This document shows, piece after piece, positions 1 through 64,000 of a stretch of 64,000 nucleotides of DNA. The stretch covers positions 62,001 to 126,000 of the forward strand of contig NZ_JAGGPQ010000016.1 of NCBI RefSeq assembly GCF_018613675.1, read 5' to 3'. Position 1 is the stretch's first letter. Every line of letters starts with the position of its first letter. Origin of the DNA: Arthrobacter sp. ISL-85. Lineage in GTDB: Bacteria; Actinomycetota; Actinomycetes; Actinomycetales; Micrococcaceae. The notes under the pieces were generated by a model, which worked only from the letters and a program-made list of their open reading frames with translations, searched no databases and was not told where the DNA came from. A program made the translations under genes and the position numbers.

Positions 1-894
1 GGCCGCGGGTTCGATCTGGAAGGTGGAGTGCTCCACGCTGACGTCGAAGTCCTGGGCCACGCAGCGCTGCAGGTCCGCAAGGATGGTGGCCGAATGGCCG
101 TCGCGCATGCACCCGTCCTGCACGGTCACATGCGCGGACAGGACCGGCACGCCGGACGCCACCAGCGAGGCATGCAGGTCATGGACGTCAATGACGTGCG
201 GCAGCGCCAGGATGTGCCGGCGCACCTCCGCCAGGTCCAGGCCGGGAGGAGTGCTTTCCATCAGCACGTTCACCGTGTCCCGCAGCAGCTTCAGGGTGCG
301 GGGGATGATCAGCACGCCGATAAGCAGGGATACGACGGCGTCTGCCTGGGTCCAGCCCGTCAGTGCGATGACCAGTGCGGCCACGATGACGGCGATGGAG
401 CCGAGGGCGTCGTTGAGTACCTCAAGGAAAGCGGCCTTCATGTTGAAGCTGTGGTGGCGGCCGGAGGCGAGCACCAACAGTCCCACGGCGTTGCCGGCCA
501 GGCCGATGACGCCAAACCACAGCATCAGGGAGCCTCCGACTTCCGGCGGTTGGAACAGCCGGCGGATGCCCTCGAAAATGACGAACCCGCCTACGCCCAG
601 CAGCAGCGCGGCCTGCCCCGCTGCGGCCAGGATTTCGGCGCGCTTGTAGCCCCACGTGCGCATGAAGGTTGGCGGCTTCAAAGCCAGCGATGCCGCGATC
701 ACTGCAATCAGCAGGCCCGCGGAGTCCGTGAACATGTGCCCGGCGTCGGCCAGGAGGGCCAGGCTGCCGGTAAGGACAGTTCCCACGATCTCAGCCACCA
801 TCACCGTGAACGTGATGGCGAAAACCAGCAGCAGTTTGCCGCGCTGGCTGTGGGGATCGGCGACGTCGTGGCTGTGGTTGTGTCCGCTGCCCAT
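1..894 (-). CDS. Cation diffusion facilitator (CDF) metal exporter, C-terminus cut by window edge
   Basis: Proton-coupled export of divalent metal ions across the cytoplasmic membrane. 298 residues are visible from an ATG at 894, with an in-frame stop two codons upstream; the C-terminal cytoplasmic domain runs off the window. A His-rich N-terminus (GHNHSHD) is followed by six hydrophobic segments. The TM2 metal-site motif HMFTD (His53, Asp57) is intact, but the TM5 motif, normally HxxxD in zinc members, reads EVLND (Glu158, Asp162). The gene lies 71 bp downstream of the CmtR-like repressor on the same strand, so the two probably form one metal-induced operon. The family assignment is firm; the metal is not, and the Glu for His change argues against assuming zinc. 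Confidence 0.93.
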   Translation of the reverse strand, partial: MGSGHNHSHDVADPHSQRGKLLLVFAITFTVMVAEIVGTVLTGSLALLADAGHMFTDSAGLLIAVIAASLALKPPTFMRTWGYKRAEILAAAGQAALLLGVGGFVIFEGIRRLFQPPEVGGSLMLWFGVIGLAGNAVGLLVLASGRHHSFNMKAAFLEVLNDALGSIAVIVAALVIALTGWTQADAVVSLLIGVLIIPRTLKLLRDTVNVLMESTPPGLDLAEVRRHILALPHVIDVHDLHASLVASGVPVLSAHVTVQDGCMRDGHSATILADLQRCVAQDFDVSVEHSTFQIEPAA

Positions 895-965
895 GGGTCA
901 GCCCTTCCTGGTGGTCCGCAGGCCCAGCGGCCGCCGGTCCACGCTGGGTGCGTGCAATGCGACGG

Positions 966-1292
966 TCATGCCACGCACTCCCCGTCTGGGGCGCAGCACG
1001 CGGGGTCCACTGCCAGGACAACGTTGATCAGGTCCTTGATGGCGTGCCCAATCCGGGCATCCGCCAGCTCATAGCGGCTCCGCCGTCCGTCCGGAACCGC
1101 AACCACCAGCCCGCAGCCCCGCAGGCAGGTCAGGTGGTTGGACATGCTTTGCCGGGACACCCCCAGGGTGTCTGCCAGATCCGAGGGATAGGACGGGCCC
1201 CCCGAAAGAGCCAGGAGCACGCGGGCCCGGGTGGGATCCGATACCGCATAGCCGAATCGGGCCAGGACGGGTCCGTGAGTGAGGGTCTGCAT
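966..1292 (-). CDS. CmtR-like ArsR/SmtB-family metal-sensing repressor
   Basis: A 108-residue winged-helix repressor expected to leave its operator when it binds a soft metal. The recognition region contains SNHLTCLRGCGLVVA, closely resembling mycobacterial CmtR, whose Cd/Pb ligands are two Cys in this helix plus one C-terminal Cys. Here these correspond to Cys56 and Cys60, with Cys99, Cys100 and Cys106 in the tail. Translation from the ATG at 1292 has no ribosome binding site; a -10 box ends 6 nt upstream, so the mRNA is probably leaderless. The CDF exporter follows directly. The CmtR relationship is read from motifs I know; Cd/Pb specificity is inferred. Confidence 0.9.
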   Translation of the reverse strand: MQTLTHGPVLARFGYAVSDPTRARVLLALSGGPSYPSDLADTLGVSRQSMSNHLTCLRGCGLVVAVPDGRRSRYELADARIGHAIKDLINVVLAVDPACCAPDGECVA

Positions 1293-1298
1293 GCACCC

Positions 1299-1327
1299 AA
1301 AGTACAGCGCTGGCTGTATTCAGGCAA
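1299..1327 (-). promoter_or_regulatory. Leaderless promoter and palindromic operator of the cmtR-like/CDF operon
   Basis: On the minus strand a -35 TTGCCT (1322-1327) is separated by exactly 17 bp from a -10 TACTTT (1299-1304), which ends 6 nt before the start codon. A 6-4-6 inverted repeat, TACAGC-GCTG-GCTGTA (1303-1318), fills most of the spacer and touches the -10 box. A repressor bound there would block RNA polymerase, matching how ArsR/SmtB proteins act. The site is seen directly; binding by the adjacent repressor is inferred. Confidence 0.7.
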
Positions 1328-1349
1328 AGGTGGATTGCGCGGGGTTGGT

Positions 1350-2888
1350 TTAGTAGCCCGTGGGGTTGGCTGACTGGCAGGTCTGGTCGCTGCCGGTCTG
1401 CGCCACCACGCTTCCGGAGGAGTCAGCGGACGACGGCGGTGCGGCGGGTTTGGTGCCGGTGGCAAAATCCGTGCCGGCGTACAGCTGCACGCCCTGGATG
1501 TTCGCCACCTGCTGGACACTGCCGGCCGGAAGGCCGAAAAGCGCGGCCACATCCGCGGCGACGTCCTCGAACCCGGAGGAGTAGTACACCATGGTCCGGC
1601 CCTGCGCCTGGGCCTGCAGCTTGGTCACCTTGGTGAACCCGGCGTCCGAAAGCAGCCCGGCGATCGCATTGCTCCGGCCCGTCACGCCGGTGCCGTTGGC
1701 GACCGAGACAGGCTGCAGCGACTTGTCGTAGGCCGGCGCCGCCGGTGTTGCCGGCGTTTCCGTGGGTGCAGCAGGGGCAGGCTGGCTCAGGTCCGGGCTG
1801 TTGCGCAGGGCAGCGAAGAAGTTGGACGCTGCCGGTTCATCAAGGGCCAGGCGGTTGGGGTCCTGCGGCGAGGGAACTGTAGGCGTGGTGATGAAGTTGA
1901 TGTTGGCCGGATCGATGTTCTTCAGCCGGTTGGCGATGGTAAGCAGCGACGGGACCGAGGACAGCCCGGAATCCACCGTCAAGTTCTTGGTGATGGTGTC
2001 GGCAATGCTCAGCACCTTCTGCGGGTTGCCCAGGGTCCCCTCGGACTTGAGCTTGCGGCTGAGGGAGGCCAGGAAGCCCTGCTGGGCCTGGATGCGCCCC
2101 AGGTCCCCGCCGTTGGCAAAGCCATGCCGGGTGCGCAGGAACGCCAGCGCCTGGTCACCCTGCACCTGCGACTTGCCGGCAGGCAGGGTGAGGTGGGAAT
2201 CGGGATCGTTGACGGCAGCGGTGACGCAGACCTCCACGCCGCCCACAGCATTGGAGAGCTCCTTCACGGCATTGAAGTCCGCCATCATGAAGTGGTCAAC
2301 TTCCAGACCGGTGAGCTTGTTCACTGTGTCAACCGCGCAGCCGATGCCGCCCTGGGCCATGGCGCTGTTGATCATGGCGTCCTGCTGCTCGGGATACGTT
2401 TGGTTGGTCTTCGAGTCAGTGCAGGACGGGACGTCCACCAGCAGGTCGCGCGGGAAGCTGATGACGTTGACGTGCTTGTTGTCCGCAGAGATGTCCAGCA
2501 GCATCATCACGTCGGACTGCCCATAGCCCGTCGACTGGTCCGCGGTGCCATATTGGCTGTTGTTGCCGCTCCGGGTGTCCGAGCCCAGCACCAGGATCTG
2601 CAGCCGGTCGGTGCTGTCATTGACGGCACCTTCGGTCCGCTGGCCGCCGGCCGACAGCTGCGAGGTGCTGATGTTGGACTGCAGGCGCCAGGCCCAGTAG
2701 CCGCCGAACGCCAGGATGCCCAGGAGCAGGACGGATACGACGGCGGTGAGGGCCTTGACCCAGCGCGGGGCACGGCGGAAGGGCCGACGGCGGCGCGAAC
2801 TGGAGGCGTACAGCTCGCCTTGGCCGGGGTAGGCAGCGGAGCTGGAGCCAACCTGATCCGGGCCGGGGGATTTTCTGGAACCGAACAC
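1350..2888 (-). CDS. LytR-CpsA-Psr (LCP) family cell-wall glycopolymer ligase with LytR_C domain
   Basis: 512 residues from a GTG start. LCP proteins transfer glycopolymers from a polyprenyl-phosphate lipid carrier to peptidoglycan on the outer face of the membrane. A basic cytoplasmic N-terminus (about 1-45) precedes one membrane segment (about 47-68). The LCP catalytic domain covers about residues 95-330, with LQILVLGSDTRSG, NVISFPRDLLVDVP and FLRTRHG motifs. A Pro/Ala-rich linker (about 355-385) leads to a C-terminal LytR_C domain (about 388-480). It is divergent from the FtsW-like gene, so the 202-bp intergenic region holds both promoters; TAGGGT on the minus strand (about 2922-2927) is a possible -10. 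The attached polymer cannot be told from sequence. Confidence 0.93.
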   Translation of the reverse strand: MFGSRKSPGPDQVGSSSAAYPGQGELYASSSRRRRPFRRAPRWVKALTAVVSVLLLGILAFGGYWAWRLQSNISTSQLSAGGQRTEGAVNDSTDRLQILVLGSDTRSGNNSQYGTADQSTGYGQSDVMMLLDISADNKHVNVISFPRDLLVDVPSCTDSKTNQTYPEQQDAMINSAMAQGGIGCAVDTVNKLTGLEVDHFMMADFNAVKELSNAVGGVEVCVTAAVNDPDSHLTLPAGKSQVQGDQALAFLRTRHGFANGGDLGRIQAQQGFLASLSRKLKSEGTLGNPQKVLSIADTITKNLTVDSGLSSVPSLLTIANRLKNIDPANINFITTPTVPSPQDPNRLALDEPAASNFFAALRNSPDLSQPAPAAPTETPATPAAPAYDKSLQPVSVANGTGVTGRSNAIAGLLSDAGFTKVTKLQAQAQGRTMVYYSSGFEDVAADVAALFGLPAGSVQQVANIQGVQLYAGTDFATGTKPAAPPSSADSSGSVVAQTGSDQTCQSANPTGY

Positions 2889-3090
2889 GACAAAAAGACC
2901 TTCGGGAGGGGACAGGTTTCCGCTACCCTACAGGCCCAAGCTGGCAATTCCCCTAGAACCGGTGTCTCCACGGCCCTGTCGGAGCCCTTCGATGCGTGCG
3001 GGGGCGTACTCTTTCTTCTCGGCGGTACACGCCCCGGAAATGGGTCCGGCCCTGGGGGAAGCCCGGGTGTGCAGGCTGAGGAACGGACAG

Positions 3091-4362
3091 ATGAAAACAG
3101 GACAAAAACAGGGCGGGACGGGCCGTCCTGCCCGGCGTGGGTTGGGCAAGCTGGCGGTGTGGCTGGAGGATGACTCCCCGGGACGCCTCAGGCCGCTGAT
3201 CCTGGCGGTGGTCCTCACGCTCTCGGCGATCGGCCTCGTGGAGGTGGCGTCGGCGTCGTCCGTGGAATCGGTGGCGGCAGGAAACAACCCCTACGATCTT
3301 CCCCTTAAGCAAGCCATGTGGACCGTGGCCGGCGTGGTGATCATGCTGGTGCTGGCGCGAATGTCCCTCCGGCGGATCCGGTGGCTCGGCTGGCCGCTCC
3401 TGATCGCGTCCCTGTTTGCCCTGGTACTGGTGTTCACCCCGCTGGGCATGTCAGTGAACGGCAACCGGAACTGGCTCAGCGTGGGCGGCTTCACCGCGCA
3501 GCCGTCCGAATTCGCCAAGCTCGCGCTGATTGTGTGGGCCGCCGGCATCCTGGACCGGAAACAGGCCCTGCTGGGGCAGTGGAAGCACGCGGTAATCCCC
3601 CTGGCGCCCGCCGGTGGACTCATCATGCTCATCGTGGCGCTGGGCCATGACCTGGGCACCACCATGATCATCATGATGATCCTCGCCGCCACCATGTTCT
3701 ACGGTGGCGTGCGGATGAAGGTGTTCTCCGTGGCGGGGATGATCTGTGCTGTGGTGGCCCTGGTGCTGGCGGCCACCAGCGGCAACAGGATGGGACGGAT
3801 CTCCTCCTGGCTGGGCATGGGCTCCCCCGAGGACGCTGAGGGGATGGGCTACCAGGCACAGCACGGCGCCTACGCACTGGCCTCCGGCAGCTGGTTCGGC
3901 GTGGGTCTGGGGCAAAGCCGGCAGAAGTGGAACTGGATCCCGGAAGCCCACAACGACTTCATCTTCTCCATCCTGGGCGAGGAACTGGGCCTGGCCGGGT
4001 CGCTGCTGGTGCTGGGCCTGTTCGCCATCCTGGCCATTGCCGTGTTCAAGACCATCGCCCGCACCACGGACACGTTCTCCCGGATCGTGGCCTGCAGCGT
4101 GATCACCTGGATCCTGGGACAGGCGGTGATCAACATCGCCATGGTCAGCGGGCTGCTCCCGGTGATCGGCGTCCCGCTGCCGTTCATCTCCTACGGGGGC
4201 TCAGCCATGGTCTCCTCCCTGGCCGGGATCGGGGTGATCCTGGCGGTGACCCGTCCCGAGGGGTCGGTCCCGGAGCGCGTCCGGCCCCGGAGCAAGGCCC
4301 GGCTGGACAGGGCACAGGACACGGCGGAGAAGCAGGTCCGGGAGCATGCCTACCAGCCGTAA
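3091..4362 (+). CDS. FtsW/RodA/SpoVE-type SEDS glycosyltransferase
   Basis: 423 residues with about ten membrane segments. SEDS proteins polymerise lipid II glycan strands with a partner class B PBP during division or elongation. Diagnostic stretches include NRNWLSVGGFTAQPSEFAKL, EAHNDFIFSILGEELG and GLLPVIGVPLPFISYGGS, which are typical of FtsW rather than RodA. I chose the ATG at 3091 because GAGGA lies just upstream; the frame is open further 5' but that extension is not family-like. No mur/fts genes adjoin it, so it is outside a dcw cluster and is either a second FtsW paralog or a relocated one. Its stop overlaps the following MFS gene by 17 bp. Confidence 0.93.
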   Translation: MKTGQKQGGTGRPARRGLGKLAVWLEDDSPGRLRPLILAVVLTLSAIGLVEVASASSVESVAAGNNPYDLPLKQAMWTVAGVVIMLVLARMSLRRIRWLGWPLLIASLFALVLVFTPLGMSVNGNRNWLSVGGFTAQPSEFAKLALIVWAAGILDRKQALLGQWKHAVIPLAPAGGLIMLIVALGHDLGTTMIIMMILAATMFYGGVRMKVFSVAGMICAVVALVLAATSGNRMGRISSWLGMGSPEDAEGMGYQAQHGAYALASGSWFGVGLGQSRQKWNWIPEAHNDFIFSILGEELGLAGSLLVLGLFAILAIAVFKTIARTTDTFSRIVACSVITWILGQAVINIAMVSGLLPVIGVPLPFISYGGSAMVSSLAGIGVILAVTRPEGSVPERVRPRSKARLDRAQDTAEKQVREHAYQP

Positions 4363-5617
4363 CGCCGCAGGGACGGGTCCAGCGGCGCCCATGACTGCCA
4401 TCCGCTTCATCCTGGTATTCGGGATTATCAGCTCCCTGATGGACATGGTGTACGAGGGCGCACGGAGCGTCACCGGGCCGTATCTCGGCGCCCTGGGCGC
4501 CTCCGCACTCCTGGTCAGCGTGGTCACCGGTGCCGGGGAGGCCGTGGCCCTGGTCCTCCGCCTGGTGTTCGGGCGGCTTGCCGACAGGCCCGGGCTGCGG
4601 TGGGCACTGGCGCTCAGTGGTTACGCCTTGACGGCGGTGTCCGTGCCTTTGCTGGGAATCACCGACGCGCTGTGGATCGCATGCCTCCTGGTCCTGGCTG
4701 AGCGGCTGGGCAAAGCCGTGCGGAGCCCTGCCAAGGACACCATGCTGGCCGAGGCAGGTTCCGCGCTGGGCCAGGGCAAGGCGTTTGCGCTGCACGAGGC
4801 ACTGGACCAGGTGGGAGCCCTGGTGGGGCCGCTCCTGGTGGGGGCGGCACTGGGGCTTTCGGGCAGCTACGGGGCAGGCTTTATGCTGCTGGCCGTCCCG
4901 GGACTCGCCGCCATGATGATCCTCTTCTGGCTGCGGCGAAGGGTTCCAGACCCGGCCGTCTATGAGGTTCCGGACCTGCAGCCAGCCGCGGCCGGCCCCG
5001 TTCCCGGTAGCCCTGGTCCTGTTTCCGGCAAGGCCCCTCCCATGCCGCGGCAGTACTGGATGTATGCCGCGTTCAGCAGCCTGACCATGTTCGGCTACGC
5101 CACCTTCGGGCTGCTCTCGTTCCACCTGGTGGCCACCGGACTCCTCCCGCCGGCGCTGGTCCCGGTCCTGTACGCCGGGGCCATGGGAGTGGATGCGGTG
5201 GCCGCGCTGATCTCCGGGTGGCTTTTTGACCGGGTGGGGTTGAAGGTCCTGCTGGTCCTTCCCGTACTGGCCGCCGCCGTGCCATGGCTGGGCTTCAGCA
5301 ACAACACGGCGCTCGCCGTGGCCGGGGTGCTGGTGTGGGGAGCGGCCATGGGCGTCCAGGAAAGCACCATGCGGGCGGGCGTGGCGGGCCTGGCCCCGGC
5401 GGGCCGGCGGGGGAGTGCCTACGGAATGTTCACCGCGTGCTACGGCCTCGCCTGGCTGGCCGGGAGCTTCCTCATCGGGTTGCTTTACGAATACTCAATC
5501 CCTGCCCTGGCCCTCACCGTCACGGCAGTGCAGGCAGCCGCCATGGTGATCTTCGCCGTCGTCCGTCCCCAGGCCGTGCGCCCGGAGGCGAAGTCTTCGC
5601 GGAACGAACCTTCCTAG
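4346..5617 (+). CDS. MFS transporter
   Basis: 423 residues, twelve predicted membrane segments split by a hydrophilic central loop (about 210-235). An early LADRPGLRW stretch matches the MFS loop 2-3 motif (G-x-x-x-D-R). It starts inside the end of the FtsW-like gene (17-bp overlap, GGGAG ahead of the ATG), so it is translationally coupled. A second ATG 15 codons in (4391) would give a shorter N-terminus. The substrate is unknown; the layout resembles drug or metabolite exporters. Its stop codon shares bases with the stop of the convergent zinc-ribbon gene. Confidence 0.88.
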   Translation: MPTSRNAAGTGPAAPMTAIRFILVFGIISSLMDMVYEGARSVTGPYLGALGASALLVSVVTGAGEAVALVLRLVFGRLADRPGLRWALALSGYALTAVSVPLLGITDALWIACLLVLAERLGKAVRSPAKDTMLAEAGSALGQGKAFALHEALDQVGALVGPLLVGAALGLSGSYGAGFMLLAVPGLAAMMILFWLRRRVPDPAVYEVPDLQPAAAGPVPGSPGPVSGKAPPMPRQYWMYAAFSSLTMFGYATFGLLSFHLVATGLLPPALVPVLYAGAMGVDAVAALISGWLFDRVGLKVLLVLPVLAAAVPWLGFSNNTALAVAGVLVWGAAMGVQESTMRAGVAGLAPAGRRGSAYGMFTACYGLAWLAGSFLIGLLYEYSIPALALTVTAVQAAAMVIFAVVRPQAVRPEAKSSRNEPS

Positions 5618-5760
5618 GCCACCGCCCCGGCAATCTCCCGGCACTCAGCGCAGCGGACGTCAGCAACCAGGGAACCGGCGTCGTCCTTTTGGAAGTGGGT
5701 GACGTGATTGGTGGTCCTGCCGCAGGTAGGGCAGAAGCTCTGGCTTTGTTTAGTCCACAT
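5614..5760 (-). CDS. Small zinc-ribbon protein, 48 residues
   Basis: A short gene with two CxxC knuckles: Cys10/Cys13 (FCPTCGR) and Cys37/Cys40 (RCAECRE), 23 residues apart between the knuckles, the geometry of a single zinc ribbon. Little else is present, so it is a stand-alone ribbon that may bind nucleic acid or a protein partner; no function is assigned. A -10 like TATTAT (minus strand, 5767-5772) ends 6 nt before the ATG and there is no ribosome binding site, which suggests leaderless expression. It converges on the MFS gene and the two stop codons interlock in CTAG. Confidence 0.72.
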   Translation of the reverse strand: MWTKQSQSFCPTCGRTTNHVTHFQKDDAGSLVADVRCAECREIAGAVA

Positions 5761-5932
5761 GCATGAATAATACGGAACGCTGTGATAAAGGAAAGATTTC
5801 GGGCCAAACTATGTGGATCCCCGCATAATCCGTGACCCGATCTTGACCAAAGCTGCTGGCGGTTCTTCGGGGAACCCTGAGTTTTGCCGCGTAGCGTGGG
5901 CGCACCAGGCAGCACGGAAGGAGCGCAGGACA

Positions 5933-6088
5933 ATGACCATCCCCGATTACTTCGTGGCTCTCGGCGGCATGCTGGCTTCACTCGGGTGTGCAGGACTCGT
6001 TGCGGCAGGCGTCATCAGGGCGCGGGCCCGCCACCAGGTCCTCCCGGCAGGATCTAGGCGATCGCCGGTGGTTCGAAACGGGTTTTAG
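5933..6088 (+). CDS. Small predicted single-span membrane protein, 51 residues
   Basis: An ATG preceded by AAGGAG at about 10 nt opens a 51-residue reading frame. Residues 4-27 (FVALGGMLASLGCAGLVAAG) would form one membrane helix, followed by a basic tail. The frame overlaps the 3' end of the convergent GAF-ANTAR gene by 35 bp. I do not recognise a family. The ribosome binding site and hydrophobic pattern support a real gene, but the length leaves room for chance. Confidence 0.42.
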   Translation: MTIPDYFVALGGMLASLGCAGLVAAGVIRARARHQVLPAGSRRSPVVRNGF

Positions 6089-6806
6089 GCGCACCGCTGG
6101 GCATCGCCTTCAGGATGCTGTCCGCCACGCTGCGGACCTTGAGGTTGCGGTTCCTTGACGTGCCGGCCAGCCTGCTGAAGGCCTCCGCGTAGGAACAGCG
6201 GTTCTGCGCCATGAGTACCCCGCAGGCAACGTCGATGCTGGTCCTGCTCTCCAAAACCTGTTTCAGGTTGTCGCCTGCACGGATCACGCCGTGGACGTCG
6301 AGGGCCAGCTTCAGGCTGTGTGATGCCACCTCGCCGAACCAAGCCGCCTCATCGACGATTTTGGCGTTGAATGCGTAGTTGCCCGATGCCAGGAACACCA
6401 GAGAGGCGGACGAACCCACCGGCAGCGCCAGGGGGAGCGTAAGGGCTGCGCCGAAACCGAGCTCCAGCAACCGCCGCCGATAGCCCTGCCAGCGTGGGCC
6501 GGCCTGGCTGACCACTGTTGGGGCGGTCAAGGCGGCGCCCAGTCCCGTTGGCCCGTCTCCGTGCTCGTCCTCCGAGGCCGCGAGGGCGCCGGCGCCCGGT
6601 GTGCTTCCGGCTGTGACGGGACAGGTCCGCTGCCGGTGCAGCACGGCGGCGCACTCCAGTGCCGTGCTTGCCGCGGCACCGATCCACCGGGCGGCAGCGT
6701 CGGCGAGCTTCTGCAGGGACTCTTCCTCGCCGTCGGCCCCTGTTATTAAGTCCAGCAGGAACCCTTGCCGCTCAGGCCCCTTGTTGTTTGCCGGGCCAAC
6801 CGCCAC
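6054..6806 (-). CDS. GAF-ANTAR regulatory protein
   Basis: 250 residues from a GTG start with GGGGG about 7 nt upstream. Residues about 25-165 look like a GAF-type sensory fold, and residues about 180-240 form an ANTAR domain (SRTSIDVACGVLMAQN, then AFSRLAGTSRNRNLKVRSVA). ANTAR domains bind RNA hairpins and prevent transcription termination. A second ANTAR protein lies 2.6 kb away (9446-10060), as is common in actinobacteria. Ligand and RNA target are unknown. Confidence 0.85.
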   Translation of the reverse strand: MAVGPANNKGPERQGFLLDLITGADGEEESLQKLADAAARWIGAAASTALECAAVLHRQRTCPVTAGSTPGAGALAASEDEHGDGPTGLGAALTAPTVVSQAGPRWQGYRRRLLELGFGAALTLPLALPVGSSASLVFLASGNYAFNAKIVDEAAWFGEVASHSLKLALDVHGVIRAGDNLKQVLESRTSIDVACGVLMAQNRCSYAEAFSRLAGTSRNRNLKVRSVADSILKAMPSGAPKTRFEPPAIA

Positions 6807-6973
6807 CCTGCACCCCCATCTGCGTCACGCCCCTTGGCCGTGCTGCCACGGGATTCATAGAAATCTATTGGGGCGGCCGGGCAGCGGCACGAGTAGCCGG
6901 TACTCTACTTTTCCTTCCGGCCCTCCGCGGGTACCTGTCCGCGCAGGGAACTCCGTCTAAGCCGGGCGTGCCC

Positions 6974-7239
6974 ATGGTGCCCGATGAACTCACGGCATTC
7001 TCATTTGACGACCCGCACCACATGGACTGTCAGGCACTGACGCGGCGCCAGACGGGGAGCTCGACACTGCGCAGGAGCAGTTTGAGAACACGCTCAGGAG
7101 CGCCTCGAATCGTGGCGCAGGGCAGGAAGCCCTGGTCAGGGCCGCGGGCCTGGGTGCGGCGGAGCTCCAGGAATTCCTGGACGGCGGCACGCCGCCGTCG
7201 ACCAAAGCCCCGGGACTGGTTGAGTCCGCAGGCTCTTAA
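6974..7239 (+). pseudogene. Frameshifted or mis-started small hypothetical gene
   Basis: The frame beginning at ATG 6974 reads MVPDELTAFSFDD and continues to about 7038. From about 7039 a different frame, shifted by -1, reads an acidic, gene-like sequence (DGELDTAQEQFENTLRSAS, then AGLGAAELQEFLDGG) and ends at TAA 7237-7239. That second frame has a stop at 7006-7008 and no ATG or GTG after it, so it cannot be translated alone from a normal start. Joined, the halves give about 88 residues. Either there is a frameshift mutation, a sequencing error, or recoding. I do not recognise a family. Confidence 0.4.
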
Positions 7240-7256
7240 CGGCTGCTCCTAACAGC

Positions 7257-7302
7257 CCCGAAGTGCAGCCATCCGTGTGTTCAGATGCAGCTGCACTTCG
7301 GG
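7257..7302. terminator. Hairpin, likely bidirectional terminator
   Basis: A perfect 13-bp inverted repeat, CCCGAAGTGCAGC (7257-7269) and its complement (7290-7302), with a 20-nt loop. It sits between the 3' end of the plus-strand pseudogene and the 3' end of the minus-strand STAS-like gene, the place for a shared terminator. The T-tract is poor (TTGTTC). Confidence 0.6.
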
Positions 7303-7378
7303 TTGTTCGGAGCGGAAAAGGAAGCGGTAGCCGGCCTGCTCTGGCCCGAAGCGTGGGCGCGGCGAGCGGCCGTGAGTC

Positions 7379-7702
7379 TTATGCGGCCCGGCGGGCCGGC
7401 GCAGTTCGTGGATATCGGCGGTGGGCCAGCACGCTGATGGTGCAGGGGGCCTGGTCCGGATCGATCCTCGCGGGCAGCTGCCGTGTCTTGGAGGCGGCGT
7501 GGAGCATCTCCAGTGCCTCCGCGTCCACCCGGGCACTGGAGATGTCGAGCTCCAGATCCAGGCCTCCCTTGAGGGAGTTGGCACGCTTTGCCACCACATA
7601 GAGGGCGTTGACGCTGTGGATGGTGATATGCCCCGTTGCAATCACCTGGGCCTTGCCGTGGTCCAGATCCACCCGGACCACGACGTTCAGCTTAGAGTTC
7701 AA
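7379..7702 (-). CDS. Hypothetical protein, 107 residues, STAS-like pattern
   Basis: The reading frame starts at TTG 7702, supported by GGGGAAGG about 9 nt upstream; no ATG lies near. The sequence alternates strands and helices: VVVRVDLDHGKAQVIATGHI, then a helix with ANSLKGG, then LDLELDISSARVDAEALEML. This resembles a STAS-type fold (anti-sigma antagonist scaffold), but the phosphorylatable Ser of classical members is not obvious. The fold is inference. The basic C-terminal tail is probably disordered. It is divergent from trxB. Confidence 0.6.
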   Translation of the reverse strand: MNSKLNVVVRVDLDHGKAQVIATGHITIHSVNALYVVAKRANSLKGGLDLELDISSARVDAEALEMLHAASKTRQLPARIDPDQAPCTISVLAHRRYPRTAPARRAA

Positions 7703-7903
7703 GATGTAAAGCCTTCCCCGGCATTGGCTGCGACGCTGCAGCTTCTTGCATGGCCTGTTTGCTTAAGCCTCAACCAGATTAGGCAACAAATGTGACGCGC
7801 GCAACACCGTGACGTTTATTACACCGAACGGAGTTTCCTCCCAGTTTGCGCAGCAGTGAAAGAATCAGACGTGCCCAGCAGTACCGCCACCGAAGGACAA
7901 GCA

Positions 7904-8881
7904 ATGAGCAAAGAACAGCTGATCATCATCGGCTCCGGCCCCTCCGGCTACACCGCCGCCATCTACGCAGCCCGTGCCGGACTGAATCCCCTGGTCCTGG
8001 CCGGGTCCGTCACCGCCGGCGGCGCGCTGATGAACACCACCGAGGTGGAAAACTTCCCGGGCTTCCCCGGCGGCGTCCAGGGCCCCGAGCTGATGGACGG
8101 GCTGCAGCAGCAGGCTGAGAAGTTCGGCGCACGCATTGAGTACGACGACGCCACGTCCGTTGACCTCAAGGGTCACGTCAAGCGCGTGGTCACCGGCGGC
8201 GGGGAGACCTACGAGGCCCAGGCCGTCATCCTGGCTACCGGCTCCGCCTACAAGGAACTCGGCCTGCCGGAGGAGAAGAAGTTCAGCGGCCACGGTGTCT
8301 CATGGTGCGCCACCTGCGACGGGTTCTTCTTCCGCGACCAGGACATCATCGTCGTCGGCGGTGGGGACTCCGCCATGGAGGAGGCAACCTTCCTGACCCG
8401 CTTCGGAAAGTCCGTCACCGTCGTCGTGCGCAAGGACGAACTGCGCGCCTCCCGCATCATGGCCCAGCGCGCCAAGGACAATCCCAAGATCCGCTTTGCC
8501 TGGAACTCCGCCGTCACCGCCATCCATGGCGACGGCAAGGTCACCGGCGTCACCCTGACGGACACCCGCACCGGTGAGACCCGGCACCAGGACGCCACCG
8601 GCATCTTCGTGGCCATCGGGCACCTGCCGCGGACCGAACTGCTGCACGGCCAGGTGGACCTGGACGACGAAGGCTACATTAAGGTGGATGCGCCCACCAC
8701 CGTCACCAACCTGCCCGGCGTCTTTGCCTGCGGTGATGCGGTGGACCACCGCTACCGCCAGGCCATCACCGCCGCCGGCACCGGCTGCGCCGCCGCCCTG
8801 GACGCCGAGCGCTTCCTCGCCGCCTTGGAAGATGCCGCCAGCATCGCCACCGCCCTGGTGGAGGAGCCAATCCACAGCTGA
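7904..8881 (+). CDS. trxB: Thioredoxin-disulfide reductase
   Basis: FAD- and NADPH-dependent reduction of thioredoxin in the cytoplasm. 325 residues, normal for the low-molecular-weight family. FAD-binding [10 protein letters not shown] is at about 10-19, the redox-active CATC at residues 135-138, the NADPH-binding [10 protein letters not shown] follows, and the second FAD motif [10 protein letters not shown] lies near the C-terminus. I chose ATG 7904 for its AAGGA site; an in-frame GTG at 7856 would add 16 residues. No trxA follows. A strong hairpin ends the transcript. Confidence 0.97.
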
Positions 8882-8893
8882 GTCCTGGGCGAC

Positions 8894-8932
8894 GGAAGGC
8901 TCCCCGCGTCAGACGACTTCGGGGAGCCTTCC
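8894..8932. terminator. Terminator hairpin after trxB
   Basis: Perfect 13-bp stem GGAAGGCTCCCCG (8894-8906) / CGGGGAGCCTTCC (8920-8932), 13-nt loop. It lies 13 bp after the trxB stop and overlaps the 3' end of the convergent hypothetical gene, so it probably serves both. Confidence 0.75.
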
Positions 8933-9250
8933 CGTTAATACGGAAACGGGTGCCGATGACCAGCGCCCGCGCTCCGGCTCGTAGGAGATCACCATGGATG
9001 CGTCGTTCTCGCGCGCCTCATCGATGGCCAGCAGCAGGGCGTCCTCCAGGTGCCTGGCGTATTCCAGCCGCTCGGGCAGCGAACCCCGCAGGGCGCCGTC
9101 GTCGATCAGCACGTGGCTCTTGCCGTCCACAATGACCTTTAGCGAATACCCGCGGTCCTCCTGCAAGGACCCCCGGCTGGATGTAATCTCGGTGACGCGG
9201 TCTGCCCGGACCAGCCCGTTGCCCAGCGTGCGGATCCATACTTCACCCAT
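8909..9250 (-). CDS. Hypothetical protein, 113 residues
   Basis: Starts at ATG 9250, eight nt after a near-perfect GGGGAGG ribosome binding site; the frame is open upstream but without a better start. The protein begins MGEVWIRTLGNGLVRADRVT and is strand-rich in the first half (VWIRTLGNGLVRADRVTEI, YSLKVIVDGKSHVLID), then helical (PERLEYARHLEDALLLAIDE). There are no signal or membrane segments. I do not recognise a family or catalytic motif. Its 3' end contains half of the trxB terminator. Confidence 0.75.
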   Translation of the reverse strand: MGEVWIRTLGNGLVRADRVTEITSSRGSLQEDRGYSLKVIVDGKSHVLIDDGALRGSLPERLEYARHLEDALLLAIDEARENDASMVISYEPERGRWSSAPVSVLTGRLPEVV

Positions 9251-9445
9251 GAAATGACCTCCCCTTGGCTGTGGGCACAGATCACCAGCGCCCCATAAGG
9301 CGAACACTACTCCGTCCCGGTATTTTTGTGACCCCTGTACTTCTTCGGCCACTGCCCGGCGAATATGCCATGTCCATTTGGTCCAGTTCCGTTATGGTGG
9401 GTGCCGTTACCCCGCCGGGGACGCAGCTGAGTTTGGGAGGAATGT

Positions 9446-10060
9446 ATGTGGGCAAAGCTTGATACCTATCTCTACCCGCTGCAGCCTTCTTCGGAGTGTC
9501 CTTCCGGAACCTTCGAACTCAACATCCCCTCGGGAAAGATGGAGTGGTCCGAGGGCATGTTCGGGATCCACGGACTGAAGCAGCGTGAGGTGGTGCCCAC
9601 CTTCGAACTGTTCATGGCCCACAAGCATCCGCTGGACCGGAGAGCCGTGCTCGCACTCTGGGAGGACCTTCTAAAGGGTGGCGGCCAAGGGGCGCTGCTG
9701 CACCGGGTCATTGACGTGCGGGGCAAGGAACGGCGCGTTTTTTCTGCAATCCAGGCCGTGGCCGAGCCATCGGGACAGGTGGAGTACATCCGCGGTTTCA
9801 TGGTGGACGTGACGCAGAGCCTGCGCATCGAATCCCAGCACGCGGCCGAGGAAGCCATCGAGGGTGCCTACGGGCACAGAGCCCTGATCGAACAGGCCAA
9901 AGGCATTGTCATGGCGTTGCAGGGTGTGGATGGCCCGGCGGCTTTCCAGGTCCTGGCCAGCAGAAGCCAGCATGCCAACACCAAGCTGCATATCGTGGCA
10001 GAAGAGCTGGTGAACGCCGCAGCAAACGGCAAGGCAGGCGAACTCCTGGCCGGATACTGA
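9446..10060 (+). CDS. PAS-ANTAR regulatory protein
   Basis: 204 residues, ATG preceded by GGGAGG. An N-terminal PAS fold (about 20-125) contains the PAS_3-like GKMEWSEGMFGIHGL and EYIRGFMVDVTQ segments. The C-terminal ANTAR domain (about 140-200) has HRALIEQAKGIVMALQG and the conserved ASRSQHANTKLHIVAEELV. Such proteins couple a sensed signal to RNA antitermination. A 10-bp stem-loop with an 8-nt loop lies 140 nt downstream (10200-10227), but I cannot show that it is the target. Confidence 0.87.
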   Translation: MWAKLDTYLYPLQPSSECPSGTFELNIPSGKMEWSEGMFGIHGLKQREVVPTFELFMAHKHPLDRRAVLALWEDLLKGGGQGALLHRVIDVRGKERRVFSAIQAVAEPSGQVEYIRGFMVDVTQSLRIESQHAAEEAIEGAYGHRALIEQAKGIVMALQGVDGPAAFQVLASRSQHANTKLHIVAEELVNAAANGKAGELLAGY

Positions 10061-10199
10061 TCCCGGCCTGCCCCGTCATGCTGCCCTTGACGGCCCGGGG
10101 CCGTGGGACCTTCGGCACTTACCGTGATGCGTGTTCCGGGTGACTCTAGTTTCACGTCCCAGCTGTCCGGGGCTGGTTTCGGCATCCACTGCTCCGTAA

Positions 10200-10227
10200 C
10201 TGCCGTTTTCAGGGCCCAAAACGGCAG
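10200..10227. other. Stem-loop between PAS-ANTAR gene and membrane-protein gene
   Basis: Perfect inverted repeat CTGCCGTTTT (10200-10209) / AAAACGGCAG (10218-10227) with loop CAGGGCCC. It could be a weak terminator of the upstream gene or a leader hairpin of the gene starting at 10273. The A/T run at the loop base makes it unlike the other terminators here. Confidence 0.45.
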
Positions 10228-10272
10228 GTGCTCAGCAATGGATGGGGCCCTGTTGACCTGGAGGAGGGTGGT

Positions 10273-10704
10273 ATGGCGGCCAGGACCACCGTCAGCCGGA
10301 GCGGCAACATTGGCTCCGCCATCGTCAACGCCCTGCTGCTGTACGGGATCAACATCTGGCCCGGGTGGCGGGTGCTGCCGTTCCTGACCGCGGACATGGG
10401 CCGCGTCCTGGAGCTCATCAATGCATCGTTGATCGCCGCCATCATCGTCAACGTGGTCTGCGCGGTGATCCACTTGAGGGCACTCCTGGCACTGGGAAAC
10501 CTGGTGGTGGTGGGCATCGGGCTGGCGGCCCTGATGCGCCTCTGGGAAGTCTTCCCCTTCGACTTCGGCGCCAGCTGGTCCGGCTGGCCCGTCCTGATAC
10601 GCGTGCTCCTGGGGCTTGGCATCGTAGGCTCGATCATCGGCGCCATTGTTGAGCTGGTGAATCTGTTCCGCGCCCTGGCCGGACTCGAGCCGCGGCCGCG
10701 CTGA
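10273..10704 (+). CDS. Four-span integral membrane protein, unknown function
   Basis: 143 residues from ATG 10273, 8 nt after GGAGG. Four hydrophobic segments are visible at about 12-30, 45-65, 70-88 and 105-130, with little soluble sequence. No catalytic or transport motif is recognisable. Upstream in-frame codons exist but the ribosome binding site fixes this start. Confidence 0.72.
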   Translation: MAARTTVSRSGNIGSAIVNALLLYGINIWPGWRVLPFLTADMGRVLELINASLIAAIIVNVVCAVIHLRALLALGNLVVVGIGLAALMRLWEVFPFDFGASWSGWPVLIRVLLGLGIVGSIIGAIVELVNLFRALAGLEPRPR

Positions 10705-10788
10705 CGCCTGGCCAGGGAGTAGGGGCATCAGTCGACGTGCGTGATGACATGCAGGGGGTCCAGATGCGGCGGCCATAGGATAAATCTG

Positions 10789-12006
10789 ATGACTTCCCCG
10801 GATGACCCCGAGCCCTTCAGCCTGCGCAGTATTGCGGTAGCAGCCTTCGGCCCCACGCTGCTTTTCGGAATTGGGCAGGGTGCCATCCTGCCGGTGGTGG
10901 CGTTGTCAGCCCGCGACCTGGGCGCCTCGGTGGCGGTGGCCGCCCTGGTGGTCACCCTGATCGGGCTCGGTTCCTGGTTCTTTAACCTGCCGGCCTCCCT
11001 GGTGACCCTGCGCTTTGGTGAACGCTGGTCCATCGTGGGCGCCGCCGTCGCCGCCGGCCTGGCCCTGGCGGCCGCCGCCACCTCCGGCCTGGCCCCGAAC
11101 GGGCTCTGGCTGCTCGCCGTTGCCATGACCGTCGTCGGGATGGCCGGGGCGGTATTTGGCCTGGCCCGGCAAAAGTACCTCACCGAAGCCGTGCCCGTCG
11201 CGTTCCGCGCCCGCGCACTGTCCACGCTGGGCGGGGTCAACCGGATCGGCGTGTTCATCGGCCCGTTCGCGGGCGCGGCGGCAATGCAGTTCCTCGGCAT
11301 CGCCGGCGCCTACTGGGTGGGCGTGGCGGCGATGGCGGCCGCGGCGCTGCTGTCCTTCACCATCCCGGACCTCACGACGCCGGAGGTCCGCCCGGGTGCG
11401 GGCGCCGGCCCCCAGCCCACGCTCCGCGGCGTTGCGGTGTCCCACGCGGGCGTGTTCCTTTCGCTCGGCACGGGCATCCTCCTGCTCAGCGCGTTGCGGT
11501 CGTCCCGGCAGGTGGTGATCCCGCTCTGGTCCGACCACCTGGGCATGGACGCCACCTCCGCGTCCCTGATCTACGGGCTGTCCGGCGCCATCGACATGCT
11601 GGTGTTCTATCCCGCTGGAAAGCTGATGGACCGGAAGGGCCGGCAGTGGGTGGCGGTTCCCTCCACGCTGCTGATGGGGACCGCGCTGCTCCTGATCCCG
11701 CTGGCCGGGTCCTTTATGGGGCTGCTGCTGGCGGCGCTGCTGATCGGATTCGGCAACGGCATCAGCTCCGGGCTGGTGATGACCCTGGGCGCGGACTTCT
11801 CGCCGGATCGCGGACGCGGGCAGTTCCTGGGCCTCTGGCGGTTCATGGCCGACGCCGGATCCACCGGCGGCCCTGTCCTTCTCTCCGGGGTGACGGCCAT
11901 CGCCTCCCTTGGCCCGGGGATCTCAGCCACGGGCATTCTGGGGTTCGCGGCGGCGGCCGTGTTCGCCGTCGTGATTCCCCGCTTGAAGCACCGCCGCAAC
12001 TACTGA
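10789..12006 (+). CDS. MFS transporter
   Basis: 405 residues with twelve predicted membrane segments and the MFS cytoplasmic-loop signature in the second half (GKLMDRKGRQW). A TAGGAT -10 (10776-10781) ends 7 nt before the ATG and there is no ribosome binding site, so the transcript may be leaderless. A hydrolase gene follows 57 bp later with its own promoter. Transport substrate is unknown; the sequence resembles small-molecule efflux permeases. Confidence 0.87.
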   Translation: MTSPDDPEPFSLRSIAVAAFGPTLLFGIGQGAILPVVALSARDLGASVAVAALVVTLIGLGSWFFNLPASLVTLRFGERWSIVGAAVAAGLALAAAATSGLAPNGLWLLAVAMTVVGMAGAVFGLARQKYLTEAVPVAFRARALSTLGGVNRIGVFIGPFAGAAAMQFLGIAGAYWVGVAAMAAAALLSFTIPDLTTPEVRPGAGAGPQPTLRGVAVSHAGVFLSLGTGILLLSALRSSRQVVIPLWSDHLGMDATSASLIYGLSGAIDMLVFYPAGKLMDRKGRQWVAVPSTLLMGTALLLIPLAGSFMGLLLAALLIGFGNGISSGLVMTLGADFSPDRGRGQFLGLWRFMADAGSTGGPVLLSGVTAIASLGPGISATGILGFAAAAVFAVVIPRLKHRRNY

Positions 12007-12063
12007 GCCGTGTTTTCGGGCCCGGTTGGTGGGTAGGCCGTCCGGCGAGGTTATTCTCGACTC

Positions 12064-12765
12064 ATGAGTGATCCCGGCGCCGTTGCCCGCCTCAGCCCGC
12101 TGCAGAAGGCTGTGTGGTGGGCGCAGGACTATGTATACGCCGCCGGCCGGCAGGTCCGCGGTTTCCTGTCGCGCGTGCAGCCGGCGTCCTTCCGCAACGG
12201 GACCCGCCCGCCGGTGGTGATCATCCCCGGCGTGTACGAAAACTGGCAGTTCATGATGCCGGTCATCCAGGCCATCCACGACGCCGGGCACCCCGTACAT
12301 GTGGTCACGGTGCTCCAGCGCAACAAACTGAAGGTGCCGGACGCCGCCAAACTGGTGGCCCAGCACCTGGAGGAAGCGGGGCTGCGCGACGCCATCCTGG
12401 TGGCGCACAGCAAGGGCGGGCTGATCGGCAAGTACACCATGCTGTCCCTGGACCCCGAGCACCGGATCGACCGGATGATCGCCGTTTGCGCGCCGTTTTC
12501 CGGCTCGCGCTACGCCCGGTACATGCTGCTGCCGAGCCTCCGGATTTTCTCCCCGCGGAACGCCCTGACCCTCCAGATGTCCCGCGAGCTGACCATCAAC
12601 AGCCGCATCACGTCCATCTACGGCCCCTTCGATCCGCATATTCCGGAGGGGAGCGTGCTGCCCGGGGCCACCAACATCAAGCTGCCGGCGGCGGGGCATT
12701 TCAAGATCCTTGGCGATCCCGCGACCGCCCGCATCATTGTGGAGCAACTGAACCTGCCGGCCTGA
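12064..12765 (+). CDS. Alpha/beta-hydrolase, PGAP1/lipase-like
   Basis: 233 residues. Strand-turn VVIIPGVYENWQFM provides the oxyanion-hole region, and DAILVAHSKGGLIGKY carries the nucleophile elbow (Ser within AHSKGG). A late His in PAAGHFKIL is the likely catalytic base. The substrate is probably an ester or lipid, but unknown. No signal peptide is visible. A TATTCT -10 (12052-12057) stands exactly 6 nt before the ATG, indicating a leaderless mRNA. A strong terminator hairpin follows the stop. Confidence 0.83.
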   Translation: MSDPGAVARLSPLQKAVWWAQDYVYAAGRQVRGFLSRVQPASFRNGTRPPVVIIPGVYENWQFMMPVIQAIHDAGHPVHVVTVLQRNKLKVPDAAKLVAQHLEEAGLRDAILVAHSKGGLIGKYTMLSLDPEHRIDRMIAVCAPFSGSRYARYMLLPSLRIFSPRNALTLQMSRELTINSRITSIYGPFDPHIPEGSVLPGATNIKLPAAGHFKILGDPATARIIVEQLNLPA

Positions 12766-12790
12766 GCAGGGACGGTGGGATGAACGCGCA

Positions 12791-12824
12791 GAGGCGGTAG
12801 TGCCTTGGAGGGCACTACCGCCTC
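12791..12824. terminator. Bidirectional terminator
   Basis: Perfect 14-bp stem GAGGCGGTAGTGCC / GGCACTACCGCCTC with a 6-nt loop TTGGAG, between the convergent hydrolase and ABC binding-protein genes. Confidence 0.8.
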
Positions 12825-12842
12825 AAGCGATCCTTCGCGATG

Positions 12843-13970
12843 TCAGCCGTCGGCGCCAGCGGGCGTGGTGGTGGCCGTGTAGCCCTCAAGCTTGAGCGCC
12901 GCCTGGGCGTACTTCTGGTCGAACGTGTCCGCCATGTTGACCTTGGACGTGTCCACCCCGATGGTCTTCTCCTCGTCGAAGACCGTCTTGGGGCCGCCCG
13001 CAGGCATGATGCCATCCGGGAGGAACTGGCCCTTGTCCTGGTCGAGGGCCTTCACGTAGTCGTCCTTGCTGATGGTGCTGTTCTGGACGAAGGACTGGGG
13101 CAGCTTGTCCGCAATTTCGGCTGCGGAATGGGTGCTGATCCAGTGCATGGTGTCCACGAGTGCGTCAACCACCTTCTGGGCTTCATCCTGGTGGCTGTTG
13201 ACCCAGTCCGTCTGGGCCAGGAGACCGGCCGACGGCAGTGAGGTGCCGAGGGCAGCCTTGGCACCGTCCGCCGTCGCGAGGTCGATGGCCGGAACCGCAA
13301 GGTTCTTGCTTTCAAGGGCGCCGACCGTTGGCTGGGTGGTCATCACACAGTCTGCCGAGCCGCGCTGGATCGCGGCGATGGCGGTGGCGCCTGAGCCGAC
13401 GGCGATCGTCTGGTAGTCACCCTTGGCCAGGCCGGCCTTGGACGCGATGAACTGGGTAAGTTCATCGGTTCCTGAACCGAGGTCGGTCACACCCACGGTC
13501 TTTCCCTTCAGGTCGGCGCCGGAGTGGACGTTGGCCTTGGGGCTGCACATGATGCGCTCGCCGGGTGCACCGGAGAGCTGGACCAAATTAGTGACGCTCT
13601 TGCCCTTGGCCTGGAAGTCCACGGTGTGGATATACCATGCGCCGGCCATATCCACCTGGCCGGACGCCATGGCTTCCTCAGCACCTACGCCGCCCTGCTG
13701 CTCGGTGGAGAGTTCCATTTTGACCCCGTACTTCTCGTAATAGCCCAGCTGCTGCGCAAGCTGGTACGGAAGGTAGATCTGCTTGTCGATGCCGCCCACC
13801 ATCATCTTCACTGTGGGCATCGAACTGCTGCCGGCGGCTGCGCTGCCGCTCGCAGAACCGCCACTGGCCGCTGGGGTGGAGTTGTTGCCGCATGCTGCGA
13901 GGCTAAGGGCAACCGCTCCGGCAGCGGCGGCGGCGAGAATAGGGCGCTTCATCATCATTGTTTTACGCAT
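12843..13970 (-). CDS. ABC transporter substrate-binding lipoprotein, NMT1/SsuA-like
   Basis: 375 residues. A basic start and hydrophobic stretch end in the lipobox LSLAAC, so the protein is anchored by a lipidated Cys. A Ser/Gly/Ala linker (about 30-50) leads to a periplasmic-binding fold of the nitrate/sulfonate/taurine group (GYYEKYGVKMEL, DLKGKTVGVTD, ADCVMTTQPTVGALE). Together with the permease and ATPase upstream it forms a complete importer. The start is uncertain: AAGG directly abuts ATG 13970, and in-frame Met codons 4-6 residues later give a more typical signal peptide. The ligand is unknown; the divergent CitA-type kinase hints at a small carboxylate, but aromatic acids or sulfonates are possible. 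Confidence 0.88.
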   Translation of the reverse strand: MRKTMMMKRPILAAAAAGAVALSLAACGNNSTPAASGGSASGSAAAGSSSMPTVKMMVGGIDKQIYLPYQLAQQLGYYEKYGVKMELSTEQQGGVGAEEAMASGQVDMAGAWYIHTVDFQAKGKSVTNLVQLSGAPGERIMCSPKANVHSGADLKGKTVGVTDLGSGTDELTQFIASKAGLAKGDYQTIAVGSGATAIAAIQRGSADCVMTTQPTVGALESKNLAVPAIDLATADGAKAALGTSLPSAGLLAQTDWVNSHQDEAQKVVDALVDTMHWISTHSAAEIADKLPQSFVQNSTISKDDYVKALDQDKGQFLPDGIMPAGGPKTVFDEEKTIGVDTSKVNMADTFDQKYAQAALKLEGYTATTTPAGADG

Positions 13971-14039
13971 CCTTATGTTCGTCCCGAACGGGACATTGGT
14001 GTTGGTTTGTGGTTTTGCGGGGTGGGAAGTTGGTGCCGC

Positions 14040-14924
14040 TCAGATGGCCTGCGCCTCGGAGCGGTTCGGCGGCCGCCACTTGAGGATCCTGTGTTCAAGC
14101 AGGTTGATCAGGGACTCGGCAAAAAGCGTGACGACGGCGATGATCACCATGCACGCGAACACCGTGTTCGGATCGAACGTGCCCTGTGCCTGGCTGATGA
14201 TGAGGCCGATTCCCTTCTGGGCACCAAGCACCTCGGCCACGAGGGCGCCAATGATCGCGAAGCCGAACGCGGTGTGGAGGCTGGCGATGATCCAGGTCAT
14301 TGCGGACGGTATGGTCACGTGCATCGCCACCTGGTACGGGGAAGCTCCGAGCACGCGCACGTTGGCCACGAGGTTCTGGTCCACCTCCCGGACTCCCTGG
14401 AAGGCGTTGAAGAACACCACGAAGAAGACCAGCACGGCCGCCAGCAGGATCTTCGGGAAGACCCCCAGGCCGAACGCCACGATGAAGATCGAGCCGAGCA
14501 CAATACGCGGGATCGAATTCACGATCCTGATGTAGGGCCCGACGACGGCCGACAGGTACTTGTTGGAGCCCAGGAGGATGCCGAGCACCACGCCCACGGC
14601 CGTTCCCAGCAGGAAGCCGAGGAATGCTTCCTGCGCGGTAACACCGAGGTTTTCCCAGATGGTGCCGAAGGCCGTACCTTCGGTGAAGAGCACCACCAGG
14701 CTGTTCCAGATTTCCGAGGGCTGGCCGAAGAAGAACTTATCCACCCACCCCTCCGTGGTGAACCACTGCCAGCCGCCCACAACGGCGACTGCCAGGACCA
14801 CGCGGCCAATCCAGATGGACATGGAGCGGCGGCGGGCTTTGATCCGGCCCGCGATCTTTGCTGCTGTCTCTGTTTCCACTGGCTTCTCGCTTTTGCGGGT
14901 TTCGCTATGGGTGAGGGCCGTCAT
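14040..14924 (-). CDS. ABC transporter permease, SsuC/TauC-like
   Basis: 294 residues with a basic cytoplasmic N-terminus (about 1-35) and six membrane segments. The EAA coupling loop reads VRVLGASPYQVAMHVTIPSA, the ATPase contact of binding-protein-dependent importers. It overlaps the ATPase gene by 4 bp (ATGA), so the two are translationally coupled, and precedes the binding-protein gene by 69 bp. Confidence 0.9.
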   Translation of the reverse strand: MTALTHSETRKSEKPVETETAAKIAGRIKARRRSMSIWIGRVVLAVAVVGGWQWFTTEGWVDKFFFGQPSEIWNSLVVLFTEGTAFGTIWENLGVTAQEAFLGFLLGTAVGVVLGILLGSNKYLSAVVGPYIRIVNSIPRIVLGSIFIVAFGLGVFPKILLAAVLVFFVVFFNAFQGVREVDQNLVANVRVLGASPYQVAMHVTIPSAMTWIIASLHTAFGFAIIGALVAEVLGAQKGIGLIISQAQGTFDPNTVFACMVIIAVVTLFAESLINLLEHRILKWRPPNRSEAQAI

Positions 14925-15775
14925 GCCGCACCTGCCGTCATGGCATAGGCGCGGGTGACCTCGTCTTTGAGGGACTCCCAGATGCGGCCTTGGAGCTCCA
15001 GGAACCGCTCCTCGTGGCGGATCTCCTGGACGTTGCCGCGGGGCCGGGGAAGGTCGATGTCGAAGACGTCCTTGACCGAACCGGGGCTGCTGGTCATGAT
15101 GACCACGCGGTCAGAGAGTGCAACTGCCTCGTCCAGGTCATGGGTAATAAACAGGACGGAAGGGCGCAGTTCTTCCCAGAGCTTGAGCAGTTCGTTTTGC
15201 ATGATGGCTTTGGTCTGCACGTCCAGTGCCCCAAAGGGCTCATCCATAAGGAGGATCCGCGGATTGTTGATGAGCGCGGCCGCCATGGCGACGCGCTTGC
15301 GCATGCCGCCGGAGAGCTGGTGCGGGTAGCGGTCCTCGAATCCGGCCAGGCCCACGCGGCGCAGCCAGTCCCTGGCGAGGTCCGTGGCCTGGCGCTTTGG
15401 CATCCCGAGCAGGATGGGTCCCATCATGACGTTGCTGAGGACGCTCTTCCAGGGAAACAGGGCGTCTGCCTGGAACATGTAGCTCACTCCCTTGGTGATG
15501 CCGTCCACGGGGTTGCCGCCGACCGTCACCGAGCCGGCACTTGGCTGTTCGAGTCCCGAGACCTGGGCCAGGGTGGTGGATTTGCCGCAGCCTGTGGGTC
15601 CAACGATGGAGCAGAACTGGCCGGCTTCGACGCTGAGGCTCACATCCCTGATCGCCGTGAAGGTTTCACCCTTGGGGGTGAGGTAGCGCTTGGTCAGGCC
15701 GGTGACCTCGATCCGGCCCTCCTCCGCCGCTTTGGCTGGAGGGCCGGGCGGCCGGGGTGTGCGGGCTGTGTTCAT
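14921..15775 (-). CDS. ABC transporter ATP-binding protein, SsuB/TauB-like
   Basis: 284 residues. Walker A GPTGCGKST, signature LSGGMRKRVAMA, Walker B ILLMDEPFGALD and the switch His in FITHDLDEA are all present. I chose ATG 15775, 8 nt after GCGAGG; a TTG 12 codons upstream keeps the frame open but has no such site. First gene of the importer operon, divergent from the sensor kinase. Confidence 0.92.
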   Translation of the reverse strand: MNTARTPRPPGPPAKAAEEGRIEVTGLTKRYLTPKGETFTAIRDVSLSVEAGQFCSIVGPTGCGKSTTLAQVSGLEQPSAGSVTVGGNPVDGITKGVSYMFQADALFPWKSVLSNVMMGPILLGMPKRQATDLARDWLRRVGLAGFEDRYPHQLSGGMRKRVAMAAALINNPRILLMDEPFGALDVQTKAIMQNELLKLWEELRPSVLFITHDLDEAVALSDRVVIMTSSPGSVKDVFDIDLPRPRGNVQEIRHEERFLELQGRIWESLKDEVTRAYAMTAGAA

Positions 15776-15902
15776 TGCAAGACCTCGCTGTCTTCTGTTC
15801 AAGGAGTTCAAGGTTCGTGACGGGGATCACTGGAACTGTGTGTAGTTTAGGAAGTGTTCATTCCGGCCAGAAAGACTTCAGTAAGATGTGTGCTTTAGCC
15901 GC

Positions 15903-15926
15903 AAAAGTGCACGTTTTGTGCATTTT
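15903..15926. promoter_or_regulatory. Candidate response-regulator site between ABC operon and kinase gene
   Basis: In a 184-bp divergent intergenic region an A/T-rich element reads AAAAGTGCA, CGTTTTG, TGCATTTT, an imperfect inverted repeat that also contains the direct repeat GTGCA-n6-GTGCA. It ends 34 bp before the kinase start. Binding by the adjacent CitB-type regulator is a guess based on position and A/T content. Confidence 0.4.
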
Positions 15927-15959
15927 CTGCTCATCGGTGAAAGTCCCTAGGGGGCGGCT

Positions 15960-17600
15960 TTGAGTTGGGCGTCCCTGGCGCCGCGGCTCCGGCTCGGACG
16001 GCGTTTCACCACGCTGACCGCCCAGATCCTCCTGGCCTCGCTGTCGCTGCTGCTCTTCACCGTGGTCCTGGGCGGCTTTCTTTACTCGATCATCAGCAAC
16101 CAGACTCTGGACCAGCAGTACCAGTTGCGTGCCCTGGGCATTGCGGCCACCACCGCACAGATGCCGGAAATCCGCTCCGCGCTGGCTGCAGGGGATCCGG
16201 ACCATGCCATCGACGGCATCGCCCATGAAGTAATGGCCGCTGCCAGGCCCGACTACGTGGTGGTCAGCGATGCGGAAGGCACGCGGTTCTCGCACCCGGA
16301 CCCGGCGTTGATTGGCCGCAAACTGGAGGAACCGGTGGCGGTCCTCGATGGCCAAACCCACGTGGGTTTCGACCCCGGAAGCCTTGGCCGGTCTGCCAAC
16401 GCCAAGGCCCCGGTCTTTGGCGCCAACGGCGTGGTCATCGGCCAAGTGTCGGTGGGGATAGAGGACACCCAGGTCCTCAGCAACCAAATGCAGAACATCT
16501 GGCTTATCACCGGCTTCTCAGCGCTGGTCCTTGCCCTTGGAGTCGCCGGTTCGCTGCTGCTCTCCCGGCGCATCAAACGTGTCACCTTCGACTTGGAGCC
16601 GGCCGAGATTGCTTCGCTGCTGCAGGAACGCGAGGCGTTGCTGCACGGAATCCGGGAGGGCGTCGTCGGGCTGGACGACGACGGCAAAGTGACGGTGATC
16701 AACGAGGAGGCCCGGAGGCTCCTGCACCTCGAGGGGGAAGCCTTGGGGAAGCCCATCACCGACCTGCTTCCGCACGGCCGGCTGCGGTCCCTGTTTGCCG
16801 GGCGGCTGCCCGGCGCAGACCAAGTGGCCCTGACCGAGGACGCCCTGCTGGTTGTCAACCGGATGCCCGTGGCCACCGCCGGGCGCACCATCGGTTCGGT
16901 GGTCACGCTTCGGGACCGCACCGAGATTGAAGGGCTGGTGCGGGACCTTCATTCCATCCAAGGCCTCATGGAGGCAATGCGGGCGCTCGAACACGAGTAC
17001 GCCAACCGGCTCCACATCGTGGACGGCCTGCTGGAGATGGGGAACCTGGACCAGGCCAAACGATACGTCTCACAGGTCTCCACCATGTCCAGATCGCTGG
17101 GCGAACGGCTGCGCGCCACGATTGCCCCGCCGGAACTTGCGGCCTTGCTGCTGGCCAAGGTGGCGGTCGCCGCCGAACAGGACGTGCAGATGGAGGTAAC
17201 GGCGGACTCCCGGCTGGAACATCCGGAGGTTGACCACACAGATTTGGTGACCATCGTGGGCAACCTCCTCGACAACGCGGTGGACGCACTGTCCAATACG
17301 CCGCGGCCGCGCCTTGTGACGGTACAGTTCGACGACGCGGACGGTGTATTCATTGCCGTCCGCGACAACGGCCCCGGCGTACCGGCGGACAAGATCGACC
17401 AGGTCATGGTGGACGGGTACTCCACGAAGGACCCGCGGCCGGGGATGCGGCGCGGCATCGGGCTGGCCCTGGTGAGCAGGATTGTGCGAAGGGCAGGGGG
17501 GACACTGGACGTGTTCCCTGGGCCCGGCGGTAATTTTGAGGTGTGGCTTCCGGCAAAGACGCCGGCAGCAGTTGAAGACAGGAGCGCGGGCGTTGATTAA
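15960..17600 (+). CDS. CitA/DcuS-family sensor histidine kinase
   Basis: 546 residues from a TTG start (15960) with an AGGGGGC site upstream. Membrane segment at about 20-45, an extracytoplasmic CitA/DcuS-type sensing domain (about 50-175), a second membrane segment (about 180-203), a cytoplasmic PAS domain (about 220-325), then RALEHEYANRLH with the phosphoacceptor His345. The ATPase domain has N-box NLLDNAVDAL, DNGPGVP and GIGLAL. Known members sense citrate or C4-dicarboxylates outside the cell; here the target transporter is the divergent NMT1-like ABC importer, so the ligand may differ. It overlaps the regulator gene by 8 bp. Confidence 0.92.
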   Translation: MSWASLAPRLRLGRRFTTLTAQILLASLSLLLFTVVLGGFLYSIISNQTLDQQYQLRALGIAATTAQMPEIRSALAAGDPDHAIDGIAHEVMAAARPDYVVVSDAEGTRFSHPDPALIGRKLEEPVAVLDGQTHVGFDPGSLGRSANAKAPVFGANGVVIGQVSVGIEDTQVLSNQMQNIWLITGFSALVLALGVAGSLLLSRRIKRVTFDLEPAEIASLLQEREALLHGIREGVVGLDDDGKVTVINEEARRLLHLEGEALGKPITDLLPHGRLRSLFAGRLPGADQVALTEDALLVVNRMPVATAGRTIGSVVTLRDRTEIEGLVRDLHSIQGLMEAMRALEHEYANRLHIVDGLLEMGNLDQAKRYVSQVSTMSRSLGERLRATIAPPELAALLLAKVAVAAEQDVQMEVTADSRLEHPEVDHTDLVTIVGNLLDNAVDALSNTPRPRLVTVQFDDADGVFIAVRDNGPGVPADKIDQVMVDGYSTKDPRPGMRRGIGLALVSRIVRRAGGTLDVFPGPGGNFEVWLPAKTPAAVEDRSAGVD

Positions 17601-18261
17601 GACGCTGGTAGTGGACGACGATTTCCGGGTTGCGGCTATCCACGCCGCACGGGTGGCCCGGGTGGACGGGTTCGAGTGCGTGGGCCAGGTGTACAGTGCG
17701 GCAGCGGCGCGGCAAGCAATTGCGCAGCTGAATCCTGACCTGCTCCTGCTGGACATCCACTTGCCGGACGAGGATGGGCTTTCCCTCCTGCGGTCCCTGC
17801 AGGCAGCCGGAAAACAGGTTGATTGCATTGTCATTACGGCAGCCCAGGACTTGGCGACCGTCAAGTCAGCGATGACCAGCGGAGCCGTGTACTACCTTGT
17901 TAAGCCCTTTGGGTTTGACCGGCTTCGCACGCAGTTGGAGGCCTACCGGAAGTGGCGGGAAGAGTTGGAATCGGCGTCGACAGCCAGCCAGGCAACCATT
18001 GACAGCCTCTACAAGGCCCGTTTGGCCGGGATCAAGGCGGTTGCTCCGGCACCACGGCTGCAACCCACCATGCAGAAAGTGTTCGACGCCGTCCGTGCAG
18101 CCCGCGGGCCGGTTAACGCTGCCGAAATTGCCGAGCAACTCGGCGTCAGCCGGCCGACTGCCCAGCGTTACCTGAGCACGCTGGAACGCAAGGGCCTCCT
18201 GGTCCTGGACCTCGCCTACGGCAATACCGGGCGGCCTTTGAATTCCTACACCATTTCATGA
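17593..18261 (+). CDS. CitB/DcuR-family response regulator
   Basis: 222 residues. The receiver domain (about 1-120) has acidic pocket Asp8-Asp10, phosphoacceptor Asp54 (LLLDIHLPDEDG), the Thr in VITAAQ and the conserved Lys of LVKPF. A C-terminal helix-turn-helix (about 160-205, AAEIAEQLGVSRPTAQRYL) is typical of the CitB group. The TTG at 17593 is chosen because AGGAG lies 9 nt upstream and it gives the family N-terminus MIKTLVVDDD. It is translationally coupled to the kinase and probably controls the divergent importer. Confidence 0.92.
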   Translation: MIKTLVVDDDFRVAAIHAARVARVDGFECVGQVYSAAAARQAIAQLNPDLLLLDIHLPDEDGLSLLRSLQAAGKQVDCIVITAAQDLATVKSAMTSGAVYYLVKPFGFDRLRTQLEAYRKWREELESASTASQATIDSLYKARLAGIKAVAPAPRLQPTMQKVFDAVRAARGPVNAAEIAEQLGVSRPTAQRYLSTLERKGLLVLDLAYGNTGRPLNSYTIS

Positions 18262-18450
18262 GGCGGGCCGGAGGTTCCGTGTGCGCAGCCAAGGGTGCTG
18301 GTTGGATAGAAGTGCAGGTCAGGGGCCAGTTGAACTTTCAAATAACTTGAGCCTTTGTTGACTCTTTACCCCCTCACTTTTTGAGGTTGGCCCTGCAAAG
18401 TTGTCCTCAGTTAGACCACAGCGCACCAACCAAGTCTGAGGGGACACATC

Positions 18451-18984
18451 ATGAAGAACAGCACTTTGATCAAGGGAACCGCTGCCATCGCCGTTGGCGC
18501 CGCATTGCTGCTGGGCGGCGGGGGCACCCTGGCCAACTGGAACGCTGAAGCTACCGCCGCACCGGGCACCATCGTTTCCGGCGACCTGAACGTCACAACG
18601 GGCAGCGGCACATGGACAGACCGTTCCGGCAATCCCGTCAACATCGCAGCCTACAAGGTAGTTCCGGGCGACAAGCTCACCTTCACCCAGACCCTCAATG
18701 TAACGTTGGTCGGCGACAAGATGGCCGCCAACGTGGCTACTACCGGCACCGCAACCAACGGCTTCACCCCGGCCAATGTGTCGGTCTCCGCACCTGTCCT
18801 GACCGTAGGCGGTACGGCTGTCTCCAACCCGCTCAAGCCCACGGGTTCCATGCAGACCGTCACTGCGACGGTAACTTTCGAGTTCCTGTCCACCACGACA
18901 GGCCGCGCGGACACCACCGCGAGCTACAACTTCAACAACGTGGCATTCCAGCTGACCCAGATCACCCAGCCCGGTCTTTCGTAG
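18451..18984 (+). CDS. SipW-type signal exported protein 1 (RER_14450-like)
   Basis: 177 residues. The N-terminus has a short basic start, a hydrophobic core (about 8-28) and the tell-tale tryptophan just after it (TLANWNAEA, Trp30), the pattern of alternate signal peptides processed by SipW/ER-type signal peptidases in Bacillus TasA and actinobacterial relatives. The mature part is Thr/Val-rich, beta-strand-like and lacks cysteine, as in fibre-forming TasA-like proteins. It resembles the actinobacterial RER_14450 family as I remember it. First gene of a four-gene locus with its own peptidase. Assembly into fibres is inferred. Confidence 0.85.
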   Translation: MKNSTLIKGTAAIAVGAALLLGGGGTLANWNAEATAAPGTIVSGDLNVTTGSGTWTDRSGNPVNIAAYKVVPGDKLTFTQTLNVTLVGDKMAANVATTGTATNGFTPANVSVSAPVLTVGGTAVSNPLKPTGSMQTVTATVTFEFLSTTTGRADTTASYNFNNVAFQLTQITQPGLS

Positions 18985-19053
18985 CCTGATATGCCGGGTG
19001 GCCCCAGGGCCACCCGGCCGGCAGCTTCAGGAGACAGGACCAGGAGGAACCAC

Positions 19054-19665
19054 ATGCGTATCAAGCGCTCACTTGAGGCGGCGGCGTTGATCGCCGTAGC
19101 AGTGGTTCTGGGTCTGTTCACGGTGCAGGGAACTTATGCGTTGTGGAACGCCACTGCGGTTGCCGCACCCGGAACCATAAGCTCGGCGTCGTTCGATATG
19201 GCGCTTCAAGCGGTCAACACCGGCACGTCGACCAACATGACGCTCGCGGACGGCAAGACCTCGGCAACCCTGACATTGTCTCCAGCCGGAACGTTGGGTC
19301 CGGGCACTTCGGTGTATGGCGGAGTGGTGGTCACCAACAATACCTTTGCCGGTGGCCAGTTCAACACCGCTATCACGGCAGGACAGCCGGGCGTTGCGAA
19401 CCTCAACGGCGGAGTGCTTGCCACGTACATCACCGTCAGCGCGAAGTTGGCAGCTTCGCCTACGGAATGCAGCGCGTCCACCGGTTATGCGGCGATCGGT
19501 GCGCCAGGGCTCATCTCGCCCGCTGTAGCCAAAACAGGGTCAACCGTGTTCTGCTTCCAGGTCAGCCTCGATCCCAGCGCCCCATCAACAGTGAAAGGAC
19601 AAGCAGTGACAATCCAAACTACACTCACCGCACGTCAGCTCTGCGGGGTGCCCAGTGGCTGCTGA
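19054..19665 (+). CDS. SipW-type signal exported protein 2
   Basis: 203 residues from ATG 19054 with AGGAGGA upstream. The signal has the same layout as protein 1: basic start, hydrophobic core, then TYALWNATA (Trp31) and the shared AAPGTISS. The mature domain is beta-rich, with four cysteines (CSAS, FCFQ, QLCGVPSGC) that could form two disulfides, unlike protein 1. It overlaps the signal peptidase gene by 11 bp, which ties the pair together. Function as matrix or fibre component is inferred from the TasA analogy. Confidence 0.83.
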   Translation: MRIKRSLEAAALIAVAVVLGLFTVQGTYALWNATAVAAPGTISSASFDMALQAVNTGTSTNMTLADGKTSATLTLSPAGTLGPGTSVYGGVVVTNNTFAGGQFNTAITAGQPGVANLNGGVLATYITVSAKLAASPTECSASTGYAAIGAPGLISPAVAKTGSTVFCFQVSLDPSAPSTVKGQAVTIQTTLTARQLCGVPSGC

Positions 19666-20299
19666 TCTGACCGAACGCCTTCTCGGCGGTGCAGCCGAAC
19701 CGTCGAAGCGGTGGACCGGGACTACGGCGCACACCCCGCAAAGTCGAGGCAAACGCAAAGCCGCCTGGGCCGCCGTCGGACGCCTTGCCAGCATGGCCGC
19801 CCTGCTGGTTGCCCTGTTCGCCGCCCTCGTCCTGATCGTGGTACCAGTGGCGACTGGCTCGCAGACCTACACGATCCTGACCAAGTCCATGGCGCAGAAG
19901 TATCCGCCGGGCACCTTCATGGTGATGAAACCCGTGCCGTTTGAAGACCTCAAGTATGGCGATGTGATCACCTTCCAGATCTACTCGGGCCGCCCGGACG
20001 TGGAAACGCACCGGATTGTCGGTTTCGGATCCACCCAGCAGGGCGATAAGACGCTGATCACCAAGGGTGACAACAACGGCGCAAACGATGCCAGCCCCGT
20101 TCGTGCCATCCAGGTCAAGGGAAAACTGTTCTATGCCGTCCCGTACGTGGGTTTCGTGGCGAACTTCCTGGGGAACTCCGACCGGGGGACGTGGACTGTC
20201 GTCGCGGCCGTGGCCCTCATCGGCTACGGAGCCATCACCGTGTACAAGTCCGTCCGCAAGAGCCGCAAGCGCGATGACTTGGCTGCCGAGGCGGGGTAG
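19655..20299 (+). CDS. sipW: SipW/ER-type signal peptidase I (S26B)
   Basis: 214 residues, GTG start overlapping the previous gene. A cytoplasmic N-terminus is followed by a membrane segment (about 46-66), the catalytic domain and a second membrane segment (about 178-200). Instead of the bacterial Ser-Lys dyad it carries the archaeal/ER-type set: Ser78 (TILTKSMAQ), His119 (VETHRIVGF) and Asp139 (ITKGDNN). It is expected to cleave the three neighbouring alternate-signal proteins on the outer face of the membrane. The gene symbol is by analogy with Bacillus. Confidence 0.9.
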   Translation: MAADLTERLLGGAAEPSKRWTGTTAHTPQSRGKRKAAWAAVGRLASMAALLVALFAALVLIVVPVATGSQTYTILTKSMAQKYPPGTFMVMKPVPFEDLKYGDVITFQIYSGRPDVETHRIVGFGSTQQGDKTLITKGDNNGANDASPVRAIQVKGKLFYAVPYVGFVANFLGNSDRGTWTVVAAVALIGYGAITVYKSVRKSRKRDDLAAEAG

Positions 20300-20794
20300 A
20301 TGTTGAAGTTCCGGAACCTTCCAGGTGCGGCGCTCGCCGTCGGGGCCTTCGCGCTCACGGTGCTGCTCGGTATTGGCGGCGCCTCGGCGTCGGCGCTCTG
20401 GCAGCAAAGTGCCACGACGACCATGACGGTCACCGCATCCGGAACCTGGTCCGCGCCAGTGTTCGCTACTCCGGTTTGCAGCAATGTAGACAGCGCCAAC
20501 AAGTACGTCTCACTCGGGTACTCAGGGTTCTCCGAAGCTCCGGCAAAGTTCACCTTCTCGGCAGCCGGAACCAATGGCGTCTACGGGACAAGTGCGGACA
20601 TGGCCGGCCCGTTCGGTACCTCCGGGAGTTTGTCGCTCTTCGGCGACTCCACGATCTTTACCCAAGTCGCCACCACGCCGGCAACGGTGAAGATTGTGGC
20701 AACGTTCTCGGGCGGTGTTCAGGCCACCGCCTACGTGAAGGTGAACCTTGAGATAGGCACAGGCAACAAGAAGATCTACTGCGTTCCGGTCTAG
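20300..20794 (+). CDS. SipW-type signal exported protein 3
   Basis: 164 residues starting immediately after the peptidase stop codon. Hydrophobic segment about 9-32 followed by ASALWQQSA (Trp34), again the SipW-type pattern. The mature part is Ser/Thr/Gly-rich and beta-like, with two cysteines (PVCSNVD, IYCVPV) placed so that one disulfide could close the domain. Sequence differs clearly from proteins 1 and 2, so it may play a different role, such as the minor or anchoring component. Confidence 0.78.
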   Translation: MLKFRNLPGAALAVGAFALTVLLGIGGASASALWQQSATTTMTVTASGTWSAPVFATPVCSNVDSANKYVSLGYSGFSEAPAKFTFSAAGTNGVYGTSADMAGPFGTSGSLSLFGDSTIFTQVATTPATVKIVATFSGGVQATAYVKVNLEIGTGNKKIYCVPV

Positions 20795-20807
20795 ATCAGC
20801 AGGCCGT

Positions 20808-20871
20808 CAGCTCGGCGGAAGAAGGTGCCGCTGCATCCCCCCATGCAGTGGCACCGTCTCCCGCCGAGCTG
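20808..20871. terminator. Large two-tier hairpin after the sipW locus
   Basis: An outer perfect 11-bp stem CAGCTCGGCGG (20808-20818) / (20861-20871) encloses an inner 13-bp stem (20824-20836 / 20843-20855, one G-T pair) with a CCCCCC loop; the two are separated by symmetric 5-nt internal loops. There is no T-tract. It probably ends the sipW operon, but its size also fits an RNA-processing or extragenic-palindrome element. Confidence 0.6.
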
Positions 20872-20993
20872 GCGACGCGCACATTCTTCTCCGACCCGCA
20901 GCGTCCCATGCGCTCCTGAAATGTGGGCCGCGAAAGAGGATATGCGGGTAGGGGGGGCAGCCGGCGGCGCGGGGCGCTCCGTACACTGGCACC

Positions 20994-21371
20994 ATGTCCT
21001 GCCGAATCAGCGAACTGGTCCTGAACTGCGCCGACCCCGAACTGCTTGCGCGGTTCTGGAGTGAGGTCCTTGGTTATGTCGAGCTGGACCGGGAGGAGGG
21101 CGGGATTGAGATCGGTCCACCGGGCGCCGGGTTCGTCGGACTGCAGCCCACGATTTTCCTCAGCCCAAGCACCAATCCCAGGGTGGGAAGGCTTCCGCTG
21201 CACATCGACGTCAACCCGGTGGACCGGGACCAGGACGCTGAGCTGGAACGGCTGCTGGCCCTCGGTGCCCGGCCGGCCGACGTGGGGCAGACCGGCGACG
21301 AGCAGTGGCACGTCCTGCAGGATCCCGAAGGAAACGAGTTCTGCCTGCTGCGCAAACGGCTCGATCGCTGA
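20994..21371 (+). CDS. VOC/glyoxalase-like family protein
   Basis: 125 residues, one vicinal-oxygen-chelate fold of two beta-alpha-beta-beta-beta modules (ISELVLNCADPELLARFWSEV, then LPLHIDVNPVDRD and WHVLQDPEGNEFCLL). The His of LHIDV and the Glu of GNEFCLL sit where metal ligands occur. It resembles the glyoxalase-like domain group used in many actinobacterial hypothetical proteins; the substrate is unknown. A TACACT box (20982-20987) lies 6 nt before the ATG, so it is probably leaderless. Confidence 0.82.
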   Translation: MSCRISELVLNCADPELLARFWSEVLGYVELDREEGGIEIGPPGAGFVGLQPTIFLSPSTNPRVGRLPLHIDVNPVDRDQDAELERLLALGARPADVGQTGDEQWHVLQDPEGNEFCLLRKRLDR

Positions 21372-21586
21372 AACACTATCCCTCCGGGCAGGAACTGAAA
21401 GCGCGTGAAGGGTGAGTACCTGGCGGCGCCCACTTCAAAACGCCGCCCAGGCACCTGCAACTATTCACTGCACCAATCAAGGGTGGGGACTCCAAATCCT
21501 CAAGGTTGCCTCAAGACTTCCCGACAGTACGCAGGAGCAATCGACGCAGGCTTGGCTGGTCATGAGATGTCCCACAACGGCCCTTG

Positions 21587-21715
21587 GTAGGCGCAGTAAG
21601 CCGTATTGCAGAAGGCAACGGCTGCACCCCGGGCCAGGTCGCGCTGGCCTGGGCCACGCTTCCCGTCCAGGGCGCCCGCTACGCCGACGCCGCGGAGGCC
21701 AGGACCAACCGCTAA
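21587..21715 (+). pseudogene. Remnant of an aldo/keto reductase C-terminus
   Basis: This frame reads AVSRIAEGNGCTPGQVALAW, the typical aldo/keto reductase block before the NADP-binding loop, then jumps to PVQGARYADAAEARTNR and a stop. The normal stretch between ALAW and PxxGAR is shortened and no start or N-terminal barrel is present, so this is a decayed gene. The rest of the 447-bp gap around it (21372-21818) holds nothing else I can recognise. Confidence 0.6.
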
Positions 21716-21818
21716 AATCTGGGCCAAAGGTCCTTACGGGGCAGGCGCGCGGCCGCTACATTGTAGCTACTCATGCTGGCGCCTCCCCACACCAGCCCAT
21801 CGCGACTGAGGTACCACC

Positions 21819-22136
21819 ATGGAGCTCTTCAGCGACAAACCAGCAATCGCCGCGGCCGCCCTCACAAGGCTCGTTGCCGCGGATGCCAAGGCAAGGAGCC
21901 TGCCCCCCGACCGCCTCCAGGCATACCTCAGCGACCTCGTGGTCCGGAATGGACCCAGCATCCTGGAGGAACTGGCCATCGAACTGGCCCGCCAGCACCT
22001 TGCGACCCTGGACAGGCTTGCCAAGGCAACCGGACGGCCGGCCGCCCGCTACCTTGACGACATTGAGCTTGCAGCAGCCATGGGCGAAAGCATGGGACGG
22101 GATGCGCCGGACGTGGGTGACACCGATAACACGTGA
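21819..22136 (+). CDS. Hypothetical protein, 105 residues
   Basis: ATG preceded by GAGGT at 8 nt. The protein is almost wholly helical (PAIAAAALTRLVAADAKARS, then LEELAIELARQHLATLDRLA) with an acidic C-terminal tail. No membrane segment, cysteine or catalytic motif is visible, and I do not recognise a family. It lies 82 bp before the C26 hydrolase gene and might be cotranscribed. Confidence 0.6.
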   Translation: MELFSDKPAIAAAALTRLVAADAKARSLPPDRLQAYLSDLVVRNGPSILEELAIELARQHLATLDRLAKATGRPAARYLDDIELAAAMGESMGRDAPDVGDTDNT

Positions 22137-22218
22137 TGTTGACCCAGCCGAAACATTCCGGCGCCCCTTCTCCCGTAACCTTAAATGCAGGACTTTTCAG
22201 GGAAGGACCCATCAGAGC

Positions 22219-23058
22219 ATGGAAACCACGGACACCGTCGTGAAGCCCGTCATCGGGCTCAGCACTTACCTCGAGCAGGCGGACACCGCCGGCTGTGGTG
22301 CCCTCAGTGCCGCCTTCCTGCCGGAAACTTACCTCGCGCCGATTATTGCCGCCGGCGGCATCCCCACCCTGCTTCCGCCCCAGCCCGTGGCGCAGGGCGT
22401 GATCGAAATCCTGGTAAGCCGGCTGGACGGCCTGCTGATTCCGGGCGGCTGGGACGTGGACCCGGCCCTCTACGGACAGGAACCACACCCGCGCACTGAC
22501 CAGCCGCGGCCCGAACGGGACGCCTGGGAACAGGCCCTGATCCGGGAGGCACTCCGACAGGACGTCCCGCTGCTGTGCATCTGCCGCGGTGAGCAGTTGC
22601 TGAACGTGACCCTGGGCGGCACGCTGCACCAGCATCTGCCCGAAGTGGTTGGGCACGGCGAGCACCAGCTGGGCGGCTTCCAGTACAACCGGATCCCGGT
22701 GGAAGTACGGCCGGAATCCCAGCTCGCGCAGCTGATAGGTGCCGATATCCAGCTGGTTCCAGTGGCCCACCACCAGGCTGTGGACAAGCTGGGCGAGGGC
22801 CTGGTGGCATCGGCGTGGACGGAAGAGCACGTGGTGGAGGCCATCGAATATCCCCCGGCCACTTTCGCCATGGGCATTCAGTGGCACCCCGAGGAACTGT
22901 CTGAGGACTACGGGCTCTTCCAGGGGTTCGTCGAAGCAGCCCGGGCGAAGTACCTGTCCCGCCTGCGCCCGGCAACGCCGTCGTCCGTTGCTGACTCACC
23001 CGCGTCTTTCCTGGCAACTTCAGTCCCGGCGATCTCGGTGAACCCGGAAGCCTTCTGA
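22219..23058 (+). CDS. Class I glutamine-amidotransferase-like gamma-glutamyl hydrolase (peptidase C26, PuuD-like)
   Basis: 279 residues. The nucleophile is Cys122 in LLCICRGEQLLNV, and the His-Glu pair is in QWHPE (His223, Glu225). The long LLIPGGWDVDPALYGQ segment is typical of gamma-glutamyl-GABA hydrolases (PuuD) in polyamine catabolism. The ATG at 22219 has AAGGA at a loose 13 nt. The C-terminal 30 residues after GLFQGFVEAARAKYL look disordered. It heads a same-strand group with a GCS2 ligase, decarboxylase-like enzyme, amidotransferase and dipeptidase, so gamma-glutamyl compounds are its likely substrates. Confidence 0.88.
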   Translation: METTDTVVKPVIGLSTYLEQADTAGCGALSAAFLPETYLAPIIAAGGIPTLLPPQPVAQGVIEILVSRLDGLLIPGGWDVDPALYGQEPHPRTDQPRPERDAWEQALIREALRQDVPLLCICRGEQLLNVTLGGTLHQHLPEVVGHGEHQLGGFQYNRIPVEVRPESQLAQLIGADIQLVPVAHHQAVDKLGEGLVASAWTEEHVVEAIEYPPATFAMGIQWHPEELSEDYGLFQGFVEAARAKYLSRLRPATPSSVADSPASFLATSVPAISVNPEAF

Positions 23059-23128
23059 CCTGCTGGAACTCCGCGAAAGCTGCCGGGAGAGCCGGGTTAT
23101 GGCGTCACCCATCCTTGCGGTAAAGAAA

Positions 23129-23148
23129 TAAGCATGCTTAGTATATGG
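23129..23148 (+). promoter_or_regulatory. Shared 20-bp palindromic motif, copy 1 (upstream of GCS2 gene)
   Basis: TAAGCATGCTTAGTATATGG begins with a perfect 12-bp palindrome (23129-23140). It matches 17 of 20 bases of the element at 35570-35589 in front of the NRAMP-like gene. Both lie about 55-70 bp before the start codon. The shared extension beyond the palindrome suggests an operator fused to a promoter element. No matching regulator is encoded beside either copy. Confidence 0.6.
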
Positions 23149-23199
23149 AAGTGAGGTGAAGCAAGAGCCCTACTATTGCTGGCCTGGGAGTAGTGTGCG

Positions 23200-24429
23200 A
23201 TGACGCGCAGAGTGGGTGTTGAAGAAGAGTTCCTCATAGTCGACGGCGCCAACGGCCACCCCGTGGCGTTGGGGCAGGTGATGCAGCGGGTGTCGGAGTA
23301 CCCCAACCTCAGCAGCGAAATGAAGCAGGAACAGATAGAAACCTGTACGCTTCCCAGGCTGACCCTCGCGGAAATTTCCCAGGACATCGTGGCGGGCCGC
23401 AGGAACGCCGACGCCCTGGCCCGGCTGGCCGGTGCGAGGGCAGTTGCGCTGGCGACGTCTCCGCTGCCCGTTGACTCGACGGTGGCGCCCGGTGAACGCT
23501 GCGGCCAGCTCATGGCACGGTATGGGCTGACCGCGGTGGAGCAGCTTACCTGCGGCTGCCACGTGCACGTGGAGATCGAATCGGACGAGGAAGGCGCGGC
23601 CATCCTGGACCGCATCCGGATCTGGCTGCCGGTACTGCAGGCCATCGCCTCCAACTCGCCGTTCTGGAACGGCAACGATTCGGGCTATGCGGGCTACCGC
23701 TCCCAGGCGTGGAACCGTTGGCCCACCACCGGGCCCAGCGGGATTTTTGGGTCGGCCGCCGCCTACCACGCCCACGTCCGGCAAATCCTGGGCTCCGGGG
23801 TCCCCCTGGACAAGGCAAGCCTTTACTTTGACGCCCGGCTCAGCGACCGCCACCCCACTGTTGAAGTCCGGATCGCGGACGTCTGCCTCTTTGCGGACGA
23901 CGCGGTCCTGGTGGCCGCACTGGTGCGGGCGTTGGCAGAGACAGCAGCCAGGCAATGGCGCGACGGCGTGTCCCCGGCACCGGTGCCCACGGCCCAGGTG
24001 CGCCTCGCCTCCTGGCAAGCCAGCCGGTTTGGCCTGGAAAGCGACCTTATCCATCCCGCACTGGGCGAGCCGCGGCCGGCCTCCGACGTGCTTTCCGCAC
24101 TGCTGGATTACGTCCGCCCCGTGCTGGCGGAACAGGGCGAACTGGAAACAGTGGAGTTGCTGCTGTTCCAGGTGATGGCCAGGGGGACGGGGGCCGTGGC
24201 CCAGCGCGAGGTATTCGCCCGCACCGGCAGCCTGGCCGCCATGATTGCCCAGGCCATCCACAGCACTGCCCTGCCCGCCATGGCCCATCACCGGCAGGAC
24301 GACCAAGCTCCCGAACCCAATCCCGCCCTAGCAACTCCCGACCCCAATCCCGCCCCGCCCGATCCCGTCCGCGGCCAGGCGCCGGACCACGGTCAAGGTA
24401 CCGCGGTCCTGGACAACCAGCCCCTCTAA
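23200..24429 (+). CDS. Carboxylate-amine ligase, GCS2/YbdK family
   Basis: 409 residues. ATP-dependent ligases of this family join the carboxyl group of glutamate (or another acid) to an amine such as cysteine. Family features are VGVEEEFLIVD at the N-terminus, TCGCHVHVEIESDEE, and the GYRSQAWNRWPTTGP block. The C-terminal 45 residues are a Pro/Asn/Asp-rich disordered tail with repeated PNPA-like units. ATG 23200 has GGGAG about 8 nt upstream. The PLP enzyme follows 18 bp later. Whether it makes gamma-glutamylcysteine or a gamma-glutamyl amine is open; the neighbours favour the latter. Confidence 0.88.
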   Translation: MTRRVGVEEEFLIVDGANGHPVALGQVMQRVSEYPNLSSEMKQEQIETCTLPRLTLAEISQDIVAGRRNADALARLAGARAVALATSPLPVDSTVAPGERCGQLMARYGLTAVEQLTCGCHVHVEIESDEEGAAILDRIRIWLPVLQAIASNSPFWNGNDSGYAGYRSQAWNRWPTTGPSGIFGSAAAYHAHVRQILGSGVPLDKASLYFDARLSDRHPTVEVRIADVCLFADDAVLVAALVRALAETAARQWRDGVSPAPVPTAQVRLASWQASRFGLESDLIHPALGEPRPASDVLSALLDYVRPVLAEQGELETVELLLFQVMARGTGAVAQREVFARTGSLAAMIAQAIHSTALPAMAHHRQDDQAPEPNPALATPDPNPAPPDPVRGQAPDHGQGTAVLDNQPL

Positions 24430-24447
24430 CCGACGCAGGAGGTCCCC

Positions 24448-25941
24448 GTGGACCAGAATGAAATGGATCAGAACCAGGCGCCAGTAATAGACGCGCTGGC
24501 GGAACACCAGAAGCTGGGGCGGTACGGTTTTACCCCGCCCGCGCACAGGCAGGGCCGGGTGGTGGACCCCCGCGTGCTGGAGGTGCTGGGCGAACAAAGC
24601 TTCAAGGCCGACGTCGTTGCCTCCTCGGGCCTGGACGACAGGAAGTCCTCCAACGGCTACCTGTCCAAGGCGGAAAAGCTGTTGGCGGCCGCTGTCGGGG
24701 CTGACCAGGCGTTCTTCTCCACCTGCGGCAGTTCACTCTCCATCAAGGCTGCCATCCTGGCCGTGACCCGGGGCGAAGGGGAACTCCTCATCAGCCGGGA
24801 CGCGCATAAGTCGGTCACGTCCGGCCTGGTGTTGTCGGGGCTGCAGCCGCGGTGGATCAAACCCCGCTGGGACAATGAGCTGAAGATGAGCCACCCGCCC
24901 GCGCCCGAGACAGTGGAGGAGATGTGGCAGCGCTACCCGGATGCGTCGGCGGCCCTGATCGTGAGCCCCACCCCGTACGGGACGTGCGCGGACCTGGAAG
25001 CCATCGTTGAAATCTGCCACAAGCGGGGCAAGCCGCTGATTGTGGACGAAGCGTGGGGCGCGCAACTGCCCTTCCACCCGGACACCCCCACCTGGGCCAT
25101 GTCTGCCGGCGCCGATATCTGCGTGGTCAGCGTCCACAAGATGGGCCTGGGGTTTGAACAAGGCTCCATCTTCCACCTGCAGGGAGGCCTGGTGGACCCG
25201 GTCCGCCTCAGCCAGTGCGCGGACGTCCTGTCCACCACCAGCGCCAACACCCTGATCTACGGGGCCATGGACGGCTGGCGGCGGCAAATGGTGCAGGAAG
25301 GCAAGGCCATGATCGACAAGGCCCTGGGCCTGGCGCGCCGCGTGCGCAAAGAGATCGAGGCCATTCCCGGCCTCCATGTCCTGGAGGATGAGCTGGTCCA
25401 TGCGGAGGCCTCCCATGACCTGGACATCCTGCACGTCCTGGTTGACGTCTCACAGCTGGGCATCAGCGGCTACCAGGCCACCGACTGGCTTCGCGGGAAC
25501 TGCCGCATCGACCTTGGTACCAACGACCACCGGCGCGTCGAGGCCGTAATGTCCGTGTCGGACGATGACGACACGGCGAAGCTGCTGCTGGACGGCCTGC
25601 GCGCGCTGGTTGATGCCGCGCCGTCCCTGCCCCGGCCGCCCGCCGTCGTGATCCCCGATGAGAAGGACCTCTTCCTGGAAACGGTGATGCTGCCCCGTGA
25701 TGCCTTCTTTGGGCCGGTGGAAGTGGTCCCGGTGGAGGAAGCGGCCGGCCGGATTGCCGCCGAGATGGCGACGCCCTATCCGCCCGGAGTGCCGCTGCTG
25801 CTGCCCGGCGAACGGATCAACCAGGCGGCCATCGACTACCTGCGCAGCGGCGTGGAGGCGGGCATGGTCCTGCCCGATCCTGCCGACCCGACCCTGAAGA
25901 CCATCCGGGTTGTCCGCGAAGAACACCACAAACAGCAGTAG
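24448..25941 (+). CDS. PLP-dependent Orn/Lys/Arg decarboxylase-like enzyme, copy 1
   Basis: 497 residues from a GTG start with AGGAGGT just upstream. Fold type I PLP enzyme of the Orn/Lys/Arg decarboxylase major-domain group: GFTPPAHRQG (family HTPxHxxG region), FSTCGSSLSIKAAILA, DEAWGAQLPFHP, and the PLP lysine Lys231 in VSVHKMGLGFEQG. The C-terminal part (about 400-490) with LPRDAFFGP and LPGERIN matches the decarboxylase C-terminal domain. It would release a diamine or similar amine from a basic amino acid. A close paralog is at 37062-38522. The specific substrate is not deducible; SpeA-like arginine decarboxylation is one possibility. Confidence 0.87.
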   Translation: MDQNEMDQNQAPVIDALAEHQKLGRYGFTPPAHRQGRVVDPRVLEVLGEQSFKADVVASSGLDDRKSSNGYLSKAEKLLAAAVGADQAFFSTCGSSLSIKAAILAVTRGEGELLISRDAHKSVTSGLVLSGLQPRWIKPRWDNELKMSHPPAPETVEEMWQRYPDASAALIVSPTPYGTCADLEAIVEICHKRGKPLIVDEAWGAQLPFHPDTPTWAMSAGADICVVSVHKMGLGFEQGSIFHLQGGLVDPVRLSQCADVLSTTSANTLIYGAMDGWRRQMVQEGKAMIDKALGLARRVRKEIEAIPGLHVLEDELVHAEASHDLDILHVLVDVSQLGISGYQATDWLRGNCRIDLGTNDHRRVEAVMSVSDDDDTAKLLLDGLRALVDAAPSLPRPPAVVIPDEKDLFLETVMLPRDAFFGPVEVVPVEEAAGRIAAEMATPYPPGVPLLLPGERINQAAIDYLRSGVEAGMVLPDPADPTLKTIRVVREEHHKQQ

Positions 25942-25978
25942 GAACCTGAAAACCGCAGTAAACAGCAAGGAATACAAC

Positions 25979-27760
25979 ATGTGTGGCATAGCCGGCGAAA
26001 TCGCATTCAATGGCAGGGCGGCGTCGGGGGAAGCAGTTCTGAAAATCATGGGGGCCATGACCTCCCGGGGACCGGACGGAAGGGGAAGCTGGAGCGGCGG
26101 CTGGGTTGCGTTGGGGCACCGGCGGCTGAGCATCATCGACCTCTCCGACGCAGGGTCCCAGCCCATGGAGGACGACGGTGGCCTCACCATCGCCTTCAAC
26201 GGCTGCATCTACAACTACCAGGAGCTGCGCCGGGAACTGGAGCCCGAGTTCCGCTTCCGGTCTACCAGTGACACCGAGGTGATCCTCAAGGCCTACCGGA
26301 AATGGGGTGGTGACTTTGTCCACCACCTGGCAGGCATGTTCGCGATCGCCATCTACGATCCGCAGCGGGAGGAAGTCCTCCTTGTCCGCGACCGGCTGGG
26401 CATCAAGCCGCTGTACGTTTCGCACCTGCCCGGGAAGATGCGCTTCGCGTCCACGCTGCCCGCGCTGGTTGCCTCCGGCGGGATCGACACCGGCATCGAC
26501 GAGGTGGCTCTGCACCACTACCTGAGCTGGCACTCGATCGTGCCGGCGCCGCACACCATCCTGCGCGGTGTCCGCAAGCTGCCGGCCGCCACCATCCGCA
26601 CCGTCCGCGCTGACGGGACGTGGCATGACCGCGAGTACTGGCGGCCGGAGTACACCCGGAAGCCAGAGCACGCGGGCTGGTCCGCTGCCGACTGGCAGGA
26701 CGCCGTGCGGGATTCCTTGCGGACAGCAGTACGACGCCGGATGGTGGCCGATGTGCCGGTAGGTGTCCTTTTGTCCGGGGGACTGGATTCCAGCCTCCTG
26801 GTTGCCCTGCTCGCGGAAGAGGGCCAGCACGGACTGTCCACGTTCAGCATCGGGTTCGACGACGGTGCCGGCGGTGACGCCGGGAACGAGTTCGAGTACT
26901 CGGACCTGGTGGCACGCGAATTCGGTACCCGGCACGAACGGCTGCACGTTTCCACCGCTGATTTTGCGCCCTCGATCGGGGACGCGCTCGAGGCCATGTC
27001 GGAGCCCATGGCCAGCCACGACGTCACCGCTTTCCACCTGCTCTCCGACACGGTGTCCCGGCATCTGAAGGTGGTGCAGTGCGGGCAGGGCGCGGACGAG
27101 GTGTTCGGCGGCTACGGCTACCACCAGCCCCTGGCCGGTGTGCCGCGCGAACAGGCCCTGGCTGCCTTTACTGCCTCTTTCGTTGACCACAGCCACGAGG
27201 AACTCCTGAGGATCCTGGAACCGGAGTGGTACGCCGGTTCCGATGTCAGCGGCAGGGTCCTGGCCAGCCACTTGGCGGCTCCGGGCGCGGAAACCGCGTT
27301 GGACGCTGTCCTCCGCCTCGACACCCACCTGCTCATGGTGGACGATCCGGTAAAGCGGCTGGACAACATGAGCATGGCCTGGGGGCTTGAGGCCCGGGTG
27401 CCGTTCCTGGACCACGAACTGGTGGAACTGGCGGCCTCGTGCCCGCCGGAACTCAAGGCAACGCAGGGCGGCAAGGGAATCCTGAAAGACCTGGGCCGGC
27501 AGCTGCTGCCGGCGGCCGTGATCGACAGGCCCAAAGGGTATTTCCCCGTCCCGGCCCTGCGGCACCTGGAGGAACCGTTCATCACCATGGTCACCGACGC
27601 CCTCCACGCCCCCGAGGCCAAACAACGCGGCTTGTTCCGCCCGTCCTACATCGACAGGCTCCTGGAGGATCCCAACAGCCAGCGCACACCGGTGAAAAGC
27701 AACGTCCTGTGGCAGTTCGCGCTGCTGGAAATGTGGCTGCAGCGCCACGGTGTGGGGTAG
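25979..27760 (+). CDS. AsnB-type amidotransferase resembling N-acetylglutaminylglutamine amidotransferase
   Basis: 593 residues. Cys2 (MCGIAGE) opens the class II glutaminase domain (about 2-210); the synthetase domain has the PP-loop LLSGGLDSS and GQGADEVFGGYGYHQ. The blocks SEPMASHDVTAFHLLSD, DDPVKRLDNMSMAWGLEAR and RPKGYFPVPALRHLEE match the family that amidates N-acetylglutaminylglutamine in osmoprotectant clusters, rather than housekeeping AsnB. The usual partner, a GNAT/ATP-grasp dipeptide synthetase, is absent; a GCS2 ligase stands nearby instead. AAGGA precedes the ATG at 7 nt. The assignment to this family is from memory of its sequences; the actual substrate is unknown. Confidence 0.85.
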   Translation: MCGIAGEIAFNGRAASGEAVLKIMGAMTSRGPDGRGSWSGGWVALGHRRLSIIDLSDAGSQPMEDDGGLTIAFNGCIYNYQELRRELEPEFRFRSTSDTEVILKAYRKWGGDFVHHLAGMFAIAIYDPQREEVLLVRDRLGIKPLYVSHLPGKMRFASTLPALVASGGIDTGIDEVALHHYLSWHSIVPAPHTILRGVRKLPAATIRTVRADGTWHDREYWRPEYTRKPEHAGWSAADWQDAVRDSLRTAVRRRMVADVPVGVLLSGGLDSSLLVALLAEEGQHGLSTFSIGFDDGAGGDAGNEFEYSDLVAREFGTRHERLHVSTADFAPSIGDALEAMSEPMASHDVTAFHLLSDTVSRHLKVVQCGQGADEVFGGYGYHQPLAGVPREQALAAFTASFVDHSHEELLRILEPEWYAGSDVSGRVLASHLAAPGAETALDAVLRLDTHLLMVDDPVKRLDNMSMAWGLEARVPFLDHELVELAASCPPELKATQGGKGILKDLGRQLLPAAVIDRPKGYFPVPALRHLEEPFITMVTDALHAPEAKQRGLFRPSYIDRLLEDPNSQRTPVKSNVLWQFALLEMWLQRHGVG

Positions 27761-27763
27761 GGC

Positions 27764-29161
27764 ATGGCAGTAGCGTCCGGCGCAGGCCGGGACGTGCCGG
27801 CGGATCTGCGCCAGGCCGTCCACGGCGACTTTCCTGCCGCCGTGGACCAACTCTCGGCGCTGGTCAGGATCCCCGCCATGGCCTGGGACTCCTTCGACCC
27901 CTCGCAGCTGGACCAGGCCGCGCTGCAGGTGGCGGAGTTGCTCCGCGGTGCCGGCCTGGCCGACGTCGACATCCTGCAGGCGCCGCGGCCGGAGGGCACC
28001 CCCGGTGCACCTGCCGTGGTGGGACGCCGGCACGCAGCACAGGGCAAACCCACCATCCTGCTGTACGCGCACTATGACGTCCAGCCCGCTGGCCAGCTGG
28101 AACTTTGGGAGAGCCCGCCGTTCGAAGCGGTGGAGCGCGGCGGCCGGCTGTGGGGCAGGGGAGTGGCGGACAACAAGGCCGGGGTGCTGCTGCACGTGGC
28201 CGCCGTCCGCAATGCGCTCCGGGTCCTGGACGGCCGTCTGGGCGTGGGGATCACTGTGTTCGTCGACGGCGAGGAGGAGGCGGGCTCGCCGTCACTGCCC
28301 CAGCTGCTGCAGCAGCACGCCGACCTGCTGCGGGCGGATGTGCTGGTGGTGGCCGACTCGGGGAACTGGAAGGTGGGCGTGCCGGCCCTGACCACCAGCC
28401 TCCGCGGGCTGATCCTGGGAACCATCGAGGTGCGGGTGCTGGAGCACGCCCTGCACTCCGGGACGTACGGCGGTCCACTGGTGGATGCGGTGGCCGCGCT
28501 GTCCCGCCTCATCGCGTCCTTCCACCACGACGACGGCAGCGTGGCGGTGGAGGGCCTGCTGGCTGTGGAGGAGCCCGGCCCGCCGTTGTCCGAGGCTGAA
28601 TTCCGGGCTGATTCGCGTGTCCGCCCTGGGGTGCCCCTTGCCGGCACGGGATCCTTGACGTCCAGGCTGTGGACCAAACCGGCGATGGCCATCATCGGGA
28701 TCGATGCGCCTTCCGTGGCACTGTCCTCCGACACGTTGCAGCCGGCGGCCCGGGCCAGGTTCAGCCTCAGCCTGGCGCCGGCATCCGACACGGCGGCGGC
28801 CATGGAGGCGGTCCGCCGGCATGTGGAGACGCATGTGCCTTTCGGGGCGGAGGTGGTGTTCACCCCCGGTGGCCGGACCCAGGGGTTTGCCGGGGATGCA
28901 CACTCCCGTTCATCGGAGCTGATGCTGGCCGCCATGGGTGACGTGTGGGGTGTTCCGGCTGTCTCGATGGGCGTGGGCGGCTCGATCCCCGCCGTGAACA
29001 TTCTGAACAAGCTGTTCCCGGAGGCGGAAATCCTGGTCACCGGCGCCGAGGACCCTGACTCCCGGGCCCATGGGGCCAACGAGTCCATCCACCTGGGCGA
29101 TTTCGAAAACGCGATCCTGGCCGAGGCTGTGCTGCTGGCCCGCCTCAACGCCGCGGACTAA
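27764..29161 (+). CDS. M20-family metallodipeptidase
   Basis: 465 residues, starting 3 bp after the amidotransferase stop, so cotranscribed. Two-zinc M20 signature: YAHYDVQP (His), GRGVADNKAG (bridging Asp), DGEEEAGSPS (catalytic Glu and zinc Glu), a later Asp in VADSGNWK and the terminal His of HGANESIHL. A dimerisation/lid domain is inserted at about 210-350. Related enzymes (CNDP/PepV group) split dipeptides. In NAGGN-type clusters a peptidase also accompanies the amidotransferase, though of another family, so a role in turnover of the cluster's product is plausible. Confidence 0.9.
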   Translation: MAVASGAGRDVPADLRQAVHGDFPAAVDQLSALVRIPAMAWDSFDPSQLDQAALQVAELLRGAGLADVDILQAPRPEGTPGAPAVVGRRHAAQGKPTILLYAHYDVQPAGQLELWESPPFEAVERGGRLWGRGVADNKAGVLLHVAAVRNALRVLDGRLGVGITVFVDGEEEAGSPSLPQLLQQHADLLRADVLVVADSGNWKVGVPALTTSLRGLILGTIEVRVLEHALHSGTYGGPLVDAVAALSRLIASFHHDDGSVAVEGLLAVEEPGPPLSEAEFRADSRVRPGVPLAGTGSLTSRLWTKPAMAIIGIDAPSVALSSDTLQPAARARFSLSLAPASDTAAAMEAVRRHVETHVPFGAEVVFTPGGRTQGFAGDAHSRSSELMLAAMGDVWGVPAVSMGVGGSIPAVNILNKLFPEAEILVTGAEDPDSRAHGANESIHLGDFENAILAEAVLLARLNAAD

Positions 29162-29178
29162 CCGCCAAAGGTGGCCCG

Positions 29179-30084
29179 TCAGCGGCGCGGTGCGTCCCGC
29201 CGTCGTGCGGCGAACGCGAACAGGGAGGTGGTGGCCACGGTGGCCAGGTACCCGGCGATCACAATCAGCGAGATACCGGCCCAGAAGTAGTTGGTGGTGC
29301 TGGTTTCCTGCCATGGGCTGGGCGCAATCCGGATCAGGGAATAGACCGCCACCCCGGCGGAGCCCAGCCCAATCAGCACCGGAAGCGTGAGCCAGATCCG
29401 TGCCGAGCCGGGGTGTTCGCCGAACCCGTCCCACTCGTTCCACGACCCGCGCCGGAGGATCAGCCAGCCGGCCGGAATCATGAAGGCGCCCACCAGCAGG
29501 AACGCGGCCACCACGTCCGCCGGGCGGTGCCACTGGTTGATCAGGGTGGATACCCCGGAGGCGATGGCGAAGGAGCCCCCGATGAAGCCGGCCATCGGGC
29601 GCCAGCGCGGGGACGCCATCAGGAACACGGCCGCCGCGGCAGAGGCCGCCAGCGTGGTGTGGCCGGAGGGAAGCGAATTCAGCTCCAGGGTCAGCACGCC
29701 TTTGTCCGGGCGCGGCGGCAGCAGGTCCTTCAGCACCTGCGTTGCCACGTTCGCGCCGATGCACGCCGCCACGGCAATCCCGGCTTCCGCCCAATGCCGA
29801 CGGATCACGGTAACGAACAGGACCACGACGGCGGCCATCACCAGTGAAATGGTGGGCAGCCAATCGAGGAACTGGGTGGCGGCCTTGCCGGCCGGCCCGT
29901 GGATCTCCACTGCTTCCGCCAGCGCGGACTCGTCGATGAACTGGCCCGTGGTGGTCTGGACGAAGAAGTAGTAGGTGGCAACCAGTCCCGCGATGCACCC
30001 CACCGTGGACAGCACAAACAGGAACGCCGAGCCCGGGGCAGGCCGTGCGGGAGTCCTGGTGGAGAGTTGCCGTGAAGAAGTCAT
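29179..30084 (-). CDS. PAP2-superfamily membrane phosphatase
   Basis: 301 residues with at least six membrane segments. The three phosphatase signatures are in order: KDLLPPRPDKG, SLPSGHTT and the STLINQWHRPADVVAAF block with catalytic His. Such enzymes dephosphorylate lipid or isoprenoid diphosphates outside the cytoplasm. I start at ATG 30084; a GTG at 30102 would add six residues and neither has a clear ribosome binding site. It runs tail to tail with the M20 gene and lies 36 bp after the MFS gene on its own strand. Confidence 0.88.
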   Translation of the reverse strand: MTSSRQLSTRTPARPAPGSAFLFVLSTVGCIAGLVATYYFFVQTTTGQFIDESALAEAVEIHGPAGKAATQFLDWLPTISLVMAAVVVLFVTVIRRHWAEAGIAVAACIGANVATQVLKDLLPPRPDKGVLTLELNSLPSGHTTLAASAAAAVFLMASPRWRPMAGFIGGSFAIASGVSTLINQWHRPADVVAAFLLVGAFMIPAGWLILRRGSWNEWDGFGEHPGSARIWLTLPVLIGLGSAGVAVYSLIRIAPSPWQETSTTNYFWAGISLIVIAGYLATVATTSLFAFAARRRDAPRR

Positions 30085-30120
30085 CGCGGTTAAGGGTGAC
30101 ACAAAAAGCTGGAAGGCCGC

Positions 30121-31305
30121 TCAGGCGGCGGGTTTGACCGGGTCCAGCCGGGGGACGGCCGCGGTTGCCACCAGCAGCGCCAGCGCACCGAGCCCGAACG
30201 GCAGGGCCGTGGCCGTGGCGATGGCGCCCACCAGCAGGGGTCCGCCGGCATCGCCCAGTTCCCGCCCCAGCTCTGCCGAGCCCATGGTCCGGCCCATCCG
30301 CTCCGGCGGCGTGGTGTCCGCCAGGTGCGCGAAGCCAAGCGGGGTAGCCACGCCGATGCCCGTCCCGGTAAGTGCGGCCGCAACGAAAATGGTGACCACT
30401 CCCGGGGCGGCCGCCACCAGCCCAACGCCCGCGGCAATCAGGAGCAGGCCCGTCGTCGTGCCCTTGTTGTCGGTGACGGCATGCCGGTCCCGCAGCCTGC
30501 CGATCCACGGCTGGGTGAGCACCGAGCCGAGGGCCACCACGCTGACCGCGGCAGTGCCGGCGAAGGCGTCCAGGCCGTGGCGGGTGGCCAGCGCCGGAAG
30601 GAATCCGACGGCGGCACCCAGCGCGCCCGTGGACGCGGCGAGCACCAGCGTGGGGACCAGGAAACGGCGCTCGCCCACCTGCCGGGCCAGGTCCAGCAGC
30701 GTGTACCGCTTCCGCGGCAACGGCGCCAGGCGCGGCACGGACAGCAGCACCCATACGGCCGTGGCCGCCGCCAGCGCTGACAACATGCCGAACAGCAGGG
30801 GGAAACCACCGGCCAGGATCAAACCGGCGCCCAGCGGCGGACCAACGATGTAGCCCAGGCTCTTCCAGGAGCCGTACCGGCCAAAGTAGGTGCCCGCCTT
30901 TCCGCCCCGGGCCATCCTTGCCACCATGGCGGACGACGACGGCGAGAAGGCCGAGGCTGCGGCCCCCTGTCCCAGCCGGGCCAGGGCAAGAATGAGCGGG
31001 TTGGCAGCGCCGAGGCCGATCAACGACAGTGCTGCGAAGGCGAGCAGTCCGCCGACGATGACGGGCTTGGCGCCAACGCGGTCGCTGAGGGCGCCGAAGA
31101 CCGGCTTGAGGAACACCTCGGCCACATCGTAGAGGGCCAGCAGGATGCCGAGGTTCAGCAGGGTCAAGCCGATGTTTTGGCTCTGCGAGCCCAGTCCGGC
31201 CGCGATGCTGTGGGCGCCGAACGCCGTGACGAACCCCGCCGCGTACAGCGGTGCCGTTGACGAGCGGGCAGGCTGCCTGCCGGGCAGGGATCCGTCGGAG
31301 CTCAT
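30121..31305 (-). CDS. MFS transporter (drug-efflux type)
   Basis: 394 residues, twelve predicted segments. GALSDRVGAKPVIVGG is the loop 2-3 motif of MFS drug antiporters, and LGQGAAASAFSPSSSAMVAR recalls their fourth and fifth segments. It is divergent from an ABC-2 exporter operon. TAAAGT (minus strand, 31313-31318) lies 7 nt before the ATG, so a leaderless transcript is likely, and a palindrome in the promoter suggests joint control with the ABC genes. Confidence 0.87.
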   Translation of the reverse strand: MSSDGSLPGRQPARSSTAPLYAAGFVTAFGAHSIAAGLGSQSQNIGLTLLNLGILLALYDVAEVFLKPVFGALSDRVGAKPVIVGGLLAFAALSLIGLGAANPLILALARLGQGAAASAFSPSSSAMVARMARGGKAGTYFGRYGSWKSLGYIVGPPLGAGLILAGGFPLLFGMLSALAAATAVWVLLSVPRLAPLPRKRYTLLDLARQVGERRFLVPTLVLAASTGALGAAVGFLPALATRHGLDAFAGTAAVSVVALGSVLTQPWIGRLRDRHAVTDNKGTTTGLLLIAAGVGLVAAAPGVVTIFVAAALTGTGIGVATPLGFAHLADTTPPERMGRTMGSAELGRELGDAGGPLLVGAIATATALPFGLGALALLVATAAVPRLDPVKPAA

Positions 31306-31312
31306 AATGGGG

Positions 31313-31352
31313 ACTTTAGTACCTTCACAAACTTGTGAAAACTTCGAAGACT
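31313..31352. promoter_or_regulatory. Back-to-back leaderless promoters with central operator palindrome
   Basis: A perfect 7-2-7 palindrome TTCACAA-AC-TTGTGAA occupies 31324-31339. For the ABC operon, its left arm serves as -35 (TTCACA 31324-31329), with a 17-bp spacer to -10 AAGACT (31347-31352), 6 nt from the ATG. For the MFS gene the -10 is TAAAGT (minus strand, 31313-31318), 7 nt from its ATG. One bound dimer would cover both promoters. The MarR/GbsR-like protein encoded third in the ABC operon is the obvious candidate. Confidence 0.65.
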
Positions 31353-31358
31353 TAGGCC

Positions 31359-32348
31359 ATGAACACCGTTGTCCAAACAGTGGGGCTGCACAAACATTTC
31401 GGCCACGTCAGGGCCCTCGACGGGTTGGACCTGGAAGTCCAGCGCGGGGAAATCCACGGGTTCCTGGGCCCGAACGGCGCTGGAAAGTCCACCACCCTGC
31501 GGGTCCTCCTGGGCCTCGCCCGGGCCACCTCCGGTTCCGCAACTGTTCTCGGGTACGAGCCCTGGACCCAGGCCGTGGAACTGCACGGCCGGCTTGCCTA
31601 CGTACCCGGCGACGTCCGGCTCTGGCCCAACCTCTCCGGCGGCGAAACCATCGACCTGCTCTCGCGGCTGCGCGGCGGTACGGCGGACAGTGCGGCCTAC
31701 CGCCGCCGGAAGAACCACCTGTGCCAGGTCTTCGACTTCGACCCGGCGAAAAAGGGGCGTGCGTACTCCAAGGGCAACCGGCAAAAAGTCGCCCTGATCG
31801 CAGCCCTCGCCACCGAGGCTGAGCTCTACCTGCTGGACGAGCCCACCAGCGGCCTTGACCCGCTCATGGAGGAGGTGTTCCGCCGGGAGTTGCTCGCCGC
31901 CGTCGGCCGCGGCGCCACCGTGCTCCTTTCCAGCCACATCCTCTCGGAAGTGGAGGTGCTGTGCCACCGCGTGAGCATCATCCGCGCGGGCAGGATTGTC
32001 GACGGCGGCACGCTCGACTCCCTGCGGCACCTCACCAGGTCGGAAGTATCGTTCGCTGCAGACGGTTTGGACGCGCAGGCCCTGGCCCGGCTGGGTGCCG
32101 TGCATGACCTGACGCTCGACGCCGGGCGGGTGAGGTTCACCGCCGATTCGGACCGGATCGCAGAGGTACTTCCGGCCCTGGGGACACTGGGCGTGCAGGG
32201 CCTGACGATCGTCCCGCCGTCGCTGGAGGAGCTGTTCCTCCGGCATTATGGGGACACCTCCCTTGGCGCCGAAACCCGGGCCGACACGCCGGCCGACGGC
32301 AACCACGGCTCCCGGCGGCACCTGCTCGGCGCAAGGGGGCGGAGCTGA
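31359..32348 (+). CDS. ABC-2 type exporter ATP-binding protein
   Basis: 329 residues. Walker A GPNGAGKST, Walker B LYLLDEPTSGLDP and switch LSSHILSEVE are clear. The signature is the degenerate SKGNRQKV rather than LSGGQ, as often seen in this exporter subgroup. A C-terminal regulatory segment (about 215-310) follows. The permease gene starts 1 bp after the stop. Members of this group export antibiotics or lipids; no substrate can be assigned. Confidence 0.9.
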   Translation: MNTVVQTVGLHKHFGHVRALDGLDLEVQRGEIHGFLGPNGAGKSTTLRVLLGLARATSGSATVLGYEPWTQAVELHGRLAYVPGDVRLWPNLSGGETIDLLSRLRGGTADSAAYRRRKNHLCQVFDFDPAKKGRAYSKGNRQKVALIAALATEAELYLLDEPTSGLDPLMEEVFRRELLAAVGRGATVLLSSHILSEVEVLCHRVSIIRAGRIVDGGTLDSLRHLTRSEVSFAADGLDAQALARLGAVHDLTLDAGRVRFTADSDRIAEVLPALGTLGVQGLTIVPPSLEELFLRHYGDTSLGAETRADTPADGNHGSRRHLLGARGRS

Positions 32349-32349
32349 C

Positions 32350-33972
32350 ATGGGCGTCCTCCTGGTCCTCTGGGGCCAGCGGCTTCGCCGGGACCGCTGG
32401 CAGCTCCTCAGTTGGGTAGTGGCCATCGGGGCATTCGCCATGTTCGCGGCGGCCGCCGTCACGCAAACCTACGGCAACGTGGCCAGCCGCACCGAGATCC
32501 TGCAGGTGGCCATCGCCACCCCCGCCATCCTGTTGCTCCGCGGCCTGCCCCGCGGCGCAGACCAGGGCGCCTTTACGTTCTTCCTGATCTACGCATTTCT
32601 GGCCCTGCTGGCCGGCCTGATGAGCACCTTCCTCGCGGTGCGCCATACGCGGGCGGAGGAGGAAACCGGCGCGGCGGAACTCATCGCAGCCACGCCGGCG
32701 GGACGGCTGCTGCCCACGGCCGCCACCTTGCTGCACGGCGCCACGGCCAACGTCCTCGTGGCTCTCGCCGTCTTTGCCGGGTTCCTGTCGCAGGGCCTGG
32801 AACCGCAAGGTTCCCTGATCGCCGGAGCCGCAACGGGCGCCGTCGGCCTCGCTTTCCTTGGCGCAGGACTGCTGGTGGCCCAGTTCATGGGGACCTCCCG
32901 GGGCGCGAACGGCGTATCCGCGGCGCTGGTGGTCCTGGCGTACGTCCTGCGCGGGATCGGGGACGCCACCGGAACGCCGGGCGCGGGCGGAACCACGATG
33001 ACCGAGGGGGCAGCCAGTTGGCTTTCCCCCATCGGCTGGGGCCAGCAAACCTTCGCCTACTCCGGAAACCGCGGGTGGCCGTTGCTGCTGCCGGTGGGAC
33101 TGGGCGCAGGCTGCCTCGCGGCGGCCTGGTTCATCCTGGGCACCCGTGACGCCGGTGCGTCCGTTTGGGGCACACGGCCCGGACGGGCCGCCGCCCGGCG
33201 CGGCCTTCGCAGTCCGGTGGCCCTGGCCCTGCGGCTGCAGGCGGGATCCATCACCGGCTGGGGGGTCAGCGGCCTGGCCGTGGGGCTGTTGGCGGGATCG
33301 CTCGGAAACGCGATTGCCGCCATCGACACTCCGGACACCAGCATCACGGCGATGCTGCGCCTGATGCTCCAGTCGCAGGGAACCTCGCTCACCCAGCTCA
33401 TGGTGTCCGTGCTCTTTTCCATGGCCGGGGTCCTGGCTGCGGCATGTGCGCTGCAGGCGGTGATCAGGCTGCGGCAGGAGGAAGCGGCCGGTACGGCCGA
33501 ACTCCTGCTGTCGGCTCCAGTGGGGCGGGTGAGGTGGCTTGCCGGCTACCTGCTGCTGGGAGCGGCCGCGGTGGTGCTGGTGGTTGGCCTGACGGGAGTG
33601 GGGGCGTGGGCCACCCTTACCGGCTCCGGCGATGAATCCATGCCGGCCGGTGCCCTGTGGCAAACGGCCCTGGCCCAGCTGCCGGCGGCCTTGATCTACC
33701 TGGCCGTGCCTGCCCTGGTGTTCGTCCTGTGGCCCGCTGCCACCATCGCCGGCAGCTGGGCGTTGTTGGCCCTTGGGGTGATGCTGGGAATATTCGGGGC
33801 CATGCTGGGCATCGATCAAAGCCTGCGCGACCTCTCGCCGTTCGCCCACACACCAGTGCCGCAGGGGGATGCCACGGACTGGAGCGGAGCCTGGTGGATG
33901 CTGCTGATTGCCGCCGTTGCCGCCGCGCTGGCTGTTGGCCTGATGCGGCGGCGGGAGGTGGGCTCGCCATGA
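32350..33972 (+). CDS. ABC-2 exporter permease, polyketide-antibiotic-exporter-like
   Basis: 540 residues made of two similar halves of about six membrane segments. Each half contains an ETGAAELIAATPAGR or EAAGTAELLLSAPVGR motif at matching positions, a clear internal duplication typical of exporters annotated for polyketide antibiotics (TnrB3-like). The ATG at 32350 directly follows the ATPase stop and is preferred over upstream in-frame codons. It overlaps the regulator gene by 4 bp. Confidence 0.88.
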   Translation: MGVLLVLWGQRLRRDRWQLLSWVVAIGAFAMFAAAAVTQTYGNVASRTEILQVAIATPAILLLRGLPRGADQGAFTFFLIYAFLALLAGLMSTFLAVRHTRAEEETGAAELIAATPAGRLLPTAATLLHGATANVLVALAVFAGFLSQGLEPQGSLIAGAATGAVGLAFLGAGLLVAQFMGTSRGANGVSAALVVLAYVLRGIGDATGTPGAGGTTMTEGAASWLSPIGWGQQTFAYSGNRGWPLLLPVGLGAGCLAAAWFILGTRDAGASVWGTRPGRAAARRGLRSPVALALRLQAGSITGWGVSGLAVGLLAGSLGNAIAAIDTPDTSITAMLRLMLQSQGTSLTQLMVSVLFSMAGVLAAACALQAVIRLRQEEAAGTAELLLSAPVGRVRWLAGYLLLGAAAVVLVVGLTGVGAWATLTGSGDESMPAGALWQTALAQLPAALIYLAVPALVFVLWPAATIAGSWALLALGVMLGIFGAMLGIDQSLRDLSPFAHTPVPQGDATDWSGAWWMLLIAAVAAALAVGLMRRREVGSP

Positions 33973-34499
33973 GGGCCGAGGCCGATGTGGCGGCCGCCCG
34001 GGACGTGCTGCCGGACGCCGGTGCCGCGGATGGCGGTTCCACGGGTGCCACCGCCGCCGCGGCCGAACGTACCGCAGCCGCCTTCGCTGCAGCAGGGTTT
34101 CCCAAAATGCCGGCACGGACGTTGCTGGCGCTGGTGTCCTCGGAGCAGGGGAGCCTCACGGCCGCTGAGCTCTCGGAGCGGCTGGGTGCCAGTGCCGCGG
34201 CCGTGTCCGGCGCCGTACGATACCTGCAGACCGTCGGCTTCGTGCACCGCGTCGCGCAGCCCGGAAGCCGCCGTGACCTTTACGCCCTTCACCAGGACGA
34301 GTGGTACGTCGTCTCCATGCGGAACAGCCCCGTCTACGAAAAGCTTGCGGCGCTGACGGACGCCACGGCGGAAACGCTCGTGGAAGGATCGGCGGCCCGG
34401 GCCCGGGTGGCTGAGATGGCCCGGTTCTACCGGTTCCTCAACTCGCGGCTGCCTGCCCTGCTGGACGAGTGGGAGCGTGAGCGGGAGGCGGAGCCGTGA
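33969..34499 (+). CDS. MarR/GbsR-like transcriptional regulator
   Basis: 176 residues. A low-complexity Ala-rich start (about 1-35) is followed by a winged helix (about 45-105: FPKMPARTLLALVSSEQG, LTAAELSERLGASAAAVSGA, then a wing with SRRDLY) and a helical C-terminus. It overlaps the permease (ATGA) and corA (GTGA) genes by 4 bp each, so the operon carries its own regulator. The divergent-promoter palindrome is its likely operator. The effector is probably a compound exported by the pump. Confidence 0.85.
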   Translation: MRAEADVAAARDVLPDAGAADGGSTGATAAAAERTAAAFAAAGFPKMPARTLLALVSSEQGSLTAAELSERLGASAAAVSGAVRYLQTVGFVHRVAQPGSRRDLYALHQDEWYVVSMRNSPVYEKLAALTDATAETLVEGSAARARVAEMARFYRFLNSRLPALLDEWEREREAEP

Positions 34500-35512
34500 C
34501 CATCATCGACAATGCGGTGTACGTCAACGGGCTGCGCACCGAGGACCCGGAGGACCTTGACGAGACATACTTCCTGCTGCGGCAGCGCGAGGGAATGGCA
34601 TGGATCGGCCTCTACCGGCCTGACGCAGAGGAACTGCAGTCCGTGGGCGAGGAATTCGACCTCAACCCCCTGGCCATCGAGGACGCGCTCGCCGGCCACC
34701 AGCGTGCCAAGCTGGAGCATTACGGTGAGTGCTTGTTCCTGGTGCTCCGGCCCGCCCGGTACCGCGACGACGAGGAGAAGGTGGACTTCGGCGAGATCCA
34801 TGTTTTTGCGGGTGAGGAGTACGTGGTCACGGTCAGGCACGCGGAGTCCCCGGACCTCGCCAAGGTCAGGCACCGCATGGAATCCATGCCGGAGTTTTTG
34901 GCCCTTGGCCCGGATGCCGTGCTGTACGGGATCCTGGACCAGGTGGTGGATGAGTACGAGCCAGTTGTGGCCGGCCTGGAAAACGACATCGACGAGATTG
35001 AGGACGACCTCTTCGGTGCCGATCCGGACGTGTCCCGCCGCATCTACGAACTGTCCCGCCAGGTCATCACCTTCCAGCGTGCCACGAGCCCGCTCGCTGG
35101 GATCCTGCAGGCCCTGATGGCCGGAGCCCCGGACCGCGAACAGGCTACGGAGCTCAGGGACCACTACCGGGATGTCCTTGACCACGTACTGCGGCTTAAC
35201 GAGCGGGTGGCCTCCTTCCGCGCCCTGCTCCAGAACGCGCTCGCCGTCAACGCGGCGTTGGTGGCCCAGCGGCAAAACGATGAAATGCAGCGCATGACCG
35301 AGTCCAGCTTTGAGCAAAACGAGCAGGTCAAGCGCATCTCCTCATGGGCGGCCATCCTCTTCGCCCCCACGCTGGTGGCGTCGATTTACGGGATGAATTT
35401 CACCAATATGCCGGAGCTGGCGTGGACCTACGGCTACCCGTATGCGCTGGGCCTGATGGTGGCCATGGGCCTTGTCCTTTACCTGGCGTTCAAGCACAAC
35501 AAATGGATCTGA
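34496..35512 (+). CDS. corA: CorA-family magnesium/divalent cation channel
   Basis: 338 residues from a GTG overlapping the regulator stop. A large cytoplasmic N-terminal domain with a long stalk helix ends in two membrane segments; the selectivity motif is YGMNFTNMPE. The length and order are standard for CorA. Its position as last gene of an ABC exporter operon is unusual, and translational coupling (GTGA) indicates cotranscription. Another metal-transporter-like gene follows on the same strand. Confidence 0.93.
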   Translation: MTIIDNAVYVNGLRTEDPEDLDETYFLLRQREGMAWIGLYRPDAEELQSVGEEFDLNPLAIEDALAGHQRAKLEHYGECLFLVLRPARYRDDEEKVDFGEIHVFAGEEYVVTVRHAESPDLAKVRHRMESMPEFLALGPDAVLYGILDQVVDEYEPVVAGLENDIDEIEDDLFGADPDVSRRIYELSRQVITFQRATSPLAGILQALMAGAPDREQATELRDHYRDVLDHVLRLNERVASFRALLQNALAVNAALVAQRQNDEMQRMTESSFEQNEQVKRISSWAAILFAPTLVASIYGMNFTNMPELAWTYGYPYALGLMVAMGLVLYLAFKHNKWI

Positions 35513-35569
35513 GCCACCGTCCCTGATGCGGTCCTCACAGTTTCATGCCCTACCATGGGCTACTAATCC

Positions 35570-35589
35570 TAAGCTTGCTTAGTAGTTGG
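35570..35589 (+). promoter_or_regulatory. Shared 20-bp palindromic motif, copy 2 (upstream of NRAMP-like gene)
   Basis: TAAGCTTGCTTAGTAGTTGG lies within the longer palindrome CTAAGC-TT-GCTTAG (35569-35582). It differs at three of 20 positions from the element before the GCS2 gene at 23129. It is 35 bp upstream of the NRAMP-like start codon. A metal-responsive or stress regulator could bind, but nothing in the window identifies it. Confidence 0.6.
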
Positions 35590-35624
35590 CGGCTTGGCAG
35601 TCGATGGTGAGTGGAGAGAACTGG

Positions 35625-36974
35625 ATGAGCAAGGCCGAAACGACCGGACGGCCCCAAGTCGAGGGCGCGGCAGCCGCCGCAGGACGGAAGTCCCTCCTGC
35701 GCAGGTTCGGTTCGCTGCTCGGTCCCGGACTGGTAACCGGTGCCGCTGACGATGACCCGTCCGGGATTGCCACTTACGCAAAGGCCGGTGCCACCTTCTC
35801 CAACGGCATGTTGTGGACGGCGCCGGCGGCACTTCCCATGATGATGGCGGTCCAGGAGATCTGCGACCGCACGGCACTTGCCACCGGCGAAAGCCTCGGC
35901 AGGCTGGCCCGGCGCAAGTTTTCCCGCCGCCCGCGGCTCGTGATTGCCATCCTGATCGTTGCCCTGCTGGTGGGCAACGTCCTCAACGCCGCTGCGGACC
36001 TCATGGCCATCGGGCAGGGCATGCAGATGCTCGGTGCCGGCCCCGACCATCTGTGGAGCGCGATTGCAGGGATCGGCATCACCGTGGCACTCATGAGCGG
36101 CTCGTTCGCAGTCATAGCGAAAGTGTTCAAGTGGCTGTGCGTCACCCTGCTGGCATACGTCGCGGTCCTGTTCGTGGCCGACGTCGACTGGCCGGATGTC
36201 CTGGAAGGCGTACTGGGACTGAAGTTCAGCTTCGCCCCGGAATACCTTGGCCTGATTGTCGCAGTGCTTGGCACCACCGTCTCGCCATACCTGTTCTTTT
36301 GGCAGAGCGCACACAGGGTCCAGGAACTGCGCGCCGAGGACCATGGCGGAGACGAGGCAGTGGGACTGAAGGACCGCCCGGATGCCGCCGCCGCGCATAC
36401 CCTCAAAAAAGCGCGGGCCGACGTGTTCATCGGCATGGTCTTCTCCGTCCTGGTGATGTTCTCGATCATGGCCGCCACCGCAGCGACCCTGGGAAGGGAC
36501 GGCACGGACGTGACCACCGCGGCCGACGTCGCCAAAGCGCTTGAACCCGTGGTGGGGCCCGCCGCCACATTCCTGTTTGCCGCCGGGTTCATCGGCACGG
36601 GCATCCTCGGCGTCCCTGTACTCGCAGCCTCCGGTGCGGCAGGACTGGCCGGCTTGTTCGGCAGGGACTGGGGCCTGGACCTCAGTCCGCGGCGCGCCCC
36701 GTTGTTCTACACCCTCCTGGGCGTGGGAATCGTTGCCGGCGTACTCATCAGCTTCGTCTCCGCCGACCCCATCGGGCTCCTGGTTTTCAGCGCCACCGTC
36801 AACGGCATAGCGGCCGCCCCGTTCCTGGTGGTCACCATGCTGATCTCCGGAGACAAAGCCATCATGGGCCAGTACCGGAACGGCAGGCTTGCCGCCACCC
36901 TGGGCTGGTTCACGGCGGCAGTCATGGTGGTGGCCGGCAGCATCGGTGTCTGGACGACCCTCACCGGGGCCTAG
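35625..36974 (+). CDS. NRAMP-superfamily divalent metal transporter-like protein, atypical metal site
   Basis: 449 residues with about eleven membrane segments, starting at ATG 35625 after GGAGAG. The first segment has GLVTGAADDDPSGIATYA, where classical NRAMP proteins carry DPGN, and the sixth-segment region reads FFWQSAHRVQE (Trp226-His230) where they carry a Met-Pro-His motif that selects transition metals. The fold is therefore NRAMP-like, but metal choice may differ; NRAMP-related magnesium transporters also depart from these motifs. The PLP enzyme paralog follows 87 bp later. Confidence 0.83.
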   Translation: MSKAETTGRPQVEGAAAAAGRKSLLRRFGSLLGPGLVTGAADDDPSGIATYAKAGATFSNGMLWTAPAALPMMMAVQEICDRTALATGESLGRLARRKFSRRPRLVIAILIVALLVGNVLNAAADLMAIGQGMQMLGAGPDHLWSAIAGIGITVALMSGSFAVIAKVFKWLCVTLLAYVAVLFVADVDWPDVLEGVLGLKFSFAPEYLGLIVAVLGTTVSPYLFFWQSAHRVQELRAEDHGGDEAVGLKDRPDAAAAHTLKKARADVFIGMVFSVLVMFSIMAATAATLGRDGTDVTTAADVAKALEPVVGPAATFLFAAGFIGTGILGVPVLAASGAAGLAGLFGRDWGLDLSPRRAPLFYTLLGVGIVAGVLISFVSADPIGLLVFSATVNGIAAAPFLVVTMLISGDKAIMGQYRNGRLAATLGWFTAAVMVVAGSIGVWTTLTGA

Positions 36975-37061
36975 CCTGCCCGCCCGACGGAACGGCCGCC
37001 GTCGTACGCGCCGCCATCCTGCACGAAACTTACTGACCGATCCAACGAAAGCGAGATACAA

Positions 37062-38522
37062 ATGGACCACAACGAAGCACCACTGCTGGACGCCCTGGAC
37101 CGCTACCACCGGCTGGACCGCTACGGTTTCACCCCGCCGGCACACCGCCAGGGCCGCGGCGCCGACCCGCGCGTCCGGGAGACCCTGGGCGCCGACACAT
37201 TCCGTTCCGACGTCCTGGCGTCATCCGGGCTGGACGACCGCTCGTCCTCGGGCGGATACCTGAAGAAGGCCGAGCAACTCATGGCTGATGCCGTGGGCGC
37301 GGAGCAGGCCTTCTTCTCCACCTGCGGAAGCTCCCTGTCGGTCAAGGCAGCGGTCCTGGCCGTTGCCGCCGGCAAGGGGGACTTGCTGGTGAGCCGGGAC
37401 GCCCACAAATCCATCACCGCCGGGCTGGTGTTTTCCGGAATCCAGCCGCGTTGGATCCGGGCCCGCTGGGATTCCAAACTGCACCTGGCGCACCCGCCGT
37501 CGCCAGCGGACGTGGAGGAAATGTGGGAACGGTACCCGGATGCGGCAGGGGCGTTGATCGTCAGCCCCACCCCTTACGGAACCTGCGCGGATATCGCCGG
37601 CATCGCGAAAGTTTGCCACGACCGGGGGAAGCCCCTGATCGTTGATGAGGCGTGGGGCGCGCACCTTCCCTTCCATGAGGGCCTTCCCACCTGGGCGATG
37701 AGTGCCGGGGCGGATGTCTGCGTGGTGTCGGTGCACAAGATGGGCGCCGGTTTTGAGCAGGGTTCCGTCTACCACATCCAGGGCGATCTGGTGGACCCTG
37801 CACACCTTTCGGAGTGCGCTGACCTGCTGATGACCACCAGCCCCAACGTCATCCTGTACTCGGCTATGGACGGCTGGCGCCGCCAGATGGTCCAGCACGG
37901 CGCGGAGCTTCTGGGCAACGCCATGGACCTGGCCCGCCGGCTGCGCAGCGACATCGACGCGCTCCCAGGCATCCATGTCCTTGAGGACGAGCTGCTGGCC
38001 GCCGAATCCTCGCACGACCTTGACCGCCTGCAAATCCTGATGGACCTCACAGGGCTGGGTATCAGCGGTTACCAGGCGGCGGACTGGCTGCGCGAAAACT
38101 GCCAGGTGGACATGGGCCTCAGCGACCACCGCCGCATCATGGCCACCCTGTCCATGGCCGACGACGACGCTTCCGCCCAGCGGCTCCTGGACGCGTTGCA
38201 GGCCCTGATCGAGGCAGCTCCGGCGCTTCCTGCCCCTGCGAAGGTTGACCTGCCCTCGCCGTCTGGCCTGGAACTGGAGACGGTGATGCTTCCACGGGAT
38301 GCATTCTTCGGGCCCCGCGAGGATGTGCCAGCCCGGGAAGCTGTGGGACGCATCGGCGCAGAGCAGATCACTCCGTACCCGCCGGGCATCCCGGTGATCC
38401 TGCCGGGGGAGCGGATCAACCAGGCTGTGGTGGACTACCTGGAATCGGGGCTGAAGGCCGGCATGGTCCTGCCCGATCCCGCCGACCCGTCATTGGGCAC
38501 CATCCGGGTGGTCCAGGAGTAA
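37062..38522 (+). CDS. PLP-dependent Orn/Lys/Arg decarboxylase-like enzyme, copy 2
   Basis: 486 residues, aligned end to end with the enzyme at 24448-25941: the same RYGFTPPAHRQGR start, FFSTCGSSLS, DEAWGAHLPFHEG, LSECADLL, PLP lysine Lys226 (VSVHKMGAGFEQG), and LPRDAFFGP / LPGERINQA ends. Differences are scattered, so this is an old duplication rather than a recent repeat. It follows the NRAMP-like gene on the same strand and is not next to the GCS2 ligase or amidotransferase. Substrate unknown; the two copies may differ in it or in regulation. Confidence 0.86.
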   Translation: MDHNEAPLLDALDRYHRLDRYGFTPPAHRQGRGADPRVRETLGADTFRSDVLASSGLDDRSSSGGYLKKAEQLMADAVGAEQAFFSTCGSSLSVKAAVLAVAAGKGDLLVSRDAHKSITAGLVFSGIQPRWIRARWDSKLHLAHPPSPADVEEMWERYPDAAGALIVSPTPYGTCADIAGIAKVCHDRGKPLIVDEAWGAHLPFHEGLPTWAMSAGADVCVVSVHKMGAGFEQGSVYHIQGDLVDPAHLSECADLLMTTSPNVILYSAMDGWRRQMVQHGAELLGNAMDLARRLRSDIDALPGIHVLEDELLAAESSHDLDRLQILMDLTGLGISGYQAADWLRENCQVDMGLSDHRRIMATLSMADDDASAQRLLDALQALIEAAPALPAPAKVDLPSPSGLELETVMLPRDAFFGPREDVPAREAVGRIGAEQITPYPPGIPVILPGERINQAVVDYLESGLKAGMVLPDPADPSLGTIRVVQE

Positions 38523-38558
38523 TCTGCGCGTCCTGCCGTGCGGCGTACAGTAAACGGC

Positions 38559-39581
38559 ATGCCCAACCCCGGTCTCCCGCCCGCCCTTTTCCCGGGACAC
38601 GTTCCCCCGCTGGAGGAACTGCTGGCTTCAGCCCACGTGGTGAGCCTGCCCATGCGGGTGAAGTTCCGCGGGATCATGCAGCGCGAAAGCCTGCTGCTGC
38701 GTGGTCCCGCGGGCTGGGCTGAGTTCTGCCCCTTCCCGGAGTATGGGGACGCCGAGGCGTCGCGGTGGCTGGCTGCCGCCCTCGAAGCGGGGTGGCAGGG
38801 CTTCCCCGCTCCACTGCGTTCAGCTGTGGCCGTGAACGCTACCGTGCCCGCCGTTCCCGCGGACCGGGTTCCTGACGTGCTGGCCCGGTTCGGCAGGGTG
38901 GACGCGGTGAAGGTCAAAGTCGCTGAGCAGGGGCAGTCATTGAATGACGACGTTGCCCGGCTTCACGCCGTTCGCGACGCTTTGCCGGATGCTGCCATCC
39001 GCGTGGACGCCAATGGCGGGTGGGACGTACCGGGCGCCCTGCAGGCGCTGACGCGGCTGGCGCTGGTGGGGCTGGAGTATGCCGAGCAGCCCGTGCCTTC
39101 CATTGAGGGCCTGGCCGAGGTCCGGTCCCGGCTGCGGGACGCGGGGACCCCGGTGCTCATCGCGGCGGATGAGAGCGTCCGCAAGGAAACCGACCCCCTC
39201 CGCGTGGCCCGGGCCGGCGCCGCGGACCTGATCGTGGTCAAGGTGGCGCCGCTTGGGGGAGTGCGGCGCGCCCTGGACATCGTTGCACAGGCCGGACTCC
39301 CCGCCGTCGTCAGCTCTGCCCTGGATACCTCCGTGGGCATCCGCGCCGGGCTGGCCCTGGCAGCTGCGCTGCCCGGACTGCCCTACGCCTGCGGGCTGGG
39401 GACGGTGTCCCTGTTCGAATCAGACATCACCCTGGACCCCCTGGTGGCCGACGACGGCGCCATCCGCCTGCGCGACGTGGCCGCCGACGCCGGGCTGCTG
39501 GAGCGGTATGCGGCTCCCGCGGAACGCCGGGACTGGTGGCTGGCCCGGCTCCGCCGCGTCCACGCCCGCCTCACCGCCTGA
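38559..39581 (+). CDS. menC: o-Succinylbenzoate synthase
   Basis: Enolase-superfamily dehydratase of menaquinone synthesis, turning SHCHC into o-succinylbenzoate. 340 residues. Catalytic barrel motifs: DAVKVKVAE (acid/base Lys), RVDANGGW and EYAEQPVP plus IAADES (metal ligands), then LIVVKVAPLGG (second Lys). Other men genes in the window support the role. TACAGT (38546-38551) lies 7 nt before the ATG without a ribosome binding site, so translation is probably leaderless. Confidence 0.92.
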   Translation: MPNPGLPPALFPGHVPPLEELLASAHVVSLPMRVKFRGIMQRESLLLRGPAGWAEFCPFPEYGDAEASRWLAAALEAGWQGFPAPLRSAVAVNATVPAVPADRVPDVLARFGRVDAVKVKVAEQGQSLNDDVARLHAVRDALPDAAIRVDANGGWDVPGALQALTRLALVGLEYAEQPVPSIEGLAEVRSRLRDAGTPVLIAADESVRKETDPLRVARAGAADLIVVKVAPLGGVRRALDIVAQAGLPAVVSSALDTSVGIRAGLALAAALPGLPYACGLGTVSLFESDITLDPLVADDGAIRLRDVAADAGLLERYAAPAERRDWWLARLRRVHARLTA

Positions 39582-39582
39582 C

Positions 39583-39677
39583 ACGCCCGCTCACGTCTGG
39601 CGGGTTTTCCCGGGACGCCCGCTCACGTCTGGCGGGTTTTCCCAGGACGCCCGCTCACGTCTGGCGGGTTTCTCCTG
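39583..39677 (+). repeat. Three tandem 32-bp units with ACGCCCGCTCAC core
   Basis: Units at 39583-39614, 39615-39646 and 39647-39677. Units 1 and 2 differ at one base; unit 3 diverges at its last few. Each contains CCCGC-n9-GCGGG followed by a T-run (TTTT in units 1 and 2, TTT in unit 3), so each looks like a miniature terminator. They begin 2 bp after the menC stop. The 12-bp core recurs five more times beyond the phoX gene. Confidence 0.88.
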
Positions 39678-39712
39678 CCGGTCCGCGCCAACATTCCTGC
39701 AGGTCACAGGCG

Positions 39713-39730
39713 GTTAACCCCAATTTCATC
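39713..39730 (+). promoter_or_regulatory. Candidate PHO box upstream of phoX
   Basis: GTTAACC-CCAA-TTTCATC forms two 7-bp half-sites spaced 11 bp apart, similar to the GTTCACC-n4-GTTCACC direct repeats bound by actinobacterial PhoP. A third weaker half (TGATGGG) follows in phase. It is 76 bp before a secreted phosphatase gene, the expected kind of target. Confidence 0.42.
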
Positions 39731-39806
39731 CAGTTGATGGGTTCCTGTAGGAAGCGGCTGGAAGGGTGATCGGGCACCCCAGAGACATTCCTTCGGAAGG
39801 TTCCCC

Positions 39807-41873
39807 ATGTCTGAAACTGCCCGCAAATTCACGCTGCTGCCCATGCTCGGCCATACCAAGGGCAAGCGCAGCCCTGTCACCTGTGCGCTCAAGTGCGACA
39901 ACGCCTGCGCCGGCGACGTCTGCAACACCAGCTCCAACAGCTACTTCCGCAACATCGCCTCAACGACATTGTCCCGCCGCGCCGCCCTGGGCCTGGGCGC
40001 CGCCGGGGCCCTCGCCGTCGCCCTCGGTTCCAAGGTGACCTCCGCCGAACCTGCCTCCGCCGCAGGGCTGTCCAAGGCCGCCAAGGAAGGCTTCGGCAAG
40101 TCCAAGCTGCAGTTCACCGCCATCAAGCCGGTGGACAAGGCCGTCGACGCTTTCACGGTTCCGGAGGGCTTCACGTGGCAGCCCCTCATCCGCTGGGGTG
40201 ACCCGCTGTTCAGCGATTCCCCCGAGTTCGACCTGAACAACCAGAGCGCGGCAGCCCAGGCCCGCCAGTTCGGCTACAACAACGACTACACGGACATCGT
40301 CGAAATTCCGGGCAGCAAGGGCCGCCGCGCCGTGCTGTTCACCAACCACGAGTACACCAACGAAAACATCATGGTCCCCGCCGGCTACGACGCTGCGGAA
40401 ACCCGGGCCATCGGACGCGCCGCCCATGGCCTGGCCGTGGTGGAACTGGAGCGCCAAAACACCACCAAGCCGTGGAGCTACGTGAAGGGCGCGCCGCTGA
40501 ACCGCCGCTACCTCTCCGACACCACCTACGAACTGACCGGCCCTGTTGCCGGCTCCGCCCTGGTCAAGACCGTGGCCGACCCCTCCGGCCGCGCCATCAA
40601 GGGCACGTTTGGCAACTGCTCCGGCGGCACAACCCCCTGGGGCACCATCCTCTCCGGCGAGGAAAACTTCAACGGCTACTTCATCGCAGGCGGCACCTCC
40701 ACCAGCGACAAGCGTTACGGCCTCACCGCGAAGCCCACCGCACGCCAGTGGGAACTCGACGATGCCCGCTTCGACACCCGCAACCCCGGCTACGAGAACG
40801 AGACAAACCGCTTCGGCTGGGTCGTGGAGGTGGACCCGTTCGACCCCACCTCCACCCCCAAGAAGCGCTCCGCGATGGGCCGCTTCAAGCACGAGGGCGC
40901 CAACGTGATCGTGGCCGAATCCGGTCACGTGGTGGCCTACATGGGCGACGACGAGAAGTTCGACTACCTCTACAAGTTCGTCTCGGCGGGCAAGTACGTT
41001 GAGGGCGACCGCAGCAACAACGTGGACCTCCTGTCCGAGGGCGACCTCTACGTGGCCAAGTTCACCGGCAACTCACCCGCCGCGGAGATCACTGGCACTG
41101 GAGCGCTTCCTTCCGACGGCGCGTTCGACGGCACCGGCGAATGGCTTCCCCTGGTGGTGGGCGGCGTCTCGAAGGTGCCCGGCATGTCCGTGGAGGAGGT
41201 CCTGGTGTACACCCGACTCGCCGCTGACAAGGTGGGCCCCACCAAGATGGACCGCTGCGAGGACGTCCAGCCCAGCCTGCACACCGGCAAGGTTTACGTG
41301 GTCTGCACCAACAACTCGGACCGCGGCACCGGCACCAAGGAAGGCGCCACCGAGGTCAACCCGCGCACGCAGAACCGGGACGGCCACATCGTGGAAATCA
41401 CCGAAACCGGCGGCCAGGCCTCCACCAGGTTCAACTGGACACTCCTGATGGTCTGCGGCGATCCGGCGCAGGGCGACGCCACCTACTTCTCCGGCTACCC
41501 CGCGGACAAGGTCTCGCCCATTTCCTGCCCGGACAACGTGGCCTTCGACTCCGTTGGCAACCTCTGGATCTCCACCGACGGCGCCCCCTCCGGTATCGGC
41601 TACAACGATGGCCTCTTCAAGGTCACCCTGGACGGAGCTGAGCGCGGCAAGGTGGAACAGTTCCTCTCCGTTCCGCGTGACGCCGAAACCTGCGGCCCAG
41701 TCATCCACGACGACGAGCGTACCGTGTTCGTCTCCGTGCAGCACCCGGGCGAGGAAGGCACCTTCGAGGCGCCGCACTCGTTCTTCCCGGACTACGTCCC
41801 GGCAGGTACGACGCCGGCCCCCGGCCGGGTGCGCGCGCCCCGTCCCGCAGTGGTCCAGGTGTTCCGCGGCTAA
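39807..41873 (+). CDS. phoX: PhoX-family (DUF839) Tat-secreted phosphatase
   Basis: 688 residues. A Tat signal (TLSRRAALGLGAAGALAVAL, about residues 54-75) sits unusually far from the start, behind a Cys-containing segment (CALKCDNACAGDVCN), a feature of actinobacterial members. The mature beta-propeller has TNHEYTNEN, FGNCSGGTTPWGTILSGEEN and RFKHEGANVIVAESG blocks typical of calcium/iron alkaline phosphatases of the PhoX type. It would release phosphate from organic esters outside the cell. A possible PHO box lies upstream; repeated elements flank both ends. Confidence 0.92.
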   Translation: MSETARKFTLLPMLGHTKGKRSPVTCALKCDNACAGDVCNTSSNSYFRNIASTTLSRRAALGLGAAGALAVALGSKVTSAEPASAAGLSKAAKEGFGKSKLQFTAIKPVDKAVDAFTVPEGFTWQPLIRWGDPLFSDSPEFDLNNQSAAAQARQFGYNNDYTDIVEIPGSKGRRAVLFTNHEYTNENIMVPAGYDAAETRAIGRAAHGLAVVELERQNTTKPWSYVKGAPLNRRYLSDTTYELTGPVAGSALVKTVADPSGRAIKGTFGNCSGGTTPWGTILSGEENFNGYFIAGGTSTSDKRYGLTAKPTARQWELDDARFDTRNPGYENETNRFGWVVEVDPFDPTSTPKKRSAMGRFKHEGANVIVAESGHVVAYMGDDEKFDYLYKFVSAGKYVEGDRSNNVDLLSEGDLYVAKFTGNSPAAEITGTGALPSDGAFDGTGEWLPLVVGGVSKVPGMSVEEVLVYTRLAADKVGPTKMDRCEDVQPSLHTGKVYVVCTNNSDRGTGTKEGATEVNPRTQNRDGHIVEITETGGQASTRFNWTLLMVCGDPAQGDATYFSGYPADKVSPISCPDNVAFDSVGNLWISTDGAPSGIGYNDGLFKVTLDGAERGKVEQFLSVPRDAETCGPVIHDDERTVFVSVQHPGEEGTFEAPHSFFPDYVPAGTTPAPGRVRAPRPAVVQVFRG

Positions 41874-41881
41874 CCTCTCCG

Positions 41882-42024
41882 ACGCCCGCTCACCTTTGAC
41901 GGGTTTTTCTGAAACGCCCGCTCACCTCCCTTCCATCCGGGCGGGATAGGTGAGCGGGCGTTCGTCTTCAGCTGCGATAAGTGAGCGGGCGTGTGGGGAT
42001 TGGCTGTCATAGGTGAGCGGGCGT
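41882..42024. repeat. Five more copies of the ACGCCCGCTCAC repeat, two direct and three inverted
   Basis: Direct copies start at 41882 and 41914 (32 bp apart); inverted copies lie at 41950-41961, 41981-41992 and 42013-42024 (31 and 32 bp apart). The innermost pair makes a perfect 15-bp hairpin, 41913-41927 with 41948-41962, loop 20 nt, that can terminate phoX. The last copy overlaps the region where the menD -35 would be. Confidence 0.88.
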
Positions 42025-42046
42025 TGGAGGGTGGCAGACTGGATTG

Positions 42047-43807
42047 GTGACTTCGTTGAACGAACCGACCCCGGACAGCCCCCAGTTGAGCATTCCCGAC
42101 GCCCCGGACGATGAGTTGAGCGCGCTGGCTGCCGCGCGGATCGCCGTCGATGTCCTGCTCGACGGCGGCGTGCAGCACGTGGTGGTGTCGCCCGGTTCGC
42201 GGTCTGCGCCCATGGCGTACGCCCTCGCGGAGGCCTCCGCCGCGGGACGGGTGGACCTGCTGGTCCGGATCGACGAGCGCGCCGCGGGCTTCACCGCACT
42301 GGGCCTGGCCCTGTCCACCGGATCGCCCGCCGCCGTCCTCACCACCTCCGGGACCGCGGTCGGGAATCTGATGCCCGCGGTGATGGAGGCCAACCATGCC
42401 GCCGTCCCGCTGATCGTCCTGTCGGCGGACCGGCCGGACGAGCTGCGCGGGACTGGTGCCAACCAGACCACCGTGCAGCCGGACCTCTTTGGCGAGCAGG
42501 TGCGGTTCGCTGCCGACGTTCCCGCCGGAAGCAGCCCGGAGCGGGCCATCCAGACCGGGCTCTCCGCGGCTACCGGTGCGTTTCCTGATTTCCCGCCCGG
42601 CCCTGTCCAGCTCAACCTCGCGTTCCGCGACCCCCTGGTTCCGGCTCCCCACGAGGGGCTGCCCGAACTGGTGGAGCGGCAGCGCTACCGGGTGGGTACC
42701 GAGCCGCTGGTCATGAACCTGCCCCCGGCGCCGGGGACCCTGCCGGAGCGGCGCACTGTGGTGCTGGCAGGGCACGACGCCGGCCCGGTCGCCGAGGCGT
42801 TGGCCCGCGCCCACAACCTGCCGCTGCTCGCCGAACCTTCATCCAACTCCCGCTTCGGTCCCAACGCCGTGGGCCCGTACCGGCTGCTGCTGGAGCATTT
42901 CAGGGCTGGTTCGGTGCAACCTATCGAACGCGTGGTGTTGTTCGGCCGGCCCACGTTGTCCCGTCCGGTGGCCGCGCTCCTGGCCAGTGCCGACGTCGAG
43001 TCGGCCCTGTACCAGCCGGTTCCGGTTGCTTGGTACGAGCCGGGGCGCCGCACCGAGCTGCCGCTGGAAAACCTCGGGGACCTGGCTGATTTCGCCGGCC
43101 GCGGCGGCTCCGCCTGGCTGGACACCTGGCTGCTCGCCGGCTCGGCCGCACAGCACGCCCTGGACCAGGTGGTGTCTGCCGAGGCGGCCGCCACCGGCCC
43201 TTCCGTAGCCTCCCTGGTATGGCGGCACTCGCGCGGCCAGCTGCTGCTCGGATCCTCCAACGGCATCCGCGACGTTGACCTCGCCGGACTTCCCGCCGCC
43301 GATCCAGCTGCCACCGTGTACGCCAACCGCGGCCTGGCAGGCATCGACGGCACCATCTCCACTGCCACCGGCATCGCCCTGGGGGGCCGGCAGGAGACCA
43401 CGGTCCTGCTGGGTGACGTGACCTTCCTGCACGACGCCGGCGGCCTGTTGCTCGGCACCGGTGAGGAACAGCCGGACCTGCGGATCGTGGTCCTGAATGA
43501 TTCAGGGGGCGCTATCTTCGGCCTCCTGGAGCACGGGGGAGTGGAGGAGGGCGGCCGCTACGGAGACGCCGTCGAACGTCTCTTCGCCACCCCGCACTCC
43601 GTGGACATCGCGGCACTCGCCGCAGCGTACGGCGTCGGACATTTCCACGTCAGTACGACGGCGGGACTCGCCGAAGCGCTCGCCCAGCCTGTGCAGGGGC
43701 GCACCATCGTGGAGGTCCGCACGGACCGCCGATCGCTGCGGCAGTTGCATGCCCGGATCAAGGAAGCTGTGTCCGCAGCCGTTGAGGGTGTGCTGGCCGG
43801 GCAGTAA
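42047..43807 (+). CDS. menD: SEPHCHC synthase (2-succinyl-5-enolpyruvyl-6-hydroxy-3-cyclohexene-1-carboxylate synthase)
   Basis: Thiamine-diphosphate enzyme that adds a 2-oxoglutarate-derived unit to isochorismate in menaquinone synthesis. 586 residues: N-terminal pyrimidine-binding domain (HVVVSPGSRSAPMA, the catalytic Glu in RIDERAAGF), central domain, and C-terminal ThDP/Mg domain (LLGDVTFLHDAGG, VVLNDSGGAIF). GTG 42047 is preferred; CAGACT ends 6 nt upstream and no ribosome binding site exists. A TTG one codon earlier is the alternative. Confidence 0.94.
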   Translation: MTSLNEPTPDSPQLSIPDAPDDELSALAAARIAVDVLLDGGVQHVVVSPGSRSAPMAYALAEASAAGRVDLLVRIDERAAGFTALGLALSTGSPAAVLTTSGTAVGNLMPAVMEANHAAVPLIVLSADRPDELRGTGANQTTVQPDLFGEQVRFAADVPAGSSPERAIQTGLSAATGAFPDFPPGPVQLNLAFRDPLVPAPHEGLPELVERQRYRVGTEPLVMNLPPAPGTLPERRTVVLAGHDAGPVAEALARAHNLPLLAEPSSNSRFGPNAVGPYRLLLEHFRAGSVQPIERVVLFGRPTLSRPVAALLASADVESALYQPVPVAWYEPGRRTELPLENLGDLADFAGRGGSAWLDTWLLAGSAAQHALDQVVSAEAAATGPSVASLVWRHSRGQLLLGSSNGIRDVDLAGLPAADPAATVYANRGLAGIDGTISTATGIALGGRQETTVLLGDVTFLHDAGGLLLGTGEEQPDLRIVVLNDSGGAIFGLLEHGGVEEGGRYGDAVERLFATPHSVDIAALAAAYGVGHFHVSTTAGLAEALAQPVQGRTIVEVRTDRRSLRQLHARIKEAVSAAVEGVLAGQ

Positions 43808-43845
43808 GGGGCCCGCCCCCGCCACCTGTGCCGGTCCTCGACACG

Positions 43846-43891
43846 CAAATTCCCTGGCGCCACCGGAATAACGGCAGCGCCAGGGAATTTG
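43846..43891. terminator. Bidirectional terminator
   Basis: Perfect 15-bp stem CAAATTCCCTGGCGC (43846-43860) with its complement (43877-43891), 16-nt loop, between the convergent menD and glutamine-type ABC ATPase genes. Confidence 0.8.
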
Positions 43892-43911
43892 AGCGTCGAA
43901 AGCAGAGCTTC

Positions 43912-44688
43912 TCAGAGCACGCGGCTCAGGAATTCCTTCGTTCGCGCATGCTGGGGGTTGGCAATGATCTCCCGGGGGTCACCGGACTCCACCACCACGC
44001 CGCCGTCCATGAAGGTGAGGGTGTCGCCCACTTCGCGGGCGAAGCCGATCTCGTGGGTCACCACGATCATGGTCATGCCGGACTTTGCCAGGTCCTTCAT
44101 GACGTTCAGGACATCGCCCACCAGCTCCGGGTCCAGGGCTGAGGTGGGCTCGTCGAAGAGCATGAGCTCCGGCTCCATGGCCAGCGCACGGGCAATGGCC
44201 ACGCGCTGCTGCTGGCCGCCGGAGAGCTGGGACGGGTAGTGGCCGGCACGGTCGCCGAGGCCCACCCGGTCCAGCAGCTCCAGCGCCCGTTTTTGGGCGG
44301 CAGCCTTGGATTGGCCCTTCACATGCACGGGCGCCTCCATAACGTTCTGGAGTGCCGTCTTGTGCGGAAAGAGGTTGAAGCGCTGGAACACCATGCCGAT
44401 TTCACGGCGCTGGGCTGCGATTTCCTTGGTCTTGAGGTCGTGCAGCCTGCCGTTGACCTCACGGTAGCCGATCAACTGGCCGCCCACGGAGATCCGCCCG
44501 GCACTGATGCTCTCCAGGAGGTTCACGCAGCGCAGCATGGTGGACTTGCCGGACCCCGAAGGCCCAATCACCACCGATACCTCGCCCTGGTTTACGGTCA
44601 TGTCGATGCCCCGCAGGACATGGTGCTGCCCGTAGTACTTGTGGAGCCCCTCGATCTTGACCAGCGGCTTTTCTGCTGTGATCGTCAT
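43912..44688 (-). CDS. Polar amino-acid ABC transporter ATP-binding protein (GlnQ-like)
   Basis: 258 residues. Walker [10 protein letters not shown], signature [12 protein letters not shown], Walker [15 protein letters not shown], switch VVTHEIGFA. The overall sequence is that of PAAT-family ATPases. GAGGAG precedes the ATG, which overlaps the permease stop by 4 bp. Last gene of a binding protein-permease-ATPase operon. Confidence 0.93.
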
Positions 44689-45644
44689 CGTGCACTCTCC
44701 TCGGGGAAGTCCGTCTTCATTGACCGCTGGGCGTCAGCGCCGGCGCCGGCAGCCTTGGCGGCGGCCGGGTTGATGGCTGCCGGGGCCAGGTTGTCCACGC
44801 CCTTGCCGTAATAGGCCTCGATGAAGTGCTGGCCAACCATCAGGATGCTGGTGATCACGAGGTACCAGATGGCTGCCACAATCAGCAACGGGACCGGAAG
44901 GTAGGTCCGGTTTGCGAGGGCGTTGGTGGCGAACGTGAGGTCCAGGGTGAAGGGAACTGCCAGGACCAGCGAGGTGGTCTTCAGCATGCCGATGGTCTCG
45001 TTGCCGGTAGGCGGAACAATGATCCGCATGGCCTGCGGCAGGATGATCCGCCACATGATCTTGCCCTTGGCCATGCCCAGGGCCTCGGCCGCTTCCTGCT
45101 GGCCCCGGTCCACGGACTTGAGGCCTGCGCGGAAAATTTCCGCCAGGTAGGCGGACTCGTTGAGGCCCAGTCCGAGGATCGCAGCGACGGTCGCATTGAC
45201 GACGCTGGAAGTATCGAGACTGAAGAGTTCGGGTCCAAACGGCACGCCGGCACTGATTTTCGGGTACAGAACCGCGATCAGGCCCCAGAACACCAACTGC
45301 GTGTACACGGGGGTGCCGCGGAAGAACCACACCCATACCCAGCTGGACCAGCGGAATATCGGGTTGTCAGACTGGCGCATGAAAGCCAGCAGGATGGCCA
45401 GGACGATAGCCAAAACCATCGACGCCACCGTCAGCAGGAGCGTCCAGCCCACACCCTGGACGACTTTCACGTCCAGGATGTAGGTCCCCACGATGTCCCA
45501 ACGGAAGTTGGGATTGGTGAACAGGCTCTGCAGGAAGACCGCCACGAAGGCGAGGATGATGATGGCGCTGATCCACCGGCCCGGGTGGCGAACCGGCACT
45601 GACTTGTTCAGTACCGGCTCGTCCCGGTGTTGATCGTGTTCCAT
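44685..45644 (-). CDS. Polar amino-acid ABC transporter permease
   Basis: 319 residues from ATG 45644. About six hydrophobic segments, the HisM-like [11 protein letters not shown] and the EAA loop [25 protein letters not shown] at 45683 overlapping the binding-protein stop would add 13 residues and remains possible. A single permease serves the transporter, so it probably works as a homodimer. The Ala-rich C-terminal tail is likely disordered. Confidence 0.9.
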
Positions 45645-45679
45645 GTGCACGCCTGACTTGTCGTCGGTAACGCGAAAAC

Positions 45680-46636
45680 TCAAGACTTAACCGCCGGGTT
45701 GACCTCGGACTTGGTGATGGCGCCCTCGGAGTTGCCCCAGCCTTCCAGGATCTTCTTGTAGGAGCCGTCCGCCATCAGCTTGGTGACGGTCTTCTGGATG
45801 ACGTCGGCCCAGGCGGTGTCCGCCTTGGCCACCGCGATGCCCTGCGGGGCGGAGTCGTAGACGTCGCCCAGCTTCTCCAGCTGGCCGTTGGTCTGGGTCA
45901 GGGCGTAGCCGATGATGGGTGAGTCTGCTGCCATGGCGTCGATGCTGCCGTTCACCAGGCGGGTGGTGACATCCGTCTGGTTCTTCAGCGTGACGATGTC
46001 GATGGGCTTCTTGCCGTCAGCTGCGCACTTCTTGTTGCGGTCGGCCAGGTCCGGGTCCTCCTGGACGGTGCCGGTCTGCACGCCGATGGACTTGCCGCAC
46101 ACGTCATCCAGCGAGAACTTGTTGGGGTTGCCCTTCTTGACGGCCCAGGCGGTGCCTGCGTTGAAGTAGCTGACCATGTTCACGGCGCCCAGGCGCTCCG
46201 GGTTGATGGTGAACGAGGAGATGCCCAGATCGTACTTGGGGCCGAGGGCCGGGAGGATGCCGGTGAACTCCGCGGTCTGGACCTGCACCTTGAGGCCGAG
46301 GGTGGCGCCGATGGCCTTGGCGATGTCCACGTCGTAGCCGACGGGCGTCTGGCCATCCGGACCGAGGAATTCGGCTGGGGCGTAGCTGGTGTCGGAGCCC
46401 ACCGTGATAGTGCCCTTGGACTTGATGGCGTCCGGGACCATGGCGGCCAGGGCGTCGTCCTTCTTGACGGTGCTGGGATCAAAGCTGGCGCTGGCGCTGC
46501 CCGAGGAGGTAGCCGCGCTGGAGGGACCCGTTTCCGAGGCGTTGGTGCATGCTGAGAGGGCCAGGGCGCTGATGGCGATCATGGTGGCGGCAGCGGTCAG
46601 CTTGGAAGTGCCCAGGAGGGTACGGGGAGTCTGCAT
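45680..46636 (-). CDS. Polar amino-acid ABC transporter substrate-binding lipoprotein (SBP family 3)
   Basis: 318 residues. Signal with lipobox ALSAC, Ser/Ala linker, then a family-3 binding fold: TITVGSDTSYAPAEF, PVGYDVDIAKAIGATLG, IGVQTGTVQEDPDL. One Cys pair in the domain (VCGKSI, KKCAAD) may form a disulfide. It binds an amino acid outside the cell; which one is not clear, although the Asp/Glu-Arg-like pocket residues cannot be judged by eye. First gene of the operon, with its promoter in the A/T-richer 176-bp region upstream. Confidence 0.92.
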   Translation of the reverse strand: MQTPRTLLGTSKLTAAATMIAISALALSACTNASETGPSSAATSSGSASASFDPSTVKKDDALAAMVPDAIKSKGTITVGSDTSYAPAEFLGPDGQTPVGYDVDIAKAIGATLGLKVQVQTAEFTGILPALGPKYDLGISSFTINPERLGAVNMVSYFNAGTAWAVKKGNPNKFSLDDVCGKSIGVQTGTVQEDPDLADRNKKCAADGKKPIDIVTLKNQTDVTTRLVNGSIDAMAADSPIIGYALTQTNGQLEKLGDVYDSAPQGIAVAKADTAWADVIQKTVTKLMADGSYKKILEGWGNSEGAITKSEVNPAVKS

Positions 46637-46812
46637 TTCTTACCTTTTGTTGCAGGGGCTATGAGGTACTAACGCGGCTTATAGTGTAACGCTCAACAAG
46701 AGAGGTACGTCACACGCAACTAAGTTTCACTATTGGATAACTGTAACGGGGGTAAAATCAAGCCTTCCTGAGCAGGAGCCGTCTGTCATCCCAGACTCAC
46801 TGTCACTGGACG

Positions 46813-48213
46813 TCAGCTGTTGATGCCCAGGGACTCCAGCATCGGCCGAAATTTAGCCCACGTCTCCGCCAGCTCCGCTTCAGGCTGCGAACCGTCCACT
46901 ATGCCGCAGCCGGCATAAAGCCGCACGGTTTCCGGGGATTCAATGACAGCCCCGCGCAGGGCGATACCCCACTCTCCGTTTCCGGCCGCATCCAGCCAGC
47001 CCACCGGCCCGGCGTATGGTCCGCGGTCCAGGTGCTCCAGCTTGCGGATCAGTTCGCCCGCCACCAGCGTGGGTGTGCCGCACACGGCAGCGGTGGGGTG
47101 CAGGGCGTTGATCAGGGCCAGGCACGTGGGCACATGGCCCTCCACCTCGCTGAGTTCAGCCTTGACATCCGAGGCCAGGTGCCACACGTTGGGCAGCTCC
47201 AGGATGAAGGGCTCGTCGTGGGCATTCATTGCCTGGGAAAACGGTGCCAGCTGCCTGGTCAGCGACTGGATGGCGATCTCATGCTCATGCCGCTGCTTGT
47301 CGGACCCTGCCAGCACGCGTGTGGCGTATTCCATGGGCGTGCCGTCCTCGCCATGCGCGTCGCGCCGGTCCAGGGTGCCTGCCAGTACGCGGGCCTGGGC
47401 GGTGCGGCCCTCCACCTGGATCAGCATCTCGGGCGTGGCCCCCACCAGCCCGTCCACGCCGTAGGTCCAGCATTCGCGGTACCGCGCGGAAAGCTCGCGC
47501 AGCACGTCAGCAGCATGTACGCCGGAAGGAATAGTCGCCACCACATCGCGCGCCAGCACCAGCTTTTCCAGCGCGCCCGTCCGGATCTCGGCAACGCCGG
47601 CGGCCACGGCGTCCATCCAGGCTTCCTCGCTGAGGGAGCCGGTGTGCAGCGTTGCGCCGGCTGCCAGGGGGAGGGGACGTACGACGGCGCTGCCTCCTGC
47701 GCCGGGCACCTCACCCGGGGAAGCGTCCCCGGCGAAGTCGGCTGCCGCCGTCGTGCTTTCCGAAGCAGGGGTGCCTGAAGAAGCACTGCCCAGCCAGCGG
47801 CCCAGCGCGGCGAGGGCCGTCTCTTCGGTGAGCAGGCCGTCGTCGAACGTCAACTGGGTGAGCCATGCCTGGTTGTCCCGCACGCCCACCACGATTTCCG
47901 GCACAATCAGCCGGGATTCGTAAATCGACGTCTTGGAAAAAGCAAAGGAGCCGAAGGCCACGGGGCCGGTGCCGGGCAGCTGAACAGCATCGGCAACGTC
48001 CGCTTCCAGGACCAGGTGCCGCCACCAGATGTCGGCCTCCAGGAACCGGTCCGGCCCGGTGGCGGTGAAGCGCGCGATCTCGCCGAAGCCTGCCAGGCCG
48101 GCCTCGCGGCGGGTCCAGCAAAGGACGTCGTCCCGGACCAGAAACGAAGGCAGCCCCCCGGGGAACGCTTTGCCATCCAGGGGGACTGTCAGGGTGCGGA
48201 ACGTGCTCGTCAT
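46813..48213 (-). CDS. menF: Isochorismate synthase
   Basis: 466 residues. Chorismate-binding fold with LEKLVLARDVVA, VGATPEMLIQV, ARVLAGTLDRRD, the HEHEIAIQSL helix, HLASDVKAEL and the Mg-binding GCGIVDGSQPEAELAETWAK. First step of menaquinone synthesis. No siderophore genes are nearby and menG is divergent, so menF is preferred to entC. An insertion rich in Ala/Ser/Gly at about 145-180 looks like a linker. A TAGTGT box lies 9 nt before the ATG, giving a very short leader. Confidence 0.92.
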   Translation of the reverse strand: MTSTFRTLTVPLDGKAFPGGLPSFLVRDDVLCWTRREAGLAGFGEIARFTATGPDRFLEADIWWRHLVLEADVADAVQLPGTGPVAFGSFAFSKTSIYESRLIVPEIVVGVRDNQAWLTQLTFDDGLLTEETALAALGRWLGSASSGTPASESTTAAADFAGDASPGEVPGAGGSAVVRPLPLAAGATLHTGSLSEEAWMDAVAAGVAEIRTGALEKLVLARDVVATIPSGVHAADVLRELSARYRECWTYGVDGLVGATPEMLIQVEGRTAQARVLAGTLDRRDAHGEDGTPMEYATRVLAGSDKQRHEHEIAIQSLTRQLAPFSQAMNAHDEPFILELPNVWHLASDVKAELSEVEGHVPTCLALINALHPTAAVCGTPTLVAGELIRKLEHLDRGPYAGPVGWLDAAGNGEWGIALRGAVIESPETVRLYAGCGIVDGSQPEAELAETWAKFRPMLESLGINS

Positions 48214-48324
48214 GATGAGACAACACTACTCCCGCGTAGACCTGCGCCTTCCCTGCGCCCGGCACGGCGAGGGGGTGAAACAAGGCTGGTCCTGACCGTC
48301 ACCAACATTTGAGACAATGTCATG

Positions 48325-49101
48325 GTGAACCGAGCATCCTTGGATAAGCGTCCGGACGAAGTAGCCACGATGTTTGACGACGTCGCACCGAAATACGACG
48401 TCGTCAACGATGTCCTCTCCATGGGGCAGACCCGCCGCTGGCGGAAGATCGTAGTGGACGCCATGGAGGTCTCCAAGGGCCAGCGCGTCCTGGACCTCGC
48501 GGCCGGAACCGGCACCTCCAGCGAGCCATATGCTGACGCCGGCATAGAGGTGGTGGCCTGCGACTTCTCCCTGGGCATGCTGAAGGTGGGCAAGCGCCGC
48601 CGCCCGGACATCAACTTCGTGGCCGGGGACGCCACCAACCTGCCGTTCGCCGACAACACCTTCGACGCTTCCACCATCTCCTTTGGGCTGCGGAACGTGA
48701 ACGAGCCCAAAAAGGCCCTGCAGGAGATGCTGCGCGTCACCAAGCCCGGCGGCCGCCTGGTCATCGCCGAGTTCTCGCAGCCGGTGGTTCCGCTGTGGCG
48801 CACCATGTACACCGAATACCTGATGCGGGCCCTGCCGGCCATCGCCGTCAAGGTCGCCTCCAACCCGGACGCCTACGTGTACCTTGCCGAGTCCATCCGC
48901 GCCTGGCCGGACCAGGACCACCTGGCCGCCTGGCTGCAGGAGAGCGGCTGGGAGAAAGTCAGCTACCGCAACCTCACCGGTGGCATCGTTGCGGTCCACC
49001 GCGCGTTCAAACCCGCCGATTCCGCGCCCGACGCCGCAGCTGCCGCCATCGCCGCGCACAAGGGCCCGGTGGCCAAGCTGCGCCGCAACATCGTCCGCTG
49101 A
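48325..49101 (+). CDS. menG: Demethylmenaquinone methyltransferase
   Basis: 258 residues. SAM-dependent C-methylation in the last step of menaquinone synthesis. Motif [13 protein letters not shown], then [27 protein letters not shown] and [16 protein letters not shown] are the UbiE/MenG signature. GTG 48325 gives the usual [13 protein letters not shown] start and lies 6 nt after GACAAT; ATG 48322 in the same frame is the alternative. menJ begins 3 bp after the stop. Confidence 0.95.
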
Positions 49102-49104
49102 CCT

Positions 49105-50436
49105 GTGAAGGTACTGATTGTCGGCGCGGGTCCGGCCGGATCCACCGCCGCGTACTACCTCGCCAGGGCAGGCCTCGATGTAACGGTCCTGGAAAAGACG
49201 GCGTTTCCCCGCGAGAAGGTCTGCGGTGATGGTCTGACGCCCCGCGCCGTCCGCGAGATCCAGAAGCTGGGCCTGCAGCACCCTGAGAATGACGGGTGGC
49301 GCCGGAACAAGGGCCTGCGCCTCATTGCGGGCGGCCGCACCATCGAACTGCCCTGGCCCGAGGTGTCCGATTTCCCGCAGTACGGGCTGATCCGCACCCG
49401 CCTGGGCTTCGACGAGGAGCTGGCGCGGCACGCAGAGTCAGCCGGCGCCGCGATCCTCGAGCGACACAGCGTCACCGAGGCCCTGACGAACGACGACGGC
49501 CGCGTGACCGGGGTGCGCGCCGCGCTCCTTGACGAGTCCGGACGCAAGACGGGCGACACGCGCGACTTTCCTGCCGACGTCGTCCTCGCCGCTGACGGAA
49601 ACTCCACACGCACGTCCGTGTCCCTCGGGATCCAGAAGCGCGACGACCGCCCGCTGGGCGTGGCCGTCCGCACCTACTTCACCTCGCCGCGCACCGACGA
49701 TGACTGGATGGAAGGCTGGCTGGAGCTTCCGGGTCGCGACGGCAAGCTGCTGCCCGGCTACGGCTGGGTGTTCGGCGTGGGCGACGGCACGTCCAACGTG
49801 GGCCTGGGCATCCTGAACTCTTCCAAGGACTTCGGCAAGCTCGACTATAAACAGGTCCTGCGCGAATGGACCGCCGGCATGCCCGCAGACTGGGGCTTCA
49901 CGCCGGAGAACCAGGTGGGAGAAATCCGCGGCGCCGCCCTGCCCATGGGCTTTAACCGCACCCCGCACTACTCGCCCGGCCTGCTCCTGCTGGGAGACGC
50001 CGGCGGCATGGTCTCGCCCTTCAACGGCGAGGGCATCTCCTACGCCATGGAGTCTGCGCGGTTCGCGGCCGAGTTCATCATCGATGCCTCCTCACGCTCG
50101 CTGGCGGCGGGCGGGACGTACGACGCCGATGCGCACCTCTCGCGGTACGCGGACTATGTGCGGGACCAGTGGGGATCGCACTTCACGCTGGGGCGGGCAT
50201 TTGCCGCGCTGATCGGGAAGCCGGCCGCCATGAAGCTCGCACTGCGCACCGGCATGCCCGTTCCGGTGCTGATGCGGTTCGTGGTCCGGCTCCTCGCCAA
50301 CCTGACCGATCCGTCCGCCAAGGGCATCGAGGACCGGATGATCCGGGTCCTCGAATCACTGGTCCCCGCCACATCCAACACTTCACCAGCATCGAATCAG
50401 CGGTATCCGCAACAAAAAGTTAGGGTTAACCCGTGA
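49105..50436 (+). CDS. menJ: FAD-dependent menaquinone reductase (geranylgeranyl-reductase family)
   Basis: 443 residues from GTG 49105. FAD-binding VGAGPAGSTAAYYLARAG at the N-terminus, the substrate motif FPREKVCGDGLTPRAV, and second FAD motif LLLGDAGGMVSPFNGEGI. Mycobacterial MenJ, in the same family and context, saturates one isoprene unit of menaquinone; the position between menG and a polyprenyl diphosphate synthase supports this. Ends with a 4-bp overlap (GTGA) with the next gene. Confidence 0.87.
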   Translation: MKVLIVGAGPAGSTAAYYLARAGLDVTVLEKTAFPREKVCGDGLTPRAVREIQKLGLQHPENDGWRRNKGLRLIAGGRTIELPWPEVSDFPQYGLIRTRLGFDEELARHAESAGAAILERHSVTEALTNDDGRVTGVRAALLDESGRKTGDTRDFPADVVLAADGNSTRTSVSLGIQKRDDRPLGVAVRTYFTSPRTDDDWMEGWLELPGRDGKLLPGYGWVFGVGDGTSNVGLGILNSSKDFGKLDYKQVLREWTAGMPADWGFTPENQVGEIRGAALPMGFNRTPHYSPGLLLLGDAGGMVSPFNGEGISYAMESARFAAEFIIDASSRSLAAGGTYDADAHLSRYADYVRDQWGSHFTLGRAFAALIGKPAAMKLALRTGMPVPVLMRFVVRLLANLTDPSAKGIEDRMIRVLESLVPATSNTSPASNQRYPQQKVRVNP

Positions 50437-51533
50437 CCAACTCCGCAGACCAAAGCTGGACGCACGCCGGGCACGGCCTGCCGGACTCCGAACCCAGCCT
50501 CAACACCACCGCCATCGCCACGGGACTCCAGCTGCCTGCAGGTTTTGCGGCCATCGCGGGGGACGCCGAGCTGGGCCCGGCCATCACCAACAACCTGGCC
50601 AAGGTGGAGAAGAAACTTCGCGAAGCCATCGCCAACTCGGATCCCCTGGCTGACGCAACGTCGCGCCACCTGGTGGAAGCCGGCGGGAAGCGCATCCGGC
50701 CGCTGCTGACCCTGCTCTGTGCCCACCTCGGTGACGCGTCGCTGCCCGCCGTGGTGCAGGCCGCCGTCGTGGTGGAACTGACGCATCTGGCAACCCTGTA
50801 CCACGATGACGTCATGGACTCCGCCCCGTTCCGCCGCGGCGCCCCCACTGCGCACGAGGTATGGGGCAACTCCGTAGCCGTCCTGACCGGGGACCTGATC
50901 TTTGCCCGGGCGTCCATCCTTGTATCAGAGCTGGGCGGCCGCGCGCTGGGCATCCAGGCGCGCACCTTCGAACGGCTGTGCCTGGGGCAGCTGCACGAGA
51001 CCGTCGGACCGCGGCCGGACGAGGATCCGGTGGAGCACTACCTCTCCGTAATCGCGGACAAGACGGGCTCGCTGGTGGCTGCGTCCGGCCAGTTTGGGGC
51101 CATCTTCTCCGGCGCCGACGAAGCGTACGAAGACGTCCTGGTGGAATACGGCGAGAAGGTGGGCGTAGCCTTCCAGCTCGCGGACGACGTCATCGACGTC
51201 ACAGGGGTCAAGGTCAAGTCCGGCAAGTCCCCGGGAACCGACCTGCGCGAAGGGGTTCCCACCCTTCCGGTGCTGCTCCTGCGCAAGGCTGCCGCTGATG
51301 GTGACCAGTCCGCCGTCGACCTCCTGAAACTGATTGACGGCGATCTGTCCTCCGATGCAGCGTTGGCTGCCGCAGTTGCAGGACTGCGCGAGCACCCTGT
51401 CACAGCCGAGTCCTGGGTGGTTGCGCGGCAGTGGGCCAAGGAGGCCATCGAAGCCCTGTCACCGCTGCCCGAGGGCGTGGTCAAGGAGTCGCTGTCCAAC
51501 TTCGCGCTGGCTGTGGTGGACCGCGCCAGCTGA
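50433..51533 (+). CDS. Long-chain polyprenyl diphosphate synthase
   Basis: 366 residues. trans-Prenyltransferase with AGGKRIRPLL, first Asp-rich motif YHDDVMDSAPFRRG and second LADDVIDVTGVK. Chain elongation of allylic diphosphates with IPP to supply the menaquinone side chain (HepT/GrcC role), inferred from the men neighbours. The first 45 residues form a polar extension. GTG start is coupled to menJ. A terminator follows. Confidence 0.92.
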   Translation: MTNSADQSWTHAGHGLPDSEPSLNTTAIATGLQLPAGFAAIAGDAELGPAITNNLAKVEKKLREAIANSDPLADATSRHLVEAGGKRIRPLLTLLCAHLGDASLPAVVQAAVVVELTHLATLYHDDVMDSAPFRRGAPTAHEVWGNSVAVLTGDLIFARASILVSELGGRALGIQARTFERLCLGQLHETVGPRPDEDPVEHYLSVIADKTGSLVAASGQFGAIFSGADEAYEDVLVEYGEKVGVAFQLADDVIDVTGVKVKSGKSPGTDLREGVPTLPVLLLRKAAADGDQSAVDLLKLIDGDLSSDAALAAAVAGLREHPVTAESWVVARQWAKEAIEALSPLPEGVVKESLSNFALAVVDRAS

Positions 51534-51547
51534 TTTTAGTTAGTTAG

Positions 51548-51594
51548 GAGCCCGGTACCTCTGGTTGATCCAGCCGTGAGGTGCCGGGCTTTTT
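51548..51594 (+). terminator. Intrinsic terminator of the menG-menJ-prenyltransferase operon
   Basis: Stem GAGCCCGGTACCTC / GAGGTGCCGGGCT (one G-T pair) with a 16-nt loop, followed by TTTTT. It lies 15 bp after the stop codon. Confidence 0.82.
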
Positions 51595-51614
51595 CGTTGT
51601 CCCTGGCTTAACGG

Positions 51615-51662
51615 GATAGCCCCGGTTCCCAACAACCGAAGCTGCTGTGAACCGGGGCTATC
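51615..51662. terminator. Second strong hairpin in the 342-bp gap
   Basis: Perfect 14-bp stem GATAGCCCCGGTTC (51615-51628) / GAACCGGGGCTATC (51649-51662), 20-nt loop. No T-tract. It may back up the preceding terminator or be an extragenic palindrome. The rest of the gap to 51875 shows no gene. Confidence 0.6.
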
Positions 51663-51875
51663 TCTCCGTTCGCATCAGACCCGCCGGAGGCGTTTAGCGG
51701 ATCCGTGAATAGCTTATGACAGCTTTGTCACAATGCGCAAGTCCCCTGTTACTGCCACTGTCAAGAAATTTTCAGCATCGCTTTCCCTGGATGTGTTGCT
51801 CACGGCCGTTGGCCTTTTTCCACATAGAGACTGTCGTCTGCTCCAAGCGGGGGCTAGGCATAGACACGATGAGGG

Positions 51876-52725
51876 ATGGACATCTGTGACTACCTGGCAC
51901 GGCACGGGGGAGCAGCCCGGTCCCTGGAGCTGCAAAAAGCGGGGTTCACGCGGACCAAGGTCAGCGAGGCGGTGGCGCTGGGCCTCGTAATGAGAATCAG
52001 GCGGGGTGTCTATTCTCTGCCCGGCGACAAGCGTGTTGCGGGGGCTTTGGCGGCCGGTGGGCGGCTCACCTGTTTGTCCGCCGCGCCCGTCTATCAGCTT
52101 TGGACTCTCAAGGAGCCCGCCGCCCTGCATATAAGCCGGAGCCATCCCACCGTTACGTTTGGCGTCATCGACCACGGCCGCCCCAAGCATCCGCGGCACC
52201 CCTGGCTACCGGCGCTGGGGCTGGCGGATGTTCTTTTGCATGCGCTCCATTGCTTGCCGGAGCTGGAGGCGCTGGTGATGGTGCAGTCGGCGGTTGGCGG
52301 CGGAGACGTCTCGCTCGATTTCCTCTACGGGCGCTGCCCGGGCCGCCGCAATGGCCGCGCGCGATCGGTCCTGGATCTGGTGATTTCCCGCGCGGACTCC
52401 TTGCTTGAAGTACTCGCAAATGTCCATTTCGCGCGGGCCGGGCTGCGGGTTCGGCGGCATGTCCACATTGCCGGAGTTGGAGAGGTGGATTTCCTGATCG
52501 AGGAGTGCCTGGTGGTGGAGACGGATGGCTCAACCCACTTCGAGCCGAAATCCATCAAGCGGGACCAGCGGCGCAACAACCAAAGCACCATTGGGGGCTA
52601 CCTGGTGCTGCTACTACTATGAGGACGTCATCTACCGCCCGGAGGCCATGGTGGCTGAGGTCCAGGCGGTTCTGCACGTGTGGCGGAGGCCAACGAACAG
52701 CAGGCATAGCAACGGAATTGCGTGA
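51876..52725 (+). pseudogene. AbiEi-antitoxin-like plus DUF559 (Vsr-like) protein, frameshifted near the 3' end
   Basis: The first frame (51876-52622) gives an AbiEi-type winged helix at about 1-60 (YLARHGGAARSLELQKAGFT, RRGVYSLPG) and a Vsr-like DUF559 nuclease fold at about 170-240 (GVGEVDFLIEECLVVETDG). It stops at TGA 52620-52622 right after GGYLVLLLL. The expected family ending, YYYEDVIYRPEAMVAEVQAV, continues in the +1 frame to a stop at 52723-52725. So one base was gained or two lost between about 52600 and 52620. Loss of the end may inactivate the nuclease fold. No AbiEii-type toxin is adjacent. Confidence 0.78.
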
Positions 52726-52831
52726 TTATTGGGCTGTCGAGGCGAGCGCGCCCCTGCAAACCTGGGGGCACGGTTCTGTGGCCTACCCATAAGTGACGCA
52801 TTTGGGGCGAACCCCCAAGAAGCAGGGAGGT

Positions 52832-53260
52832 TTACTCTTCCTCTTCTTCCTCGAACGCCCACTCGAACATGTCGAAGACGAACTCGGAGAAGGTGCCTTC
52901 CTCGGACTTCCACTGGCCGCGGGCATTGTTGCGGCGGTACACGATGGGGTCCGGCACGCTGAGGTCGCCCACCCGGAAGCCCCAGGTGAACGCTTCCTCT
53001 TCGTCCTCGAGGAACATGAGGAAGCCTTCGTCGTCGACTTCGAGCTCCTCGGGGTCCCAGAAGTAGTGGTAGGCCTCCATGAGGTCCTCGCAGCCGCCAA
53101 GGGCAAGGTAGAACTCGCGCAGGACCAGGGGAATCTCGAATTGGTGCTCGGCGAGGGCCTTGTCCAGTTCCTCGGGGGTCAGGCCGTCCGCTTCCTGCCA
53201 TTCATCCTCGAGATACTTTGGAACAAGCGCGCGGAACTTCTCGAGGAACATGTCAGTCAT
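52832..53260 (-). CDS. Acidic SUKH/SMI1-KNR4-like protein
   Basis: 142 residues ending in a run of glutamates. EIPLVLREFYLALGG, AYHYFWDPEELEVDDEGFLMF and EEAFTWGFRV followed by DPIVYRR match the strand-helix order of the SUKH superfamily, whose bacterial members are often immunity proteins against secreted or contact toxins. No toxin gene is adjacent. TAGGAT (minus strand 53267-53272) ends 6 nt before ATG 53260, so I chose this leaderless start over the in-frame ATG two codons upstream. Family membership is by eye. Confidence 0.62.
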   Translation of the reverse strand: MTDMFLEKFRALVPKYLEDEWQEADGLTPEELDKALAEHQFEIPLVLREFYLALGGCEDLMEAYHYFWDPEELEVDDEGFLMFLEDEEEAFTWGFRVGDLSVPDPIVYRRNNARGQWKSEEGTFSEFVFDMFEWAFEEEEEE

Positions 53261-53311
53261 GCTCATATCCTAGCTAATCACCGGGCTCACAAAATGACAT
53301 GGAAACCAACG

Positions 53312-53965
53312 TCACAGCCCTGAATCGCTTGCCCGCCGGTGCCAGCCGCGGACGGCGAGCGGCGCCTGCCAGGAGCGCCGCCAGGCCAGGACCCGGAACG
53401 TGAAAACCAGTGCCGCGATGCCGGCTGCGGTCAGGACGTTGAACACGCCCAGGACCCACAGGACCGCTGTCAGCGAGGAACCCAGGAATGCCGGCAGCGC
53501 GTAGATGGACTTCGGGTTGAACAGTTCGGGGACCTCATTGGCCGTGACGTCCCGGAGCAGGCCGCCGCCCACCGCCGTCGTCACCCCCAGCAGGACCGAC
53601 GCCACCGGGTTGAGGCCGGTGGCCAGGGCCTTGAGCGTGCCGGTCATGCAGAACAGGGCCAGGCCGGCGGCGTCGAACAGGACCAGCAGCGAGGTGTACC
53701 GCTGGACGCTGGAGAACAGGAAGTACACCAGCGCCGTGGCCAGCAGCGGGGGCGCCAGATAGGCGGGATTGGTGAATGCGGCGGGAACGACACCCAGGAT
53801 GATGTCGCGGATGACGCCGCCGCCGAGGCCCACCAGGGAGGCCAGCAGCAGGGACCCCACAATGTCGATCTGCTTCCGCGCCGCCAGCAGCGAACCCGAG
53901 ACCGCGAAGAAGAAAACGCCCATCAAATCCAGCCATACCGGAGAGTTGTCAAAGGCGAATGTCAT
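53312..53965 (-). CDS. TRIC-type cation channel family protein (UPF0126)
   Basis: 217 residues, seven membrane segments in a duplicated three-helix arrangement. The two repeats carry GLGGGVIRDIILG and AVGGGLLRDVTANE, the Gly-rich kink motifs of bacterial TRIC channels, which conduct monovalent cations. Convergent orientation to nothing nearby; it is divergent from the CbiX gene with 60 bp between. Confidence 0.88.
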   Translation of the reverse strand: MTFAFDNSPVWLDLMGVFFFAVSGSLLAARKQIDIVGSLLLASLVGLGGGVIRDIILGVVPAAFTNPAYLAPPLLATALVYFLFSSVQRYTSLLVLFDAAGLALFCMTGTLKALATGLNPVASVLLGVTTAVGGGLLRDVTANEVPELFNPKSIYALPAFLGSSLTAVLWVLGVFNVLTAAGIAALVFTFRVLAWRRSWQAPLAVRGWHRRASDSGL

Positions 53966-54025
53966 GGGGCGTCCCGGTATTTCAAAGAGGGCGGACAGGG
54001 CGGCTCCAACGTTACGCTAGCCCCT

Positions 54026-54883
54026 ATGAACAGCCCCATCATGATCGCCTGTGCCCATGGGACGTCCAACACACAGGGGGCCGCGGAGGTCAACGCCCTG
54101 CGCGCCGCCATCGCGGAACTCCGCCCGGGCCTTGACGTCCGGGAAGCCTACGTGGACGTCCAGCAGCCGGACCTGGTGGATGTGGTGGCGGGCCTGCCGG
54201 AGGGGGAGTCCGCCGTCGTTGTTCCGCTGCTGCTGAGCGTGGGCTACCACGTGAAAGTAGACATCGCCCGGGCGGTGAAGAGCCGGCCGGGCAGTGCAGC
54301 CGCTGCGCCGCTCGGCCCAGACCCCCGCCTCGCCGCCCTGCTGGACCAGCGGCTGCGCGAGGCCGGCACCACGGACAATGACGTCGTCGTCCTTGCCGCG
54401 GCGGGCTCGTCCAACCCCAAAGCCGCGGTCAGCGTCGAGGAGCTGCTGGGCCAGCTGCAGGCGCTGCGGTCCAACCGGATGGTGGCCGCCTACGGTGCCT
54501 CCGCCCAGCCGTCCGTTCCCGACGCCGTCGCCATGCTCCGGGAGGAGCTCGCCGGTGGCGCGGGGGCGGGGGAGTCCGCAGGAGCGGTCGACGTCGGCGG
54601 CCGGGTGGTGATTGCCTCGTACCTCCTTGCGCCGGGCTTCTTCCACGACCAGCTGGCCAAGGCGGGTGCCGACGTCGTGACCCGGCCCCTGCTGCCGTCC
54701 CCGACTCTCGCGGAGATCGCGCTCGACAGGTACGACGCCGCCGTCGCAACCATGAACGAAGCACCGGCAAAAGCCCCCGCAGAAGCCCCAACTGGCGCAG
54801 CGAAGCAGGCTCCCGCCGATGCACAGGAGCGTGGCGCGTTCAAGGCCATCCGGCGTTTCGTGACGAAATATTTCCCTAGGTGA
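54026..54883 (+). CDS. Sirohydrochlorin ferrochelatase, CbiX/SirB family
   Basis: 285 residues. Inserts iron into sirohydrochlorin to give siroheme, the cofactor of the sulfite reductase encoded next. Catalytic His11 in ACAHGTSN, the second-domain VLAAAGSSNPKA and a late FFHDQLAKAGADVV with another His show the two-domain CbiX form. An Ala/Pro/Lys-rich tail follows about residue 240. TACGCT (54013-54018) lies 7 nt before the ATG, with no ribosome binding site, so leaderless. Cobalt chelation is the alternative activity, but the context favours siroheme. Confidence 0.87.
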   Translation: MNSPIMIACAHGTSNTQGAAEVNALRAAIAELRPGLDVREAYVDVQQPDLVDVVAGLPEGESAVVVPLLLSVGYHVKVDIARAVKSRPGSAAAAPLGPDPRLAALLDQRLREAGTTDNDVVVLAAAGSSNPKAAVSVEELLGQLQALRSNRMVAAYGASAQPSVPDAVAMLREELAGGAGAGESAGAVDVGGRVVIASYLLAPGFFHDQLAKAGADVVTRPLLPSPTLAEIALDRYDAAVATMNEAPAKAPAEAPTGAAKQAPADAQERGAFKAIRRFVTKYFPR

Positions 54884-54937
54884 CTTAGCGTTTCCGGGCC
54901 TTTGTGACGCAATTCGGGGGCGCCCTACAGTCGATGC

Positions 54938-56683
54938 ATGACTGATACAGCTCTAGCCGGAGCGTCCGCGGATGCCGCTGCCGCCAAGCGTCCCGCCCGC
55001 ACGTCCCGGCCCGCCGCGAAGCCGCACGGTCAGTGGAAGGTGGACGGCAAGACGCCGCTGAACGCCAACGAAACCTGGAAGCAGGAAGACGACGGCCTGA
55101 ACGTCCGCGAGCGTATCGAGTCCATTTATGCCAAGGAAGGCTTCGACGCCATCCCCAGCCAGGACCTGCACGGCCGGTTCCGCTGGTGGGGCCTGTACAC
55201 GCAGCGCAAGCAGGGGATCGACGGCGGCAAGACTGCCACCCTGGAGCCGCACGAGCTGGAAGACAAGTACTTCATGCTCCGCGTGAGGATCGACGGCGGC
55301 GCGCTCACCACCGAGCAGCTGCGCGTCATCGGCCAGATCTCCGTTGACTTCGCCCGCGATTCAGCGGACGTCACGGACCGCCAGAACATCCAGCTGCACT
55401 GGATCGAGGTGGAGAACGTCCCCGAGATCTGGCGCCGGCTGGAAGCCGTTGGCCTGTCCACCACCGAAGCTTGCGGCGACGTTCCGCGCGTGATCCTGGG
55501 CTCGCCCGTGGCTGGCATTGCCAAGGACGAAATCATCGACCCCACGCCCCTCATCGAGGAGCTGGGCGAACGGTTCATCGGCAACCCGATCGTGTCCAAC
55601 CTGCCGCGCAAGTACAAGACCGCCATCACCGGCCACCCCAGCCAGGACGTGGTCCATGAGATCAACGACTTCGGCCTGGTAGGCATGGTCCACCCCGACC
55701 TCGGTGCCGGCTACGACTTGTGGGTGGGCGGCGCGCTTGCCACGAACCCGATGCTGGCCAAGCGCCTGGGCGCGTTCGTGAAGCCCGAGCAGGCCGCGGA
55801 TGTGTGGCTGGGCGTCACCAGCATCTTCCGCGATTACGGCTACCGCCGCATGCGCACCAAGGCCCGCCTGAAGTTCCTCCTGGCCGATTGGGGCCCGGAG
55901 AAGTTCCGCCAGATCCTGGAGGACGAATACCTGGGCTACAAGCTGGCCGAGGGCCCCGCCGCGCCCAAGCCCGCCACCCCCGGCGACCACGTGGGCGTGC
56001 ACGAACAGAAGGACGGCAAGTTCTTCATCGGCGCCACCCCGCTGGGCGGCCGGCTCTCCGGCTCCGGCCTGGTCAAGCTCGCCGACACGCTTGAGGCGCG
56101 CGGCTCGTTCCGGCTGCGGACCACCCCGCACCAGAAGATCGTGGTGCTGGACGTCGAAAAGGAGCAGGTGGAGCCGCTCGTCGCCGAGCTGGACGCCCTG
56201 GGCCTGTCCGCCCGCCCGTCCGTGTTCCGGCGCGGCACCATCGCCTGCACCGGCATCGAGTACTGCAAGCTGGCCATCGTCGAAACCAAGATGACGGCCG
56301 CCACCGCCGTAGCCGAGCTGGAGCGCCGCCTGGCCGACCTCGCGGACTCGGGCCAGCTGCCCGCGGCATTGTCCTTGCACATCAACGGCTGCCCCAACTC
56401 CTGCGCCCGCATCCAGACGGCGGACATCGGTCTCAAGGGCATGATGCTTCCAACGCCCGACGGCGATCCCTCCCCGGGTTTCCAGGTCCACCTGGGCGGC
56501 GGGCTGGCTTCGAGCGACCGCGAGGAAGCGGGCTTGGGACGCACCGTCCGCGGCCTGAAGGTCTACGTCGACGACCTGCCCGACTACGTGGAGCGCGTGG
56601 TCCGCCGGTTCGTGGCCGACCGCGCCGAAGGCCAGACCTTCGCCGAATGGGCCCACGCAGCAGACGAGGAGGCACTGCAGTGA
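54938..56683 (+). CDS. Ferredoxin-type sulfite reductase (siroheme, [4Fe-4S])
   Basis: 581 residues. Six-electron reduction of sulfite to sulfide. The cluster/siroheme ligands are Cys437 and Cys443 (IACTGIEYCKLAI) and Cys485 and Cys489 (NGCPNSCARIQ). The siroheme-binding Arg/Lys regions (DSADVTDRQNIQLHWIEVE, GHPSQDVVHEIND) are typical. Homologs include nitrite reductases, but cysH-cysD-cysN directly downstream fix the role. The N-terminal 30 residues are a polar extension. TACAGT (54926-54931) ends 6 nt before the ATG: a leaderless operon start. It overlaps cysH by 4 bp. Confidence 0.94.
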   Translation: MTDTALAGASADAAAAKRPARTSRPAAKPHGQWKVDGKTPLNANETWKQEDDGLNVRERIESIYAKEGFDAIPSQDLHGRFRWWGLYTQRKQGIDGGKTATLEPHELEDKYFMLRVRIDGGALTTEQLRVIGQISVDFARDSADVTDRQNIQLHWIEVENVPEIWRRLEAVGLSTTEACGDVPRVILGSPVAGIAKDEIIDPTPLIEELGERFIGNPIVSNLPRKYKTAITGHPSQDVVHEINDFGLVGMVHPDLGAGYDLWVGGALATNPMLAKRLGAFVKPEQAADVWLGVTSIFRDYGYRRMRTKARLKFLLADWGPEKFRQILEDEYLGYKLAEGPAAPKPATPGDHVGVHEQKDGKFFIGATPLGGRLSGSGLVKLADTLEARGSFRLRTTPHQKIVVLDVEKEQVEPLVAELDALGLSARPSVFRRGTIACTGIEYCKLAIVETKMTAATAVAELERRLADLADSGQLPAALSLHINGCPNSCARIQTADIGLKGMMLPTPDGDPSPGFQVHLGGGLASSDREEAGLGRTVRGLKVYVDDLPDYVERVVRRFVADRAEGQTFAEWAHAADEEALQ

Positions 56684-57432
56684 GTAAGCACGCGCTTGGT
56701 GTGGATCCGGTGACGGCATCGCCTGCCGCTGCACTCCGTTCCAAGGAAGAGCTCAAGGCCCTGGCCGAGTCCGGCGCCGCCGAGCTGGGCTGGGACGCCC
56801 CCACCCGGGACGTCATCGCCTGGGTGGAGCGGAACTTCGACCTGTCCGCTGTCGCCGTCGCCTGCTCCATGGCCGACGCCGTCCTGCCGGCGCTGGTCGC
56901 GGACCAGATGCCCGGCGTCGACGTCCTCTTCCTGGAGACCGGCTACCACTTCCCGGAAACCTACGCCACGCGCGACGAGGTGGCAGCGAACCTCCGCGTC
57001 AACGTGGTGGACGTGCTTCCCGAGACCACCGTGGAGCAGCAGGACCGGCTGCTGGGCAAGGACCTGTTCGCCCGCGACGCCGCCCAATGCTGTGCCCTCC
57101 GCAAGGTGGCTCCGCTGCAGCGCACCCTGGCCGGGTACGAACTCTGGTTCACCGGTGTCCGCCGTGACGAAGCCCCCACCCGCACCAACACCCCGCTGGT
57201 CACCTGGGATGACAAGAACGGCCTGGTCAAGGTCAACCCGATGGCCGCCTGGACCTTCGACCAGCTGGTGGAGTACTCCGACGACAACCTCCTGCCCGTC
57301 AACCCGCTGCTTTCCCAGGGTTACCCCTCCATTGGCTGCCAGCCCTGCACCCGCAAGGTGGCGCCCGGCGAGGATCCCCGCGCCGGCCGCTGGGCAGGCT
57401 CCGACAAGACAGAATGCGGACTTCACGTATGA
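56680..57432 (+). CDS. cysH: Adenylyl-sulfate (APS) reductase
   Basis: 250 residues from GTG 56680, 7 nt after GAGGAGG. The [4Fe-4S]-binding cysteines Cys137-Cys138 (QCCALRK) and Cys220/Cys223 (CQPCTRK) mark an assimilatory APS reductase rather than a PAPS reductase. The catalytic Cys246 is in the terminal TECGLHV. No cysC (APS kinase) is seen, which agrees with direct APS reduction. Overlaps sulfite reductase and cysD by 4 bp on each side. Confidence 0.94.
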
Positions 57433-58535
57433 GCAACTTGAGCACGACGACGGCGGAGTTCGCCTCCGCAGCAGATGCCGCCCCCGCCCCTTCGCCGCGC
57501 GGCATCCGTCCTTCGGACGATGCGCGCGGCTCCGACAGCGGCAGCGGCCTTCCCAACGCTCGCAAGCTCGCGTCGGGTCCCTCGGCCGATGCCTTAGATG
57601 CCACTCCCTGGGCGGCATCTGCTGCTCCGGCTCTGCAGGCCGGTCGACTGTCCTCTTTGGACACCCTCGAATCCGAGGCCATCCATATCATTCGCGAAGT
57701 GGTGGCCGAGTTCGAGAAGCCTGCGTTGCTGTTCTCCGGCGGCAAGGATTCCGTGGTGATGCTGCACCTGGCCACCAAGGCGTTCTGGCCGGGCAAGGTC
57801 CCGTTCCCGGTGCTGCACGTTGATACCGGACACAACTTTCCCGAGGTTCTCGACTTCCGCGACCGTACCGTGGAGCGGCTGGGACTGAAGCTCGTGGTGG
57901 GCTCCGTGCAGGAGTTCATCGACCGCGGCGAGCTGGCCGAGCGTGCCGACGGCACCCGTAACCCGCTGCAGACCGTCCCGCTGCTGGATGCCATCCAGCG
58001 GAACAAGTTCGACGCCGTATTCGGCGGCGGCCGCCGCGACGAGGACAAGGCCCGCGCCAAGGAGCGCATCCTGAGCCTCCGCGACGAGTTCGGCCAGTGG
58101 GACCCGCGCAACCAGCGCCCCGAACTGTGGAACCTTTACAACGGCCGCCACACGGTGGGCCAGCACGTCCGCGCGTTCCCCATCAGCAACTGGACCGAGC
58201 TGGACATCTGGCGCTACATCGAACGGGAGAACATTGAGCTGCCGGGCCTGTACTACGCCCACGAGCGCCAGGTCTTCGCCCGCGACGGCATGTGGCGCGC
58301 GGTGGGCGAAGTCTCCCAGCCCCGGCCTGATGAGGACGTCATCACCAAGACCGTCCGCTACCGCACAGTGGGCGACATGTCCTGCACCGGCGCCGTCGAA
58401 TCCAACGCCTACACGGTGTCCGACGTGGTGGTTGAAGTCGCTGCCTCCACCCTGACCGAACGTGGCGCCACCCGTGCAGATGACCGCATCTCCGAGGCCG
58501 CCATGGAAGACCGCAAGAAGGACGGGTACTTCTAA
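57429..58535 (+). CDS. cysD: Sulfate adenylyltransferase subunit 2 (ATP-PPase subunit)
   Basis: 368 residues; the conserved part starts near residue 70 ([20 protein letters not shown]), so there is an extra Ala/Ser/Pro-rich stretch of about 65 residues at the N-terminus. PP-loop [13 protein letters not shown], then [16 protein letters not shown] and [14 protein letters not shown] are intact. With CysN it makes APS from sulfate and ATP. The start is fixed by the ATGA overlap with cysH, but a later unseen start cannot be excluded. Confidence 0.94.
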
Positions 58536-59941
58536 TGACCACCGCAGCAGTTCTCCCGGCGGACCTGGAAACAGCCCTGCCCACCACCCTTTTCCGGTTC
58601 GCCACCGCAGGATCGGTCGACGACGGCAAGTCCACTTTGGTGGGCCGCCTCCTCCACGATTCCAAGGCAATCCTGGCTGACCAGCTCGACGCCGTTGCCC
58701 GCACCTCGGCCGACCGGGGCTTTGGCGGCGACAAGGGCGGGATCGACCTGGCCCTGCTGACCGACGGCCTGCGCGCCGAGCGTGAACAGGGCATCACCAT
58801 CGACGTCGCCTACCGCTACTTTGCCACCGACCAGCGCAGCTTCATCCTGGCCGACTGCCCCGGACATGTGCAGTACACCAAGAACACGGTGACGGGCGCG
58901 TCCACTGCGGATGCCGTCGTCGTCCTCATTGACGCCCGCAAGGGCGTGCTGGAACAGACGCGCCGGCACCTGTCCGTGCTGCAGCTGCTGCGGGTGGCAC
59001 ACGTGATTGTGGCCGTGAACAAGATCGACCTGGTGGACTTCAGCGAATCCGTGTTCCGTGACATTGAGGCCGAGGTGCAGCAGGTGGGCCGCGAACTGGG
59101 CCTGGGCTCGGACGGTATCAGCGACCTGCTGGTGATCCCCGTCTCCGCGCTCGACGGCGACAACGTTGTGGAGCGCTCCGGGCGCACCCCCTGGTACACG
59201 GGCCCGGCGCTGCTGGAGGTCCTCGAGACCCTGCCCGCCGCTGATGAACTGGAAAGCCACCTGGAGAGCTTCCGTTTCCCGGTGCAGCTGGTCATCCGGC
59301 CGCAGGGCGCCCTGGCACCGGATGCTGTCGCGGCCGGGCTCGACGTGGAAGCGTTCCGCGATTACCGCGCATATGCCGGCCAGATCACCGAAGGCTCCGT
59401 GAAGGTGGGGGAGCAGGTTTCCGTATTGACGCCGGGCCAGGCGCCGCGGACCACCACCGTGGCGGGGATCGACTTCGCCGGCGCCTCGCTGGAGGAAGCC
59501 GCCGCGCCGCAGTCGGTAGCCATCCGGCTGGCGGACGAATTCGACGTGGCCCGTGGTGACACCATCGCGGCCGCCGGCACCGTCTGTGAAGCCTCCGCCG
59601 ACCTGTACGCCGCCCTGTGCTGGCTTTCCCCCAAGCCGCTCCGCGAGGGCCAGAAAGTCCTGGTCAAGCACGGCACGCGAACCGTGCAGGCGATGGTCCG
59701 CAGCGTCTCCGGCAAGCTGGACCTGGCCACCTTCAAGCTCGAGGGTGCCTCCAGCCTGGAACTCAACGACATCGGCCACGCGCAGCTCCGGCTCGCCGCC
59801 CCGCTGCCGCTGGAGAACTACCTGCACCACCGCCGCACCGGCGCCTTCCTGGTGATCGACCCGCTGGACGGCAACACGCTGGCCGCAGGCCTGGTCAAAG
59901 ACCACCCGGGCGACCACGAGGACGAGCGCTACAGCATCTGA
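58535..59941 (+). CDS. cysN: Sulfate adenylyltransferase subunit 1 (GTPase subunit)
   Basis: 468 residues, TAATG overlap with cysD. EF-Tu-like GTPase motifs: GSVDDGKST (G1), EREQGITID (G2 region), LADCPGHVQY (G3) and AVNKIDLVDF (G4), followed by beta-barrel domains. GTP hydrolysis drives APS formation by CysD. The length excludes a CysC kinase fusion. Last gene of the operon; a hairpin follows 9 bp later. Confidence 0.95.
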   Translation: MTTAAVLPADLETALPTTLFRFATAGSVDDGKSTLVGRLLHDSKAILADQLDAVARTSADRGFGGDKGGIDLALLTDGLRAEREQGITIDVAYRYFATDQRSFILADCPGHVQYTKNTVTGASTADAVVVLIDARKGVLEQTRRHLSVLQLLRVAHVIVAVNKIDLVDFSESVFRDIEAEVQQVGRELGLGSDGISDLLVIPVSALDGDNVVERSGRTPWYTGPALLEVLETLPAADELESHLESFRFPVQLVIRPQGALAPDAVAAGLDVEAFRDYRAYAGQITEGSVKVGEQVSVLTPGQAPRTTTVAGIDFAGASLEEAAAPQSVAIRLADEFDVARGDTIAAAGTVCEASADLYAALCWLSPKPLREGQKVLVKHGTRTVQAMVRSVSGKLDLATFKLEGASSLELNDIGHAQLRLAAPLPLENYLHHRRTGAFLVIDPLDGNTLAAGLVKDHPGDHEDERYSI

Positions 59942-59950
59942 TTCGTCACC

Positions 59951-60016
59951 GAAATCGCTGGAACGCTGCGAAATCGCCGTCTTGCTGCGGCGGCCTCGCA
60001 CCGTTCCGGCGATTTC
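59951..60016. terminator. Hairpin between convergent cysN and SRPBCC genes
   Basis: GAAATCGCTGGAACG (59951-59965) pairs with CGTTCCGGCGATTTC (60002-60016) over 15 bp with one G-T pair; a third GAAATCGCCG-like copy lies inside the loop. Likely a shared terminator. Confidence 0.68.
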
Positions 60017-60028
60017 GTGGTTGACGGC

Positions 60029-60466
60029 CTACGTTCCCGTCTCGAGGATCGACTTGAGCTTCTGCAGGTCCTTCCGGGTTTCCCGGCGGATCATCGGCTC
60101 CATGACCAGCCCCGCCAGCCGGGAGAAACCCGAGGGGCTCCCGCTGTTGCCGAGGGTCATCCGGGTGCCGCCGTCGTCGTCCGTCCACGTATAGGTGGTC
60201 TGCATGGGAAACGGCCCCTGGGCGGTGCGCATCACCAGCCTTGCGCCGGGGACGAACTCAACGAACTCGTAGGTGTAGTCCAGCTCCCGGCCCAGGAACT
60301 TCGCGGTGAACGCCACCTTCGAGCCCACCCTCAGGGGACCGTCGGTCAGCCGCTGCGACCGGTGGATGTTCACGTACCATCGCGGCGCATTGTCCGGGTC
60401 CGCCGCAAAGGCCGCCACCTCCGCCCGCGGCCTGTCAATGTGGATCCCGGTCCTGACGTTAACCAT
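60029..60466 (-). CDS. SRPBCC-superfamily protein
   Basis: 145 residues, ATG 8 nt after AGGAGGAG. A helix-grip fold: IHIDRPRAEVAAFAADPDNA, then repeated strands (VGSKVAFTAKFLGRELDYTY, TTYTWTDDDGGTRMTL) and a long C-terminal helix (MIRRETRKDLQKLKSIL). These proteins bind hydrophobic ligands in a cavity; this subgroup resembles polyketide-cyclase/dehydrase-like proteins of unknown function. It is divergent from rtcB over 78 bp and shares its promoter region. Confidence 0.85.
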   Translation of the reverse strand: MVNVRTGIHIDRPRAEVAAFAADPDNAPRWYVNIHRSQRLTDGPLRVGSKVAFTAKFLGRELDYTYEFVEFVPGARLVMRTAQGPFPMQTTYTWTDDDGGTRMTLGNSGSPSGFSRLAGLVMEPMIRRETRKDLQKLKSILETGT

Positions 60467-60502
60467 TGATCATCTCCTCCTGAAGTGCCCCCGGGTTAGC
60501 CT

Positions 60503-60520
60503 AGGACTTACGTTAGTCCT
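60503..60520. promoter_or_regulatory. Palindrome in the SRPBCC/rtcB divergent promoter region
   Basis: AGGACT-TACGTT-AGTCCT is a 6-6-6 inverted repeat. TACGTT on the plus strand and TAACGT on the minus strand lie inside it and both fit TAnnnT -10 boxes, so one regulator could control both genes. No regulator gene is adjacent. Confidence 0.45.
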
Positions 60521-60544
60521 GGGCACGGCGGCCGGAGGCGAGGC

Positions 60545-61711
60545 ATGGAAACCATCAGTCCTAAACTCTTGAACTGGGCGTCCATTTTGGATGACAAGAC
60601 CCGCGAGCAGGCCGTGATGACCGCGGGCCTGCCGTTCATCTACCCGCACCTGGCGCTGATGCCGGACGCGCATCTGGGCAAGGGCGCCACCGTGGGCTCC
60701 GTCATCCCCACCCTCCGCGCCATCATTCCCGCAGCGGTAGGGGTGGACATCGGCTGCGGCATGATCGCGGTCCGCACCCAGTACTCCGTGAAGGACCTGC
60801 CGAAGGACCGGAAAAGCCTCCGCGAGGACATCGAGCGGGTCATCCCCTTGTCCGCCGGGCACAACAACAAGAAGGTGCTTCCCACCGCGGAGCCGCGGAT
60901 CGCCGAGCTGAAGCAGCGGGCCGCGAAGGCCGGCTTCAACCCGGCGCAGTACGTCGCCAAGTGGGAGCTCCAGCTGGGATCCCTGGGCTCGGGAAACCAC
61001 TTCATCGAAATTTCGGCAGATGAGGATGACGGCGTGTGGCTCTTCCTGCACTCCGGCTCGCGGGGAATCGGCAACAAGATCGCGCAGCACCATATCGGAG
61101 TGGCCCAGCACGTCAGCAGGAAGAACCAGGTCTACCTGCCGGATCCGGACCTCGCGTACCTGGACGAGGGCACGGCACAGTTCGAGCGGTACATCGCGGA
61201 GCTGCGGTGGGCCCAGCACTTCGCGCTGCTGAACCGCGAGGAGATGATGGACCGCGTCACGGCCCAGTTCAGCCGCTGGGTGGGCGGCCGGGTCCGCGAG
61301 CTGGAGCGGATCAACTGCCACCACAACTTCACGGAGCAGGAGACGCACTACGGAAAGCCCGTGTGGGTTTCCCGCAAGGGAGCCATCAAAGCCGGCCACG
61401 GCGATCCCGGACTGATCCCCGGGTCGATGGGGACGGCGTCGTATGTTGTGGAAGGCCGGGGCAACCCTGCCTCGCTGAACTCCTCTCCGCACGGGGCGGG
61501 GCGGGAATATTCACGCAACGCCGCCCGGAAGACCTTCACACTGGAGGAACTGAAGCGGGCCATGCGGGGGATCGAGTTCCGGGCGTCGGAGGCGTTCATC
61601 GACGAGATCCCGGCGGCATACAAGCCGATCGACCAGGTCATGCAGGACGCCGCGGACCTGGTCACGGTGCGGCACAAGCTGCGGCAGTTGGTTAACGTCA
61701 AAGGCAACTGA
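60545..61711 (+). CDS. rtcB: RtcB-family RNA ligase
   Basis: 388 residues. GTP- and Mn-dependent joining of 2',3'-cyclic phosphate or 3'-phosphate ends to 5'-OH RNA ends. Mn ligands lie in GVDIGCGM (Asp68, Cys71), GSGNHFIEI and HSGSRGIGN; NCHHNFTE contributes another His. The guanylylated His is in PHGAGREYSR. The short form (about 390 residues) matches the bacterial RtcB group used in RNA repair. GGAGGCGAGG precedes the ATG. No RNA cyclase (rtcA) or archease gene is adjacent. Its place between sulfur genes has no obvious reason. Confidence 0.93.
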   Translation: METISPKLLNWASILDDKTREQAVMTAGLPFIYPHLALMPDAHLGKGATVGSVIPTLRAIIPAAVGVDIGCGMIAVRTQYSVKDLPKDRKSLREDIERVIPLSAGHNNKKVLPTAEPRIAELKQRAAKAGFNPAQYVAKWELQLGSLGSGNHFIEISADEDDGVWLFLHSGSRGIGNKIAQHHIGVAQHVSRKNQVYLPDPDLAYLDEGTAQFERYIAELRWAQHFALLNREEMMDRVTAQFSRWVGGRVRELERINCHHNFTEQETHYGKPVWVSRKGAIKAGHGDPGLIPGSMGTASYVVEGRGNPASLNSSPHGAGREYSRNAARKTFTLEELKRAMRGIEFRASEAFIDEIPAAYKPIDQVMQDAADLVTVRHKLRQLVNVKGN

Positions 61712-61785
61712 ATCTGCGGATCCGGGCAGCAGTGCGGCCGAATATGACGCTGGATGAACGTGCGTGACCCCCCGTTTCCGCTTCA

Positions 61786-61814
61786 TTGAACGGCTTCGGG
61801 CCACTCCCTATGGT
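61786..61814 (+). promoter_or_regulatory. Leaderless promoter of the ssu operon
   Basis: -35 TTGAAC (61786-61791), 17-bp spacer, -10 TATGGT (61809-61814), then 6 nt to the ATG at 61821. The cleanest promoter in the window. Confidence 0.72.
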
Positions 61815-61820
61815 GAAGCA

Positions 61821-62969
61821 ATGACTAGTTCCAAGCCCGGGATGACCCGCATCGTGGCCGGCGAAAGCGCGGTCCCTCCGCGCAGGCGCGCCGTCGAGGC
61901 TGCTCTGGCCATCGGGCTGGTCCTGCTGATCGCCGTCGGGGCCATTGTTGCCTCCAACATCTCGCGCAACACCGAGGCCCTGGCCGCCGAGCCCACCCCC
62001 GCCGCGGAGCTGAAGCTGGGCTACTTCGGCAACGTCACCCACGCGGCAGCGCTGGTGGGCGTCAAAAAGGGATTCCTCGCGGAAGCCCTGGGCAGCACCA
62101 AGCTCAGCACCGAAACCTTCAACGCCGGCCCTGCAGCGATCGAGGCACTGAATGCCGGGGCCATCGACGCCGCCTACATCGGCCCCAATCCTGCCATCAA
62201 CTCGTTCGCCAAGAGCCAGGGCCAGTCCGTGCGCGTTATTGCGGGGGCCGCGGCAGGCGGCGCGCAGTTGGTGGTTAAGTCAGGCATCAACTCCGCCGCA
62301 GACCTGAAGGGCAAGACGCTGGCAACGCCGCAGCTGGGCGGCACCCAGGACGTGGCACTCCGCGCCTGGCTCACCAAGCAGGGCTACAAGACCAACGTGG
62401 ACGGCAGCGGCGACGTTGCCATCAATCCCACTGACAACGCCCAGACCCTGAAGCTGTTCCAGGACGGAAAGCTCGACGGCGCGTGGTTGCCTGAACCGTG
62501 GGCGTCCCGCCTGGTGCTCCAGGCCGGGGCCAAGGTGCTGGTGGACGAAAAGGACCTTTGGGACGGAGCAGGCACCGGCAAGCCTGGGGAATTCCCCACC
62601 ACCATCCTGATCGTGAACCAGAAGTTCGCCGCCGACCACCCTGGCACCGTGAAGGCCCTGGTGAAGGGGAACGCGGAGTCGGTGGCCTGGCTCAACACGG
62701 CACCCACCGATGAGAAGTCCGCGCTGATCAACTCCGCACTCCAGGACTCCGCCGGGGCCGCTCTGCCGGGCGACGTCCTCACCCGGTCGCTGGCCAACAT
62801 CACTTTTACGCTCGACCCGCTGGCCGGCAGCTACCCCAAGCTGCTGCAGGATGGCGTGGACGCGGGCACTACCAAAAAGGCCGACATCAACGGTCTCTTC
62901 GACCTCACCGCACTCAACCAGGTCACCGGCGCCGACAAGATCTCAGCAGCCGGCCTCGGCCGGGACTGA
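61821..62969 (+). CDS. ssuA: Aliphatic sulfonate ABC transporter substrate-binding protein
   Basis: 382 residues. N-terminal basic region and one hydrophobic segment (about 28-50) without a lipobox Cys, so it is secreted or membrane-tethered. The binding fold has ELKLGYFGNVTHAAALVG, AGAIDAAYIGPNPAINSFA, DLKGKTLATPQLGGTQDVAL and GAWLPEPWASRL, typical of SsuA/NMT1 proteins. Start chosen at ATG 61821 by the promoter position; an upstream in-frame GTG would add 19 residues. Followed by ATPase and permease genes. Sulfonate specificity is inferred from the sulfur-assimilation context. Confidence 0.86.
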   Translation: MTSSKPGMTRIVAGESAVPPRRRAVEAALAIGLVLLIAVGAIVASNISRNTEALAAEPTPAAELKLGYFGNVTHAAALVGVKKGFLAEALGSTKLSTETFNAGPAAIEALNAGAIDAAYIGPNPAINSFAKSQGQSVRVIAGAAAGGAQLVVKSGINSAADLKGKTLATPQLGGTQDVALRAWLTKQGYKTNVDGSGDVAINPTDNAQTLKLFQDGKLDGAWLPEPWASRLVLQAGAKVLVDEKDLWDGAGTGKPGEFPTTILIVNQKFAADHPGTVKALVKGNAESVAWLNTAPTDEKSALINSALQDSAGAALPGDVLTRSLANITFTLDPLAGSYPKLLQDGVDAGTTKKADINGLFDLTALNQVTGADKISAAGLGRD

Positions 62970-62993
62970 CCACCACCACCTAAGGACGACACT

Positions 62994-63719
62994 ATGCCAG
63001 TCGTACTGGAACACCTGGGCAAGCGCTTCGGCGACGGCGCCCCGGTACTGGACGACGTCAACGCCAACATCAGGCAGGGCGAGTTCGTTGCCCTCCTCGG
63101 TGCCTCCGGCTGCGGCAAATCCACCCTCCTGAACATCATCGCCGGACTGGAAGCGCCGACGTCGGGCGCCCTGGAAGTGCCCAGCGACGGCGCCGCCTTC
63201 ATGTTCCAGGACGCGGCCCTGTTTCCGTGGCTCACTGCCCGGGAGAACATCGAACTGGCCCTGAAGCTGCGCGGAGTGGGCAAGGCCGAGCGCCGCACCA
63301 AGGCCCAGGAGCTCCTGGAACTGGTTCATCTGGGCTCCGCGGGGGACAAGCGGCCGCACGAACTGTCCGGGGGCATGCGGCAGCGCGTGTCCCTGGCCCG
63401 CTCCCTGGCTCAGGACCGTCAGCTGCTGCTCATGGATGAACCGTTCGCCGCACTGGACGCCATCACCCGCGACCTGCTGCACGACGAACTGGAGCGCATC
63501 TGGAAGGAAACCGGGCGCACCATCGTCTTCGTGACCCACAATGTCCGTGAGGCCGTCCGGCTGGGCCAGCGCGTGCTGCTGCTGTCCTCCCGCCCCGGAC
63601 GCGTGGTCCAGGAATGGGCGGTCACGGAGGAACACCGAACCGACGCCGGGCTCGCCGGCCAGCTGACCGGGGTCATCACCGCCCGGCTGCGGGAGGAGAT
63701 TCGCCGCCATGCCAAGTAG
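62994..63719 (+). CDS. ssuB: Aliphatic sulfonate ABC transporter ATP-binding protein
   Basis: 241 residues. Walker A GASGCGKST, signature LSGGMRQRVSLA, Walker B LLLMDEPFAALDA, switch FVTHNVREAV. AAGGACG lies before the ATG. The permease gene starts 11 bp before its stop codon, so the two are coupled. Confidence 0.9.
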   Translation: MPVVLEHLGKRFGDGAPVLDDVNANIRQGEFVALLGASGCGKSTLLNIIAGLEAPTSGALEVPSDGAAFMFQDAALFPWLTARENIELALKLRGVGKAERRTKAQELLELVHLGSAGDKRPHELSGGMRQRVSLARSLAQDRQLLLMDEPFAALDAITRDLLHDELERIWKETGRTIVFVTHNVREAVRLGQRVLLLSSRPGRVVQEWAVTEEHRTDAGLAGQLTGVITARLREEIRRHAK

Positions 63720-64000
63720 ATTCCTTTCCGACCCGGTGGTTGAGCCCGCCGAAACGAAGCCAGCCGCCCACGTGCATGCCGCGTTGACCCGGACGTCCAC
63801 CGGGCATGAGGACCTGCGGGAGCTCGAATCCGGTCTGGACTCCCTGCAGTCCGACGCCGAGCGCAAGCACCGGATCGACTGGAGCCGGATCCTCCTGCCC
63901 GTGGCCGCGCTGGTGGTCCTGGTGCTCGTCTGGCAGTTCTACGTCTCGCTGGGCCTCAAGCGCCGCGACCAGGTTCCCGGGCCTTTGGACGTGCTGAACC
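63709..64000 (+). CDS. ssuC: ABC transporter permease, SsuC-like, cut by window end
   Basis: 97 residues are visible from ATG 63709 (GGAGGAG about 12 nt upstream). A long polar N-terminus (about 1-58) precedes the first membrane segment (ILLPVAALVVLVLVWQFYVS). It overlaps ssuB by 11 bp. The rest, including the EAA loop, lies beyond the window; the call rests on operon position and the start of the fold. Confidence 0.82.
   Translation, partial: MPSRFLSDPVVEPAETKPAAHVHAALTRTSTGHEDLRELESGLDSLQSDAERKHRIDWSRILLPVAALVVLVLVWQFYVSLGLKRRDQVPGPLDVLN

Follow-up and report, generated by a model that had tools for sequence, protein, structure and literature searches.

Introduction

The SipW-TasA kind of fibre has been elucidated in Bacillus and, at the level of structure, in archaea. 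The archaeal bundling pilus (7ueg) is a rod of a single subunit. According to the accessible part of PMC9674648, the donor strand of TasA consists of residues 28-38, which directly follow the cut, and the archaeal bundling fibres are TasA-like and complemented by donor strands. SipW cuts TasA, which carries Phe as its second mature residue. An aromatic residue at this position hinders E. coli LepB, and the block of LepB by the TasA signal is ascribed to the residues P3 to P4', mainly to Trp at P2 (PMC10269814, accessible part). TapA, as described in the available part of PMC10151520, combines a donor-like N-terminus with a complete Ig domain containing C92-C188. It is not conserved even within Bacillus, and tapA overlaps the start of sipW in B. 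subtilis. B. cereus has a TasA-CalY-CapP system of two paralogous subunits and a third, chaperone-like partner, all processed by SipW, with capP and calY transcribed apart from sipW-tasA (PMC13082335, accessible part). No such actinobacterial system was found in the literature covered, which excludes most subscription journals.

Organisation of the locus

The locus was studied within a stretch of 64,000 nucleotides from Arthrobacter sp. ISL-85, referred to as the window. Four genes with the same direction (A to D) are located on the + strand at 18451-20794, a range that had been given correctly in the original prediction. The features are as follows:

18270..18450, + strand: upstream region of A with conserved blocks and ribosome-binding site, from an alignment of 23 upstream regions
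18451-18984, + strand: gene A, 177 aa; TIGR04089 (exp_by_SipW_III), TasA/camelysin-like subunit, no Cys
19054-19665, + strand: gene B, 203 aa; putative second filament-type subunit and paralogue of A
19655-20299, + strand: gene C, 214 aa; ER/archaeal-type signal peptidase I (SipW-like)
20300-20794, + strand: gene D, 164 aa; probable third substrate with signal, strand-like N-terminal segment and fast-changing body
20396..20437, + strand: codons L33-A46 of D; putative donor strand, from conservation and alternation pattern

Gene B starts with the ATG at 19054, preceded by AGGAGG. The GTG start of C lies inside the end of B with 11 bases common to both genes, and the ATG of D stands immediately after the TAG of C. 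This tight run from A to D was taken to be one operon. The consensus blocks CTTGxG, TTGA, TCCTGA and TGCAxxGT were observed upstream of A, and the window deviates within TCCTGA. The spacer at 18262-18450 showed a DNA identity to the window of 49-81% across 23 loci. Judged from this alignment, the conserved upstream region of A is likely a promoter. The DcuS/DcuR-like kinase and regulator located upstream were considered and rejected as members of the system, because their DNA is kept beside the operon in only two of the 23 near loci (L091 and L093).

Distribution and gene order

Relatives were found via the peptidase, and the best 80 of 114 were kept. Fifty-eight of these 80 are named Arthrobacter or Pseudarthrobacter, the nearest being Pseudarthrobacter and Arthrobacter. 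The order A-B-C was observed in 76 of the best 80 of 114 relatives. By best match alone the value was 74/80; L145 and L147, in which a second A copy is located downstream and another A upstream, were added. The remaining loci were L108 and L165 on short contigs, L152 with the peptidase alone and L163 with another order. In rows from Leifsonia, Frondihabitans, Agreia and Curtobacterium (e.g. L160, L164 and L166), the best-matching C stretch was located farther from B. Another set of relatives had the same order in 19 of 20 loci, with C alone in L071. A D-type gene follows C in all 25 nearest loci (L090-L114).

Within the family, 63 of 149 genomes have TIGR04089 proteins (60 over the cut-off), as do two of the eight listed genomes of the genus. 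Across the phylum, they were found in 4 of 198 genomes, and the cut-off was passed by the genome of the window alone. The system has its centre in a single family, where its distribution is patchy, and outlying relatives occur in other actinobacterial families.

The signal peptidase and its likely substrates

The protein encoded by C passed TIGR02228 with 75.2 against a curated cut-off of 51.85, which is exceeded nowhere else in its genome. It failed the Bacillus SipW equivalog NF046067 with 64.8 bits against a cut-off of 190. Its profile matched SEC11A (1.6e-13) and SEC11C (3.4e-13) of the signal peptidase complex in the PDB. The catalytic residues Ser78, His119 and Asp139 were invariant in 16/16 aligned sequences, namely 15 of the 20 relatives of one set and the C protein of the window. 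The model match, the invariant triad and the SEC11 similarity confirm the earlier assignment as an ER-type Ser-His-Asp peptidase. Two other type I signal peptidases are present on contig C17 of the same genome.

The signal ends with TLANW in A, TYALW in B and ASALW in D, so that Trp is the second residue after the cut inferred behind Ala. The signal of A comprises residues 1-28 with a putative cut before N29-W30, and the cut of B is placed before L30-W31. The peptidase had been described as overlapped with and flanked by three proteins with a hydrophobic core plus Trp in their signals. This was found to be so, C overlapping B and all three signals ending with Ala before the cut and Trp two residues behind it. 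The P2 residues before the inferred cuts are Leu in A, Tyr in B and Ser in D, and the P2 Trp of TasA is absent.

A chance control for a loose form of the signal motif was obtained from six-frame ORFs of >=120 aa, mostly not genes, in the 80 relatives. When only the first start codon was used, the motif was present in 46 of 2189 other ORFs compared to 66/80 for A, 77/80 for B and 48/67 for D. With a sliding start, the values were 149 of 2189 compared to 80/80, 77/80 and 61/67. In the window, 8 of 207 ORFs carried the motif at their first start, three of them being A, B and D. Given the frequency of the motif in the other ORFs, chance is unlikely to account for three such signals next to one another at a peptidase of this kind, and for their recurrence in relatives.

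On the NCBIfam SipW-signal model TIGR04088 (cut-off 19), A passed with 30.7. It was not passed by B (15.7 bits) or by D (not listed at E up to 1), and 16 of 20 aligned B proteins touched it at E up to 1. Signals of the D type escape this model. Two matches below the threshold on contig C35 were tried as further SipW substrates and rejected, as the ORF starts have no proper signal. A search of the same genome with D as query yielded this one D only. Taken together, the results support the view that this actinobacterium has a peptidase of the SipW type and that A, B and D are its likely substrates.

Proteins A and B

Protein A passed TIGR04089 with 133.1 against a curated cut-off of 60. At E up to 1, this model was matched by all 23 aligned A proteins (best 1.1e-41), while the NCBIfam TasA model NF046066 was touched by seven (best 6.9e-7) and the Pfam camelysin model PF12389 by twelve of them (best 7.7e-4). 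The A protein of the window itself was listed by neither PF12389 nor NF046066 at this E-value. The profile of mature A was aligned with 90 residues of mature TasA at an hhalign score of 26.7 and a probability of 35%; inclusion of the signals raised the probability to 84%. Among 200 shuffles, 20.9 was the highest score. Since none of the shuffles attained the score of the mature alignment, a distant homology that would place A in the TasA superfamily, in the wide sense, is supported by the profiles.

The similarity of these twelve A proteins to PF12389 might also hint at a camelysin-type metallo-endopeptidase. This is hardly conceivable for the A protein of the window, as its A, B and D proteins contain neither His nor an HExxH motif, and camelysin protease activity was rejected for this lack of His. 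Camelysin loci, sought for comparison, were obtained from only 2 of 39 genomes, and this set was not used.

The structural model of A (pLDDT 75, pTM 0.69) gave no Foldseek match under 0.001, and the TasA fibre 8aur was found at rank 11 (E 0.078). VIA-align gave a best Z of 5.6, to sortase-type pilins. The TasA fibre is absent among the 50 VIA-align matches listed, which is no evidence of its true absence. When A, B and D were searched against the sequences of solved structures, nothing meaningful was matched; rows with a designed protein (E 0.003), antibodies and glycosidases look like chance.

Mature A and mature B were aligned over 89 columns with an hhalign score of 31.4 and a probability of 47% (96% with the signals included), compared to 19.2 for the best of 200 column-shuffled B profiles. 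As the score lies above all of the shuffled controls, A and B are, by profile comparison, distant paralogues. The three mature domains had been claimed to be unrelated, which fails because of this relation of A and B over about 90 mature residues. Mature B compared directly with TasA was not clearly above chance, one of 200 shuffles reaching the score.

The B model (pLDDT 77, pTM 0.68) had the archaeal bundling pili 7ueg as its top Foldseek match (E 1.3e-3, prob 1.00, TMq 0.36). The TasA fibre 8aur followed with E 3.2e-2, prob 0.96 and a TMq of 0.43, the highest among the 50 matches listed. Other matches ranked below 7ueg were to the Sulfolobus filament 7pnb (prob 0.92) and to subunits of type 1 pili, and no match reached 0.001. 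On VIA-align, Z values of 7.9 (FimH), 7.5 (7ueg) and 6.9 (8aur) were obtained, none reaching 8. Such values are at or below the level typical of models without a clear match. Right after the cut, model confidence was low in both proteins, with a mean of 51 in block 31-40 of A and values under 50 at residues 24-43 of B. This is as expected of a strand that needs a partner and equally of disorder. A tie of B to the TasA superfamily is supported through A and by the predicted fold, the fold not being decisive. Of the proposal of a TasA-like system, the kinship of A to TasA and camelysin stood, with B connected via A and an indecisive fold. Among the structure predictions that had been suggested as a check, that of B gave 7ueg on top and 8aur listed, neither as a clear match, and that of A gave weak matches.

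The Cys pair C139/C167 of B was invariant in 20/20 aligned sequences. An extra pair, C197/C203, is present in the window, and four Cys were counted in 22 of 23 near loci. In the wider alignment (n=20), B has two Cys in 17 sequences, three in one and four in two, and the extra C-terminal pair is thus, by this alignment, a local addition of the near group. The Cys counts originally given (none in A, four in B and two in D) are right. The roles of major, crosslinked and anchor component derived from them do not follow, as the extra pair of B is local and no LPxTG is present in A, B or D. The search for sortase anchoring in these proteins comprised both LPxTG and LPxTA, and neither was found.

Protein D

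For comparisons of the near loci, 22 of the 25 loci L090-L114 and the window were used; L091 with B split in two ORFs as well as L096 and L108 at contig ends were dropped. The mean conservation of D in these 23 loci was 0.79 for the signal, 0.90 for the first 15 mature residues and 0.51 for the rest. Without the first four mature residues, it was still 0.87 at positions 37-47 compared to 0.51 at 48-164. D contains the Cys pair C60/C161, and two Cys are present in 23/23 near loci. No library names the D protein of the window. A profile of D, built from 17 of the 22 near-locus proteins and that of the window, matched B weakly (prob 12%, within the signal) and A weakly as well (prob 20%, 29 columns near the C-terminus).

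In distant loci, D candidates were picked by position and signal and not by similarity to D, with Trp at mature residue 2 being part of the search pattern. Of the 45 loci, 39 had such a candidate behind C, with 47 candidates in all. With Ala counted as hydrophobic, residues 8, 10 and 12 were hydrophobic in 77-79% of the candidates and residues 9, 11 and 13 in 30-34%. With Ala not counted, the values were 36, 74 and 74% compared to 19, 4 and 26%. Thirty-seven of the 47 were also found by similarity to D, and two others (L137 and L138) have a segment of the same kind. Eight candidates are probably chance ORFs, and two rows (L149 and L151) are off register. Behind the strand-like segment, stretches rich in Gly, Ala, Pro or Thr often occur, followed by differing bodies. 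From the cut on, the body measures about 115 to 306 residues among the 37 D-similar candidates.

This conserved strand-like stretch ahead of differing bodies in distant loci suggests a donor strand with an exchangeable head as the layout of D. The kept N-terminus could alternatively result from recognition by the peptidase, or gene conversion close to the signal may have preserved it. An Ig-like body of D would be a guess from the Cys spacing and weak antibody rows.

Two further explanations bear on D and its partners. A, B and D may be soluble proteins, for instance binding proteins, that are separately secreted or wall-associated and share one peptidase without any filament. The weak fold statistics of A and a D protein without a family fit with this, as does the protein at the position of D in one relative (L082) with a weak likeness to a cellulose-binding domain (E 0.004, below the cut-off). 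The homology of A to both TasA and B, the fixed operon order and a strand-like N-terminus of D that is kept well past the cleavage site argue against it, and we regard it as unlikely. Alternatively, filaments form and D is a chaperone or anchor outside the filament, its conserved N-terminus guiding export or assembly only, as proposed for CapP of B. cereus. In the available part of PMC13082335, CapP is described as chaperone-like and as the third protein processed by SipW besides its two TasA-type partner subunits, and the lack of clear kinship of D to A or B agrees with it. A chaperone should presumably keep its body, though, and the combination of a strand with differing bodies fits a plugged-in head better; this explanation is rather doubtful, if slightly less so than that of soluble proteins.

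Probable exchange of A and D between species

The operon DNA was compared in 23 loci (L090-L113 without L108). The signal DNA of A was 80-94% identical throughout, compared to 59-81% for mature A. For mature D, only 48-57% was observed in 19 of 23 loci, which is close to the 39-50% of non-syntenic flanks; the values were higher in L090 (83%), L091 (77%), L094 (76%) and L092 (66%). On the protein level, L090 is 83, 84 and 84% identical to the window in B, C and D and 44% in A, while L093 is 84 and 83% identical in A and C and 38% in D.

In topology tests with 23 loci, the A data rejected the trees of B, C and D (delta lnL 306-585, AU at most 4.9e-6) and the D data those of A, B and C (delta lnL 457-745, AU at most 4.9e-4). 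The conflict between the B and C trees was smaller, with delta lnL of 60 and 79, AU of 3.7e-4 and 2.2e-6 and an SH value of 0.089 for the B data; the B-C core is therefore imperfectly congruent as well. As single examples, L103 groups with L102 and L106 in B, C and D but with L100 in A, and L097 and L098 agree in A, B and C and differ in D. The simplest reading of the conflict of A and D is recombination or allelic replacement, as far as the trees can tell. Fast divergence with poor alignment may contribute.

Proposed function

We consider it fairly probable, from sequence and by analogy, that the operon builds a SipW-dependent donor-strand filament of the TasA/archaeal bundling pilus type, in which two subunits are paralogues and a third, at the end, is variable. 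C would cleave off the signals of its three substrates shortly ahead of the Trp at the second mature position. Each freed N-terminus would then act as a donor strand and complete the beta-sandwich of the subunit that follows. A and B would polymerise as paralogous pilin-type subunits, B being the more constrained one with its invariant Cys pair. The N-terminal strand of D would be of the same kind, but its body would be unrelated and perhaps of the Ig type, with the Cys pair closing it. With such a strand but an unrelated body, D might sit at one filament end, taking the part of TapA or CapP and bearing the variable head. Mature A and D would be exchanged or diversified between species, with B, C and the signals having changed less. 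Cleavage, filament formation, donor-strand exchange and the position of D are inferred, and the surface fibre that had been predicted would likewise follow from homology, anatomy and conservation.

A more far-reaching and tentative idea, which we hold to be possible rather than probable, is that SipW cleavage exposes a common plug, i.e. a conserved N-terminal donor strand with exchangeable heads. Species would share the filament core (B and the peptidase) and swap the head (D) and the shaft (A) through recombination close to the boundary of the signal. The result would be a variable recognition surface for adhesion, kin recognition or phage escape.

The contrast between strand and body in D goes beyond the original prediction, and so does the conflict of the A and D trees with the B and C trees. 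Should the filament reading be correct, filaments of the class known from Bacillus and archaea would be made by a common actinobacterial group. The kept strand and changing body of D would then be a testable handle on filament capping and on the variation of exposed parts between species.

Comparison with known systems

The NCBIfam models TIGR04089 and TIGR04088, passed by A, and TIGR02228, passed by C, are names without structure or tested function, and B and D fail them. In structure, the bundling pilus 7ueg of Pyrobaculum calidifontis is the best Foldseek match of B, although with the modest statistics given above and from an archaeon.

The tapA-sipW-tasA operon of B. subtilis resembles the locus in having an ER-type peptidase, an aromatic residue at mature position two and a TasA-like subunit. 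As far as the accessible part of PMC10151520 describes TapA, a partner with a Cys pair is present in both (C92-C188 in TapA, C60/C161 in D), and a gene overlaps the start of the peptidase gene in both (tapA-sipW and B-C). The locus differs from B. subtilis in its gene order, with two paralogous subunits upstream of the peptidase and D downstream, and the sequence kinship is weak. The nearest published layout, judging from the available part of PMC13082335, is TasA-CalY-CapP of B. cereus, which likewise has three SipW substrates, two of them paralogous subunits and one a further partner. Unlike in B. cereus, the genes of the present locus stand in one run, and in D a variable body follows an N-terminal strand that is conserved.

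Conserved DNA and genes beside the operon

The DNA 5' of gene A, which encodes a SipW-type filament-like subunit, contained short conserved blocks at 18270-18450 with the consensus CTTGxG, TTGA, TCCTGA and TGCAxxGT in an alignment of the 23 near loci. Judged from the sequence, these blocks are likely a common promoter or regulator site. In a DNA identity comparison with 23 near loci, L091 and L093 were the only two in which the region of the DcuS/DcuR-like pair was kept next to the operon.

Flanking features
14040-15811: presumably an ABC transporter, adjoining the pair
15960-18261: DcuS/DcuR-like kinase and regulator pair (family-model match below curated cut-offs)
22204-29158, containing:
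gamma-glutamyl-GABA hydrolase-like
carboxylate-amine ligase (TIGR02050, over cut-off)
decarboxylase-like
N-acetylglutaminylglutamine amidotransferase (TIGR03104, 872 bits; cut-off 570)
M20-type peptidase-like

The genes at 22204-29158 perhaps represent a dipeptide osmolyte cluster.

Variation among relatives

Locus L152 (Arthrobacter ipis) carried a gene for the C-type signal peptidase alone, without A, B or D nearby. It lies on the same contig as L071, where the ORF 3' of the peptidase is one we take to be glucosamine-fructose-6-phosphate aminotransferase-like. The actinobacterial operon was also present in L155, a record titled Sporosarcina beigongshangi, for which a wrong label, contamination and transfer are alternative explanations.

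In L075, L079, L083, L084, L086 and L089, a protein of approx. 285-307 aa was encoded between C and the D-type gene; the operon of Arthrobacter sp. ISL-85 lacks it. None of three examples exceeded any family's cut-off in the family-model scan. With an ordinary-looking signal at its start and a hydrophobic stretch and basic tail at its C-terminus, this protein may be a membrane anchor.
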